Source: Chloroflexota bacterium
GTDB lineage: Bacteria > Chloroflexota > Ktedonobacteria > Ktedonobacterales > JADMIN01
DNA length: 44,971 nucleotides
NCBI GenBank assembly: GCA_021814145.1
Contig: JAKAIY010000010.1
Location: 1-44,971 of the forward strand
Direction: 5' to 3'
Numbering within the stretch: position 1 is the first letter of the stretch; each line of letters opens with the position of its first letter. The notes beneath the pieces are model-generated. The model was given only the letters and a program-made list of their open reading frames with translations. It made no database searches and was not told where the DNA came from. A program made the translations under genes and the position numbers. Shown here in pieces: positions 1 to 44,971 of the stretch.

Positions 1-2216
1 GCGGCGGCGCTATCAGCCGCAGCGGCGCGGCGCGGACGGCGCGGGCGCTCCGCCGCCGGCGGGCGGTGGCCCACCACCTCCGGCTGGCCTTCCGCGACGC
101 CCGCCACCAGCGCGCCACAGCTGACGCAGAGCGCCTCACGCTTGCCACTGGGCTGGGTAAGCAGGCCGCCACACTCCGGGCAGGGCTGTGTCAGCGGACG
201 GTCCCAGGCGACGAAATCGCAGGTCGGATAGTTGACGCATCCATAGAACGCCTTGCCTGTCTTGCGGCTCCTGCGCTCGATCAGGTCGCCGCCACACTTC
301 GGGCAGTCAACGCCTGTCTTGACGACGTATTGCGCCTTGTAGTCGCATTCCGGGAAGCCTGAGCACGAGATGAACTTGCCAAAGCGCCCGTCACGCACCA
401 GCAGCGGCTTGCCGCACTGGGGGCACAACTCGCCCAGCTCCTCGACGGGCTTCTGGACTTTGCCCATCTCCTCCTCGGCGCGCTTGAGCTCGTCGCGCAG
501 CTCGGCGTAGAAGTCGGCGAGGAACTGTGTCCAGATCTGCTTGCCCTCTTCCACCGAGTCAAGCTTGCGCTCCATCTCAGCCGTGAAGTTCACATCCACG
601 ATGTCGCCGAAGTGCTTGCGCATCAGCTCATTGACCGTTTCGCCCAGCCAGGTGGGAACAAACCGCCGCTCCTGCTGCTCCACGTAGCCCCGGTCCTGGA
701 TCGTGGAGACAATCGAGACGAAGGTGCTGGGCCGCCCGATGCCGCGCTCCTCCAGCTCCTTGATGAGGCTGGCCTCCGTGAAGCGGGGCGGCGGCTGGGT
801 GAAGTGCTGCGCGGGCTCCAGCTTGCTGAGCGCCAGCGGCTCGCCCTCGGTGAGCGCGGGCAGAGCGTCGGCGCTATCTTCGCGCGGCCAGACGGCATAG
901 AAGCCGGGGAAGCTGAGCGTGGAGCCGGTGGCGCGGAACAGGAACGCGCCCGCGACGATGTCCACACGCAGCGTATCGAAGACGGCGGGCGCCATGAACG
1001 CCGCGACGAACCGCCGCCAGATCAGCTGGTACAGCTTGTGCTGGTCGGGCGTCAGGAACGGCCTGGCGCGCTCTGGTGTGATAGTCACGTCGGTCGGACG
1101 GATCGCCTCGTGCGCGTCCTGCACATTGGCGCCGGCCTTCGCCTTGGGCGCGCGCGCGGCCCCGACATACTGCGCGCCATGCTCGGCGCGGATGTATTCC
1201 TTGACGGCGGCCTGCGCCTCATCGGAGATGCGGGTCGAGTCGGTGCGCATGTAGGTGATGAGGCCCAGATGGCCCGCATCGCCCATCTCAAGGCCCTCAT
1301 ACAGCTCCTGGGCAAGGCTCATCGTGCGCTTGGGCTTTAGCCGCAGCCGCACGCTGGCGTCCTGCTGGAGCGTGCTGGTGGTGTAGGGCAGGAACGGCTG
1401 CCGGCGCACATCGCGGCGCTCCACCTTGCTCACGCGGTAGGCCGCGCCATCAAGCTCGCGCAGGATGCCGCGCGCCTCGCCTTCTGTGGCGATGCGGATG
1501 CGCCCACGGTCGCTGCGCGCCTGTGGGTCGGGCGCGGCGCCGTCGGGAGCGGCTTGCTCGGCGGTAGCCTCGGGCGAGTTGAGGCGGCCAATCAGCTGGG
1601 CGGTGAACGTCTCGCGCTCGCCCTGCTTGCTGAGCAGTGCGGCGATGGTCCAGTATTCCTCGGCGGTGAACGCGCGAATCTCAGCCTCGCGGTCGCAGAT
1701 CAGCCGCACGGCGACCGACTGTACCCGCCCCGCGCTGACGCCCGACTGCACGCGGCGCCAGAGCAGCGGGCTGATCTTGTAGCCCACGAGCCGGTCGAGA
1801 ACGCGGCGCGCCTGCTGGGCGTTGAACAGGTTCTCGTCAATCTCGCGCGGATGGGCGATCGCTTCCTGAACGGCGTTGCGGGTGATCTCGTGAAAGACCG
1901 CGCGGCGCGGCTTCTTCAGACTGAGCGTATGCTGAAGCGACCAGGCGATGAACTCGCCCTCGCGGTCAGGGTCGGTCGCTAGGTAGACGGCCCCGGCGCG
2001 CTTGCTCGCGGCCTTCAGGTCAGCGATCACGTGGTCCTTTTTCTCGATCACCACGTAATCCGGCGCAAAGTTTTTGCGCACGTTGACGCCCAGCCCCTTG
2101 CGCGGCAGGTCCATGATATGTCCCATCGAGGCGCGAACCTCGAAGTCTCCCCCCAGGAACTTTTCAATTGTTTTCGCCTTGGCTGGTGACTCGACGATCA
2201 CCAAATTCTTCGCCAT
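1..2216 (-). CDS. topA: DNA topoisomerase I (type IA), 3' end cut by window edge
   Basis: Type IA topoisomerase that relaxes negatively supercoiled DNA by transient single-strand cleavage. The protein starts MAKNLVIVESPAKAK, the Toprim-domain opening typical of TopA, from an ATG at 2214-2216 preceded by GGCGGAGA. The active-site tyrosine lies in the motif ITYMRTDSTR (codon 1251-1253, about residue 322), close to the position in E. coli TopA. After the catalytic core come at least three C-terminal C4 zinc-ribbon modules: CPQCG and its partner cysteines near 350-430, CPKCG near 240-310, and CPECG near 130-190. An Ala/Arg/Pro-rich tail then runs off the left edge with no stop, so the gene is incomplete here. 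It is divergent from the secreted protease at 2649. The identification is certain; only the C-terminus is unseen. Confidence 0.97.
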   Translation of the reverse strand, partial: MAKNLVIVESPAKAKTIEKFLGGDFEVRASMGHIMDLPRKGLGVNVRKNFAPDYVVIEKKDHVIADLKAASKRAGAVYLATDPDREGEFIAWSLQHTLSLKKPRRAVFHEITRNAVQEAIAHPREIDENLFNAQQARRVLDRLVGYKISPLLWRRVQSGVSAGRVQSVAVRLICDREAEIRAFTAEEYWTIAALLSKQGERETFTAQLIGRLNSPEATAEQAAPDGAAPDPQARSDRGRIRIATEGEARGILRELDGAAYRVSKVERRDVRRQPFLPYTTSTLQQDASVRLRLKPKRTMSLAQELYEGLEMGDAGHLGLITYMRTDSTRISDEAQAAVKEYIRAEHGAQYVGAARAPKAKAGANVQDAHEAIRPTDVTITPERARPFLTPDQHKLYQLIWRRFVAAFMAPAVFDTLRVDIVAGAFLFRATGSTLSFPGFYAVWPREDSADALPALTEGEPLALSKLEPAQHFTQPPPRFTEASLIKELEERGIGRPSTFVSIVSTIQDRGYVEQQERRFVPTWLGETVNELMRKHFGDIVDVNFTAEMERKLDSVEEGKQIWTQFLADFYAELRDELKRAEEEMGKVQKPVEELGELCPQCGKPLLVRDGRFGKFISCSGFPECDYKAQYVVKTGVDCPKCGGDLIERRSRKTGKAFYGCVNYPTCDFVAWDRPLTQPCPECGGLLTQPSGKREALCVSCGALVAGVAEGQPEVVGHRPPAAERPRRPRRAAAADSAA

Positions 2217-2648
2217 CCGCTGGATCTCCGCCTTTATATTGTCTGAAATCGTCTGAAGTCCTGATTCGCTGCGCTGTAGCGCCTGTGTTGACCGCGCTAG
2301 GCGCCGCGTCGCGCCCGATGCCCATATAGTCGCGTATAGCTTCCGTCGTCTCAGGATCGCGGCCCGCCATATCATGCCATTCATGCGCGAGTCTGGCGCA
2401 ATATGCCACAAAGCATACCATTCCACCGCAAGCCCATCCGTGGCCCGTCTCACACCTTGACGTATTGAGCGCGCGCCAGTTAACCCTACGGCGCGTGTCC
2501 TCACGCGTTGTACTTTTTAGGGCGCGTTCACGTAGAATACCATACAGCGCACGTTCCTTGCCATCCATGATAATTGTATGAAAATTGAGGCGATGGACGC
2601 GACGCCGCCGGGTATGTGGGGATCTCAAAGCGGAGAGGGACTGGTCGG
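2217..2648. other. divergent intergenic region, topA / secreted protease
   Basis: About 430 bases with no convincing gene. It should hold the promoters of topA (leftward) and the protease (rightward). Rightward, TTGTAC at 2508-2513 and TAGAAT at 2533-2538 are 19 bases apart, a weak match. Near topA the minus strand carries a short direct repeat TTCAGAC / TTTCAGAC at about 2242-2262. A minus-strand reading frame crosses the region, but it overlaps the topA start in another frame and has no protein-like composition. Confidence 0.4.
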
Positions 2649-4334
2649 ATGGCTGTTGGAAATAGAGCGGGTGGACCGCGCCGCGTGGTCGCGTTGGGGA
2701 TCGCGGCGCTGGCGCTGGGCGCGCTGGCGTTGGGGCTGGCGGGCGCGCCCGTGGCCCAGGCGCACGCGGCGGATACGCCCACGCAGCAGGCCGTCACGCT
2801 GGACAGCCCGGCGGTGGTGCGCATCGTCTCAGTCGTGGACGCGCAGCTGACGTGCTCCGCTTGCGCCTCTGACGGATCGGATATCGTCTCGCCTGCTTCC
2901 GGCTCCGCTCCATTCACCTACTTCTCCAGCGGTTCTGGCGCGTTCATCTCACCGGATGGCGCGATCCTGACCGCCGATCACGTCGTAGACCACTCGGTCA
3001 ACAATCCCGAAGACGTTGATTTCGTGGAGCAACAGGCGGCCCAGGACATCGCTTCCCGCTACAGCGCGAACTCCAGCCAGGTTCTCCAGTTCCTGCAAAA
3101 CAACCCGAGCCGGGTCTCAATCGCGTTTTCGGTCACGCTCCAGCGCGCCTATCTCTCGACAGCCTACACGGGCAATCTGCATGACACCCGGCACATTTAC
3201 GCCTTCGACGTATCCTCGATTGTCGCGTCATCCCCAGTGGCGAAGCAGGACACGGCGATCGTGCGCATCAACACATCCGGCGTCTCGCCCGCGCCGGATT
3301 TTCCCTATCTCACGCTTTCCAGCCAGCCAGTGCAGGCGCTGGACACCGTCACCGCTATCGCCTTTCCGGCGGACGCCGACCTCGCGCTGAACAGCGCGGA
3401 CTTTACCGCGCTGGCCAATCCATCCATCAGCGACCCCAACACGATCACCAGTCTGCTCAGCCCGTCCGTCAATAGCGGGTCGGTGACCAACGCCAACGAA
3501 GTGCGCCCCGACGGCACGCCCGTCTATGAGGCGAGCGGCATTAGCTCGCAAGGCTCCAGTGGCGGCCCGGTCATCAACAACCAGGGGCAGGTGATCGGTT
3601 TCGTGGACGCTGGCCCCGCGACTGACCGGCTGACGTTCATCGTTCCCAGCACGGTGGCGGCGAAGTACGCGGCGCAGGCGGGAGTGGCGAATCCGCCACA
3701 GGGCCGCTTCATGGGGCTGTGGTCGAAGGCGCTGGGTGACTACTACGCGACTGGAACATGCCACTGGACGAACGCCGCAGCGGACTTCGCGACGCTGGAC
3801 AAACAATATCCGCAATTCGGCGGGGATGCGGCGCTGGCGAACAACGCGCGGCTGAAGGCGGCGGGCGAGTCATGCTCCACAACGGACGGCGCGAGCCAGA
3901 CGGGCGGGCCATCAACCGACGCGCTCTGGGGCTTCGCGATCATTGGCGGCTGCCTGCTCGCGGTGCTGGCGCTGATCGCTGGGGTCATCTTCCTGATTGT
4001 CTCTCTGCTGCGGCGCAAGCCCGCGCCCAAGCCCGCCGCCACGTTCGGGTATTCGCCCGCGCAGCCCCCCAATGCGCCAGCGGCGCCCGTCTATCCGCCC
4101 GCTCCCTATGCCAGCCCGAACAACCCGGTGATAAGTGGCCCGGCCCCCGGCTTCCCGCCCGCGCAGGAGCCCCAGCCGCCATACCTCTCCGCGCCGCCCG
4201 CCTCGCCCGGCCCCAGCGCGCCTGTCTCGCCAGGTCGCACCCGGTTCTGCGTGAACGGGCATGCCGTGCTGGAGGCGGACGCGGCGTTCTGCCCCATCTG
4301 TGGCGCGCCGGTCACCGTTCCGCCGCCGCGCTAA
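2649..4334 (+). CDS. secreted, membrane-anchored trypsin-like serine protease with C-terminal zinc ribbon
   Basis: Predicted extracytoplasmic S1-type (Deg/Trypsin_2-like) serine protease of 561 aa. An N-terminal hydrophobic signal (about residues 12-40) is followed by the protease domain. The triad can be read as His111 (TADHVV), Asp201 (QDTAIV) and Ser304 (QGSSGGPV). A transmembrane helix lies at about 427-455, then RRK and a Pro/Ala-rich linker, and finally a small zinc-binding tail: Cys534, His538, Cys548, Cys551 in the pattern C-x3-H-x9-C-x2-C. No PDZ domain is evident. The ATG at 2649 is chosen because GGAGAGGG (2632-2639) sits 9 bases upstream; a GTG at 2616 in the same frame has no ribosome site. 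The topology places the protease outside and the ribbon on the cytoplasmic side. The substrate is unknown. The same tail occurs on the PrsW protein at 18608-20149. Confidence 0.85.
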   Translation: MAVGNRAGGPRRVVALGIAALALGALALGLAGAPVAQAHAADTPTQQAVTLDSPAVVRIVSVVDAQLTCSACASDGSDIVSPASGSAPFTYFSSGSGAFISPDGAILTADHVVDHSVNNPEDVDFVEQQAAQDIASRYSANSSQVLQFLQNNPSRVSIAFSVTLQRAYLSTAYTGNLHDTRHIYAFDVSSIVASSPVAKQDTAIVRINTSGVSPAPDFPYLTLSSQPVQALDTVTAIAFPADADLALNSADFTALANPSISDPNTITSLLSPSVNSGSVTNANEVRPDGTPVYEASGISSQGSSGGPVINNQGQVIGFVDAGPATDRLTFIVPSTVAAKYAAQAGVANPPQGRFMGLWSKALGDYYATGTCHWTNAAADFATLDKQYPQFGGDAALANNARLKAAGESCSTTDGASQTGGPSTDALWGFAIIGGCLLAVLALIAGVIFLIVSLLRRKPAPKPAATFGYSPAQPPNAPAAPVYPPAPYASPNNPVISGPAPGFPPAQEPQPPYLSAPPASPGPSAPVSPGRTRFCVNGHAVLEADAAFCPICGAPVTVPPPR

Positions 4335-4481
4335 CACGGCAAGTGGCCGCGCTCAATGTGATGGCGCGCCTCTCCCGTCCGCGCGACGGAAGGGGCGTCT
4401 CCCCCGTTGTATGGATTGAGGCGCTGGTGAAGCGCGCGCTGGGCGGCGCGTGAGCAACCGTGCGATAAAGGAGCGAGGCTA

Positions 4482-5480
4482 ATGGCGAGTCACACACCGC
4501 GCCCGCGCGGGCCGTGGCGGATGGTGGCGGGGCTGGCGGTAGCTTCGGCGGGCGCCGCCGGGGCGCTGGCGCTGGCGAACCGGATCACCAGGCTGGGGGT
4601 AGGCGAGCCGGAAACCCCGCTGAGCGGCGAGACAGGCTACTATCCCTGGACCCAAGGGGCGGTGCGCTATACCGTCAAGGGGCGCGGCGAGCCGCTGGCG
4701 CTCATCCACGGGATCTATCCCGGCGCGTCGTCGTTCGAGTACCGCAAGGTCTTTGACCGGCTGGCGGAGCGCTATCGCGTCTTCGCGCTGGACCTGCTGG
4801 GATTTGGCCAGTCAGGGCGGCCCGCGATTGACTACACGCCCGCGCTCTACGTCGAGCTGATCGAGGACTTCCTGCGGCAGGTGGTCGGGGCGACGGACCA
4901 GCCCGCGCATATCATCGCGTCAGGGATGAGCGCGGCGTACGCGATCATGGCCGCTGCCCGGCGTCCGGCGTACATCAGCGGCCTCGTGCTGATCGAGCCA
5001 GTTGGCTTGCCGGGTGACGCGCGTCCGGGGGGACGGCTGGCGCTGGGGGCGCGGCGCGCGTTGCTGCGGGCGCCGCTGATCGGCGAGGGCCTGTATAATC
5101 TGGCGGCCTCACGCCCAGGGCTACAGCTCCGGTTGGGAAACACGGCCTATAGTGACGTCCGTAAGGTGAGTGACGACATCCTCGACCATTACTACACGAT
5201 GGCCCATCAGCCCGGCGCGCGCTTCGCGCTGGCGGATGCGCTGGCGGGCGCGCTGACGGCGCCAATCAGCGCCACCTTCGCTGGCCTCGAGACTCCTGCG
5301 CTGCTGGTCTGGGGTCGCCACGACCGCAGCGCGCCAATGAGCCGCGCGCGCGCCTTCCAGGAGCTGCGCCCCGGCCTGGAGCTACGCGTTTTCCCCACCG
5401 GCGGCATGCCGCAAGAGGAAGCCCCCGACGCCTTCCTGCGCGAGGTAACCGCCTGGCTGCGCTCGCTGGCGCGGGTGTGA
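4482..5480 (+). CDS. alpha/beta-hydrolase fold protein, catalytic histidine apparently missing
   Basis: A 332-aa protein with the alpha/beta-hydrolase fold and an N-terminal hydrophobic stretch (about residues 14-32) that may be a membrane anchor or signal. Family landmarks are the oxyanion strand LALIHGIYPG (73-81), the LDLLGFGQSGRP segment, a nucleophile-elbow-like SGMSAA (Ser150; the usual final Gly is Ala) and the acid segment GRHDRSAP (Asp281). Near the end, where relatives have a GHxPxxExP-type motif, it reads GGMPQEEAP (307-315), so the catalytic His is replaced by Gly. It may be a non-hydrolytic member, or another residue may serve. The start at 4482 has an AAGGAG site 8 bases upstream. 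It lies 147 bases after the protease in the same direction and could be co-expressed. Confidence 0.75.
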   Translation: MASHTPRPRGPWRMVAGLAVASAGAAGALALANRITRLGVGEPETPLSGETGYYPWTQGAVRYTVKGRGEPLALIHGIYPGASSFEYRKVFDRLAERYRVFALDLLGFGQSGRPAIDYTPALYVELIEDFLRQVVGATDQPAHIIASGMSAAYAIMAAARRPAYISGLVLIEPVGLPGDARPGGRLALGARRALLRAPLIGEGLYNLAASRPGLQLRLGNTAYSDVRKVSDDILDHYYTMAHQPGARFALADALAGALTAPISATFAGLETPALLVWGRHDRSAPMSRARAFQELRPGLELRVFPTGGMPQEEAPDAFLREVTAWLRSLARV

Positions 5481-5545
5481 GCGGGAAAAGACAGCGCCTT
5501 GGCGGATATCTCCGGCCGGCGGCGGATGCGCCCGCTGTCAGGGCG

Positions 5546-6133
5546 TCACACGCCCCACACGCTTTGTTCGCGCGGGCCGAAGAGGCCATAGAACACGCCG
5601 GGGACGAACGCGACGGCTGAGAAGACGCCGACCGTGCAGAGCGACACGACGAGCGCGATCACGCCAGCGGTGAGCCATGCCCAGTTTTGCGCGCGGTAGG
5701 CGGTAACCGCCATGCCAACCGTCACGACGACCACGCTTACCAGATTCACGAGGACCAGGAGCGCGTTGGCGCCAATCAGCGGGCTACCGGCGAGCAATCC
5801 GGTCGAGACGCCTCCAGACTGCTCATAGTTGATGAGCGACTCTAGGGAATAAAGCGTCACCACAAGCAGTCCAGCCGCGGTGAAGCCGAGGATGACGGGA
5901 TGGCTGACGCCGCGCCTTGCGCGCTGCGCGGGCGCCGATCCGGCTGCCCGCCGGGCCGGTCCATAGGCGGGGGACCGCGGCGGTGGCGCCTGGTGGCCAG
6001 AGCGGGTGGGCGCCAGGGCCGCGCCTGGCCCGGCCTGCCATGTAAAGATGGCGCCGCCGATCGCGATCACGCTACCGATGAGTGTGGTGACGCTCGCGAT
6101 CAGGGTTATCGTGTCGCTCAGCGATTGTGGCAT
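5546..6133 (-). CDS. hypothetical membrane protein, four predicted TM helices
   Basis: A 195-aa protein that I do not recognise. An N-terminal transmembrane helix (starting MPQSLSDTITLIASV, about residues 6-32) is followed by a Pro/Arg/Ala-rich hydrophilic linker (about 35-80). Three more hydrophobic helices follow: about 82-102, 115-145 and 150-185, the last containing FVPGVFYGLFGP. The start at 6131-6133 is chosen because GGGAGG lies 4-9 bases upstream; the longer frame upstream is not protein-like. It is on the same strand as the P450 and 115 bases downstream of it. No enzymatic motif is visible. Confidence 0.6.
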   Translation of the reverse strand: MPQSLSDTITLIASVTTLIGSVIAIGGAIFTWQAGPGAALAPTRSGHQAPPPRSPAYGPARRAAGSAPAQRARRGVSHPVILGFTAAGLLVVTLYSLESLINYEQSGGVSTGLLAGSPLIGANALLVLVNLVSVVVVTVGMAVTAYRAQNWAWLTAGVIALVVSLCTVGVFSAVAFVPGVFYGLFGPREQSVWGV

Positions 6134-6248
6134 GCGCCCTCCCAAGCGTCCCCCACATGACCTCTCGCTTGTCTCGCGCCGTAGCGTAACATACGGGGCG
6201 CGCGTAGACAAGCGGAAGGGCCGGGGTTGCGCGTGGGGGCTTATGGCC

Positions 6249-7664
6249 TTATATGGCGGGGCGCTCTTCCCCCCGCGATGGGTGGCGCGCGAACTGATCC
6301 GCTGGCTCCAGTCGCACGCGCAGGCCATGTTTCAGACGGAGCGTGATGCGCGGGAAGGGCTGAACGGGCCATCCAGGCAGGACACGCGGCGTGTAGCGCA
6401 GCAGGATGGTCGCCAGCACGAGCCGCATCTCCATCTCGGCCAGCGGCATGCCGATGCAGATGCGCGGTCCCATGCCAAAGGGAAAGTATGCGCCGCGCGG
6501 CAGGCTCTGGCGGAACTCCGGCGTCCAGCGCTCCGGGCGGAAGCTCTCGGGGTCACCCCAGACTTCCGGCAGGTGATGGACGACCCACTGCGGGATGATC
6601 GCGCGCGTCCCGGCGGGGAACCGGTATCCGCCCAGCTCGAACGGCTCGCGCGCGAAGCGGTTCACCGTCCAGGCGGGCGGATAGACGCGCAGCGATTCAG
6701 TGATGACACTGTCGAGGTAGGGCAGGCGCGGCAGGTCATCTACGGTGGGCGTGCGGGCGCCCAGGGTGTCGCGCAATTCAGCCAGCAGCCGCTCGTAGAC
6801 GCGGGGGTTCTGAGAGAGCAGGTGGAAGGTCCACGAGAGCGCGTTGGAAGTCGTTTCGTGGCCAGCGGCGATCAGCGTCATCGTCTGGTCGCGGATCTGT
6901 CTGTCATCCATCGCTGAGCCATCCTCGTCGCGCGCTTCCAGCAGCATCGAGAGCACATCGCCACGGTCCCGACCGTCAGCGCGGCGCTGGGCGATCAGTT
7001 CATAGACGAACTCATCGAGTTTTCCCCGCGCGGCCATGCCCTTCGCCTCTCCGCCGAAAGGCGCCGGCGGCAGGCCACGGTTCACGAGTCCGGGGCGCTG
7101 GTTCTCGATGACATCGGTGAAAAGCTGGCTCAGCGCGTGGCTCCGCGTCTGAAGATCCAGATCGAAGAGCGCCTTGACTATGATGCGCAGCGTCAGCTCT
7201 TGCAGCTCACGCGCGATGTCCAGCTCCGCATTGGGGCGCCAGGCGTCGAGCATGCGCCCGGTCTGGCCAGTCATGATCTCCGCGTACCCCTCGACGCGCT
7301 TCTTGTGGAAAGCGGGCTGTACGAGGCGGCGCTGGCGGCGGTGCGTCTCGCCGTCGGTCGTCAGCAGCGCCTCGCCCAGGAAGCGCTTCATGATCTCGCG
7401 CTGTGAGCCGGAATCGAAGCCATGCGCGCCCTCGACGAGGAAATAATAGGTGTATTCGGGCCGCATGAAGAGTGTGACCTGTACGCCCATCATCGTCACG
7501 GTCACGATATCGCCATACGAGCGCTGCAAGCCCTGGAAGAAGCTAAGGGGGTCGCGGCGGAACTGGGGGAGACTGCCGACTACCGGCAGGCCGCGCGGCC
7601 CAGGTGGGGTGCGCCGAAACGCGGAACTGGTCTCACTGGCGATAGTGACGGTCTTCGTGGACAT
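6249..7664 (-). CDS. cytochrome P450
   Basis: Heme-thiolate monooxygenase of about 471 aa, a normal length for a soluble bacterial P450. The landmarks are present and in order: a Pro-rich N-terminus (PPGPRGLPVVG), the I-helix oxygen-activation motif AGHETT (about 267-272), the K-helix ExxR as ESLR (about 323-326), PERW, and the heme-binding loop FGMGPRICIG with the ligand Cys at about residue 403. The substrate cannot be told from sequence; the fold looks closest to CYP102/CYP4-like fatty-acid or terpenoid hydroxylases. Two in-frame ATGs exist. The one at 7664 (MSTKTV) has GAGGA 8-10 bases upstream, while the one at 7679 has no good site. It lies about 40 bases downstream of a TetR gene on the same strand, suggesting an operon under that regulator. 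No ferredoxin or reductase partner is nearby. Confidence 0.93.
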   Translation of the reverse strand: MSTKTVTIASETSSAFRRTPPGPRGLPVVGSLPQFRRDPLSFFQGLQRSYGDIVTVTMMGVQVTLFMRPEYTYYFLVEGAHGFDSGSQREIMKRFLGEALLTTDGETHRRQRRLVQPAFHKKRVEGYAEIMTGQTGRMLDAWRPNAELDIARELQELTLRIIVKALFDLDLQTRSHALSQLFTDVIENQRPGLVNRGLPPAPFGGEAKGMAARGKLDEFVYELIAQRRADGRDRGDVLSMLLEARDEDGSAMDDRQIRDQTMTLIAAGHETTSNALSWTFHLLSQNPRVYERLLAELRDTLGARTPTVDDLPRLPYLDSVITESLRVYPPAWTVNRFAREPFELGGYRFPAGTRAIIPQWVVHHLPEVWGDPESFRPERWTPEFRQSLPRGAYFPFGMGPRICIGMPLAEMEMRLVLATILLRYTPRVLPGWPVQPFPRITLRLKHGLRVRLEPADQFARHPSRGEERPAI

Positions 7665-7704
7665 CTGCTCGTTCCTCATGATAGCGCGCTCTTGCCCCGG
7701 CGAG

Positions 7705-8391
7705 TCAGCCAGGTATCCGGCCCCAGAGCGCGGCGATGACGTAGCGCGACATGGTCTCGATCAACGTTTCGAGCGATGGAGGGAAGCCTGACGCATCCGG
7801 CTGCGCCCGCGATTCCTCCTGACCCAGCCACCAGAGCATCGAGCGGTTCAGCGCGGCGACAGTGGCGATGGCGACGGGCATGGGCGGATACGGCCACGGG
7901 CGGGCCTCGGGCGTGGTGGCCGGTTCCCCGCCGCTCTGGACGAGCTGCGCGGCGATCCCGGCGGCGAACCGCTCTCCCAGCTCACGCCCCAGGCCCAGGC
8001 CGGCGGCGCCGCCAGCGAACATCACGGTGAACAGCTCGCGGTTGCGCGCGGCGAACTCGCCATACGCCCGCACTGCCGCGCGTGTCATCTCGCTCCAGGG
8101 CGCGCTCCGCGCGACCGCCTCCGCTCTGACCCGCTCCAGCGCCGCCGCCAGCTCGCCGAAACCCTCGGTGATAACCGCGCGATAGGCCTCCTCCTTGGTG
8201 GAAAAGTGGAGATAAAACGTCCCAAAGCCAGCGTCCGCCTCAGTGGTAATCTGCGCGATAGTAGCCGCTTCCAGTCCCTCGCGGGCGAAGACCGTCCGCG
8301 CTGCGGCCAGCAGACGGCGGCGCGTCTCCGTCCGGCGGCGCGCCCCGCGTGTCGCGGCGGCTTCCGCCGTGGACTCTGGGGCCTCAGCCAT
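7705..8391 (-). CDS. TetR/AcrR family transcriptional regulator
   Basis: A 228-aa repressor-type regulator. The N-terminal helix-turn-helix of TetR proteins is clear: RRRLLAAARTVFAREG, then TIAQITTEADAGFGTFYLHF and STKEEAYRAV (about residues 24-75). The C-terminal two thirds form the helical ligand-binding domain, including an MLWWLG segment. The start at 8389-8391 is supported by GGGAGGG 7-13 bases upstream; an in-frame ATG farther upstream lies inside the probable operator. The gene directly precedes the P450 on the same strand and is divergent from the acyl-CoA dehydrogenase. It probably controls one or both, perhaps through the palindrome at 8416-8429. Confidence 0.9.
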   Translation of the reverse strand: MAEAPESTAEAAATRGARRRTETRRRLLAAARTVFAREGLEAATIAQITTEADAGFGTFYLHFSTKEEAYRAVITEGFGELAAALERVRAEAVARSAPWSEMTRAAVRAYGEFAARNRELFTVMFAGGAAGLGLGRELGERFAAGIAAQLVQSGGEPATTPEARPWPYPPMPVAIATVAALNRSMLWWLGQEESRAQPDASGFPPSLETLIETMSRYVIAALWGRIPG

Positions 8392-8415
8392 CTCAAACCC
8401 TCCCAGAACCACATA

Positions 8416-8429
8416 TGATGGATTCATCA
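8416..8429. promoter_or_regulatory. candidate TetR operator palindrome
   Basis: TGATG-GATT-CATCA is a perfect 5-bp inverted repeat with a 4-base spacer, 25 bases upstream of the TetR start in an AT-rich patch (8411-8445) that stands out from the GC-rich surroundings. TATGAT-type hexamers lie on both sides of it. Autoregulation by the adjacent TetR protein is an inference from position. Confidence 0.35.
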
Positions 8430-8496
8430 ACTATGATAATCACATCAGGTTCGTGACGCAAGTGAGCGATGCGAAGCGGCCACCGAGAGATTCACT

Positions 8497-8526
8497 TTGC
8501 CCTTGCCGTGTCCGCTGGGGTACACT
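8497..8526 (+). promoter_or_regulatory. candidate sigma70-type promoter for acyl-CoA dehydrogenase
   Basis: TTGCCC (8497-8502) and TACACT (8521-8526) are separated by 18 bases, about 70 bases upstream of the acyl-CoA dehydrogenase start. Each hexamer matches the consensus at four or five of six positions. Confidence 0.4.
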
Positions 8527-8593
8527 CGGCGCAGAGCGGCGCGGGCGATGGCGCCCCGCCTGGGATGGCGCGAGTGCGCGGGAGAGACGCCGG

Positions 8594-9736
8594 ATGATTG
8601 ATTTCACCCTCACTGACGAGCAGCGCGAGATGCGCGACCTGGCCCATACATTCGCCGAGCAGGAAATCCGCCCGGTGGCGGCGGAGCTGGACGAGAAGGA
8701 AGAGTTTCCCTGGGAACTGGTGCGCAAGGCAGGCGAGCTGGGACTGACGACCTTCGCCTTTCCGGAGTCAGTCGGCGGCCTGGGCATCACCGATGAACTG
8801 ACAAACTGCATCATCACGGAAGAGCTGTCGTGGGGCTGCGCCGGCGTGGCGACCGTGCTGGGCGGCACGCACCTGGCCAGCATCCCTATCCTGCTGGCGG
8901 GGACGGACGAACAGAAGCAGCGCTTGCTCCGGCCCGTCGTCGAGCGCAACGGCCTCTGCGCGATGGCGCTGACCGAGCCTGATGCCGGATCGGACGTAGC
9001 GGCGATGACCACAACCGCGCGACGCGACGGCGACAGCTACATCCTCAATGGGACGAAGCGCTTCATCACCAATGGCGGCATCGCCGACCTCTACGTTATG
9101 TTCGCCACGGTAGACCGCGCGGCGGGGCATCGCGGCGTGACAGCGTTTATCATCCCTGGCGATACGCCGGGGCTGAGCGGCGGCAAAAAGGAGAAGAAGC
9201 TTGGCATCCGCTGCTCGCACACGGGCGAGGTGATCCTGGAGGATGTGCGCGTGCCGGCGGCCAACCGGCTCGGCGAGGAGGGCAGCGGCTTCCGCCTGGC
9301 GATGACGATGCTCGACCGCTCGCGCCCGATGGTGGCCGCCATCGCGCTCGGCATCGCGCGCGCGGCGTATGAGTACGCCCGCGACTACGCCAAAGAGCGG
9401 GTGCAGTTCGGCAAGCCCATCGCCGCCAACCAGGGCCTGCAATTCATGCTGGCTGACATGGTGACGAAGGTGCAGGCGGCGCGGCTGATGACATGGTGGT
9501 CAGCGAAGGTGACAGAGACGGGCCGTCAGTATCTCTATGAGAGCAGCATGGCCAAGAACTTCGCCTCTGATGTGGCGATGGAAGTGGCGACCGACGCGGT
9601 GCAGATCTTCGGCGGCTACGGCTACATCCGCGAATATCCAGTCGAGAAGCTCTTCCGTGACGCCAAGATCACCCAGATTTATGAGGGCACGAACCAGATT
9701 CAGAAGATGGTCGTCGCTTCTCACATCCTGAAATAG
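8594..9736 (+). CDS. acyl-CoA dehydrogenase
   Basis: FAD-dependent acyl-CoA dehydrogenase of 380 aa, the standard length. It introduces the alpha-beta double bond of an acyl-CoA and passes electrons to ETF. The family landmarks are present: N-terminal helical domain (LTDEQREMRDLAHTFAEQEI), signature ALTEPDAGSD (about 125-134), FITNGG, the FAD/dimer segment RVQFGKPIAANQ, QIFGGYGYIREYP, and the catalytic base in IYEGTNQIQ (Glu364). The start at 8594 (MIDFTLTDEQ) follows GGGAGAG with about 8 bases spacing; a longer frame upstream lacks support. The chain-length class is not certain, but it resembles short/medium-chain enzymes. It precedes glcD by 133 bases in the same direction. Confidence 0.95.
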   Translation: MIDFTLTDEQREMRDLAHTFAEQEIRPVAAELDEKEEFPWELVRKAGELGLTTFAFPESVGGLGITDELTNCIITEELSWGCAGVATVLGGTHLASIPILLAGTDEQKQRLLRPVVERNGLCAMALTEPDAGSDVAAMTTTARRDGDSYILNGTKRFITNGGIADLYVMFATVDRAAGHRGVTAFIIPGDTPGLSGGKKEKKLGIRCSHTGEVILEDVRVPAANRLGEEGSGFRLAMTMLDRSRPMVAAIALGIARAAYEYARDYAKERVQFGKPIAANQGLQFMLADMVTKVQAARLMTWWSAKVTETGRQYLYESSMAKNFASDVAMEVATDAVQIFGGYGYIREYPVEKLFRDAKITQIYEGTNQIQKMVVASHILK

Positions 9737-9869
9737 CGCGCCAGCGAAAATCCGGCTTGTCCGTCTGTCACATTGCGAGCGATATGGGGTAGAATGCGAC
9801 CATTGAGCGGCGCGCATTGGAGCGGCCGCTCATCCCCCGCATGTTCAGTGGAAGAAAGGGGGCGAGCCC

Positions 9870-11321
9870 ATGTTGGATCAGCGCGTCATTGAAGCCGTAC
9901 GCGCGATTGTCGGCCCAGAAGGAATCATTACCGCCGAAGAAGAGGCGCGCACCTACGAGTCGGACGGCCTGGCCAGCCTCCACCAGAAGCCTGATCTGGT
10001 TGTTCTGCCCACAAGCGCCGCGCAGGTGTCGGCGCTGTTGCGGCTCCTTCATCAGGAGCGCATCCCGTTCGTGCCGCGCGGGTCAGGCACGGGGCTTTCT
10101 GGCGGCGCGCTGCCTTCCCCAGGGAGCGTGGTGATCGCGCTCTCGCGCATGCGCGAAATTCTCTCAGTAGACCTGGAGAACCAGCGAGCGGTGGCGCAGC
10201 CCGGCGTCACCAATCTCTCCGTCACGCAGCGCGTAGCGCCCAACGGCTACTACTACGCGCCAGACCCTTCGAGCCAGCAGGTTTGCTCCATCGGCGGCAA
10301 CATCTCCGAGAATTCCGGTGGCGCGCACTGCCTGAAGTACGGCTTCACCGTCAACCATGTGCTGGGAATGACGGTCGTGCTGCCCGATGGCGAGGTCGTG
10401 GAAATTGGCGCGCCAACGCTCGATTCGCCGGGGTATGACCTGCCCGGCGTGTTTGTCGGCTCCGAGGGCACCCTGGCTATCGCTACAGAGATCACGCTGC
10501 GGCTGATGCGCAAGCCGGAGACGGTGCAGACCGTGCTGGCCGCCTTCCATCACACCGACATGGCGGGCGAAGCGGTCTCCCAGATCATCGGGTCCGGCAT
10601 CATTCCCGCCGCGATCGAGATGATGGACCGGCTGGCTATTGAAGCGGCGGAGGCCGCCGTTCACGCCAATTATCCTGACACGAACGCCGTATTGATCGTC
10701 GAGCTGGATGGCCCGGCGCGCGAGGTGGAGACGCAACTGGCGCAAGTCGAGGCGATCTGCCGCCAGCTCGATTGCGTCGAGTTCCGCCTAGCGAAGAGCG
10801 ATGAGGAGCGCGCGCTGATGTGGAAGGGGCGCAAGGCGGCCTTCGCGGCGGTCGGGCGCATCAGCCCCAACTACATCGTGCAGGATGGCGTCATCCCGCG
10901 CACATCCCTGCCGGAGGTGCTGCGCGAGATCGCGGCGCTGGCCGAGGAGCACGGCGTGCGCGTAGCCAACGTCTTCCACGCGGGCGATGGCAACCTGCAC
11001 CCTCTGGTGCTCTATGATGAGCGCGAGGAGGGCGCGGAAGCGCGTGCGGAACAGGTGGCGGGCGAGATCCTGCGGGCGTGTGTGGCGCACGGCGGCAGCA
11101 TCACTGGCGAGCATGGCGTTGGCGCGGACAAGAAGATGTACATGGAGGTCATGTTCTCGGAGACTGACCTCGCCACGCACCAGCTTATCCGTTGCGCCAT
11201 CAATCCCGACAATCTCTGCAATCCTGGCAAGGTCTACCCCACCCCGCGCCTCTGTGGCGAGGCTCCCGGCCACTACCAGCCCCATCCGGTCGAGCTGGCG
11301 GGCCTGGGCGAGCGGTGGTAG
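9870..11321 (+). CDS. glcD: glycolate oxidase FAD-binding subunit GlcD
   Basis: FAD-linked 2-hydroxy-acid oxidase subunit of 483 aa, the length usual for GlcD. It oxidises glycolate (or a related hydroxy acid such as lactate) to the 2-oxo acid. The PCMH-type FAD domain shows VPRGSGTGLSGGA (68-80), DPSSQQVCSIGGNISENSGG and GSEGTLAI. The C-terminal domain contains NVFHAGDGNLHP and TGEHGVGADKK. The ATG at 9870 follows AAAGGGGG. It is the first gene of a tight glcD-glcE-glcF run (19 and 14 bases between genes). A TAGAAT hexamer at 9790-9795 could be the -10 of its promoter, but no good -35 is seen. Confidence 0.95.
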   Translation: MLDQRVIEAVRAIVGPEGIITAEEEARTYESDGLASLHQKPDLVVLPTSAAQVSALLRLLHQERIPFVPRGSGTGLSGGALPSPGSVVIALSRMREILSVDLENQRAVAQPGVTNLSVTQRVAPNGYYYAPDPSSQQVCSIGGNISENSGGAHCLKYGFTVNHVLGMTVVLPDGEVVEIGAPTLDSPGYDLPGVFVGSEGTLAIATEITLRLMRKPETVQTVLAAFHHTDMAGEAVSQIIGSGIIPAAIEMMDRLAIEAAEAAVHANYPDTNAVLIVELDGPAREVETQLAQVEAICRQLDCVEFRLAKSDEERALMWKGRKAAFAAVGRISPNYIVQDGVIPRTSLPEVLREIAALAEEHGVRVANVFHAGDGNLHPLVLYDEREEGAEARAEQVAGEILRACVAHGGSITGEHGVGADKKMYMEVMFSETDLATHQLIRCAINPDNLCNPGKVYPTPRLCGEAPGHYQPHPVELAGLGERW

Positions 11322-11340
11322 CGACAAGGAGGGCTGTGCG

Positions 11341-12684
11341 ATGGAGCGGACAGAGCGGCCTGGGCCAGCGAGCGTGGACGCGGGCGCGCTGGAAGGGGCG
11401 CTGGCGAAGCTGGCGCCACACGCGCGGGCGGCGACGGAGGCCGACGCGGTGGCGGGCGTCATTCCGCGCGTAGTCGTTGAGCCGGAGACAGAGGAGGAGG
11501 TCGCGGCGGTCCTGCGCTACGCCTCATCCGAAGGGCTGGCGGTCATTCCGCGCGGCGGCGGGACCCAGCTGGATTATGGCGCGCCGCCACGCCGCGCGGA
11601 CATCATCCTCAGCCTGGCGCGGCTCAATGGCGTGATCGAGCATGCTCCCCACGATCTGACCGTAACCGTGCGCGCGGGAACGCCGCTGGCGGACCTCCAG
11701 CGTCTCCTGGGCGAGGCGCGGCAGTGGCTGGCGCTCGATCCGCCGCTCGCGCCGGGCGCGACCATCGGCGGGATTATCGCCACCAACGCTTCTGGCCCCC
11801 GGCGGCAGCGCTATGGCGGCGTGCGCGACCAGATTATCGGGGTGCGCGTGGCGCTGTCGGATGGGACCATCGCGCGCGGCGGAGGCAAGGTGGTCAAGAA
11901 TGTCGCCGGTTACGACCTGCCCAAGCTCTATACCGGCGCGCTGGGGACACTCGGCGTCGTGCTGTCCGCCAGCTTCCGGATTTACCCCATCCCGCCATTC
12001 ACTGGATCGGCGCTGGTGGAAGCGCCCACCGAGAGGCCACTCTGCGCGCTGGCGCTGGCGGCGCTGGCCCGGCCCATCACGCCCACCATCCTCGATCTCT
12101 TCCCCGCGACGGAAACCAGCGGCGCGCCTACCCTCGCCATCCACTTCGGGTCAGGAGTGGAGGAAGCGATAACCGATCAGATTTCCACCATTCAGCGGCT
12201 TGCGAGCGAGCAGGGGGCGACCGTCAACGTGAAGCGTGGCGAGGATGACGCGGCGTGGTGGCGCGCGCGCGAGGCGTGGATGGCGGAAACGCCCGCGCTG
12301 GATGGCGCGGAGGTTGTCGTGTTGAAAGCCAGCCTGCTTCCCTCCGATGTAGGCGCCTGGCTGGCGGCGCTGGAGGCCGCGCGGGCGGATTTCACCGGCC
12401 TGAGCGACCTGCGCTGGCGGGCGAGCGTTGGTCTGGGCCTTATTACTGTGCGGCTGGCTGGGCCAGCGGGCGCCGTAGCGGACTGGGGCGCCGCCATCGG
12501 ACGGCTGCGCGCGGGGGCGGTCGAGCGGCGTGGCAGCCTCGTGCTGACTGCCACGCCTCCTGCCCTGCGCGGGCGCGTGGACCCCTGGGGCCCGGCGAAC
12601 GGGCTGGCGATCATGCGCGGCCTGAAGGCGCGCTTCGATCCGACAGACACGCTCAACCCCGGACGCTTTGTGGGCGCAATCTGA
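11341..12684 (+). CDS. glcE: glycolate oxidase FAD-binding subunit GlcE
   Basis: Second FAD-binding subunit of the glycolate oxidase complex, 447 aa, somewhat longer than E. coli GlcE. The FAD-binding region reads IPRGGGTQLDYGAPP (69-83), then APGATIGGIIATNASGPRRQRYG and GGKVVKNVAGYDLPKL with TGALGTLGV, all typical of GlcE. The C-terminus has FDPTDTLNPGRF, the common end motif of the family. The ATG at 11341 follows AAGGAGG at a good distance. A much longer frame in the same register starts inside glcD and is not the real start. It acts with GlcD and GlcF. Confidence 0.93.
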   Translation: MERTERPGPASVDAGALEGALAKLAPHARAATEADAVAGVIPRVVVEPETEEEVAAVLRYASSEGLAVIPRGGGTQLDYGAPPRRADIILSLARLNGVIEHAPHDLTVTVRAGTPLADLQRLLGEARQWLALDPPLAPGATIGGIIATNASGPRRQRYGGVRDQIIGVRVALSDGTIARGGGKVVKNVAGYDLPKLYTGALGTLGVVLSASFRIYPIPPFTGSALVEAPTERPLCALALAALARPITPTILDLFPATETSGAPTLAIHFGSGVEEAITDQISTIQRLASEQGATVNVKRGEDDAAWWRAREAWMAETPALDGAEVVVLKASLLPSDVGAWLAALEAARADFTGLSDLRWRASVGLGLITVRLAGPAGAVADWGAAIGRLRAGAVERRGSLVLTATPPALRGRVDPWGPANGLAIMRGLKARFDPTDTLNPGRFVGAI

Positions 12685-12698
12685 AACGAGGATGCGGC

Positions 12699-14072
12699 AT
12701 GACACAGACGGAAACCTCACCCACGACCCAGACCAGCCCGACGCCCACGCGCCTGACCGGCTTCGACACGCATCACGCCCCTGATCCAGAGCTGATCGCC
12801 GATTGCGTGCATTGCGGCTTTTGCCTGCCTAGCTGCCCAACCTATGCGCTCTGGGGTGAAGAGATGGACTCCCCACGCGGGCGCATCCACCTGATGAAAA
12901 TGGTGTCGCAGGGCGAGATTGGCCTCAATGAGACGATCACCCGCCACTGGGACCGGTGCCTCGGCTGCATGGCCTGCGTGACCGCGTGTCCATCGGGCGT
13001 CAAATACGACCAGTTGATCGAGGCCACCCGCGCGCAGATCGAGCGCCATGTCCCGCGCTCCACCGCCGACCGGCTGTATCGCCAGGCGATCTTCAGCGTG
13101 TTCCCCTATCCAGGGCGCATGCGCGCGCTGCTGCCCGCGTTGCGCGCCTACCAGTGGCTAGGCGGCCAGCGGCTGATGCGGAGCGGCCTGGCGCGGCGGC
13201 TGCCGGAGCGCCTGCGCGCGCTGGAGGCGATGGCCCCAGAGCTGCCATCAGCGTCCGCGAGCCTGCCAGAGGTCATCCCCGCGCAAGGGACGCGGCGCAT
13301 GCGCGTCGGGCTGTTGCTGGGCTGCGTGCAGCGCGTTTTCTTCAGCGATGTGAACGCCGCGACGGTTCGCGTGTTGACGGCGGAGGGGTGCGAAGTCGTC
13401 GCGCCCGCCGCGCAGGGCTGCTGCGGCGCGCTCTCGATGCATGCCGGACGCGACGCGGAAGGTCTGGCTTTCGCTCGCCGCCTGATCGAGACATTCGAGC
13501 GCGCGGGGGTAGACGCAGTGGTGGTGAATGTCGCTGGCTGCGGCTCGAACCTGAAGGACTACGCCCGCCTGCTGGCGGATGATCCCGCCTGGGCTGAGCG
13601 GGCGCGGGCGCTTTCCGCCAAGACCCGCGACATCTCGGAGTTTCTGGCGGAACTGGAGCCAGTCGCTCCCCGGATGACCATCCAGGCGCGCGTCGCCTAC
13701 CACGACGCCTGCCACCTGGCCCACGCCCAGGGTATCCGCAAGCAGCCGCGCGCCATCCTGGCCGCCATCCCAGGCCTGGAAGTGGTGACCCCTCCCGAGA
13801 GCGAGCTCTGCTGCGGCAGCGCCGGCGTCTACAACCTGGTCGAGCCGGAGCCCGCGGCGGCGCTGGGCGAGCGCAAGGCGCGCAATATCTTGAGCGTCAA
13901 GCCGGACGCGCTGGTAGCGTCCAACGCCGGCTGCCTGCTCCAGATCAACGCCGCGCTGCGACGGATGGGCGCCAGCCTGCCCACGCTGCACCCCATTGAG
14001 CTGGTGGACGCCTCGATTCGCGGCGTGGCTCCGGCGGCGCTGCTGAAACGCTCGCCTACGGCGCCTGCCTGA
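12699..14072 (+). CDS. glcF: glycolate oxidase iron-sulfur subunit GlcF
   Basis: Fe-S electron-transfer subunit of glycolate oxidase, 457 aa. Two 4Fe-4S motifs sit at the N-terminus: Cys36/39/42/46 (CVHCGFCLPSCP) and Cys87/90/93/97 (CLGCMACVTACP). They are followed by two CCG domains with GCCGALSMHAG and CCGSAGVYNL, and DACHLAH between them. This matches the GlcF/LutA-type architecture. The start at 12699 has GAGGAT upstream; a Thr/Pro/Ser-rich stretch of about 20 residues precedes the conserved part. Its last 17 bases (14056-14072) overlap, tail to tail, the end of the GIN-domain gene on the other strand. Confidence 0.95.
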   Translation: MTQTETSPTTQTSPTPTRLTGFDTHHAPDPELIADCVHCGFCLPSCPTYALWGEEMDSPRGRIHLMKMVSQGEIGLNETITRHWDRCLGCMACVTACPSGVKYDQLIEATRAQIERHVPRSTADRLYRQAIFSVFPYPGRMRALLPALRAYQWLGGQRLMRSGLARRLPERLRALEAMAPELPSASASLPEVIPAQGTRRMRVGLLLGCVQRVFFSDVNAATVRVLTAEGCEVVAPAAQGCCGALSMHAGRDAEGLAFARRLIETFERAGVDAVVVNVAGCGSNLKDYARLLADDPAWAERARALSAKTRDISEFLAELEPVAPRMTIQARVAYHDACHLAHAQGIRKQPRAILAAIPGLEVVTPPESELCCGSAGVYNLVEPEPAAALGERKARNILSVKPDALVASNAGCLLQINAALRRMGASLPTLHPIELVDASIRGVAPAALLKRSPTAPA

Positions 14073-14769
14073 CAACGCCAGGCCCGCTGATCTGCTGGGT
14101 CACCTTGGGCGTGCCGTAGTAGGTGACAATACCGGCGCCACTTACCGTCGCGTTGAGCGTCTCGCTCGCATTGACGGCCGCGTGTCCCGCGCCGCTGATA
14201 TTGACGGTCGCGTTTGACGTCGTGAAGTTGCGCCCATTATAGTTCCCCGCGCCGGTCACGGTGATGGACTGTGATGTCGCTTGCCCTGTGGCGGTCATCG
14301 TCCCCGCGCCGGAGATGTTCGACGCCAGCGACGAGGTCTTCAGCTCCTGGATATTGATCCTTCCTGCCCCGGTGAGCGCCACGCTGGTCAGATTATTGAC
14401 TGTCAGGTCCCACGTGATGCCATTGGTTGGCCTGGGGATATTCGTTCCTTGCAGGCCCAACTGAAGCACGCCCCCGCTGACCGTGGCGGTCAGCATCGGC
14501 AGAATGTTGTCATCGGTCGTGATCTGCAGCGATTCCGTTCCTGTCTGGCGGATGTTGAGCGTTCCAATGCTTTTCAGCGTCACCGCCGTAAAGCCGCTTA
14601 CCGCGACCGTTTCGGTCTTTTCCGTGCCTGATCCCTGGGTCACTCCAATAGCTGGCAGTGATATCGTGCAGGCGCTCAGCGAAAGGGCGAGCAGCAGCGT
14701 CGCCGCGACTGATAGAACCCGCGCGATGTGTGGTCTCCTTGTGGGAGGTTGTCTGTAAGAGCGTCGCAT
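14056..14769 (-). CDS. lipoprotein with GIN domain (DUF2807)
   Basis: A 237-aa exported protein. A positively charged start, hydrophobic core and lipobox LSLSAC (Cys34) mark a lipoprotein. The rest is a beta-helix-like repeat domain of the DUF2807/GIN type (putative autotransporter adhesin head), with repeated SGAG and TGAG turns (TGAGRI, SGAGTM, TGAGNY, SGAGHA, SGAGIV, SGPGVV). The function is unknown; the domain is common in surface proteins of Bacteroidetes and Chloroflexi. The start is at 14767-14769 with AGAGGAGG about 9 bases upstream. The 3' end overlaps the end of glcF by 17 bases. Confidence 0.85.
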   Translation of the reverse strand: MRRSYRQPPTRRPHIARVLSVAATLLLALSLSACTISLPAIGVTQGSGTEKTETVAVSGFTAVTLKSIGTLNIRQTGTESLQITTDDNILPMLTATVSGGVLQLGLQGTNIPRPTNGITWDLTVNNLTSVALTGAGRINIQELKTSSLASNISGAGTMTATGQATSQSITVTGAGNYNGRNFTTSNATVNISGAGHAAVNASETLNATVSGAGIVTYYGTPKVTQQISGPGVVRQAP

Positions 14770-14886
14770 AGCTCATCGCCTCCTCTGCTGGCTCGCCATG
14801 CGTCACGCTGAAGTGAGGCAGGCGCCACGAAGAGGTGTACGCGAACGGCAGGCCAAATATTCATCCAGTGAGGCGGTGTGGGACGG

Positions 14887-15939
14887 CTAGGCGCTGGCGC
14901 GTGTGGAGGCGCTGTGATCAGCGTCAGGCTGATGGTGGCCGTTGGCCTGATCCTCAGGAGTGAGCGGACAGTAGAGTCCTTCCGCCATGTTGGGCTCGCA
15001 GGCGCAAAATCCCTCATGCGCCTCGTGCAGGTCGCTCTCCATCTGGATGGTCGCATGCGCGATGCGGTAGCGCCGGCGCAGCAGATCGCTTATCCGGTCG
15101 AGAATCGTGGCGCTCTCACTCGGTGGAATGTCTGCGATGACAGCGTGGCAGGAGAGCGCGCGCAGCCCGTTGCTGATCTGCCAGATATGCAGGTCATGCA
15201 CGGCGCGCACGCCTTCTACCGTGAGGATATCGCGCGCCACCGCCGGGGTGGAAATATCGCGCGGCGTGGACTCCAGCAGGATGTCGGTCGCCTCGCGGAG
15301 CAGCCGCGCGGCGCTGAAAGCGATCAGGATGGCGATCACGACCGAGATGACGGGGTCCACCCAGGCGGCGCGGGTCAGCGCGATGATCACCGCGCCTACC
15401 ACGACGCCCACTGAGGCCCCTACATCCCCCAACGCGTGGAGTATGGACGCGCGGATATTCAGGTTTTCCGTGTCGCCACGCAGCCGCCAGATGATAAAGA
15501 GGTTGATGGCGATGGCCACCAGCGCGGCGGAGATCATGATCGCCGGCTGAACTGGCGTGGGCGCTCGCAGCCGCTGCCAGGCCTCCGCGGTGATGGCGAT
15601 GGCGATAGCCACCAGTGTCAGGCCGTTGACGAGCGCCACGATGATGCCGACGCGGTGATAGCCGAACGTGCGCCGCTCATTGGCGGGCCGCTCAGCCTGC
15701 GCCGCCGCGAACCACGCCAGCCCCAGCGCCACGACATCCGTCAACACATGCGCCGCGTCGGAGAGCAGCGCCAGCGAGTGTGAGAGCAGGCCGCCGATAA
15801 CCTCGATCACGAGCATGGCCGCCGTAAGAAAGAAGCCCAGGCGCAGCGCCTGCCGGGTGAGCGTGCGCGCGTGATTGTGGCCCTGGTGGCCGCCATCGCG
15901 CCTCAACCCGGCTAATTTCACTACACCATCGCTCGCCAT
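14887..15939 (-). CDS. cation diffusion facilitator (CzcD/ZitB-like Zn efflux)
   Basis: Inner-membrane metal/H+ antiporter of 350 aa from the CDF family, probably exporting Zn2+ or Co2+/Cd2+. Six membrane helices fit the hydrophobic pattern. The metal site can be read as His64/Asp68 in TM2 (SDAAHVLTD) and His168/Asp172 in TM5 (ILHALGDVGAS), the His-Asp pair of the Zn-CDF group. A short His-bearing N-terminus (GGHQGHNHAR) and a C-terminal ferredoxin-like regulatory domain follow family practice. An extra C-terminal tail has CAC and several His (GHHQPDADH). The start is at 15937-15939; the ribosome site is weak (GAGCGAGCGG). An extended -10 and a stem-loop lie upstream. Confidence 0.92.
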   Translation of the reverse strand: MASDGVVKLAGLRRDGGHQGHNHARTLTRQALRLGFFLTAAMLVIEVIGGLLSHSLALLSDAAHVLTDVVALGLAWFAAAQAERPANERRTFGYHRVGIIVALVNGLTLVAIAIAITAEAWQRLRAPTPVQPAIMISAALVAIAINLFIIWRLRGDTENLNIRASILHALGDVGASVGVVVGAVIIALTRAAWVDPVISVVIAILIAFSAARLLREATDILLESTPRDISTPAVARDILTVEGVRAVHDLHIWQISNGLRALSCHAVIADIPPSESATILDRISDLLRRRYRIAHATIQMESDLHEAHEGFCACEPNMAEGLYCPLTPEDQANGHHQPDADHSASTRASA

Positions 15940-15958
15940 GCGTGCCGCTCGCTCTCAC

Positions 15959-15983
15959 TCGCCGGGTTGGGGTAGCCCGGCGA
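15959..15983 (-). promoter_or_regulatory. stem-loop in the 5' leader of the CDF gene
   Basis: A perfect 8-bp stem TCGCCGGG / CCCGGCGA (15959-15966 and 15976-15983) with a 9-base loop lies 20 bases upstream of the CDF start. No T-run follows on the minus strand, so a simple terminator is unlikely. It may affect translation or act as a weak end for the YbjQ cluster transcript. Confidence 0.35.
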
Positions 15984-16009
15984 GATTCTGATACACCTCT
16001 CAGATACAG

Positions 16010-16018
16010 AGTATAGCA
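16010..16018 (-). promoter_or_regulatory. candidate extended -10 promoter for CDF gene
   Basis: On the minus strand TGC-TATACT is a good extended -10 element, about 70 bases upstream of the CDF start. No -35 is evident. Just downstream, an imperfect direct repeat (TCTGATAC at 15987-15994, TCAGATAC at 16000-16007 on the plus strand, 13 bases apart) covers the expected transcription start and could be an operator. Confidence 0.4.
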
Positions 16019-16044
16019 CCAGGAAGGAGGGCGGCGGCGGAGCC

Positions 16045-16932
16045 TCAGCCGTTCAGGCTCAGCACCATCTGCGGAGGCGCGATCTCGTGGTCATCGCGGA
16101 TCGAGATGACGGCGGTGCCGACAGCGAAGAACTCGATCACGTGGCTGTCCCAGCCGTGCGACGACTCTTTGATCTGCGTGCCGGTGATGCCGTCGGCGCC
16201 CAGATTCTCGGCTTCGGCCTGCATGCGCTCCATCGCCAGCTCGCGCGCGTCGTAGATCGCCTGCGTGAAGTTTGGCATCTCGGCGTTGCGGCCCATGGTC
16301 TTGAACCACTGGCCCAGCCCGCGATACGCCACGTGATAGACGCAGTTGCCCATCGTCAGGCCGAGCGGCCGGTAGCCCGCCGCCAGCAGCGTGCGGAAGT
16401 CCTGGCCGGAAAGGTCGCTGGTGAACGGCTTGCCAAACTTCGTGCGGTGGCTCACGCCGTCACGCGAGCGGACCGCCGTGCCAATAGCGATGAACTCCGC
16501 CAGGTCGGCGCCCCACTCATAGCGGCCCACATCCAGCCGCACGCCAACGACACCGTCCGCGCCCAAGGCGTCCGCCTCAGCCTCCATGCGCGCCATCGCC
16601 AGCTCGCGCGCGCTGTACATCGCCTGCGAGAGAACGGTCATCTCCTGGCTAACATTGAAATAGCTCATCTGATAGCCAATGTGATAAATGCTGGAGCCGA
16701 CCACCATGCCAACCGGGTCGAATCCGGCCTCTTTCACCAGCAGGAACTCGTTTACCGAAAGGTCGCTGGTGAAGAGCGCCTTGCGGCCATCGCCGCCGCG
16801 CATCCGCTGGATCCGTTCCAGCGCGTGCTGTGGCATCTCTACCGGCGTAGACTGCTGGTCAGGCTGTATCCACTGTTCCTGCTGGCCAGGCTGCTGCTGC
16901 GAGCCGCCCTGACCCTGCGCCTGTCGTGGCAT
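16045..16932 (-). CDS. protein with two tandem YbjQ-like (DUF74) domains
   Basis: A 295-aa cytoplasmic-looking protein. After a Gln/Pro-rich N-terminus (about residues 1-35) come two copies of a YbjQ-like domain. Each starts near FTSDLS (LFTSDLSVNEF; PFTSDLSGQDF), has a GxxxGxSIYHIG-like or GNCVYHV segment, then a helix such as ARELAMARMEAEADALGADGVVGV, and ends IAIGTAV or FAVGTAV. The YbjQ family is annotated as putative heavy-metal binding, but no function is established. The start is ATG 16932 because GGAGGGA lies 9 bases upstream; the GTG at 16941 is too close to that site. It is the last gene of the FHA-PrsW/YbjQ cluster and a paralogue of 17474-18484. Confidence 0.8.
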   Translation of the reverse strand: MPRQAQGQGGSQQQPGQQEQWIQPDQQSTPVEMPQHALERIQRMRGGDGRKALFTSDLSVNEFLLVKEAGFDPVGMVVGSSIYHIGYQMSYFNVSQEMTVLSQAMYSARELAMARMEAEADALGADGVVGVRLDVGRYEWGADLAEFIAIGTAVRSRDGVSHRTKFGKPFTSDLSGQDFRTLLAAGYRPLGLTMGNCVYHVAYRGLGQWFKTMGRNAEMPNFTQAIYDARELAMERMQAEAENLGADGITGTQIKESSHGWDSHVIEFFAVGTAVISIRDDHEIAPPQMVLSLNG

Positions 16933-17015
16933 CGTGGTCACTCCCTCCAGCCAGGAGCGTTTCCCCCTGGCCCTTGCTCCATAATCCGCTGCGTCCGCTG
17001 GCGCCGCCTCGCGCG

Positions 17016-17426
17016 CTAGCCCAGCAGCCGCTGAAGCGCCATCCGGTCCTGTAAGCTGGCTTGCGCCAGGGCCGCGAGCCCGGCGGTGAGATCATCAATC
17101 CATTGCTCGAGCGCCACTGGCTCGCTCTTGAGGGCGATGCCGCGCACGGCGTGTGTGCGCTCCGCCGCCAGTGTTCCGTCGGGCGCCGCGTTGATGAGAT
17201 ACTGCCAGTCACCCAGGTTAATGGTGATCTGCCGCACGGGATGGGTGTGTGAGAAAAGGCCGCCCCCGCGCTCAACGCGCACGCGGTGAGGCAGCGCGCC
17301 GCCGAGCTTGGCCGCCAGCGCCTCCATGAACGCCAGGGAATCGCCCGCGTCGGCGCGCAGCGAGGCCGCCAGCATCTCGAACCCCATACCCGGCCCCATC
17401 AGGGACAGCTCATCGTCACTGGCCAT
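17016..17426 (-). CDS. small protein of unknown function in the YbjQ cluster
   Basis: A 136-aa soluble, slightly acidic protein that I do not recognise. It has no membrane segment or metal-binding motif. The centre has a beta-rich look (LPHRVRVERGG, PVRQITINLGDWQYLI), and the C-terminal third is helical (LEQWIDDLTAGLAALAQASLQDRMALQRLLG overall, near residues 105-136). A very good ribosome site (GAGGAGGTGA) precedes the ATG at 17424-17426. It lies between the two YbjQ-like genes, 47 bases after one and 83 before the next, so it is likely part of the same transcription unit. Confidence 0.65.
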   Translation of the reverse strand: MASDDELSLMGPGMGFEMLAASLRADAGDSLAFMEALAAKLGGALPHRVRVERGGGLFSHTHPVRQITINLGDWQYLINAAPDGTLAAERTHAVRGIALKSEPVALEQWIDDLTAGLAALAQASLQDRMALQRLLG

Positions 17427-17473
17427 CCGCCGTCACCTCCTCGCTGGCCTGCCGCCGCGAGCTCCATGCGCCA

Positions 17474-18484
17474 TCATTTGTCCAGAAAGAGGACCATGCC
17501 CGGCGGCGCCGGCGCTTGCGGAACGGGCGCGGCGATGATCGCCGTGCCTATCGCGAACATATCTACGGCGAAGAGCCGCCAGTGGTATTGTGGCGCCCCC
17601 GCGTCCTTCTCATTGAGCTCTCTCCAGAATTCCGCGTCATCTTTCGAGAGCGTCGGCGTCATCTCCACTCGCATGCCGACCACACCCTCGGCGCCCAGCT
17701 CGCCCGCCTCATGACTCATCCGGCTCATCGCCAGGTCGCGCGCGGCATAGATCGCGTCGGTGAAGAGGTCAATTTCCTGGTTGACGCCGCCGCTCACGGC
17801 CGCGCCCGTCATCCCGCCGCCGGCCCATCCCCAGCGCCAGCCGGAAATCATCTGGAAGTCCCAGCCGTTCTGCCAGGCGCCGTAAACGGAGACGCCCATC
17901 ACCATCCCCAGCGGGCGGTGGCCGCTCTTGAGCAGCGTCGCGAAGTCCTGGCCAGAGAGATCGCTGGTGAACGGCTTGCCGAAGCGCGTGCGATAGGCGC
18001 CCTTTGCGCGGGCGCGAACCGCCGTGCCGATGGCCATGAACTCCGCCAGGTCGGCGCCCCAGTCATACTGGCCAACCGTCAGCCGCACGCCGATCACACC
18101 GTCCGCGCCCAGCGCGTCCGCCTCGGCCTCCATGCGCGCCATCGCCAGCTCGCGCGCTTCATATTTCGCCTGGGTGAGCGTCTGGAGCTCGCCATTAGGG
18201 CGCTGGGCGCCGTACCCATAGCCGCTGAACGTCGCCCATAGCGGCTGCCAGCCGATGTGATAGATGCTCGAGCCCACTACCAGCCCCAGTGGCTCGAAAC
18301 CCGCCTGATACAGCAGCGCCAGCTCGCTTACCGAAAGGTCGCTGGTGAAGAGCCGCTTCTTGCCACCCTCGCCGCGCAGCTCGCCCAGCCGCTCGCTGGC
18401 GTCCGGCGGCAGCTCTTGCGGGCCGCCGCGCTGGTCCAGTGGAATGCCGGGGTCTGATCCGGCTCCTCCCGAGTTGCGCGCCAT
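17474..18484 (-). CDS. protein with two tandem YbjQ-like (DUF74) domains, longer paralogue
   Basis: A 336-aa paralogue of the protein at 16045-16932, with the same order: a low-complexity N-terminus (GGAGSDPGIPLDQRGG), first domain (LFTSDLSVSELALL, VVGSSIYHIGWQ, ARELAMARMEAEADALGADGVIGV, FMAIGTAVRA) and second domain (PFTSDLSGQDFATL, ARDLAMSRMSHEAGELGAEGVVGM, MFAIGTAIIAAP). The second domain carries inserts, including a Trp/Gly-rich loop (ISGWRWGWAGGG). ATG 18484 is chosen over an upstream in-frame ATG because AAAGGAG lies 6 bases ahead. It begins 124 bases after the end of the FHA-PrsW gene. A TACAAT hexamer at 18561-18566 (minus strand) could give it its own promoter. Confidence 0.8.
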   Translation of the reverse strand: MARNSGGAGSDPGIPLDQRGGPQELPPDASERLGELRGEGGKKRLFTSDLSVSELALLYQAGFEPLGLVVGSSIYHIGWQPLWATFSGYGYGAQRPNGELQTLTQAKYEARELAMARMEAEADALGADGVIGVRLTVGQYDWGADLAEFMAIGTAVRARAKGAYRTRFGKPFTSDLSGQDFATLLKSGHRPLGMVMGVSVYGAWQNGWDFQMISGWRWGWAGGGMTGAAVSGGVNQEIDLFTDAIYAARDLAMSRMSHEAGELGAEGVVGMRVEMTPTLSKDDAEFWRELNEKDAGAPQYHWRLFAVDMFAIGTAIIAAPVPQAPAPPGMVLFLDK

Positions 18485-18560
18485 CGCTTCGCTCCTTTCC
18501 GCTCGATCCACTGGCGACCCCGGCCGCTTGTGGATGGCCGCGCTTCCTGAGCGCGCTTGC

Positions 18561-18603
18561 ATTGTACACCTACGCAAGGGGACACCGGCGTGACGCGCGT
18601 CAC
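18561..18603 (-). promoter_or_regulatory. candidate internal promoter and palindrome ahead of YbjQ paralogue
   Basis: Minus-strand TACAAT (18561-18566) lies about 80 bases upstream of the 18484 start, and the 14-bp perfect palindrome GTGACGCGCGTCAC (18590-18603) lies 24 bases further up, in the -35/-55 region. No -35 hexamer is clear, so an activator-dependent promoter is possible. CG-rich palindromes are easy to find in this genome, hence low confidence. Confidence 0.25.
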
Positions 18604-18607
18604 ACGC

Positions 18608-20149
18608 TCACGCGCCGAGCGGGACACCGCACACGCGGCAGTAGCGGGCCGCGGGATTGGTGGTCGAATGCCCGTTCGCGCAGATACGCATTCGGGGTGG
18701 CTCTCCGGGGGCTGGCTGGTAGGCGGGCGCGGGTGACCAGACAGGCGCGGGCGCCACGCTCCATGACCCAGTGAACATGGCTGGCGCGGGCGCGGGGGCC
18801 TGCGGCAGCGGGTCGCGGAACGGGTGCAGGAGATACGTCCCCAGCGCGAAGAGCAGCGGTGGCGGCGGCGCCATCACGCCCAGTCTCTCGCGGGCAACCG
18901 CCTCGCGCAGGAAGAAGCGCAGCAGCCAGATCCCGATGACTGCGGCTATCAGCACTCCCAGGTAGGGAACGCCATCCCAGAGCCCGTGGAGCGTCACCGC
19001 GACCGCGAAGGTGAAAACCACGCCAAAGGTCAGCTTGAAGCTGCGCTGGCCCCGGTCCCGCCAGATCGCGCCGACGATGATCGCCGTCCAGGTGACATGG
19101 CCGAAGATCGCCAGCAACCCGCGCAGCAGCAGCGTCGCGTTGAGCGGAGCCAGCCCGCCGCCATCCGAAAAGCCGCCGACATAGGCGACCAGCGCGTAGC
19201 CGATGGTTTCCAGCGTGGCGAAGCCCGCGCCCGCCGCCGCGCCCAGAATCACGCCGTCAATCTCGCTCCGCAGCCTCCGGTTGCGGATAAACCAGACGAC
19301 CGCCAGCGCCTTGCAGCTTTCCTCGATCAGCCCGACCAGCATCGCGTCGCTGAACGATTCGTTCGTCACGAAGACGCGCTCCAGGATGAAGGCCAGCGTC
19401 ACGCCGAGAAACGCGCCGCTAAAAAACGTCGCCCACGGAATCCAGCGCGGCATGTCGGCCAGGTAGTCGCTATCCCAACAGTAGATGAAAAAGCTGACCG
19501 GCATCAGCGCCGCCGCGACAGGGACTACCAGCCACAGCGCGGTGAGCCCCATTGACCCGTTGAGCAGGTATTCGGAGAAAACCAGCAGGCTGATTCCGAC
19601 CAGGAACACTTTCCAGTAGCGCTTGCGCCATTCCGCGCCCACCCACACGCTGAACCGCGCGCCAGCCGATGGCGTGACGCCCGTATGCTGGAAAGGCGCG
19701 GGCGCGGCGGGCTGCAGGGCCGTGGGTGGCGCTGGCGCCACGCCGCCTGCCGCTGGCTGGCCGGGCCACGGCTCCCTCCGCAGCGCGTAGAAGATCATGT
19801 CGGTGCGCCCGACGCGGATCACCTGCCCGGGCGTCAGGGGCGCCCGACCCGTGATACGGACGCCGTTCACATAGACACCGTTCGTCGAGCGCAGGTCCTC
19901 GATCTCGTAGCCCTGTGGCGTCCAGTAGATGACGGCGTGCACACGCGAGGCGTAGGGGTCAGAGAGCGCGATGTCGTTAGCGCCGAGCTTGCCGATATAG
20001 GTCCGCGGCTTGAAGAGCGGCGCCTGCGCGCCGTAGGCGTGCGCGCTGCGCCATGCGTCGCCCTGAATCACCAGGGTCGCGGGGTAAGGCGGAAAAGCGG
20101 GCGCGCCCGCGGCTGTGGCGGAGGGATAGTCTGGCGCGTTCAGCGGCAT
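18608..20149 (-). CDS. FHA domain - PrsW-type intramembrane protease - zinc ribbon fusion
   Basis: A 513-aa fusion. Residues about 45-120 form an FHA phosphothreonine-binding domain (RTYIGKLGANDIALSDP, SRVHAVI, LRSTNGVYVNG). A Pro/Ala linker follows, then a polytopic membrane domain (about 177-418) with the PrsW-family motifs: EESCK (Glu276, Glu277, Lys280), DGVILGAAAGAGFATLE (Glu314), His351 (FGHVTW) and His388 (LHGLWDG), the expected metal-ligand set of this peptidase family. A second Pro-rich linker leads to a C-terminal zinc ribbon (Cys490, His494, Cys504, Cys507). PrsW in Bacillus cleaves an anti-sigma factor; no sigma/anti-sigma pair is seen here. AAGGAGG precedes the ATG at 20149. It heads the YbjQ cluster and could release or gate partners bound by the FHA domain (inference). 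Confidence 0.85.
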   Translation of the reverse strand: MPLNAPDYPSATAAGAPAFPPYPATLVIQGDAWRSAHAYGAQAPLFKPRTYIGKLGANDIALSDPYASRVHAVIYWTPQGYEIEDLRSTNGVYVNGVRITGRAPLTPGQVIRVGRTDMIFYALRREPWPGQPAAGGVAPAPPTALQPAAPAPFQHTGVTPSAGARFSVWVGAEWRKRYWKVFLVGISLLVFSEYLLNGSMGLTALWLVVPVAAALMPVSFFIYCWDSDYLADMPRWIPWATFFSGAFLGVTLAFILERVFVTNESFSDAMLVGLIEESCKALAVVWFIRNRRLRSEIDGVILGAAAGAGFATLETIGYALVAYVGGFSDGGGLAPLNATLLLRGLLAIFGHVTWTAIIVGAIWRDRGQRSFKLTFGVVFTFAVAVTLHGLWDGVPYLGVLIAAVIGIWLLRFFLREAVARERLGVMAPPPPLLFALGTYLLHPFRDPLPQAPAPAPAMFTGSWSVAPAPVWSPAPAYQPAPGEPPRMRICANGHSTTNPAARYCRVCGVPLGA

Positions 20150-20304
20150 GCGCGCCTCCTTTTTCGCTTACAGCGACTCAACAACCCGCTCAGGCCCGCG
20201 TCTGCGCGCCCATGAAGATGCGGCGCGGAGGCCCCCGGCCTGGAGCCATGAGGAGGAAGCGCCGCCGCCTTTTTCTATTCGTTATCTTACTCGAATTAGG
20301 ATCG

Positions 20305-20518
20305 GTCGAGCGAAAGACCCCGCCCTTGCGGGCTGGGGATAGAAGTGAGTCCCTGCTTTCCGGGATACTGTCCGCATACCGTAGGGCCTGCGGAAATTCA
20401 CGCCTGTGGAGCGGAGCCGGCAACCAGGGCTCCAACGAACAGGTAAGACCAAACGGGCTTGCCTGTGCGGCAGTGTCCGGCCCCGGAATCCCACGGCTGC
20501 AGCCGTGGGGAGGGTCAA
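20305..20518 (+). mobile_element. solitary IS200/IS605-type right end / omega-RNA-like remnant
   Basis: About 210 bases between two genes that look like the 3' end of an IS605-family (TnpB) element on the plus strand. A hairpin at 20314-20335 (CCCCGCCC ttgc GGGC-t-GGGG) is followed by the scrap of TnpB coding sequence and then GGAAT plus a perfect 20-bp palindrome at 20490-20509 (arms CCCACGGCT / AGCCGTGGG) and GAGGGTCAA. That arrangement (GAATCCC-hairpin-GGG-TCAA) is the usual right end of such elements and the end of the omega RNA scaffold. No TnpA and no intact TnpB are present. The match is from family knowledge, not a search. Confidence 0.6.
20345..20446 (+). pseudogene. C-terminal scrap of a TnpB (OrfB) transposase-like protein
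   Basis: In one plus-strand frame ending at TAA 20444-20446 the sequence reads CPHTVGPAEIHACGAEP and then ATRAPTNR. The TVGxxxIxACG pattern close to the stop is typical of the extreme C-terminus of IS605-family TnpB proteins. Nothing upstream resembles the RuvC or zinc-finger parts, so only the tail is left. It lies inside the right-end remnant 20305-20518. Confidence 0.5.
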
Positions 20519-20543
20519 GCGAGATTTGCGGTGAGCGCGCCAC

Positions 20544-20579
20544 AAAAACGCGCCCGCCGGCGGATGGGCGCCGGCAGGC
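20544..20579 (-). terminator. rho-independent terminator after GerMN lipoprotein gene
   Basis: Stem arms GCC-c-GCCGGCG (20552-20562) and CGCCGGC-a-GGC (20569-20579) pair over 10 bp with one mismatch and a 6-base loop. On the minus strand the stem is followed by GCG then TTTTTG. It lies 45 bases after the stop of the gene at 20625-21263. Confidence 0.8.
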
Positions 20580-20624
20580 CTCAGTGAAGAAGCGTGACCT
20601 TCTGGCTCTAGCCGCGGGGAGCGA

Positions 20625-21263
20625 TCATTTCAGGCACAGGTTCTGCCCGCTCAGATCGTCGAAGCAGTCTCCCTTGGCGTCCAGAATCACCACATTTGTG
20701 ATGTTGGAGAACTGTTTCAGGGTGGCGTTGATTTCAGATTTGATGTACGCGCCGGAGAGATCGCCCGGCAGGCTGGTCGCGCGGCAGAACTGCAGCGTCG
20801 CGTAACCGGGCGCTGGCGTAGCCCCCTTGTAGTTGAGCGTGATCTTGAAGTCAGCGCCGCCGCAATTCGAGGGGCCGCTCAGCTTTCCCTGTATCTCGCT
20901 GAAGTAGCCAGCCGCCGCTTCAGAGGCGTTAGGCCCGGCGATGAGTTGCTGGATAGCGTAGGTCGCCACGCCGAGCGTGGGCGAGTACCGGTCCACCGGG
21001 AAGACCTTCGACGGATCGTTGTAAGAGTCTGGCTTCTTTGAGAAATAGACGAACACATGGTACGGCCCGCCGCTCGTCGCCGTTGGCTTGGCTGTCGCGG
21101 TCGCCACTGGCGCTGGCGCGGTGGCGGTCGCCGTCGGCGTTGGGCCAGCGCTCGGCGCGCCACAGGCCGCCAGCGCCAGCAGTGTGATGGCCAGGCCAGC
21201 GCCTGATATAGCGCGCGTGACGCGCCCTGTCATCGAGCGCATGCGCGACCATTTATTCCACAT
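20625..21263 (-). CDS. lipoprotein with GerMN-like domain
   Basis: A 212-aa predicted lipoprotein. The lipobox is LALAAC (Cys34), followed by a Thr/Ala/Pro-rich linker (about 40-70) and a roughly 140-residue globular domain (YHVFVYFSKKPDS onward) with TLGVATYAIQQLIAGPNASE and YFSEIQG, resembling the GerMN / sporulation-and-spore-germination domain found in cell-envelope lipoproteins. The role is unknown. The ATG at 21263 is chosen for AAGGAGA 6 bases upstream; the longer frame is Cys-rich and unlike protein. Four Cys in the mature domain may form disulfides. A clear terminator follows at 20544-20579. Confidence 0.75.
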   Translation of the reverse strand: MWNKWSRMRSMTGRVTRAISGAGLAITLLALAACGAPSAGPTPTATATAPAPVATATAKPTATSGGPYHVFVYFSKKPDSYNDPSKVFPVDRYSPTLGVATYAIQQLIAGPNASEAAAGYFSEIQGKLSGPSNCGGADFKITLNYKGATPAPGYATLQFCRATSLPGDLSGAYIKSEINATLKQFSNITNVVILDAKGDCFDDLSGQNLCLK

Positions 21264-21508
21264 AACCGGTCTCCTTGCATGTCCCACGCTCCATCGGGCG
21301 GCGCGCGGAGCCTCTCTACACCAGGGGCATTTATAGTGAAACGGCGTGAGGCTATCGCATGCGTCACAGTACGCCAGCGAGGCGTCACAACTCCATGCGC
21401 ATGCTTTCGCGCGAGCGGCTCTCTCGTCCTGCGCTCCTGACGCACGCGGCATGCCTTACGGAGACCCGCCTATTGATTGAAAGCTGAGTGAATTGGCGCA
21501 AAGACGGC

Positions 21509-23377
21509 TCAGCCCGCGTAGAAGTAGATCAGGTAGCCGTTGACCTTCGCGGAGGTGTAGCCGGCGCAGCGAGACGCGTCTGTGCGCACGCAGGCCGCGA
21601 CCTGCTGGGGAACGCTGGCGTTCACATCCAGCGCGCGCATATTGAAGACCCAGGCGGGATGTGGAGTCGCCGCTACGGCGCGCACGGCGGGCGGGTAGCG
21701 GTTATAGCCTAACCTGAAGGCGTTATACTGGCTGATCACGGAGCAGGTGAGGCGCTCACGTGACGCCACCATGAGCCGCTCGCAGGTCCAGTAGCCGGTG
21801 TAGAAGTCCGTCGCGTGATGCGCTTCGAGGAACGTCACCAGCAGCGCGTCACGGGTATTGATTGGGTCACCATAGGTCGTCGCGTCGCTGGCGTTAGCGA
21901 CGCTCTGCGCGGCGCTTGCTCCGCAGAGGCTCAGGATCAGCGTCAGCGCTACCGTCCCCATCAGAGCGCGCCATCCAGGCGCCTTCCGCGCGCGCAGAGC
22001 GCGCCAGGCCGAGGCCAGCGCGCCATAGAGTGGCGCGGCGACCAGCGGCGTGGCGATATACACACCAATCAGGTAGCGGTTGGTGTAGATCGGGAACGTG
22101 TAAGACGCCTTGCTCACCATGTATTCCAGCACGGTCAGCGCGACTCCCACGACCAGCATGAACCGTCCCCACCAGCGCGCGTCGGGCGTGGGAAGCGCGA
22201 GCAGCCGGTTTGGCCACTGACGGAATGGCGCCGCCATCACATGCGCCACGGCTCTCCGCGCGTCACGGGCCAGCGGCAGCGCGGACGCCAGCCAGAAACC
22301 TATCGCGACAAGCGTGAACGGCGCTGAGATGGCCACCGCGCGCGCGGCCTGCGAGACGGTGACAACGCTCCCATGCGCAGGCCAGATAACGCAGCCATTA
22401 CAGACGAGGTCACTGCCCAGCGCGTTTGGCAGCCCGACGAGCAGCGTCGCGCCGATCTGCTTGACGAGCTGCGCGGCCTTCGCGCTCATCGCTCCCATTG
22501 AAGAGCCAGAGCCAGGCGTTCCGGCGACCATAACCACCTGGCGGAATGTCGCGCCGCCGCTGGCGATGTTGGCGAGTATCAGCGGCGCCGCGCCCGCGAG
22601 CGCCGGGCCGGCCAGGGCGCCCAGTTCGAGCGCCAGCCTCGCGAAGGTGGAGCGGGCGCGGCTTTCCCTGTGGGCGGCGGCTAGCGCATGGAGCGCGCTA
22701 TAGCCCAGAGCGAACACAGCGGCGGCGGCGTAGGGCAGGAACAGGAAATCGCTCCACAGCCCCAGCCCAATCGCCAGCCCCAGGCTCGCGTCGAGCGCCA
22801 GCCGCGCGCCGAAACGCCAGCCGCCCCGCAGCCGCAGGACAGACAGCCAGACTACGAGCGCGCCAAACAGCGGCGTGTACTGCCCGTGGCCGGCCGCCTG
22901 GAGCTCGTACTTGAGCGCGTACCCCGTGCCCAGCGTGAGCAGCGCCAGCATGAGCAGCGCGACGCCTGGCTGGTAGATCCGCCGTGCCAGGACGTACATC
23001 ACTCCCAGGAAGAGCATGGTCAGAAAGAGCGTCACCAGGCGCAAGGCGAGCGGATCACCATTGAGCAGCGCAAGGATTGGAGCGATGAGGTAGGCCTGGA
23101 GCGAGCCGAGGTAGTTCTGGCCATATAAAAAGACGGGGCGCGAGCCGCGCCGCCAGATATCCAGGCCCATCAGCCCAATGGTCGCTTCGTCGCTGTTGAG
23201 ATAGGGCCAGCCGTGGATGGCCAGTTCCAGGCGCAGCGCGGCGGCGATGTCAAAGAGCCCGCCAGCGGCTATCGCTTCGCGTCCGCGCATGAGCCAGGCG
23301 GAGCGGGGCCGGCGATGGAGAGAATGAGCGCTATAGGGCGCCGCAGGGCGTGCGCTGGTAGCAGAGTTAGCCATCAT
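21509..23377 (-). CDS. GT-C type membrane glycosyltransferase-like protein
   Basis: A 622-aa polytopic protein with about 11-13 hydrophobic segments. Early in the protein, YLNSDEATIGLMGLDI (Asp63, Glu64 in the first extracytoplasmic loop) and FLYGQNYLGSLQAYLIAP resemble the ArnT/PMT-like (GT39/GT83) superfamily, in which an acidic pair in that loop is catalytic. A soluble C-terminal part (about 520-622) has four Cys and lies outside the membrane by prediction. Such enzymes transfer sugars from polyprenyl-phosphate donors to lipids or proteins; the acceptor is unknown. The start is one of two adjacent ATGs (23377 or 23374), and no good ribosome site is visible, so the start is uncertain. Confidence 0.75.
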   Translation of the reverse strand: MMANSATSARPAAPYSAHSLHRRPRSAWLMRGREAIAAGGLFDIAAALRLELAIHGWPYLNSDEATIGLMGLDIWRRGSRPVFLYGQNYLGSLQAYLIAPILALLNGDPLALRLVTLFLTMLFLGVMYVLARRIYQPGVALLMLALLTLGTGYALKYELQAAGHGQYTPLFGALVVWLSVLRLRGGWRFGARLALDASLGLAIGLGLWSDFLFLPYAAAAVFALGYSALHALAAAHRESRARSTFARLALELGALAGPALAGAAPLILANIASGGATFRQVVMVAGTPGSGSSMGAMSAKAAQLVKQIGATLLVGLPNALGSDLVCNGCVIWPAHGSVVTVSQAARAVAISAPFTLVAIGFWLASALPLARDARRAVAHVMAAPFRQWPNRLLALPTPDARWWGRFMLVVGVALTVLEYMVSKASYTFPIYTNRYLIGVYIATPLVAAPLYGALASAWRALRARKAPGWRALMGTVALTLILSLCGASAAQSVANASDATTYGDPINTRDALLVTFLEAHHATDFYTGYWTCERLMVASRERLTCSVISQYNAFRLGYNRYPPAVRAVAATPHPAWVFNMRALDVNASVPQQVAACVRTDASRCAGYTSAKVNGYLIYFYAG

Positions 23378-23455
23378 GGCAAGACACTCACATCCGGCTG
23401 GGGGGCAAGGCGCTACTCATCACATAGAGTCGCGGTGGGCGCTCCGCTCGTCTGA

Positions 23456-24328
23456 TCAGGCCGTGAGTGGCCACGGCGGCGGCGGCGCCAGTGTCCTTTC
23501 AGCGTGGAAGCGCTCAAGGCTGGCGCGAGTCAGCGGCAGTCCGCGCTCCTCCGCCCATTCCCAGAATGGCACATACTGCGTGCGCGCGGTGCGATGCTCC
23601 AGCATCATCAGCTCCGCGGCGACGCTGTTATCATCCAGATAGCCGCTCTCGCTCCAGATCGTATAGAGCGGCTCGTGGTCATACGGCACGGAACGGTGCT
23701 CGAAGCGCCACGCGCCGTCCTCCCAGGTGAAAAGGCCGTACTGCGCGTTGATGTCACCGTTGAACGGGCAGCCGCTCGCGCCGATCACCACGACATGCTG
23801 GTCGCCTAGCCAGCGCTCCCAGGGGTAGTGGATGTGCGCGCCGACAACAGTGCGCTCCTCCACGCCGGCCAGCGCCTCCGCCAGCTGCTCGTCGTATATT
23901 CGCCGCCCCATGCCCTCGCGTGCGTGACGCGGGCTGCCGTGGACCACCAGCAGCGGCTCCGCGCCAGGCAATGTGACGCTTAGACGGGGGGGCAGCGCAT
24001 TGAGCCAGGCCAGATCGTCGGGCGTAAGCTCCTCAACGGCACGGCGCACGGGTGTCCACCAGGAGGACTCCCACCCACCGGGCCGCCCCTCGCCGCGCGC
24101 CAGCCTGACCAGCCAGGTATCGTGGTTGCCGCTAATGACATCAAGCCCCAGCGACGCGACCCGCTCGACCGCAAGGTGGCTCTGCGGGCCACGATTGACG
24201 ATATCGCCCGCGATCACGACGCGGTCCGGCCGGATGCGCTCCAGGTCGGCCAGCGTCGCGTCGAGCGCCGGAATATTGCCATGAATATCGGCGATGATCG
24301 CCAGAGTGGGGGTATGTCGCTCAGACAA
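23456..24328 (-). CDS. calcineurin-like metallophosphoesterase
   Basis: A 290-aa binuclear metallophosphoesterase. The motifs are in order: DIHGN (Asp14, His16), GDIVNRGP (Asp42), GNHD (Asn68-His69), VVHGSPRHA and GAHIHYPW. It resembles the YfcE/MJ0936-type phosphodiesterases. The conserved DIHGN begins at residue 14, so the start must be close to the TTG at 24326-24328; GAGGAG lies about 11 bases upstream and no ATG is available. A C-terminal extension of about 60 residues (after DHEPLYTIW) is not part of the core. It is followed by the glycosyltransferase gene and preceded by ppi on the same strand. Confidence 0.88.
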   Translation of the reverse strand: MSERHTPTLAIIADIHGNIPALDATLADLERIRPDRVVIAGDIVNRGPQSHLAVERVASLGLDVISGNHDTWLVRLARGEGRPGGWESSWWTPVRRAVEELTPDDLAWLNALPPRLSVTLPGAEPLLVVHGSPRHAREGMGRRIYDEQLAEALAGVEERTVVGAHIHYPWERWLGDQHVVVIGASGCPFNGDINAQYGLFTWEDGAWRFEHRSVPYDHEPLYTIWSESGYLDDNSVAAELMMLEHRTARTQYVPFWEWAEERGLPLTRASLERFHAERTLAPPPPWPLTA

Positions 24329-24358
24329 GAAGGCTCTCGCTCCTCGCGCTCAGAGTAG

Positions 24359-24871
24359 CTACTGCTCGAAGATGTCAATGCTGAGGATGCGGTCGCCGGG
24401 CGCGCGGTCGCGGCCCGGGTCGCGCTCGCGAATGCTGTTGACGACATCCATGCCGCGGACGACGCGGCCAAAGACGGCGTGCCTGCCATTCAGGTGCGGG
24501 GTGGGGACGAAGGTGATGAAGAACTGGGAACCGTTGGTATTCGGACCCGCGTTGGCCATGCTCAGTGTGCCGGGGGCGTCGTGGCGCAGACGCAGCGCGC
24601 CCGGTTCGTCGTCCCACTGATAGCCGGGGCCGCCAGTTCCCGTGCCGGTGGGGTCGCCACCCTGCGCCATGAAGCCCTTGATGACGCGGTGGAAAGTGAC
24701 CCCATCGTAAAAGCCGTCGCGCGCCAGGAAGACGAAGTTGTTGACGGTGACGGGCGCGTCCTTCGCGAACAGCTCAACGTCAAAGTCGCCGCGCTCGGTG
24801 TGGAACGTGGCGACGTAGCGCTTGTTGGGGTCTATCGCCATCGCCGGCGCCTGCCGGTATTGTTTGGCCAA
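24359..24871 (-). CDS. cyclophilin-type peptidyl-prolyl cis-trans isomerase
   Basis: A 170-aa cytoplasmic cyclophilin that isomerises Xaa-Pro bonds. The active-site stretch is [14 protein letters not shown] (Arg62, Phe67, Gln70), followed by [12 protein letters not shown] (Phe118) and [14 protein letters not shown]. The protein begins [19 protein letters not shown]; close relatives start MAKQY, so the TTG at 24869-24871 is the start, with AGGAGG 8 bases upstream. An upstream in-frame ATG would add residues that no relative has. It sits between the metallophosphoesterase and a 13-bp tandem repeat that separates it from dinG. Confidence 0.93.
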
Positions 24872-24960
24872 GTGAATTTCCTCCTGATTAGGTGATCGCT
24901 GGTCCATACAGAGTCTACCCCACAGGCGCCCGGCGCCGCCAGCGAAGCATGCTTTCCATC

Positions 24961-25025
24961 TTGCTCCGCTCTCTTGCTCCGCTCTCTTGCTCCGCTCTCT
25001 TGCTCCGCTCTCTTGCTCCACGCTC
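24961..25025. repeat. 13-bp tandem repeat, about 5 copies
   Basis: The unit TTGCTCCGCTCTC occurs four times without change (24961-25012), followed by a fifth copy with one A/G change (25013-25025). The degenerate copy overlaps the stop codon of dinG (25024-25026). The repeat fills most of the dinG-to-cyclophilin gap. On the transcribed (minus) strand it is purine-rich (GAGAGCGGAGCAA). Confidence 0.9.
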
Positions 25026-27036
25026 AGTCGAAGAAGCGCTGGACATCCTCGATGCGCTCGGTGCGGCGCGCGGGTGGCAGCGCCAGCATGACGAGCCGTC
25101 CGTAGGTTTTGGTATAGATGCGCCGGTCGAGGATCGCCATCACCCCCCGGTCGTCGCGCGAGCGGATGAGGCGGCCTACCCCCTGCTTTAACCGCAGGAT
25201 CGCGTTGGGCAGCACATAGCCGCCGAACCAGTTCTCGCCCGCCGCCTTCATCCGGCTGACGCGCGCCTCCTGCACGGGATCGTCGGGGGGATCAAATGGC
25301 AGCTTGTCAATCACCACCAGCGACAGCGCCTCGCCCGCGACATCCACGCCTTCCCAGAAGCTCTTGAGGCCGAAGAGCACGGCGCGGTCGCGCTCGCGGA
25401 ACTGCCGCAGCAGCTCCTGGCGCGAGAAGTCGCGGCCTTGGGTCAACGTCGTATACCCCGCCGATTCCAGGTCGGGGCCAATGATGCGGTAGACCCCGTC
25501 CAGCGCGCGCAGGCTGCTGAAGAGCAGGAACGCCCGCCCGCGCGAGGCTTCCACGAGCATGCGCGTCTGCTCCGCGATCTCATTCAGGTATGGTCCGCTG
25601 GCGTCGCCAAACGCCGGGTCCTGGCGCAGCCGTGGCAGATAGAGCAGCGCCTGCGCGGGATAGTCGAAGGCGTAGGGCAGCGCCAGTTCAGCCGCCGCTT
25701 CCAGCCCGATACGCGAGCGGAAGAAGCTGAAGTCGCCATCAATCGCCAGTGTCGCGGAAGTCGCGATGGTCTTCACACGGTCGAACAGCTTCTCACGCAG
25801 GAGATCGGTCACGCTCATCGGCGCGGCGGAGACTGACAGCTGTGTATTGTCGCGCCGCCCGGAGTGAACCGTTTCGACATAGTAGACACGCTCCTCGGGC
25901 CTGTCCACGGCGAAGACCGTGCGGATATCAGCGGCCAGCGCCCGCGTCCGCTTGACCAGTTTCTCGAAGAGTTGCTCGTCCTTGTCGGTCATGTTGAGCG
26001 GACGCTGGCGCTGAAGGCTCTCCGCCAGATCGCCGACCCTGCTGGCCAGGCGCGCGCCCTCCTCAAGCGGCCGGTCGAGGCGGCGCCGGCCACGCTCCAG
26101 CTCACCCACCTCGCGACGCAGCGCCTCCCAGGCGGCGGCGTTGGCGGCGGTGGCCTCGCGTAGGACGCGCTCCTCGGCGATTTCGCGCAGCCGGCGCAGC
26201 GACAGCAGGCTGTTCACCCTGCCAGGCGTGACGGTCGCGGTAAAGGCGCGCGTCGCCTCTTCCTCCAGGTGATGCGCCTCATCAACCACCACGACATCGC
26301 GCTCGGGCAGCAGGAAGCCCCCCATCGCCGCGTCGAGCAGCAGCAAGGTGTGATTGACGACGATCACCTTCGCCTCGCGCGCGCGGTCGCGCATCTTGCG
26401 CACATAGCACTCGTTAAACCACGGGCAGGCGCGCCAGGCGCACTGGTCGCTATCGGCGGCCACGCGCGCCCGCACGTCGCCGGGCAGCGGGCTGGGCAGC
26501 AGGTCGAGATCGCCATCCCACGCGTCATCTCCCAGCGCCTCCTCGAGGAGGTTGTAGCCGCGCTGGGGAGCCAGCGTCTGGTACGCGCGCTCTTCACCCA
26601 GGCGGTCCAGGCAAAGGTAGTTGCCCATCCCTTTCACCAGGGCCGCCTCGAATGGCTGGATATACGACTGGACAAACGGGATATCCTTGTAGAACAGCTG
26701 CTCCTGAAGCGCCTTGTTGGCCGTGCTGAGCAGGGCGACCTTGCCAGAGCGCACGATGGGAAGTAGGTACGCGAGCGACTTGCCCGTTCCGGTCGAGGCC
26801 TCCGTGACCAGATGCGCATCGCGTTCCAGCGCGCGGGCGACAGCGCGCGCCATCATGATCTGCGCCGGGCGTTCCTCATAGCCTGGCAGCGCGCGCGAGA
26901 GGACGCCGCCCGCGCGCAAATCCGCCTCGACCCGCTCGACGAGCGGCCGGTCATCTTCCAGCGCCAGAGTCTCTGGCTCAACTGGCTCTTCCTCAGGTTT
27001 CTCATGCGTTTTCGCGCGCTTCGCCATGCACTCCAT
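25024..27036 (-). CDS. dinG: ATP-dependent DNA helicase DinG-like (XPD family)
   Basis: A 670-aa superfamily-2 helicase that unwinds damaged or R-loop DNA 5' to 3'. Walker A is EASTGTGKS (79-87) and the DEAH box is VVDEAHH (Asp252-His255). Four cysteines placed as in XPD/DinG Fe-S helicases are seen: Cys142 (NYLCLDR), Cys199, Cys204 and Cys210 ([13 protein letters not shown]). Helicase C motifs include [33 protein letters not shown] and QGVGRLIRS. No N-terminal exonuclease domain is present. The start at 27036 (GGAGTGGG ahead) or 27027 is possible. The stop overlaps the tandem repeat. Confidence 0.93.
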
Positions 27037-27156
27037 CCCACTCCGCCGCGCTCGCGCGCGACTGGCAGCCGCCCGGCCAGTGTATCACGCGCGAGCGTGA
27101 AATGGCGTCAGCGCTAGCTTCTATCCCCCACGCAGCCAGTTTTTCCCCTCACTCGT

Positions 27157-27185
27157 TTGACAGCGCCATGCCGCGCGTATAGACT
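27157..27185 (+). promoter_or_regulatory. candidate promoter upstream of translin-family gene
   Basis: A consensus -35 TTGACA (27157-27162) and TAGACT (27180-27185) are separated by 17 bases in the dinG/translin divergent gap. The translin start is about 195 bases downstream, so either a long leader or another promoter is involved. Confidence 0.4.
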
Positions 27186-27379
27186 GATAGATACGCTGGA
27201 AGAGCCGGTCGGGAGGCGCCGCCAAATGGCAAGACGCGTGACAGGCGACGCGTAACACAAGCGGTGAGCGGTTCGTATTCTGTGGTATATCGTATCCATT
27301 CCGCGAGTACGACAGGCGCCTGCGTCCGTGTCAGGGACACGCATGATATGGCGTGCGCGGCGCCAGAACACTGAGGGGC

Positions 27380-28039
27380 ATGACCGTGGCGGATTTGCAA
27401 GCAATCGGCCAGAAGGCGAGCGATTACCTGGCCATGAAGCATCTCGCGCGCGAACGCGCCCTGCCGAAGTCGCGCGCGGCTATCCGTCTGTGCGCCAACG
27501 CGATCCGCGCCGCGCACCGCGATGACTTCGAGCTGGTCAACCGTCACCTGACGGAGGCCGGTGGCATGTTGCGCGATATGACGCAGGATCTGCGTGAGCA
27601 TCTCGACATCTTTTACGCGGGCTTTGTCGCCGACGCCCAGAAGGAATACGCCGAGGCCGCGCTGACCGCCGCGCTGATCCAGCGCCACCCGCTGCCTACC
27701 CCTGACGAGCTGGGCGTTGAATGGGCCCCCTATCTCAATGGCCTGGGCGAGGCTACCGGCGAGCTGCGCCGGTACCTGCTCGACCGCATGCGCCAGGGCA
27801 GGATCGATGGCTGCGAAGACATCCTGCAAGACATGGATGAAATTTACAGCCTGCTGATCACGCTCGACTTCCCCGACGCGATTACAGGCAATCTGCGTCG
27901 CACCACTGACGCCACCCGTGGTATCCTTGAGAAGACCCGCGGCGATTTCACCCTCGGCGTCACCCAGGGGCGCTTCACTGACGCGCTCGCGCACGTTGAG
28001 GAAGACCTGCGCCGCTGGTCACGTCTCAGCGACCGCTAG
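27380..28039 (+). CDS. translin/TRAX-family protein (COG2178-like)
   Basis: A 219-aa all-helical protein of the translin superfamily. In eukaryotes translin and TRAX form C3PO, an RNA/DNA-binding octamer with RNase activity in the TRAX subunit; archaeal and some bacterial homologues exist. Recognisable segments are LARERALPKSRAAIRLCANAIRAAHR overall (near 24-50), the YLNGLGEATGELRRYLLD helix (near 125-142), DILQDMDEIYSLLITLDFPDAI (about 155-175) and LRRTTDATRGILEKTRGDF. Acidic residues in the ELRR and MDEIY helices occupy the region of the TRAX catalytic acids, but activity is not proven. The ATG at 27380 has GAGGGG close upstream; a GTG at 27353 has none. No partner subunit is adjacent. Confidence 0.8.
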   Translation: MTVADLQAIGQKASDYLAMKHLARERALPKSRAAIRLCANAIRAAHRDDFELVNRHLTEAGGMLRDMTQDLREHLDIFYAGFVADAQKEYAEAALTAALIQRHPLPTPDELGVEWAPYLNGLGEATGELRRYLLDRMRQGRIDGCEDILQDMDEIYSLLITLDFPDAITGNLRRTTDATRGILEKTRGDFTLGVTQGRFTDALAHVEEDLRRWSRLSDR

Positions 28040-28181
28040 GCGCTCCCGCGACGCGCCCGCGCGCCCTGCTCACGCTCCAGAGAGCGCGTCGCGGCGGCTT
28101 GCGCTCTCCGTATGATCTCTCTGGCAGCGCCTCGCGCGGCTTCCTCCACATGCGTCATATTCAGAAAGTCTGCATTCGAGC

Positions 28182-29168
28182 ATGGATAAGCAAGCGCGGC
28201 TGGAAGCGGCCAGCCTTGCCTGGCGCTTCCTTGTGGCTCGTGTCCGGGCGCTTGCGCCCACTCTCCTCGCACGAACGATCTCCGCTCTCCGGCTGGGCCG
28301 CCGCCTGCTCGCGCTCAGCCGGCCACAGACCTGGCGTTTCGCCCTGCTTCCCATCGCTGTCGCGGTCTCCGTTCTGATCGCCGCGGGCGCCCCGATCTCC
28401 TGGGGACTGATCGCCGCGGAGGCGCTCGCCGCCGTCTGCGCGCTCTCCGGCTGGGCGGTGTTGCGCGCATATACGTCCAGCCCTCGGGAAAACTTCCCTT
28501 TCCTCGGCGCCGGCGCCAGCCTGTTTGTGGTCGCGATCCTCGCGACGCAGCCGCTTCTCGCCAGGGCCGGCGCGCTGGCCCTGGCGCTCGGCGCGCTGGC
28601 CCTGGCGCTGATCGCGCTTGACCTGGCCTCCGCTTTCCTGCGCCGCCTGGCGCCACGCGCCGCGCTTGTCGCGCTGATTGTCGCGCGAGGTGTCGTGGCG
28701 CCCATCCTGCTTGGTGTGGGACTGGTAGCAGTGACAGCGCTGGCGCAGCGGATGCGCCCCGACATGACGCTCTGGATGCTGGGCGTCGCGCTCAGCCTGC
28801 TGATCTTCGCCGCCATACAGGCGCGGGGGATAGTGGTGAGCGGCGCTATCCCCGACCAGAAGGCGCTGTGGCGGAACCCACATACCCCACTGGCGTGCGC
28901 GCTGGCGCTGGCGTGCGCGCTGGCTGTTGGGAGCGCCCTGCCCGCAAGCGCCCCGCACGGGCTGCTGCTGGCGCTCTGGACACTTCCGCTGGCGTTGGTG
29001 GCCGTGACGGGCCTCTGGCGCTCGACGTTCATCCCCGCGCGCGCCTGGGCCGCCCGCAGCCTTGAAGTTGTTTTTACTCGTTTCGCGCTTGCGCTCACCG
29101 CTGGCGCGCTGGCTAGCGTCGTGGTCGCCGCTATTGGCGCGGCGCTCACCCGGGCGCCCGGGAGCTGA
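28182..29168 (+). CDS. polytopic membrane protein, possible degenerate UbiA-like
   Basis: A 328-aa integral membrane protein with about 8-9 hydrophobic helices, strongly Ala/Leu-rich. The opening (LLALSRPQTWRFALLPIAVAV near residues 42-62) recalls MenA/UbiA prenyltransferases, but the Asp-rich NxxxDxxxD motifs that bind prenyl diphosphate are not found. The resemblance is therefore weak, and the function is unassigned. The start ATG 28182 has no strong ribosome site. Next to it lies a degenerate Nudix-like gene 35 bases downstream in the same direction, probably co-transcribed. Confidence 0.55.
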   Translation: MDKQARLEAASLAWRFLVARVRALAPTLLARTISALRLGRRLLALSRPQTWRFALLPIAVAVSVLIAAGAPISWGLIAAEALAAVCALSGWAVLRAYTSSPRENFPFLGAGASLFVVAILATQPLLARAGALALALGALALALIALDLASAFLRRLAPRAALVALIVARGVVAPILLGVGLVAVTALAQRMRPDMTLWMLGVALSLLIFAAIQARGIVVSGAIPDQKALWRNPHTPLACALALACALAVGSALPASAPHGLLLALWTLPLALVAVTGLWRSTFIPARAWAARSLEVVFTRFALALTAGALASVVVAAIGAALTRAPGS

Positions 29169-29203
29169 GCGCCCGCGATGCCGCGCCCGATGGGGGCTCC
29201 TTT

Positions 29204-29905
29204 ATGAGCAGCGAAAGCAGTGAAATGAGCGGCGAGCCGCTTCTTCCCCCTGATCAGACTGGGGCGAGCGTGATCGTGGCCGCGCTGGTCACGCGCGAAG
29301 AGCGGCTGGCGATGACGCTGGGCCCGGCGCGCTCCTGGGCGACTTCCCCCGGCTATGCGCTCGCTCCTCTGGCGCTGCCCTCCATGATCACGCCGTCTGA
29401 CGCTGGCCGCGACGAGGCGCTGGCGCTGGCCGCGCGCATCCTTGGCCTTGATCTGGAGCCTGCCGCCTGCCCCTGGACGTACGGCCCTTCCGCGCGGCAT
29501 GCGATGGACCGCGAGCCAGCGGCCTCCCCCGACGCGCCTTTCCTGCGTTATGAGCGGCTCGACGCCCCTGAAGAGGCTTCTGGCGCGCCCCAAAGCTTCC
29601 CGCGCCGTGTCACCATCCGGGTTTATCTGGCGCGGGCGCGTGGCGCGGGCTCCACTGGCGAGGTGGACGCCATCTGGCTGCCGCTTGGCGCGCTGCGGGC
29701 GACGCTGGCGGGAATCTGGCTGTCCGCGCTGCTGGCGATAGAGGGGGTCTCGCTGGCGCCCGCGACCGGCGCTCCAGCCGCGCCAGCGCCGGAGAGCACG
29801 CTAGTATTCACGCCAGCCGGAGCGGGCGAGCGCCTGATCCTGCGCGCCTGCGCCAAGTATGGCGACGCGATCCTGTTTCGTTCAGGTCCCACAGACAGCG
29901 TATGA
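29204..29905 (+). CDS. Nudix-like protein lacking the catalytic Nudix box
   Basis: A 233-aa protein. The order of segments matches a Nudix fold: a beta strand (ASVIVAALVTREERLAM), the loop-helix region PSDAGRDEALALAARILGLDLE, a later strand VTIRVYLARARG, and AIWLPLGALRATLAG. In the helix, the positions that should read REx2EE are Ala, Leu, Arg and Ile, so the metal-binding glutamates are missing. It is probably not a hydrolase; regulatory or ligand-binding use is possible. The assignment is from pattern only. It follows the membrane protein at 28182 and ends before the F420 cluster. Confidence 0.5.
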   Translation: MSSESSEMSGEPLLPPDQTGASVIVAALVTREERLAMTLGPARSWATSPGYALAPLALPSMITPSDAGRDEALALAARILGLDLEPAACPWTYGPSARHAMDREPAASPDAPFLRYERLDAPEEASGAPQSFPRRVTIRVYLARARGAGSTGEVDAIWLPLGALRATLAGIWLSALLAIEGVSLAPATGAPAAPAPESTLVFTPAGAGERLILRACAKYGDAILFRSGPTDSV

Positions 29906-30200
29906 GCGCGACGACGCCCGGTGGCTTCACCACTGAGCCAGGAAGGACCCGCCCAGAGGAGAAGGGAAAGTAGCAGGGATAGCGCCATCAGCTCGCGGGT
30001 GGTGAACACCGCGCCTGAAAGACCGCACGGCCCACAAGGCCCGCCCGCGGGCGTGGACCCTCCCCCGCCTGGCGCGTGGGCGGCGGAAAGCGGAGGGCAT
30101 GCTATAATTTGTATAGTATGGCGGCGACGCGGACTGGCATGGCAGGAACGCTGGCCGCCCCTTCGCCCTGTTGTTCGCGACAGTTGAGGAAAAAGGCTTC
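29906..30200 (+). promoter_or_regulatory. leader region of the F420 cluster with -10 inside an inverted repeat
   Basis: No gene is seen in these 295 bases. A consensus -10 TATAAT (30103-30108) sits inside an almost perfect inverted repeat, CATGCTATA (30098-30106) - ATTTG - TATAGTATG (30112-30120), the only AT-rich patch here. No good -35 is visible. The first gene starts about 85 bases downstream. An operator overlapping the promoter is the natural reading. Confidence 0.5.
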
Positions 30201-31109
30201 ATGCGAGTTGGTTTGCAGGTCCCTAACTTTACCTATCCTGGCGGATCAGCCCATCTGGGTGACCAGTTCGGCGCTATCGCGCAGCAGGCTGAGCGCGCGG
30301 GCTTCTACAGCCTGTGGGTCATGGACCATTTCTTTCAGATTCGGGGGGTGGGACCGCAAGAGCATGAGATGCTGGAAGGCTGGAGCGCGCTCGCCTTCGC
30401 CGCCGGGCGCACGAACCATCTGCGCCTCGGCACGCTGGTCACTGGCGTGACCTATCGCCATCCCGGCATCCTCGTCAAGACCGCTACAACGCTCGATGTC
30501 CTTTCCCAGGGGCGCGCGTACTTCGGCGTCGGCGCCGCCTGGAACGAAGACGAGCATCGCGGGCTGGGCGTCCCATTCCCACCCCTGGCCGAGCGCTTCG
30601 AGCGCCTGGAAGAAACGCTGCGGATCGCCCTCCAGATGTGGAATGGCGATGAGTCATCTTTTCTAGGCCAGTACTATACACTTGAGCGCCCGCTCAATTC
30701 GCCCAACAGCGTCCAGCGCCCCCACCCGCCGATCATGATTGGCGGCGGCGGCGAGAAGAAGACCCTCCGGCTGGTCGCGCAGTACGCTGACGCCTGCAAC
30801 CTCTTCGCCCGCCTGGGTGAAGAGGAGGTAAGCCGCAAGCTTGACATCCTGCGCGGACACTGCGAGGCGGTGGGCCGCCCCTACGACGAAATCGAGAAGA
30901 CGACGCTCAGCTCGCTCACGATCACGAGCGACGGACGCGATGGCGGCATGTCGCCCGCTCAGGCGATTGAATACTTCCAGCGTCAGGCGGAGCTAGGGAT
31001 TGATCAGGCCATCTTTAATACCCCGCGCGTCCATGAGCCTGAGTTCTTCGACATCATGGGCGCAGAGGTGATTCCCGCGGTCGAAAAGATCGCCGTCGCC
31101 GGGCGCTAG
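30201..31109 (+). CDS. LLM-class F420-dependent oxidoreductase
   Basis: A 302-aa luciferase-like monooxygenase fold (TIM barrel) protein of the F420-dependent group. Typical segments are MRVGLQVPNF, FYSLWVMDHFFQI, TNHLRLGTLVTGVTYRHPGILVKTATTLDVLSQGR (split over 83-120) and FGVGAAWNEDEHRGLGVPF, then HPPIMIGGGGEKKTLRLVAQYADACN. These are the family hallmarks. It uses reduced or oxidised F420 as hydride carrier; the substrate is unknown. The ATG 30201 is preceded by GAGGAAAAAGG; an upstream GTG-like start would add residues outside the conserved barrel. It heads the F420 cluster. Confidence 0.92.
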   Translation: MRVGLQVPNFTYPGGSAHLGDQFGAIAQQAERAGFYSLWVMDHFFQIRGVGPQEHEMLEGWSALAFAAGRTNHLRLGTLVTGVTYRHPGILVKTATTLDVLSQGRAYFGVGAAWNEDEHRGLGVPFPPLAERFERLEETLRIALQMWNGDESSFLGQYYTLERPLNSPNSVQRPHPPIMIGGGGEKKTLRLVAQYADACNLFARLGEEEVSRKLDILRGHCEAVGRPYDEIEKTTLSSLTITSDGRDGGMSPAQAIEYFQRQAELGIDQAIFNTPRVHEPEFFDIMGAEVIPAVEKIAVAGR

Positions 31110-31185
31110 CCGTCTCCGCCGCCCGCCGCTCTCACCGCGCGGCGGGATGCGCGGGGTCATACCACACAGGAAAGAAGCCGCATCT

Positions 31186-31590
31186 ATGACGCTTTCACCA
31201 GCGGTCAGAGCATTTCTCAGCGAAAAGCGCTTTGCCACGCTCGCGACCATCAACAGCGACAATACACCGCAGCAGACGGTCATGTGGTATGAGCTGCGCG
31301 GTGAGACCATCGTCATGAACACGACCGCCACGCGGGTCAAGGGCCGCAATCTCGCGCGTGATCGCCGCGTCTCGATCTGCGTTGAGGACGGCTACCGCTA
31401 TGTCACTATTTCAGGCGAGGCCCAGCTGATGAAGGAGCGGGCCACCGCCCAGGAGGACATTCGCCGTCTCGCCATCCGCTATAATGGCGCGGAGGCGGCG
31501 GCCCGCCAGATGGCCGAGCAGTTCAGCAAGCAGGAGCGTGTCTCGATCTACCTGCCGGTCGAGCGCGTCATCGCGAACGGGTTTGAATAG
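31186..31590 (+). CDS. PPOX-class F420-dependent flavin/deazaflavin oxidoreductase
   Basis: A 134-aa split-barrel protein of the pyridoxamine-phosphate-oxidase-like superfamily, F420-dependent type. Sequence features are FLSEKRFATLATINSDNTPQQTVMWYEL (about 10-37), TATRVKGRNLARDRRVSICVED and YRYVTISGEAQL. Members reduce diverse enone or quinone substrates with F420H2. The ATG at 31186 is chosen over an upstream in-frame start because AGGAAAG is found about 11 bases ahead and the conserved domain begins here. It ends only 3 bases before cofD. Confidence 0.9.
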   Translation: MTLSPAVRAFLSEKRFATLATINSDNTPQQTVMWYELRGETIVMNTTATRVKGRNLARDRRVSICVEDGYRYVTISGEAQLMKERATAQEDIRRLAIRYNGAEAAARQMAEQFSKQERVSIYLPVERVIANGFE

Positions 31591-31593
31591 CCT

Positions 31594-32547
31594 ATGATTG
31601 TCGCGCTCGCGGGCGGCGTCGGCGGCGCGCGGCTGGCGCACGGCCTGGCCCGCGCCCTGCCGCCGGATAGCCTCAGCGTCATTGTCAATACCGGCGATGA
31701 CTTCGATCACTATGGCCTGCGCGTCTGCCCAGACCTCGATACGGTGATGTATACGCTGGCCGGCCTCGCCAACGAGGCCACCGGCTGGGGTCTGGCTGGC
31801 GACACCGACGCCGCGCGGGGCATGCTGCGCCGCTACGGCGAGGACGCCTGGTTCTGGCTGGGTGACCGCGACATGGCGACCAGCCTGCTACGCACGCGGC
31901 GGCTGCGCGCGGGGCGCCCGCTCAGCCAGGTCACGGCGGAGCTGGCCGCGGCGCTTGGCGTCACGGCGACGCTGCTACCGATGAGCGACACGCCCGTCGC
32001 CACCATCGTCAGCACCTCCGCCGGGCCGCTGACCTTCCAGGAGTATTTCGTTCGCCGCCGCCATCAAGACGCTGTTCTGGATGTGCGGCTGGAGGGCGTC
32101 GAGTCCGCGACGGCGGCGGCCGCCGCGCTGGCGGCGCTCGCCCAGGCGGAAGCGGTCATCATCTGCCCATCCAACCCATTGCTGAGCGTCAGGCCGGTTC
32201 TCAGCGTAGGCGGAATGCGCGCGGCGGTGATGGGCGCGAAGTCAGCGGGAGCCCCTGTCGTGGCGGTCAGCCCAATTATCGGCGGGCGGACGGTGAAAGG
32301 GCCAGCGGCGGGCAATCTGGAGGCCCAAGGGTTCGCGGCCTCGCCATTGGGCGTCGCGCGCTGGTATGGCGACCTGCTGGATGGCCTGGCGCTCGACCAC
32401 GCCGACGCCGCGCTGGCGCCAGAGATCGCGGCGCTGGGTGTGCGCCCACTGGTGACGGACATCCTGATGCGCGACGCGGCTGACCGCGAGCGGCTGGCGC
32501 GCGAGGTCCTCGACTTCGCGGGCATGCTGCGGGGGGCGCGGCCATGA
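31594..32547 (+). CDS. cofD: 2-phospho-L-lactate transferase (CofD/FbiA)
   Basis: A 317-aa enzyme that transfers the phospholactyl or phosphoenolpyruvyl moiety to FO, giving F420-0 or dehydro-F420-0. The N-terminus [19 protein letters not shown] is the family nucleotide-binding start. It is followed by [27 protein letters not shown] (read in pieces), [37 protein letters not shown] and [13 protein letters not shown]. All are highly typical. It begins 3 bases after the PPOX gene and its last four bases overlap the cofC start (ATGA at 32544-32547), so coupled translation is likely. Confidence 0.96.
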
Positions 32548-33206
32548 GCGGCCCCGCGCTGGTGGGCGTTATCCCGCTCAGCGCGCTGGAGCGGGCGAAG
32601 TCGCGCCTGGCGGGCGTCCTCTCGCCTGAAGAGCGGCGCGCGCTGGCGCTGTGGCTGACGGGCCGCACGCTGGCCGCGCTGCGAGAGTCGGGCGTAGTCG
32701 AGCGCGTCGCGGTGGTCAGCCCTAACGCGGAGGCGCTGGCATGGGCCGCGTCCGAGGGAGCGACGCCGCTGGCGCAGCCGGGTTCTGGCCTGAACGCCGG
32801 GCTGGCGCTGGCGCGCGCCTGGGCCGTGCGGCAGGAGGCGGGCGCGCTCCTGATCGCGCTGGGCGACCTGCCGCTGCTGAGCGCCGATGAGGTGCGACGC
32901 TTCGTAGCGATGGGCCGCTTACATCAGCGGCTCATCACGCTGGCGCCTGACCGCGCGCGCGACGGCACGAACCTGCTGCTGGCGCGCCCGCCGGCGCTCG
33001 CGCCGCTGGCCTACGGGCGCGGCAGCTTCGCGCGCCACCGGCGGCTGGCGCGGCGCGCGGGAATGCCAGTATTGCTGTTTCGCTCGCCCGGCGCGGCATT
33101 CGATGTGGACCAGCCAGCCAACCTGGATGAGCTGATCGCGGCTGGCCTGTGGCGCCCGGCGAGAAGCGCCGCCACAGGCGCGGCGATCATGCGGGAGGAC
33201 ATATGA
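32544..33206 (+). CDS. cofC: phospholactate/PEP guanylyltransferase (CofC/FbiD)
   Basis: A 220-aa nucleotidyltransferase that activates 2-phospholactate or PEP with GTP for CofD. The N-terminal VIPLSALERAKSRLAGVLSPEER (near 9-31) contains the Lys-Ser-Arg of the NTP site. VVSPNAEALAWA, LNAGLALARAWA, LIALGDLPLLSADEV and DGTNLLLARPP follow, with FDVDQPANLDEL at the end, as in CofC/FbiD. The start overlaps the cofD stop (ATGA), and the end overlaps the cofE start in the same way (33203-33206). Confidence 0.94.
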   Translation: MSGPALVGVIPLSALERAKSRLAGVLSPEERRALALWLTGRTLAALRESGVVERVAVVSPNAEALAWAASEGATPLAQPGSGLNAGLALARAWAVRQEAGALLIALGDLPLLSADEVRRFVAMGRLHQRLITLAPDRARDGTNLLLARPPALAPLAYGRGSFARHRRLARRAGMPVLLFRSPGAAFDVDQPANLDELIAAGLWRPARSAATGAAIMREDI

Positions 33207-33970
33207 GCGGCGCTGAGAGCCAGGGAATCCAGATTATCGGACTGCGCGGCGCGCCTGAGGCGCAACCCGGCGATGACCTCGCCCGCATGGCGCTGGACGC
33301 GGCGGCGGCGACCGGAATCACCCTGGAGGACAGCGATATCCTGGTGGTGGCCCAGAAGGTTGTCTCCAAGGTCGAGGGCATGCTGGTGGACCTGCGGACC
33401 ATCGAGCCATCGGATATCGCGCTGCGCTACGCCCAACAGTGGGGCCGCGATCCGCGACAGACGGAAGTCGTGCTGCGCGAGAGCGCGCGCATCGTACGCA
33501 TGGACCGCGGGCTGATCATCTCCCAGACGCGGCACGGCTTCGTCTGCGCCAACGCCGGCGTGGACGCCTCCAACGTGCCGGGCGGCGAGAGCGTCCTGCT
33601 ATTGCCGCGCGACCCGGACGCCTCGGCGGCGCGTCTGCGCGCGGACCTGCGGCGGCTGGCGGGCGTGGATGTGGCCGTCATCATCAGCGATTCGTTCGGG
33701 CGACCCTGGCGGCTGGGGATCGTCAACGTCGCGCTGGGCGTGGCCGGCATGGCGCCGCTGGCGGACTATCGCGGCCAGCCGGACGACTTTGGCCGCGTGA
33801 TGACCTCCAGCGTGATAGCGGTGGCCGATGAGGTAGCCTCAGCGGCGGAGCTCGCGACAGGCAAGATCAGCCGCACGCCGTTCGTGCTCGTGCGCGGCTA
33901 CCCCTACCAGCGCGCCGAAGGCAAGGGCTCCAGCGTCATCATGGACCCCGCCTTCGACCTCTTCAAGTGA
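33203..33970 (+). CDS. cofE: coenzyme F420-0:L-glutamate ligase (CofE / FbiB N-domain)
   Basis: A 255-aa ligase that adds glutamate residues to F420-0 with GTP. The landmarks are IIGLRGAPEAQPGDDLA, DSDILVVAQKVVSKVEGMLVDL (near 43-64), SARIVRMDRGLIISQTRHGFVCANAGVDASNVPGG (in parts) and VIISDSFGRPWRLG, with DYRGQPDDFGR. No C-terminal nitroreductase-like domain as in mycobacterial FbiB is present. The ATG at 33203 overlaps the cofC stop, and GGGAGGA is 5 bases ahead. It ends 7 bases before the convergent leuS stop, with no terminator between them. Confidence 0.95.
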   Translation: MSGAESQGIQIIGLRGAPEAQPGDDLARMALDAAAATGITLEDSDILVVAQKVVSKVEGMLVDLRTIEPSDIALRYAQQWGRDPRQTEVVLRESARIVRMDRGLIISQTRHGFVCANAGVDASNVPGGESVLLLPRDPDASAARLRADLRRLAGVDVAVIISDSFGRPWRLGIVNVALGVAGMAPLADYRGQPDDFGRVMTSSVIAVADEVASAAELATGKISRTPFVLVRGYPYQRAEGKGSSVIMDPAFDLFK

Positions 33971-33977
33971 GGGCGCG

Positions 33978-36524
33978 CTAGCCAACCAGGTTAACCAGCC
34001 TGTCGGGGACGTAGATCACCTTGCGGATCTCGCGGGCGCCCAGCGCGGCGGCGACCCTGGGGCTGGTGAGCGCGCCCGCGCGGGCCTGCTCCTCTGTCGC
34101 GCCAGCCGGAAGCTGGATGGTGTCGCGCAGCTTGCCATTGACCTGCACCGCGATGGTGACGGTGTCGCTGACCAGCATCGCCTCGTCGTAGACTGGCCAG
34201 CGCCGCTGGTGGACGCTGCCCTTGTGGCCTGTCTGGCTCCAGAGCTCTTCAGCGGTGAAAGGAGTCATCGGCGCCAGCAGCTCCAGCAGCGACTCAATGG
34301 CGGCGAAGAAGCGCGGGTCATGGATGACGGCGGGCGTCTCCTCGCGGGCCTTGTTCAGTCCGTTGAGCAACTCCATCAGCGCCGCCAGCGCGGTGTTGAA
34401 GCGCATGCCCTCATAGTCGGACGTGACGCGGGCGATAGCCTTGTGGCGCAGACGCTCGACCGTCACGCCCGCGTCTCCGGCGTCGCGCTCACCGCCCACC
34501 TCGCGGGCCGCGATGACATCCATCACCAGCGACCAGACGCGGTTGAGGTAGCGCGAGACGCCCTCGATGCCCTGGTTGTTCCACGGGCCGCCCTGATCGA
34601 AGGGGCCCATGAACATCAGGTAGGCGCGCACGGCGTCGGCGCCATAGCGGCCCACGACATCATCCGGCGCGATGACGTTGCCGCGCGACTTGGACATCTT
34701 CTGCCCGTCCGGCCCCAGCACCATGCCCTGATGGTACAGCCGCGTGAACGGCTCACCAAAGCTGAAGAAGCCCATGTCGCGCAGCGCCTTGACGAAGAAG
34801 CGGGCGTAGAGCAGGTGCATCGTGGCGTGCTCGGCGCCACCGATATAGGTGTTGACCGGCATCCAGGTTTCGACCGCCTTGCGCTCCCAGGCCGCCCTGT
34901 CGTCATGCGGCGAGGTGTAGCGCAGGAAGTACCACGATGAGCACATAAACGTGTCGAGCGTGTCCGTCTCGCGGGTGGCTGGCTTGCCGCACTCTGGGCA
35001 GGTGGTGTTCAGGAACTCCGGCACGTAGCGCAGCGGCGATTCGCCCGTTGGCTTGAAATCCACCTCGTCGGGTAGGCGCACGGGCAACTGGTCATCCGGC
35101 ACGGGGACGGCGCCGTGGTCGGGACAGTAGATGATCGGGATCGGCGCGCCCCAGAAGCGCTGGCGGCTCACCAGCCAGTCGCGCAGGCGGTAGTTGACCG
35201 CGCCTGCGCCGACCTTATGCTCCTCCATCCAGGCGATGACGGCGGAGATCGCTTTGTCGGGCGGCGTGCCGTCGAACGGGCCGCTGTTGACCATCGCGCC
35301 ATGAGCGGTCTTGGCCTCCGTCCAGGTCGCGGGATCGGTCAGCGGCTCATCGCCATCCTGGATGACCTGAACGATGGGCAGCTCGAAGGCGCGGGCGAAC
35401 TCGAAGTCGCGCTGGTCATGCGCCGGAACGCCCATCACCGCGCCCTTGCCATAGCCCATCAGCACATAGTCAGCGATCAGGATTGGGACCTTCGCGCCAC
35501 TGACGGGGTTGGTGACATACGAGCCCAGCGCGACGCCAGTCTTGGCGCGGGCCTTGTCGGCGCTCATGCGCTCGATCTCGCTCTCGCGTCGCGCGCGCTC
35601 GATGTAGGCGGCCACAGCCTCACGCTGTTCGGGAACGGTCAGCTTCTCCACCAGCGGATGCTCCGGCGCCAGCACAAAGAAGGTGACGCCATAGATCGTG
35701 TCGGGACGGGTGGTGAAGACGGGGATCTCGACCGTCGCCCGCTCGCCGCGCTTGCGGTTCTCCCTGGGGACGCTGGCTTTGAAGCGGACCTCGGCGCCCT
35801 CGCTGCGGCCAATCCAGTTGGTCTGCATCAGCTTGGTCTTCTCGGGCCAGTCCAGCCCGTCAAAGCGCAGCAACTCGTCGGCGTACTTGGTGATGCGGAA
35901 CAGCCACTGGTCAATCTCGCGGCGCTCGACAGGGGTGTGGCAGCGCTCGCAGGCGCCGGCGATGACCTGCTCGTTGGCCAGCGTGGTGTTGCAGGTGGGG
36001 CAGAAGTTGGCGGGGGCCTTGGTGCGGTAGGCCAGGCCGCGCTTGTAGAACTGCAGGAAGACCCACTGTGTCCAGCGGTAGTAGTCTGGCAGGCAGGTAA
36101 TGACCTCGCGCGTCCAGTCCCAGCCCGCGCCCATGCGGCGCAACTGCTTCCGCATGCGGGCGATGTTGTCCAGCGTCCAGACGCGGGGCTGGATGTTGCG
36201 CTTGATGGCGGCGTTCTCGGCGGGCAGGCCGAAGGCGTCGAACCCCACCGGCTGCATGACATTGTAGCCACGCATGCGCATGAAGCGGCCAAAGATGTCG
36301 GCGCCGGTATAGTTGTACCAGTGGCCGATGTGGAGATCGCCAGAAGGATAGGGGAACATGATGAGGTTGTAGTATTTCGGGCGCGGGTCATCGTCACGCG
36401 CGATATTCAGGCCCAACTCTTCCCAGCGCGCCGCCCACTTCTCCTCGAACTCCGACGGCTGGTAGCGCGCCGGCCTGGTCTGTTTCGTCTCGATCTCCGG
36501 ATTCGTCCGCTTTGCGCGCGCCAT
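33978..36524 (-). CDS. leuS: leucyl-tRNA synthetase
   Basis: An 848-aa class I aminoacyl-tRNA synthetase charging tRNA-Leu. The signature HIGH (residues 65-68, in SGDLHIGHWYNYTGAD) and KMSKS (609-613, GPDGQKMSKSRGN) are intact. The CP1 editing region (VFTTRPDTIYGVTFFVLAPEHPLV in parts) and the zinc-like knuckles CPTC/CERC and CPECG are visible. Length and domain order are those of bacterial LeuRS. ATG 36524 follows GGAGGGAG by 10 bases; the frame upstream of it runs through the tRNA-Ala gene and is not coding. The leader between tRNA-Ala and leuS carries a long stem-loop (36597-36628). Confidence 0.97.
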   Translation of the reverse strand: MARAKRTNPEIETKQTRPARYQPSEFEEKWAARWEELGLNIARDDDPRPKYYNLIMFPYPSGDLHIGHWYNYTGADIFGRFMRMRGYNVMQPVGFDAFGLPAENAAIKRNIQPRVWTLDNIARMRKQLRRMGAGWDWTREVITCLPDYYRWTQWVFLQFYKRGLAYRTKAPANFCPTCNTTLANEQVIAGACERCHTPVERREIDQWLFRITKYADELLRFDGLDWPEKTKLMQTNWIGRSEGAEVRFKASVPRENRKRGERATVEIPVFTTRPDTIYGVTFFVLAPEHPLVEKLTVPEQREAVAAYIERARRESEIERMSADKARAKTGVALGSYVTNPVSGAKVPILIADYVLMGYGKGAVMGVPAHDQRDFEFARAFELPIVQVIQDGDEPLTDPATWTEAKTAHGAMVNSGPFDGTPPDKAISAVIAWMEEHKVGAGAVNYRLRDWLVSRQRFWGAPIPIIYCPDHGAVPVPDDQLPVRLPDEVDFKPTGESPLRYVPEFLNTTCPECGKPATRETDTLDTFMCSSWYFLRYTSPHDDRAAWERKAVETWMPVNTYIGGAEHATMHLLYARFFVKALRDMGFFSFGEPFTRLYHQGMVLGPDGQKMSKSRGNVIAPDDVVGRYGADAVRAYLMFMGPFDQGGPWNNQGIEGVSRYLNRVWSLVMDVIAAREVGGERDAGDAGVTVERLRHKAIARVTSDYEGMRFNTALAALMELLNGLNKAREETPAVIHDPRFFAAIESLLELLAPMTPFTAEELWSQTGHKGSVHQRRWPVYDEAMLVSDTVTIAVQVNGKLRDTIQLPAGATEEQARAGALTSPRVAAALGAREIRKVIYVPDRLVNLVG

Positions 36525-36596
36525 ACCCGCGTCACTCCCTCCGCCACCGGCGCCTGCCCGCCGGGCCGCATGTATCGCTGTTTCGCCATACAACGA

Positions 36597-36628
36597 ACGG
36601 CCTTTCGCCCCATTGGGTGAAAGGCCGT
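36597..36628 (-). promoter_or_regulatory. stem-loop between tRNA-Ala and leuS
   Basis: Perfect 10-bp arms ACGGCCTTTC (36597-36606) and GAAAGGCCGT (36619-36628), with a further CCC/GGG pairing inside, lie 29 bases downstream of tRNA-Ala and 72 bases upstream of the leuS start. The tail on the minus strand (TCGTTGTAT) is only moderately T-rich. It may be a weak terminator of the tRNA transcript or an attenuator or processing element before leuS. No T-box motif is seen. Confidence 0.45.
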
Positions 36629-36656
36629 CACGCCGCTGTGTGATGTTCGCCAGTAC

Positions 36657-36732
36657 TGGTGGACCTGGGGGGACTCGAACCCCCGACCTTCTGCATGCCA
36701 TGCAGACGCTCTTCCAGCTGCGCTACAGGCCC
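36657..36732 (-). tRNA. tRNA-Ala (anticodon GGC)
   Basis: On the minus strand a full cloverleaf of 76 nt including an encoded CCA (36657-36659). The acceptor stem GGGCCTG / CAGGTCC contains the G3:U70 pair that identifies tRNA-Ala. The anticodon stem TCTGC / GCAGA encloses the loop ATGGCAT, giving anticodon GGC. The T-arm is GGGGG-TTCGAGT-CCCCC. A near-consensus promoter lies upstream at 36764-36793. Confidence 0.96.
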
Positions 36733-36763
36733 AAGCGCCTTTCGCTCTCACGAAGGCGTCCTT

Positions 36764-36793
36764 AGCATACCATATCGCCGCCCGGGTTGACAA
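36764..36793 (-). promoter_or_regulatory. promoter of tRNA-Ala
   Basis: On the minus strand TTGTCA (36788-36793) and TATGCT (36764-36769) are 18 bases apart, five and four of six matches to the sigma70 consensus. They end 31 bases before the tRNA 5' end, an ordinary distance for a tRNA transcript. Confidence 0.7.
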
Positions 36794-37030
36794 GCGTTTT
36801 CTTCACGGCAAGCCAGCCTCGTGGATCTGGCGTAAACGCCGCCGGAGCAAGATCAGGATACAAGCGTGACGCCCTCGCGCCTCCCCCATCACCCTTACAC
36901 ATATATTCAGAAGTGGCCCGTTGGCCCCCATTTCGCCAGGTTGGCGTCAAACATCCCTTTGCCATCACAGCGCGCCAGCCATGACGCGGCCCTAAGCGCG
37001 GCAATCCCTGAATCCAGGCCCTTCTCCGCA

Positions 37031-37066
37031 GATAAACGAAAACGCCTGCCGGAGTGGCAGGCGTTT
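37031..37066 (-). terminator. rho-independent terminator after tRNA-Glu
   Basis: Perfect 11-bp arms AAACGCCTGCC (37040-37050) and GGCAGGCGTTT (37056-37066) with a 5-base loop. On the minus strand the stem is followed by TCGTTTATC, making TTTTCGTTTA across the stem base. It starts 5 bases after the tRNA-Glu 3' end. Confidence 0.8.
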
Positions 37067-37071
37067 GGGGG

Positions 37072-37145
37072 TAGCGCATACGGGATTCGAACCCGTGATC
37101 TCCGCCTTGAGAGGGCGGCGTCCTAGGCCGCTAGACGAATGCGCC
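37072..37145 (-). tRNA. tRNA-Glu (anticodon CTC)
   Basis: Minus-strand cloverleaf of 74 nt. The anticodon stem CCGCC / GGCGG encloses the loop CTCTCAA, so the anticodon is CTC. The T-arm ACGGG-TTCGAAT-CCCGT is standard. The acceptor stem GGCGCAT / ATGCGCT pairs fully except that position 1:72 is G:U. CCA is not encoded (CCC follows the discriminator A), unlike the neighbouring tRNA-Ala. Confidence 0.95.
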
Positions 37146-37180
37146 ATATAGTGCGGAAAGCTCTCGCATCCGCAGGGTGT

Positions 37181-37210
37181 ATTTTACGCGATGAGCATGC
37201 GCCACGTCAA
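37181..37210 (-). promoter_or_regulatory. promoter of tRNA-Glu
   Basis: On the minus strand TTGACG (37205-37210) and TAAAAT (37181-37186) are 18 bases apart, each five of six to the consensus, ending 35 bases before the tRNA. Confidence 0.75.
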
Positions 37211-37270
37211 GCCGCCCGACAGACGGGCGCCCGCTTGGCCACCCGGGCCGTTAGGAGCGGGCGAGCCGCG

Positions 37271-37327
37271 CTGTTCAGGGAATCTTCAGCTAAACGCTCG
37301 CGACTGTTCAGCTTGGAGGGGTATGGT
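37271..37327 (+). promoter_or_regulatory. phased direct repeats and -10 upstream of DUF5666 / two-component genes
   Basis: CTGTTCAG occurs at 37271-37278 and 37304-37311, with ATCTTCAG at 37282-37289. The spacings are 11 and 22 bases, i.e. whole helical turns, as in binding sites of OmpR/PhoB-type regulators. A possible -10, TATGGT, is at 37322-37327 and the -35 position has no consensus, as expected for an activated promoter. The DUF5666 start is about 60 bases further. Binding by the response regulator at 38683-39390 is an inference. Confidence 0.4.
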
Positions 37328-37387
37328 ACCGTCTGGATGGCGCGCGAACCGCGCCCCCAGCGGTAAACGCTCCAGTGGAGGAGCGAG

Positions 37388-38572
37388 ATGACGAGAGGTT
37401 CTGGACGCATGAACGAATCACCGTACCCAGAGGGAGCGCAGCCACAGCCGGAAGACCAGCCAGCGGGCGAGCGACTCCCCGCTCCCTACACACCGAATAC
37501 GCCCCCTCCAACTGGGGACGCGCCGCTAGCCGCGCCATATACGCCATATATGGGAACGCCACCAGGCGCCGCGGGCTACATCCCTACGCCGGTGGCGCGC
37601 CGTGGGCGGGCGCGCCGCTGGCCGTGGTTCGTCGGGGCCGTGGCGGCGGTGGCGCTGATCCTGGCGCTGGGCTTCGCGGTGGGGGCGGCCATCAGTGGCG
37701 CTCAGGCGGCCAGTCGCGGGTCAATCGTCACGTTCTTCCAGCAGAACGGGCAAAACGGACGCGGACACGGGCCCTGGAATGGACGCGGCGGCCCAGGACG
37801 GGGCGCCATGGGGCTGACTGTCACCAAGGTCAGCGGCTCATTGATCACCGCCAAGCGCCAGGACGGAGCGGCGGTGACGATCCACGTGTCATCCAGCACG
37901 ACCTACGAGCGGGCAGGCAAACAGGTCAGCCTGAGCGCCGTGACAGCGGGCGAGCTGATTGGCGTGATGGGCCAGCGCAACAGCGATGGCAGCATTAACG
38001 CGACGCGCGTCATCATCGTGCTGCCGGGCTATCGCGGCCAGGTGACGGCAGTCAGCGGCTCGACCATCACTATTACCGACCCGCGTGGAACCCACACGAT
38101 TCACGTCTCCAGCGCGACGACCTATACCACGGACGGCGGGGCCGCGTCGAGCCTGAGCGCGGTTGTCAAAGGCTCCGAGATCGAGGCGATCGGAACGAAG
38201 AATAGCGATGGCAGCCTGAACGCGGAGGCCGTCGAGATCGAGACGCCGCGCGTGGGCGGCAAGGTCAGCGCAGTCTCAGGGACGACGATCACCGTGACGG
38301 ACCCGCGCGGGACCGAAACGATCCATGTAAGCGCCAGCACGCGGTATGATACAGTGACAATGGGCGCGAACGGCCCGGTCACGACGGCGTCTTCGCTGAG
38401 CGCGGTCAAAGCCGGTGTGTACGTCATGGCGGAAGGTACGCGCAACAGTGACGGCAGCCTGAACGCGCAGACGGTCTACATTATGACGGCGCCCGCGGGT
38501 GGCCCGTGGAATGGTGGCCCGCATGGCGGTCCCGGCGGCGCTCCCAGTGGCGTCCAGGGGCAGTCGTTCTAG
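37388..38572 (+). CDS. membrane-anchored protein with three DUF5666 repeats
   Basis: A 394-aa protein. A Pro-rich cytoplasmic N-terminus (about 1-70) is followed by RRGRARR and one transmembrane helix (about 78-102). The extracytoplasmic part has three repeats of about 70 residues (roughly 140-212, 213-286 and 287-370), each with a VSGS/TxIT strand, IHVSxxTxY, SLSAVxxG and GxRNSDGSxNAxxV, the DUF5666 pattern. A Gly/Pro-rich tail ends the protein. The function is unknown; the domain is beta-rich and OB-like. The start at 37388 has GGAGGAGCGAG just upstream; an in-frame ATG at 37409 is the alternative. It precedes a response regulator/kinase pair by 110 bases and may be its target or sensor partner. 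Confidence 0.8.
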   Translation: MTRGSGRMNESPYPEGAQPQPEDQPAGERLPAPYTPNTPPPTGDAPLAAPYTPYMGTPPGAAGYIPTPVARRGRARRWPWFVGAVAAVALILALGFAVGAAISGAQAASRGSIVTFFQQNGQNGRGHGPWNGRGGPGRGAMGLTVTKVSGSLITAKRQDGAAVTIHVSSSTTYERAGKQVSLSAVTAGELIGVMGQRNSDGSINATRVIIVLPGYRGQVTAVSGSTITITDPRGTHTIHVSSATTYTTDGGAASSLSAVVKGSEIEAIGTKNSDGSLNAEAVEIETPRVGGKVSAVSGTTITVTDPRGTETIHVSASTRYDTVTMGANGPVTTASSLSAVKAGVYVMAEGTRNSDGSLNAQTVYIMTAPAGGPWNGGPHGGPGGAPSGVQGQSF

Positions 38573-38682
38573 CTGACCGGTCGCGGCGTCCGCCCACCCC
38601 GCCACTCCGCGTGGACGAGCGGACGCTGTGGCGCCGCCTGACGCGCCGCCGAAGCCGGATTCAGGAGAAGAGGAGCCTGGTC

Positions 38683-39390
38683 ATGGGGGCGCCGGCGAAT
38701 GAGACAGCGGGCGCGGCGGAGCGGCGGCTACGCGCGCTGCTGGTGGATGATGAGCCCCATATCATCGAGTTCCTGCGCATGGGATTCGAGTATGAGGGCT
38801 TTGAGATCATCGTGGCGACGAATGGGGCTGACGCGCTGCGCCTGGCGCTCAGCGAAAAGCCTGACATCATTATCCTCGATGTGATGCTGCCCGGCATGAG
38901 CGGGCTGGATGTGTCGCGGCGGCTGCGAACGGTAAGTGACGCGGCGATCATCATGCTGACCGCGCGTGATGAGATTGATGACCGCGTGGCGGGGCTGGAC
39001 ACCGGCGCCGACGACTACGTGACCAAACCCTTCGCGTTCAAGGAACTGATGGCGCGCGTGCGGGCGGTGCTGCGGCGACGCGGCAAGAGCATTGATCGCA
39101 CGCTCGTCTTCGCCGACATCGAGCTGGACCGCGAGACGCGCATCGTAACACGGGCCGGACAGGAGATCGAGCTGACCCCGCGCGAGTTCGAGCTGCTAGA
39201 GCTGTTTCTCGCGCATCCACGCCAGGTGCTGACACGCGACGCGATCCTCTCCCATGTCTGGGGCTATGACTACTCTGGCGATGACAACGTGCTCGAAGTC
39301 TACGTGCGCCGTCTGCGCGAGAAGCTGGACGACAACCCGCCCAAACTGCTCCAGACCGTGCGTGGGGTCGGCTATGCGCTACGAGGGTAA
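38683..39390 (+). CDS. OmpR-family response regulator
   Basis: A 235-aa two-component response regulator. The receiver domain has the acidic pair Asp22/Asp23 (LVDDEPHI), phospho-acceptor Asp66 (IILDVMLPGMSG), Thr93 (MLTARD) and Lys115 (VTKPFAFKEL). The C-terminal winged helix (ELTPREFELLELFLAHPRQVLTRDAIL in parts, VEVYVRRLREKL-like VLEVYVRRL) is of the OmpR/PhoB type. ATG 38683 follows AGGAG by 7 bases; the longer open frame starts inside the DUF5666 gene. It lies 9 bases before the kinase gene. Confidence 0.95.
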   Translation: MGAPANETAGAAERRLRALLVDDEPHIIEFLRMGFEYEGFEIIVATNGADALRLALSEKPDIIILDVMLPGMSGLDVSRRLRTVSDAAIIMLTARDEIDDRVAGLDTGADDYVTKPFAFKELMARVRAVLRRRGKSIDRTLVFADIELDRETRIVTRAGQEIELTPREFELLELFLAHPRQVLTRDAILSHVWGYDYSGDDNVLEVYVRRLREKLDDNPPKLLQTVRGVGYALRG

Positions 39391-39399
39391 GCGAACGCG

Positions 39400-41046
39400 A
39401 TGAGACGGATGGCGCGAAACTGGCGGGCGCGCCTGCGTGCGGCGGTGGCGCGGTGGCCGCTGCGATGGCGGCTGATCGCGGCGTCGCTGGGGCTGCTGGC
39501 GGTGCTGCTGCTCGGTCTGGGCGCGCTGGTGAGCCTGATCGAAGAGAGCATGCTGCTCCAGAATGAGGCTACCACCCTCTACGCGCAGGCGCGCACGGTG
39601 GCGCAGAATGGCCCCTCCAGCGGACCTGGCTTCACCTCCAGCCACACCTATATTCTGAAGCGCGACACAGTTCCTCCCTCCACCGCGGCGCCGGCAGGCG
39701 ACTTCATTTTCGAGGCGGCGCTCCTCGTACAGCGGCTCTCCGGCCCGACAACCAGCGCCAGTATTCTCTCCACAACCGGAGAGCCACTCGTGACAACCGA
39801 GCAGACCTACTTCCTCGGCCCGGTGACGCCAAGCAGCCAGGCGATTCATGACGCGCTGACGCTGGCGCCGAGCGCGCGCTCCTACTCCCTGGCGAAGGAC
39901 GCCGAGGGCCAGCGCCAGCTCGTCGTGTTGCTGCCGCTCATCCAGAACGGGCATACGGTCGGGCTGTTGCAGCTCGACTCCTCAACGCGCCAGATTGATG
40001 ACGCGGTGGGAATGACGCGCCTCATCCTGTTCTCTGGCATCGCGGCGTGCCTTATCCTGGCCGGCCTTTTCTCCTGGCCGCTGCTTGACCGGGCGCTCAA
40101 GCCACTGGCGGAGATGGAGGAAGGCGCGCGTCGCATCGCGGAGGGCGACCTGTCGGTGCGGCTGCGCGAGCCGGAGAGCGATGATGAGATTGGGCGGCTG
40201 TCACGCGCCTTCAACATGATGGTGGCGAAGGTGGAAGGCGCGTTCAACCGCCAGCGGCGCTTCGTGGCGGATGTCTCGCATGAGCTGCGGACACCGCTAA
40301 CGGCGCTGGGCGGCGGGCTGGAGATGCTGCTGATGGGCGCCGACCAGGGCGACACGGCGGCGGCGCAACGGCTAGCTCGCGGGATGTACGCCGAGACGGA
40401 GCGCATGCGCCACCTGGTGGAGGAGCTGCTGGCGCTGGCGCGGCTGGACGAGGGCCGCGCGCAGCTCCGCTTGCAGGCGGTGGACGTGGCGGCGGCGCTG
40501 GCTTCAGTGGCGGAACAGGCGGAGCGCCTCTCGCGCGGGCAGACCGTGACGGTGGAGGTGCCGCTGAAGCTGCCGCCCGCGCGCGCGGACGCCGAACGGC
40601 TCAAGCAGGCGCTGCTGATTCTGCTGGACAACGCCGTGAAGTATACGCCTCCGGAAGGCCGTATCACGCTGGCGACGCGGCTGGCCGCTGTCGAGGGCGG
40701 ACCGGCCTGGGTCGCGCTGGATGTGCGCGATACGGGCAAAGGCATACCAGAGGAGGCCCTGCCGCACGTCTTTGACCGCTTCTACCGGGTGGACCCGGCG
40801 CGGGCGCGCTCCGGCGAGCTTCCAGCGGAGCGGATCAGCGGTAGCGGGCTAGGCCTCGCCATCGCGAAGGGCCTGGTGGAGGCGATGGACGGGCGCATCT
40901 CCATCGCCAGCGCGCTGGGCGAGGGAACCACGGTCACCATCAGGCTACCCGCCTGGCGCGGCGCGAGCCAGCGGGCGACAGGGCCGCCCGCGACGCCGCC
41001 GCCACCAAAGCCGCCCGCTGTCGAGGCGTCCGAGGGGGCGGTGTGA
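39400..41046 (+). CDS. sensor histidine kinase
   Basis: A 548-aa membrane kinase partner of the adjacent response regulator. TM1 is at about 24-46, an extracytoplasmic sensor domain at about 48-205, TM2 at about 206-228, HAMP at about 228-282, then HisKA with the phospho-acceptor His294 (DVSHELRTPLTALGG). The HATPase domain shows the N-box DNAVKYTPPEG (Asn411), G1 DTGKGIPEEALPHVFDRFYR and G2 GSGLGLAIAKG. A Pro/Ala-rich tail ends the protein. The ATG at 39400 is 9 bases after the regulator stop. The signal is unknown; the sensor region has no recognised PAS or dCache motif. Confidence 0.94.
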   Translation: MRRMARNWRARLRAAVARWPLRWRLIAASLGLLAVLLLGLGALVSLIEESMLLQNEATTLYAQARTVAQNGPSSGPGFTSSHTYILKRDTVPPSTAAPAGDFIFEAALLVQRLSGPTTSASILSTTGEPLVTTEQTYFLGPVTPSSQAIHDALTLAPSARSYSLAKDAEGQRQLVVLLPLIQNGHTVGLLQLDSSTRQIDDAVGMTRLILFSGIAACLILAGLFSWPLLDRALKPLAEMEEGARRIAEGDLSVRLREPESDDEIGRLSRAFNMMVAKVEGAFNRQRRFVADVSHELRTPLTALGGGLEMLLMGADQGDTAAAQRLARGMYAETERMRHLVEELLALARLDEGRAQLRLQAVDVAAALASVAEQAERLSRGQTVTVEVPLKLPPARADAERLKQALLILLDNAVKYTPPEGRITLATRLAAVEGGPAWVALDVRDTGKGIPEEALPHVFDRFYRVDPARARSGELPAERISGSGLGLAIAKGLVEAMDGRISIASALGEGTTVTIRLPAWRGASQRATGPPATPPPPKPPAVEASEGAV

Positions 41047-41115
41047 GGCGTCAGCCCTCTCGCGGCGAATGCGTTGAGGAATTGACGCTCCGATTCAGAT
41101 TGAGCGGGCTGGATT

Positions 41116-42177
41116 TCACGCCTTGCCGTGGCTGGCGGCGATGATCTGGGCGAGGACAGCGACGGCGATCTCTTCCGGCGTGCGGGCGCCGATGTCGAGG
41201 CCGATGGGGCCGTGGATGCGCGCCAGGTCAATGTCAGTGAAGCCCTGTTCGCGCAGCGCGGCGTCACGGGTAGCGCGCGTGCCCTTGCTGCCCACCATGC
41301 CGATATAGCCCGCCTTCTTGCGCAGCGCGACGGCCAGCGCCGGAACGTCGAACTTCTCGTCATGGGTTAGGACGCAGACCGCTGTGGCGGCGTTGATGGG
41401 CAGCCGTTCCATCGCTTCGTCAGGCCACTCCAGAACCAGCTCGTCAGCGTCGGGCAGGCGCTCGCGCGTAGCGAACGCTTCACGTGGGTCCACGATTGTG
41501 ACGTGATAATCCAGGACTTTCGCCAGGCGGGTGAGTGGCAGGGAGATGTGGCCCGCGCCGACGATAATGAGCGTGCGCGGCGGAGTCAGCGTCTGGTAGA
41601 ACACCTCGACCTCGGCGCCATCCGCGAGTGTGATCGTTTCCGCGACGGGGTTGGGCGCGCCAAGCAGCGCCCGGGCGCGCCGCTCGACCTGCTCGCGGAC
41701 ATCGGGCGCGGCGAGATCCCCCATGACATCAGCCGCTCCAGTGATGGTGACAAGCGACTGGCCGGGTAGCTCAGGCCGTGACTCCGGCGCCGCGATGACC
41801 AGCGCGCGAACGGCGGGCAGCCCATCGCGGGTGGCGGCCACCAGCGCGTCGAGCGGGGCATCATGGGCGAGGCGCTCGATAAAGACGCGAATCTCGCCAC
41901 CGCAGGAGAGGCCGATGCGCTCGTAGTTCTGTTCCTCGGTGACGCCGTACTTCATCAGGCATGGCTTGCCGGAGCGAATGACGCGCTGGGCGCGCTCGAC
42001 GACATCCGGCTCGACGCAGCCGTTGCTGACCGAGCCAGCGATCTCCCCAGCGTCACTGACGACCAGCGTGGCGCCGGCCCCACGCGGAGCGGACCCGACC
42101 AGCGAGACAACCGTGGCCTGGGCCACTCCTTTGCCTGCCGCCTGCCAGCGGGCGACATCCTCAATCGTGTCACGCAC
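41116..42177 (-). CDS. XdhC/CoxI family protein
   Basis: A 353-aa protein of the XdhC/CoxI family, which delivers and sulfurates the molybdenum cofactor for xanthine-dehydrogenase/CO-dehydrogenase type enzymes. The N-domain shows VSLVGSAPRGAGATLVV, AGSVSNGCVEPDVV and GLSCGGEIRVFIE. The C-domain is a Rossmann fold (LIIVGAGHISLPLTRLAK) ending with GLDIGARTPEEIAVAVLAQI. The GTG at 42177 is the start because AAAGGAG lies 7 bases ahead; the longer frame upstream overlaps the next gene. No molybdenum hydroxylase genes lie in the window, so the client enzyme is elsewhere. Confidence 0.9.
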   Translation of the reverse strand: MRDTIEDVARWQAAGKGVAQATVVSLVGSAPRGAGATLVVSDAGEIAGSVSNGCVEPDVVERAQRVIRSGKPCLMKYGVTEEQNYERIGLSCGGEIRVFIERLAHDAPLDALVAATRDGLPAVRALVIAAPESRPELPGQSLVTITGAADVMGDLAAPDVREQVERRARALLGAPNPVAETITLADGAEVEVFYQTLTPPRTLIIVGAGHISLPLTRLAKVLDYHVTIVDPREAFATRERLPDADELVLEWPDEAMERLPINAATAVCVLTHDEKFDVPALAVALRKKAGYIGMVGSKGTRATRDAALREQGFTDIDLARIHGPIGLDIGARTPEEIAVAVLAQIIAASHGKA

Positions 42178-42235
42178 CGTCGCGCTCCTTTCCTGATGCC
42201 CAGCCTTGGGAGGCCAGCGCACGCGCGGAGGCCAC

Positions 42236-43393
42236 TTATGGCCTGGTTTCCTCTTTTGCGCCCGCCCCACGCGCATAGGCCGCGCGCAGCTCACGCAGCA
42301 TCTCCTCGCGGCGGGCGAAGAGCTCGCGACGGGGGCGCGGCGCGGCGCGGGTAACGGCGTAAGCCGCCAGCAGCGGGAAGGCGAGCGTGGTGTCGGCGTA
42401 GACCACCACCGAATCGCTCAGCTGCTCCGGCTTGATCTTGCCCCATGAGACCGCCTCGGAAGGTGTCGCGCCGGAGAGGCCGCCCCAATGGGGGGCATCC
42501 TGGGTGATCTGGATGAAGTAGTCATGGCCGCCCTTGTTGATGCCCAGCACCTCCCACAGTTGCGGCTGCGTCTGCAGGTAGAAGTTCTTGGGCGAGCCAC
42601 CGCCCAGGATGATAACGCCATTGCGCGTCGCGGCCTGGACGATGGCAGTTGTCTCATGCACGTCGTAGAGCGGATCAATCGTCAGCGCCGAGCCGTCGAG
42701 CTGGTTGCGGGCTAGATTCATGCCAATGGACGAGTCGCCCGGTGAGGAGGTGTAGATCGGGACGTTCCAGCGCGCGGCCATCGCCAGCACGGACTGCTCC
42801 GGTGTGACGCCCAGATCCAGCAGCCTCTGGCCGATGAGATAGTGCAGCTCGGCGGTGGACATCGGCCGCTGCGGGAAGGTGGTGAAAATCTCGCGCAGGA
42901 AACGGTCGGTGTCGAGCAGCACCTCGTCGCGGAAGAGCACGTCGTAGATGCGGATGACGCCCGCCTCACGCAGCTCGGGATCGTCGAGCTTGAAAGCGCC
43001 GCGATGCAGGGTGAAGTTGAGCGCGTAATGGATGTCATGGTAAAGGTTGGCGCCCGTGCTGACCATGAAGTCTATCGCGCCGCGCTCCATCAAGGTTATG
43101 ATCGCGCCGCCAACGCCAGCGGGGGTCATCGCTCCGGCGATGGTCAGGCAGACGGTCACGTCCTGCTCCGGATCAAGCATCTTGCTCGCGTAGAGCCGCG
43201 CAGCCTCGTTCAGGCGCCCGGCGTTATAGGCCTGGAAGCCGGAGTCTATCAGATCGGCGACACTGACACCCGGCTCGATGCGGTTCGCATGAATACGCTC
43301 ACCGCCGAGATAGTCCTCGGCGCTAGGGGTGTGATCTGGCGCGTGATGGGTATGCTCAGGTCGGCTGGACCCCTCATGTGGACGGTGCGGCAC
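42236..43393 (-). CDS. deoxyhypusine synthase-like protein
   Basis: A 385-aa member of the deoxyhypusine-synthase family. True DHS modifies eIF5A using spermidine; bacterial members often act in polyamine metabolism (homospermidine-type) because eIF5A is absent. Recognisable parts are TIAGAMTPAGVGGAI, VSTGANLYHDIHYAL, SSIGMN and LGGGSPKNFYLQT with a Lys269 at the position of the DHS catalytic lysine, then GGLSGATPSEAVSWGKI. The start GTG 43393 has GGAGGAG 6 bases ahead; the frame continues upstream but is Arg/Ala-rich and unlike the family. The true substrate cannot be stated. It is 58 bases upstream of the XdhC-like gene on the same strand. Confidence 0.87.
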   Translation of the reverse strand: MPHRPHEGSSRPEHTHHAPDHTPSAEDYLGGERIHANRIEPGVSVADLIDSGFQAYNAGRLNEAARLYASKMLDPEQDVTVCLTIAGAMTPAGVGGAIITLMERGAIDFMVSTGANLYHDIHYALNFTLHRGAFKLDDPELREAGVIRIYDVLFRDEVLLDTDRFLREIFTTFPQRPMSTAELHYLIGQRLLDLGVTPEQSVLAMAARWNVPIYTSSPGDSSIGMNLARNQLDGSALTIDPLYDVHETTAIVQAATRNGVIILGGGSPKNFYLQTQPQLWEVLGINKGGHDYFIQITQDAPHWGGLSGATPSEAVSWGKIKPEQLSDSVVVYADTTLAFPLLAAYAVTRAAPRPRRELFARREEMLRELRAAYARGAGAKEETRP

Positions 43394-43571
43394 AACACGC
43401 TCCTCCGCCGCGACGCCGGACGCCGCGCGCGTGATGAAGTGGGAAAAAGTTGGTCGAAACGCGGGCGCGCGAGCGCGCCTCGCCATACAGGAAAGTGTAC
43501 CGCATGGCGCCAATCAGGCGCCCAGGAAAGCGCCCAGAGAGCCCTATCCCCCCTGGCGCCCGCGTTTCCGC

Positions 43572-44000
43572 TCAGGTTCCGACAATCGTAATGGTGTGAG
43601 AGATGCGGGCGGCCTTACCCAGCATCGCGCTGGCGCCGCAATAGCGTTCCTCCGCCAGCGTGACGGCGCGCTCAATGGCCTGGCGCTCCAGGCCCTCGCC
43701 GGCGAAGGTGTGCTCGACGGTGATCGCCTCAAAGACACGTGGCGGGCGCGTGGTCAGCGCGCCATGCGCGCGGATCTCATAGCGGCTGACTGGCTGGCGC
43801 ATCTTGCGCAGGATCGGCGCGACACTCATGCCAAGGCAGCCGGCGAGGGCGACGAGCAGCGCCTCCATCGGGCTGACGGCGCCGGTGGGCGCGCCATCCT
43901 CAGCGGCGGGCGCGAGGTCAGCCACACCGCCGGAGCCGGTCGCGGCGGCGAAGCGGTCGCCTTCGATCAAGGTGACCGTCGCGCTCAGCGCGTGAGCCAT
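43572..44000 (-). CDS. OsmC/Ohr-family protein
   Basis: A 142-aa protein of the OsmC-like superfamily, thiol-dependent peroxidases acting on organic hydroperoxides. The two redox cysteines are in place: Cys55 (ALAGCLGMSV) and Cys121 (EERYCGASAML). SPMEALLVALAGC is the usual start of the active-site helix. It resembles the YhfA/general OsmC group more than Ohr. The start at 43998-44000 (MAHALSATVTL) is preferred to an upstream ATG because the conserved strand begins at once; the ribosome site (GGAAAG) is modest. Confidence 0.9.
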   Translation of the reverse strand: MAHALSATVTLIEGDRFAAATGSGGVADLAPAAEDGAPTGAVSPMEALLVALAGCLGMSVAPILRKMRQPVSRYEIRAHGALTTRPPRVFEAITVEHTFAGEGLERQAIERAVTLAEERYCGASAMLGKAARISHTITIVGT

Positions 44001-44881
44001 ATCCACTCGCTTTCCATTCGCCCCGCCCGGGATGTGGCCAGGAGCAGGCACGCCAATCAACCGGCGATCAGGAGCCCGTCAGGCGATTGGGCTGGCTGCC
44101 CGCGTAGACCGTCTGAATGGCCAGCTTGTCCCGCGCCACCACTAGCTCACCCATTACGCCCAACCACCGGCCCGCGCCCCATTCGCATCGTAACACGCTT
44201 TCCTCTGATGTGTCGAAACGCGCCAACAACTTCAGGGGCCGAAGCGAACTGGACGCCAGGCGCGCCGCGGCGCCGATGGGCTCTGGCAGCGGATGGCGCG
44301 CGCGATAATCGCTGGATTGGCATGTTCTATGCGAACACGCGGCCACGATCACCACGCGCGGCACATCATCGCGCGCTCAGCGAAGGAAGCCTGCCGTCGT
44401 GACCCGTAGTCGCGCAAGGTGAGCGGACGCTCTCTGGAGCGCCAGGACAGCTTTTCGGGAAAAGTCGGGATTGGTGACGCGCCGCCGCGAAGTTCTCGCA
44501 GGAAGTCCCTTTTGTAGGAAGCGGCCTTTGCCTGCGCGCGTCTCACAGCCAGCGATCGGAGCTGTTCATGCCTGGATGTATGCCACCGGCGGGATTGTCT
44601 CCTCCCCGCTGGCGACGGCCAATCGTCTCATCCCTGTCATCTCGTCTGATTCGTCATGATGGGCCACGCTATATCTTTGACCTGTCCCCAACCCGCCCCC
44701 ATGCCAAAGGACTGTGACTTATCCCGCGCTTGCGCCTGTCATCGCCAGTCGCCGCGCGGCGCGTCAGGACACGAGGATGGCGATTCTGCGCGCGTGCCCC
44801 ATCGCATGCGCTCGTGGCCCAACAGGGCGGGCGCCCACGCCGCGCCACTGACGCGCCCCCGGCGGCGATAGCCCTCTTCTG
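44001..44881. other. long gap without a convincing gene
   Basis: About 880 bases between the OsmC gene and the next gene tail. One minus-strand frame (44068-44364, 98 codons, ending QPNRLTGS) has a stretch, LRCEWGAGRWLGVMGELV, that looks faintly protein-like, but no ribosome site or family match is seen. A small stem CTTTTC/GAAAAG lies near 44451-44464. Base composition is less GC-biased than in the genes, especially at 44560-44700, which fits non-coding or decayed sequence. Confidence 0.4.
44068..44364 (-). CDS. possible small hypothetical protein (low support)
   Basis: A 98-codon frame opening MPRVVIVAACSHRTC and ending at TGA 44068-44070. The second half (SLRPLKLLARFDTSEES and onward) has a plausible residue mix, but the first half does not. 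It could be the tail of a decayed gene. No homologue is recognised and no start signal is evident. Confidence 0.2.
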   Translation of the reverse strand: MPRVVIVAACSHRTCQSSDYRARHPLPEPIGAAARLASSSLRPLKLLARFDTSEESVLRCEWGAGRWLGVMGELVVARDKLAIQTVYAGSQPNRLTGS

Positions 44882-44971
44882 TCAAGTTGGGAGCAGCGGG
44901 TGGTAGGTATTCATGAGCGCGCAGAGGTCGGCGAGCCCCGCGGCGAGGTGCGGCAGCGGATGCAGACGCAG
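44882..44971 (-). CDS. 3' end of an unidentified gene entering from the right edge
   Basis: A minus-strand frame is open from the window edge to TGA at 44882-44884, ending in LADLCALMNTYHPLLPT. The last 29 residues have a natural composition and helix-like pattern. Too little is seen to name the protein. Confidence 0.4.
   Translation of the reverse strand: MRLHPLPHLAAGLADLCALMNTYHPLLPT

Follow-up and report, generated by a model that had tools for sequence, protein, structure and literature searches.

Guide RNAs encoded apart from the nuclease that they serve have a precedent in the bacterial class to which the organism studied here belongs, the Ktedonobacteria: Altae-Tran et al. reportedly described, in 2021, that Ktedonobacter racemifer has standalone omegaRNAs belonging to IscB systems. 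These share with the element presented below the idea of a trans-encoded omegaRNA, but they serve a different nuclease family, and their guide is located at the opposite RNA end. For TnpB, a retention or gene-drive model is said to have been put forward by Meers et al. in 2023. According to a preprint, TnpB maintains or propagates the element by cutting the site that is devoid of it (PMC11870625); in such systems the nuclease is encoded in cis, whereas none is detected in cis in the family described here. In ISDra2, the TnpB-bound reRNA is derived from the 3' end of tnpB and the right end, a guide of ∼16 nt is taken from the flank, a TAM is located at the left edge, and retention of the element is modelled (PMC8612924). 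ISDra2 thus has tnpB in cis, while in the present family no tnpB is found, and we propose that its RNA starts at a site of its own. In its architecture the family is also akin to a PATE-like IS605 element of Halanaerobium hydrogeniformans, which combines a piece of the left end, the last 58 nt of tnpB and the entire right end in ∼271 nt, likewise without tnpA; PATEs are reportedly often moved by a transposase acting in trans (PMC7290912). However, the Halanaerobium sequence is the single one of its kind in its genome, and the passages on it describe neither promoter nor omegaRNA nor guide (PMC7290912), whereas the family presented here has several copies in four genomes, a covarying RNA and a −10-like box. 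Among the matches listed in a literature search, judged by title and beginning of abstract, no promoter-driven TnpB omegaRNA element devoid of tnpB is described, which we regard as weak evidence of novelty.

The window analysed here, a stretch of 44,971 nt, is contig 16 (C16) of an assembly comprising 3.93 Mb in 246 contigs (91.6% complete). It contains, at positions 20304–20518 (+), a short IS200/IS605-type element of ∼215 bp which has kept both ends and lost its enzymes. From 5' to 3', the element consists of a left-end hairpin, a −10-like box, a 143-nt omegaRNA-like scaffold, a perfect right-end palindrome and TCAA (Table 1), and the subterminal hairpins at its two ends (20318–20338 and 20490–20509) are as in the IS200/IS605 superfamily. 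No Y1 TnpA is encoded within it, and it is hence classified as a non-autonomous IS200/IS605 derivative. The right-end palindrome, the preceding hairpins, the TVGxxxIxACG tail and TCAA, all noticed in the original prediction, are present, and the absence of a transposase gene from the element was likewise seen correctly. The locus had been described as an orphan right end with a TnpB tail; the right end is indeed real, but the left end is present as well (20304–20352; 82–91% identity over 32–41 bp to the left ends of loci L003, L014, L017 and L018), and the tail is better read differently (see below). Directly to the left of the element lies a relic left end (20219–20272) which the original prediction did not mention, and the −10-like box had likewise gone unnoticed there. 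Two minus-strand ORFs flank the region, one encoding an FHA/PrsW-domain protein (18608–20149) and the other (20625–21452) without Pfam match.

Table 1. Features of the element and of its immediate surroundings. C32 is the contig of the same assembly that bears the second copy; R1 is a covariance model (see text).
Feature	Position	Strand	Basis or remark
Relic left end, TnpB-encoding type of element	20219–20272	+	83% over 54 bp to left end of G002:C279 element, E 2e-9
Left-edge pentamer GGATC (TTATC in five relatives; candidate TAM)	20299–20303	+	by eye
Whole non-autonomous IS200/IS605-type element	20304–20518	+	ends common to C32 copy (201/222 columns identical); TnpB-less relatives
Left end, with hairpin 20318–20338	20304–20352	+	97.6% vs C32 copy over 41 bp
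−10-like hexamer GATACT (C32 copy: TATACT)	20364–20369	+	6 nt before RNA start; no good −35 in window copy
omegaRNA-like scaffold	20376–20518	+	R1 model 151.4 bits, but itself an R1 training sequence; covariation
In-frame TVGPAEIHACG...stop, overlapping first RNA hairpins	20378–20446	+	tail type also in cis in TnpBs L058, L061
Right-end palindrome CCCACGGCTGCAGCCGTGGG, perfect 20-mer	20490–20509	+	sequence
Right edge TCAA	20515–20518	+	GTCAA ends 8/10 TnpB-less copies; other two GTCAT, GTCA
Flank, would-be guide	20519–20538	+	own-genome search, up to 3 mismatches

The existence in the same genome of a second copy with both ends (C32:8340–8561; same ends, 91% identity), along with relatives in other genomes, shows that the element is not a product of chance. 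The own-genome tally is small: apart from these two good copies, there is a decayed one on contig C8 (L004; 59.4 bits with R1) and an ends-only one on contig C151 (L003; G000:C151, 1440–1538), in which the left end is fused straight to the right end without RNA core and which has TTATC in front. Hence, the absence of related copies, which would have spoken against the original prediction, is not what is found. Short copies with common ends and without an ORF for mobility (C16, C32 and the ends-only copy on C151) are encountered as in PATEs and MITEs. A profile search of the assembly located TnpB (PF07282) at seven places and Y1 TnpA (PF01797) at three, none of them on the window's contig. DNA matches to the element are present in 10 of 61 genomes, the own one included, while searches of plasmid and phage collections returned no match to it and an exact-pattern search of viral contigs yielded 0 matches.

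R1, a covariance model built from seven TnpB-less copies with no tnpB locus in training, finds matches in 24 of the 47 genomes of the class (E ≤0.001). A selection of 55 of these loci was examined by use of tblastn with seven reference TnpB proteins in up to 1400 bp of upstream sequence (shorter in several), so that distant TnpBs could be missed: TnpB is found upstream in 37 loci and not in 18. Among the 37, one locus (L057) begins at a contig edge, and three (L068, L077 and L080) may also be TnpB-less, their match being limited to ∼20 tail residues. In the latter three, all from G043, these ∼20 residues precede the omegaRNA and the upstream junction is identical. We define the family as those TnpB-less loci that score at least 47 bits with R1. 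These number 10 of the 18 and are distributed over four genomes: three in the own genome (G000), three in G005, two in G008 and two in G010, the latter three genomes being of the same bacterial family as the own one. The remaining eight (L047, L050, L052, L053, L062, L063, L083 and L088; 22.4–42.9 bits) were set aside; L053 has, by eye, a TnpB-like stretch upstream, and L088 may be a chance match. Among these weaker matches, L047, L052 and L083 have one conserved upstream stretch in common, and L062 and L063 another; together with L050, the five perhaps represent further TnpB-less omegaRNA lineages.

The RNA strand of positions 20300–20540 folds at −113 kcal/mol (z −2.76), with 2 of 200 shuffles being equal or better. 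In a seven-row alignment (A3, with L004, L069 and L070 left out), which was used rather than the ten-row alignment A5 because the second hairpin is badly aligned in some A5 rows and the consensus is weaker, 94.0% of the cells pair, and changes on both sides are encountered in 11 of 36 pairs (23 cells); 0 of 500 shuffles reach these values, although the structure was derived from the same alignment as the counts and is thereby favoured. When the structure is slid along the alignment, 33–48% of the cells are paired, and a slide by +3 retains five pairs changed on both sides. RNAalifold counts 10 pairs for the seven copies, and an earlier seven-row set (L004 in place of L039) gave 10 compensatory pairs out of 37. 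The third helix provides an example, being formed by GGAGCC/GGCTCC in the own genome versus GGTGGC/GCCACC in G008.

As a check, the original prediction had named the comparison with omegaRNA models, and its outcome is divided. Rfam 15, whether or not an omegaRNA model is among its families, yields nothing at gathering threshold at the element, with five weak matches at chance level (E ≥1) there and two tRNAs elsewhere in the window. R1, however, fits not only the elements but also the better of the tnpB 3' ends. Because the right end of the ends-only copy L003 yields 31.9 bits, we count only the better matches to a tnpB 3' end plus right end (42.8–58.4 bits), that is, L044 of G045 (58.4 bits), L006 on contig C89 of the own genome (44.3 bits) and L025 (42.8 bits). 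The tnpB loci L026 (34.2 bits) and L027 (31.6 bits) score like L003 and thus add no support by score, which also indicates that much of the R1 score at tnpB loci comes from the right end. It is mainly through their first hairpin, GCCTGTGGAG and right end that the tnpB loci match; for the most part, helices 3–4 are skipped, and the alignments are full length by coordinates only. In L058 and L061, TnpBs of another family, the same ATACCG..CGGAAAT..ACGCCTGTGGAG stretch is located in cis with a tail YTA..AEIDACG, and this probably points to where the TnpB-less RNAs come from. In its resemblance to tnpB 3' end plus right end, in sequence as well as in structure, the scaffold is omegaRNA-like.

These findings bear on the in-frame tail. 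It is better read as the first RNA hairpins translated in frame than as a truncated protein gene: tblastn reveals no TnpB similarity upstream in the ten copies, and the translation ahead of the tail varies between copies and does not resemble TnpB, both of which disfavour a protein remnant. That the frame is open and similar in all ten copies counts for such a remnant, but is also expected if the RNA is conserved without insertions and deletions.

In front of the RNA, the ten loci of the family exhibit a −10-like box located 6 nt from the RNA start in nine cases and 7 nt in one. With the best hexamer at spacings of 5–8 nt, a range picked after inspecting the sequences of what are related loci, 42 of 60 positions match (shuffle mean 22.5; 0 of 2000 shuffles reach 42). 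At a fixed spacing of 6 nt the sum is 37, and the next best spacing gives 26. The same count amounts to 77/216 in the 36 tnpB-linked loci (the 37 minus L057; shuffle mean 85.7), and to 26/48 in the eight TnpB-less loci set aside (mean 19.7; 9 of 1000 shuffles), where spacings are mixed and none is common. The three G005 copies have, in addition, a −35 (TTGACT, TTGACT and TTGGCT) 17–18 nt upstream; in six of the ten loci the best −35 matches at no more than three of six positions, the −10 match is weak in L015 and L024 (3/6) and in the window copy (4/6), and a generic promoter scan of 20150–20650 found none. The pattern in the relatives suggests that the omegaRNA is made from the element's own promoter. 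Six tnpB genes with a placeable start have boxes matching at just 3–4 of six positions, counted without shuffle control, 6–7 nt before ATG, and those of L006 (TGTGCTATACG), L085 and L087 resemble the box of the TnpB-less copies. From these boxes we weakly infer that the family arose by an internal deletion which placed the RNA start behind tnpB's own, perhaps leaderless, promoter.

Comparison of eight pairs of copies shows flanks that are background-like (5' 20–45%, 3' 12–48% identical), while the RNA core is 56–96% identical. The core surpasses the left-end stretch in all eight pairs (this stretch takes in some flank for the window and C32 copies) and the promoter stretch in seven, and stays below the right end in five. 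Selection acting on the RNA would fit such a pattern but is not proved by it. Alternatively, the elements might be plain PATEs or MITEs which TnpA moves via their ends, with the RNA part kept by descent only and without any role in trans. The retention of both ends, the TnpA genes in the genome, the existence of the ends-only copy, the right end being the more conserved part in those five pairs and the PATE-like precedent in Halanaerobium (PMC7290912) would all accord with this. However, the RNA shows covariation, its start is accompanied by a −10-like box, and it extends for ∼110 nt inward of the right palindrome; its core exceeds the left-end stretch in every pair even if some flank is included for two copies, and L003 shows that ends can exist without RNA. 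We thus regard a plain PATE or MITE as rather unlikely.

At the left edge of the ten copies, as judged by eye, TTATC is present in five (L002, L014, L015, L024 and L069), TTATG in L039 and GGATC in the window copy, while the edge is not placeable in L004, L016 and L070. TTATC also precedes the C89 TnpB element and recurs in the window at 20282–20286, upstream of the element's left edge, and TCATC takes its place in six TnpB elements from the bacterial family (L026, L027, L055, L084, L085 and L087). Searches with the flanks in two genomes of the same genus (G001 and G002) and in G008 and G010 gave just diverged neighbouring genes and no empty site. Considering GGATC in place of TTATC and the weakening of the −10 to GATACT, it is probable that the window copy has lost integrity as a mobile unit, and it is likely hard to mobilise; it may still give RNA. 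These two alterations and the adjoining relic left end, as well as the decay of L004 and the reduction of L003 to its ends, are what one would expect if deletions of IS605/IS1341-type elements had left inactive end scraps that owe their RNA structure to the parent element. Yet one layout recurs in ten loci of four genomes with the −10-like box at a near-fixed distance, base changes among the copies are compensatory, and two copies in the same genome have common ends at unrelated flanks, so that for the family we deem this explanation unlikely. Of the three options in the original prediction, the non-autonomous element and the guide RNA scaffold are thus jointly supported for the family, and the dead remnant survives in part: based on its left-edge motif and −10, the window copy is likely partly dead.

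The copies combine both ends, unrelated flanks, a covarying RNA with likeness to tnpB 3' ends and a −10-like box at near-fixed distance, with no tnpB detected in cis. We consider it reasonably probable that they constitute a family of non-autonomous IS200/IS605-type elements which transcribe their own omegaRNA and borrow both TnpB and TnpA in trans, the expression and the trans action being what we infer from sequence. Such elements would retain just what must act in cis, namely the two ends and, between them, promoter and omegaRNA scaffold. RNA polymerase would start at ∼20376 and read through TCAA into the flank, so that each insertion would make its own guide (here 20519–20538). TnpB made elsewhere in the cell would take up the RNA, the nearest one in the own genome by tail clade being encoded on C89, and Y1 TnpA made elsewhere (from C10, C99 or C208) would move the element. 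The C89 protein (L006) has GVDIG, ESL and DRD, which we take to be TnpB motifs; since the clade with the best-matching tail (L058/L061) is in another family and identity to it does not exceed 43% over 96–100 residues among the TnpBs of the own genome (L006: 36–38% over longer stretches), we treat this protein only as a candidate partner. After excision, TnpB would cut the rejoined empty site and repair would restore the element, which would help retention as proposed for ISDra2 (PMC8612924).

With up to three mismatches, the window guide matches, apart from itself, two places in the own genome, both with three mismatches and neither standing after TTATC, while the reversed control matches six. 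A guide aimed at another site of the own genome is thus unsupported, and the paucity of off-site matches fits the self-site better than a regulatory role. This also bears on whether the host has exapted the promoter-driven omegaRNA, the flank-derived guide leading TnpB, or a dead version of it, to something that is then regulated or cut. In L016 of G005, identity to L039 is 48% in the left-end stretch and 81% in the RNA core, and the promoter-like pair TTGACT-17-TACACT is kept, as such use might entail; but the flanks, and hence the guides, differ in the pairs compared, and in view of the few matches of the window guide we regard use by the host as very improbable.

If elements with their own omegaRNA and borrowed enzymes are indeed what the family represents, TnpB guide RNA and nuclease would be separable in nature, as are crRNAs and Cas proteins, and a parasite of a parasite would gain retention without coding for the nuclease. 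The family would then also provide a natural test of whether an omegaRNA alone suffices to hold an element in place, and a source of natural, compact, promoter-driven omegaRNA scaffolds. It is possible, and we suggest this tentatively, that a guide-only transposon lineage exists in which a promoter-driven omegaRNA gene arises with every insertion, its guide being set by the landing site, and parasitises or serves any compatible TnpB in the cell, and in which some copies persist beyond their transposon ends as independent genes for guide RNAs.

Short elements of a second kind are present at L017 (1501–1850; G046:C7) and L018 (1501–1850; G045:C3), where a left end of the window type is combined with a different RNA-like stretch (AGAGCCCACAAGCC...), in front of which, in L017, TTGACC-17-TACACT is seen by eye.
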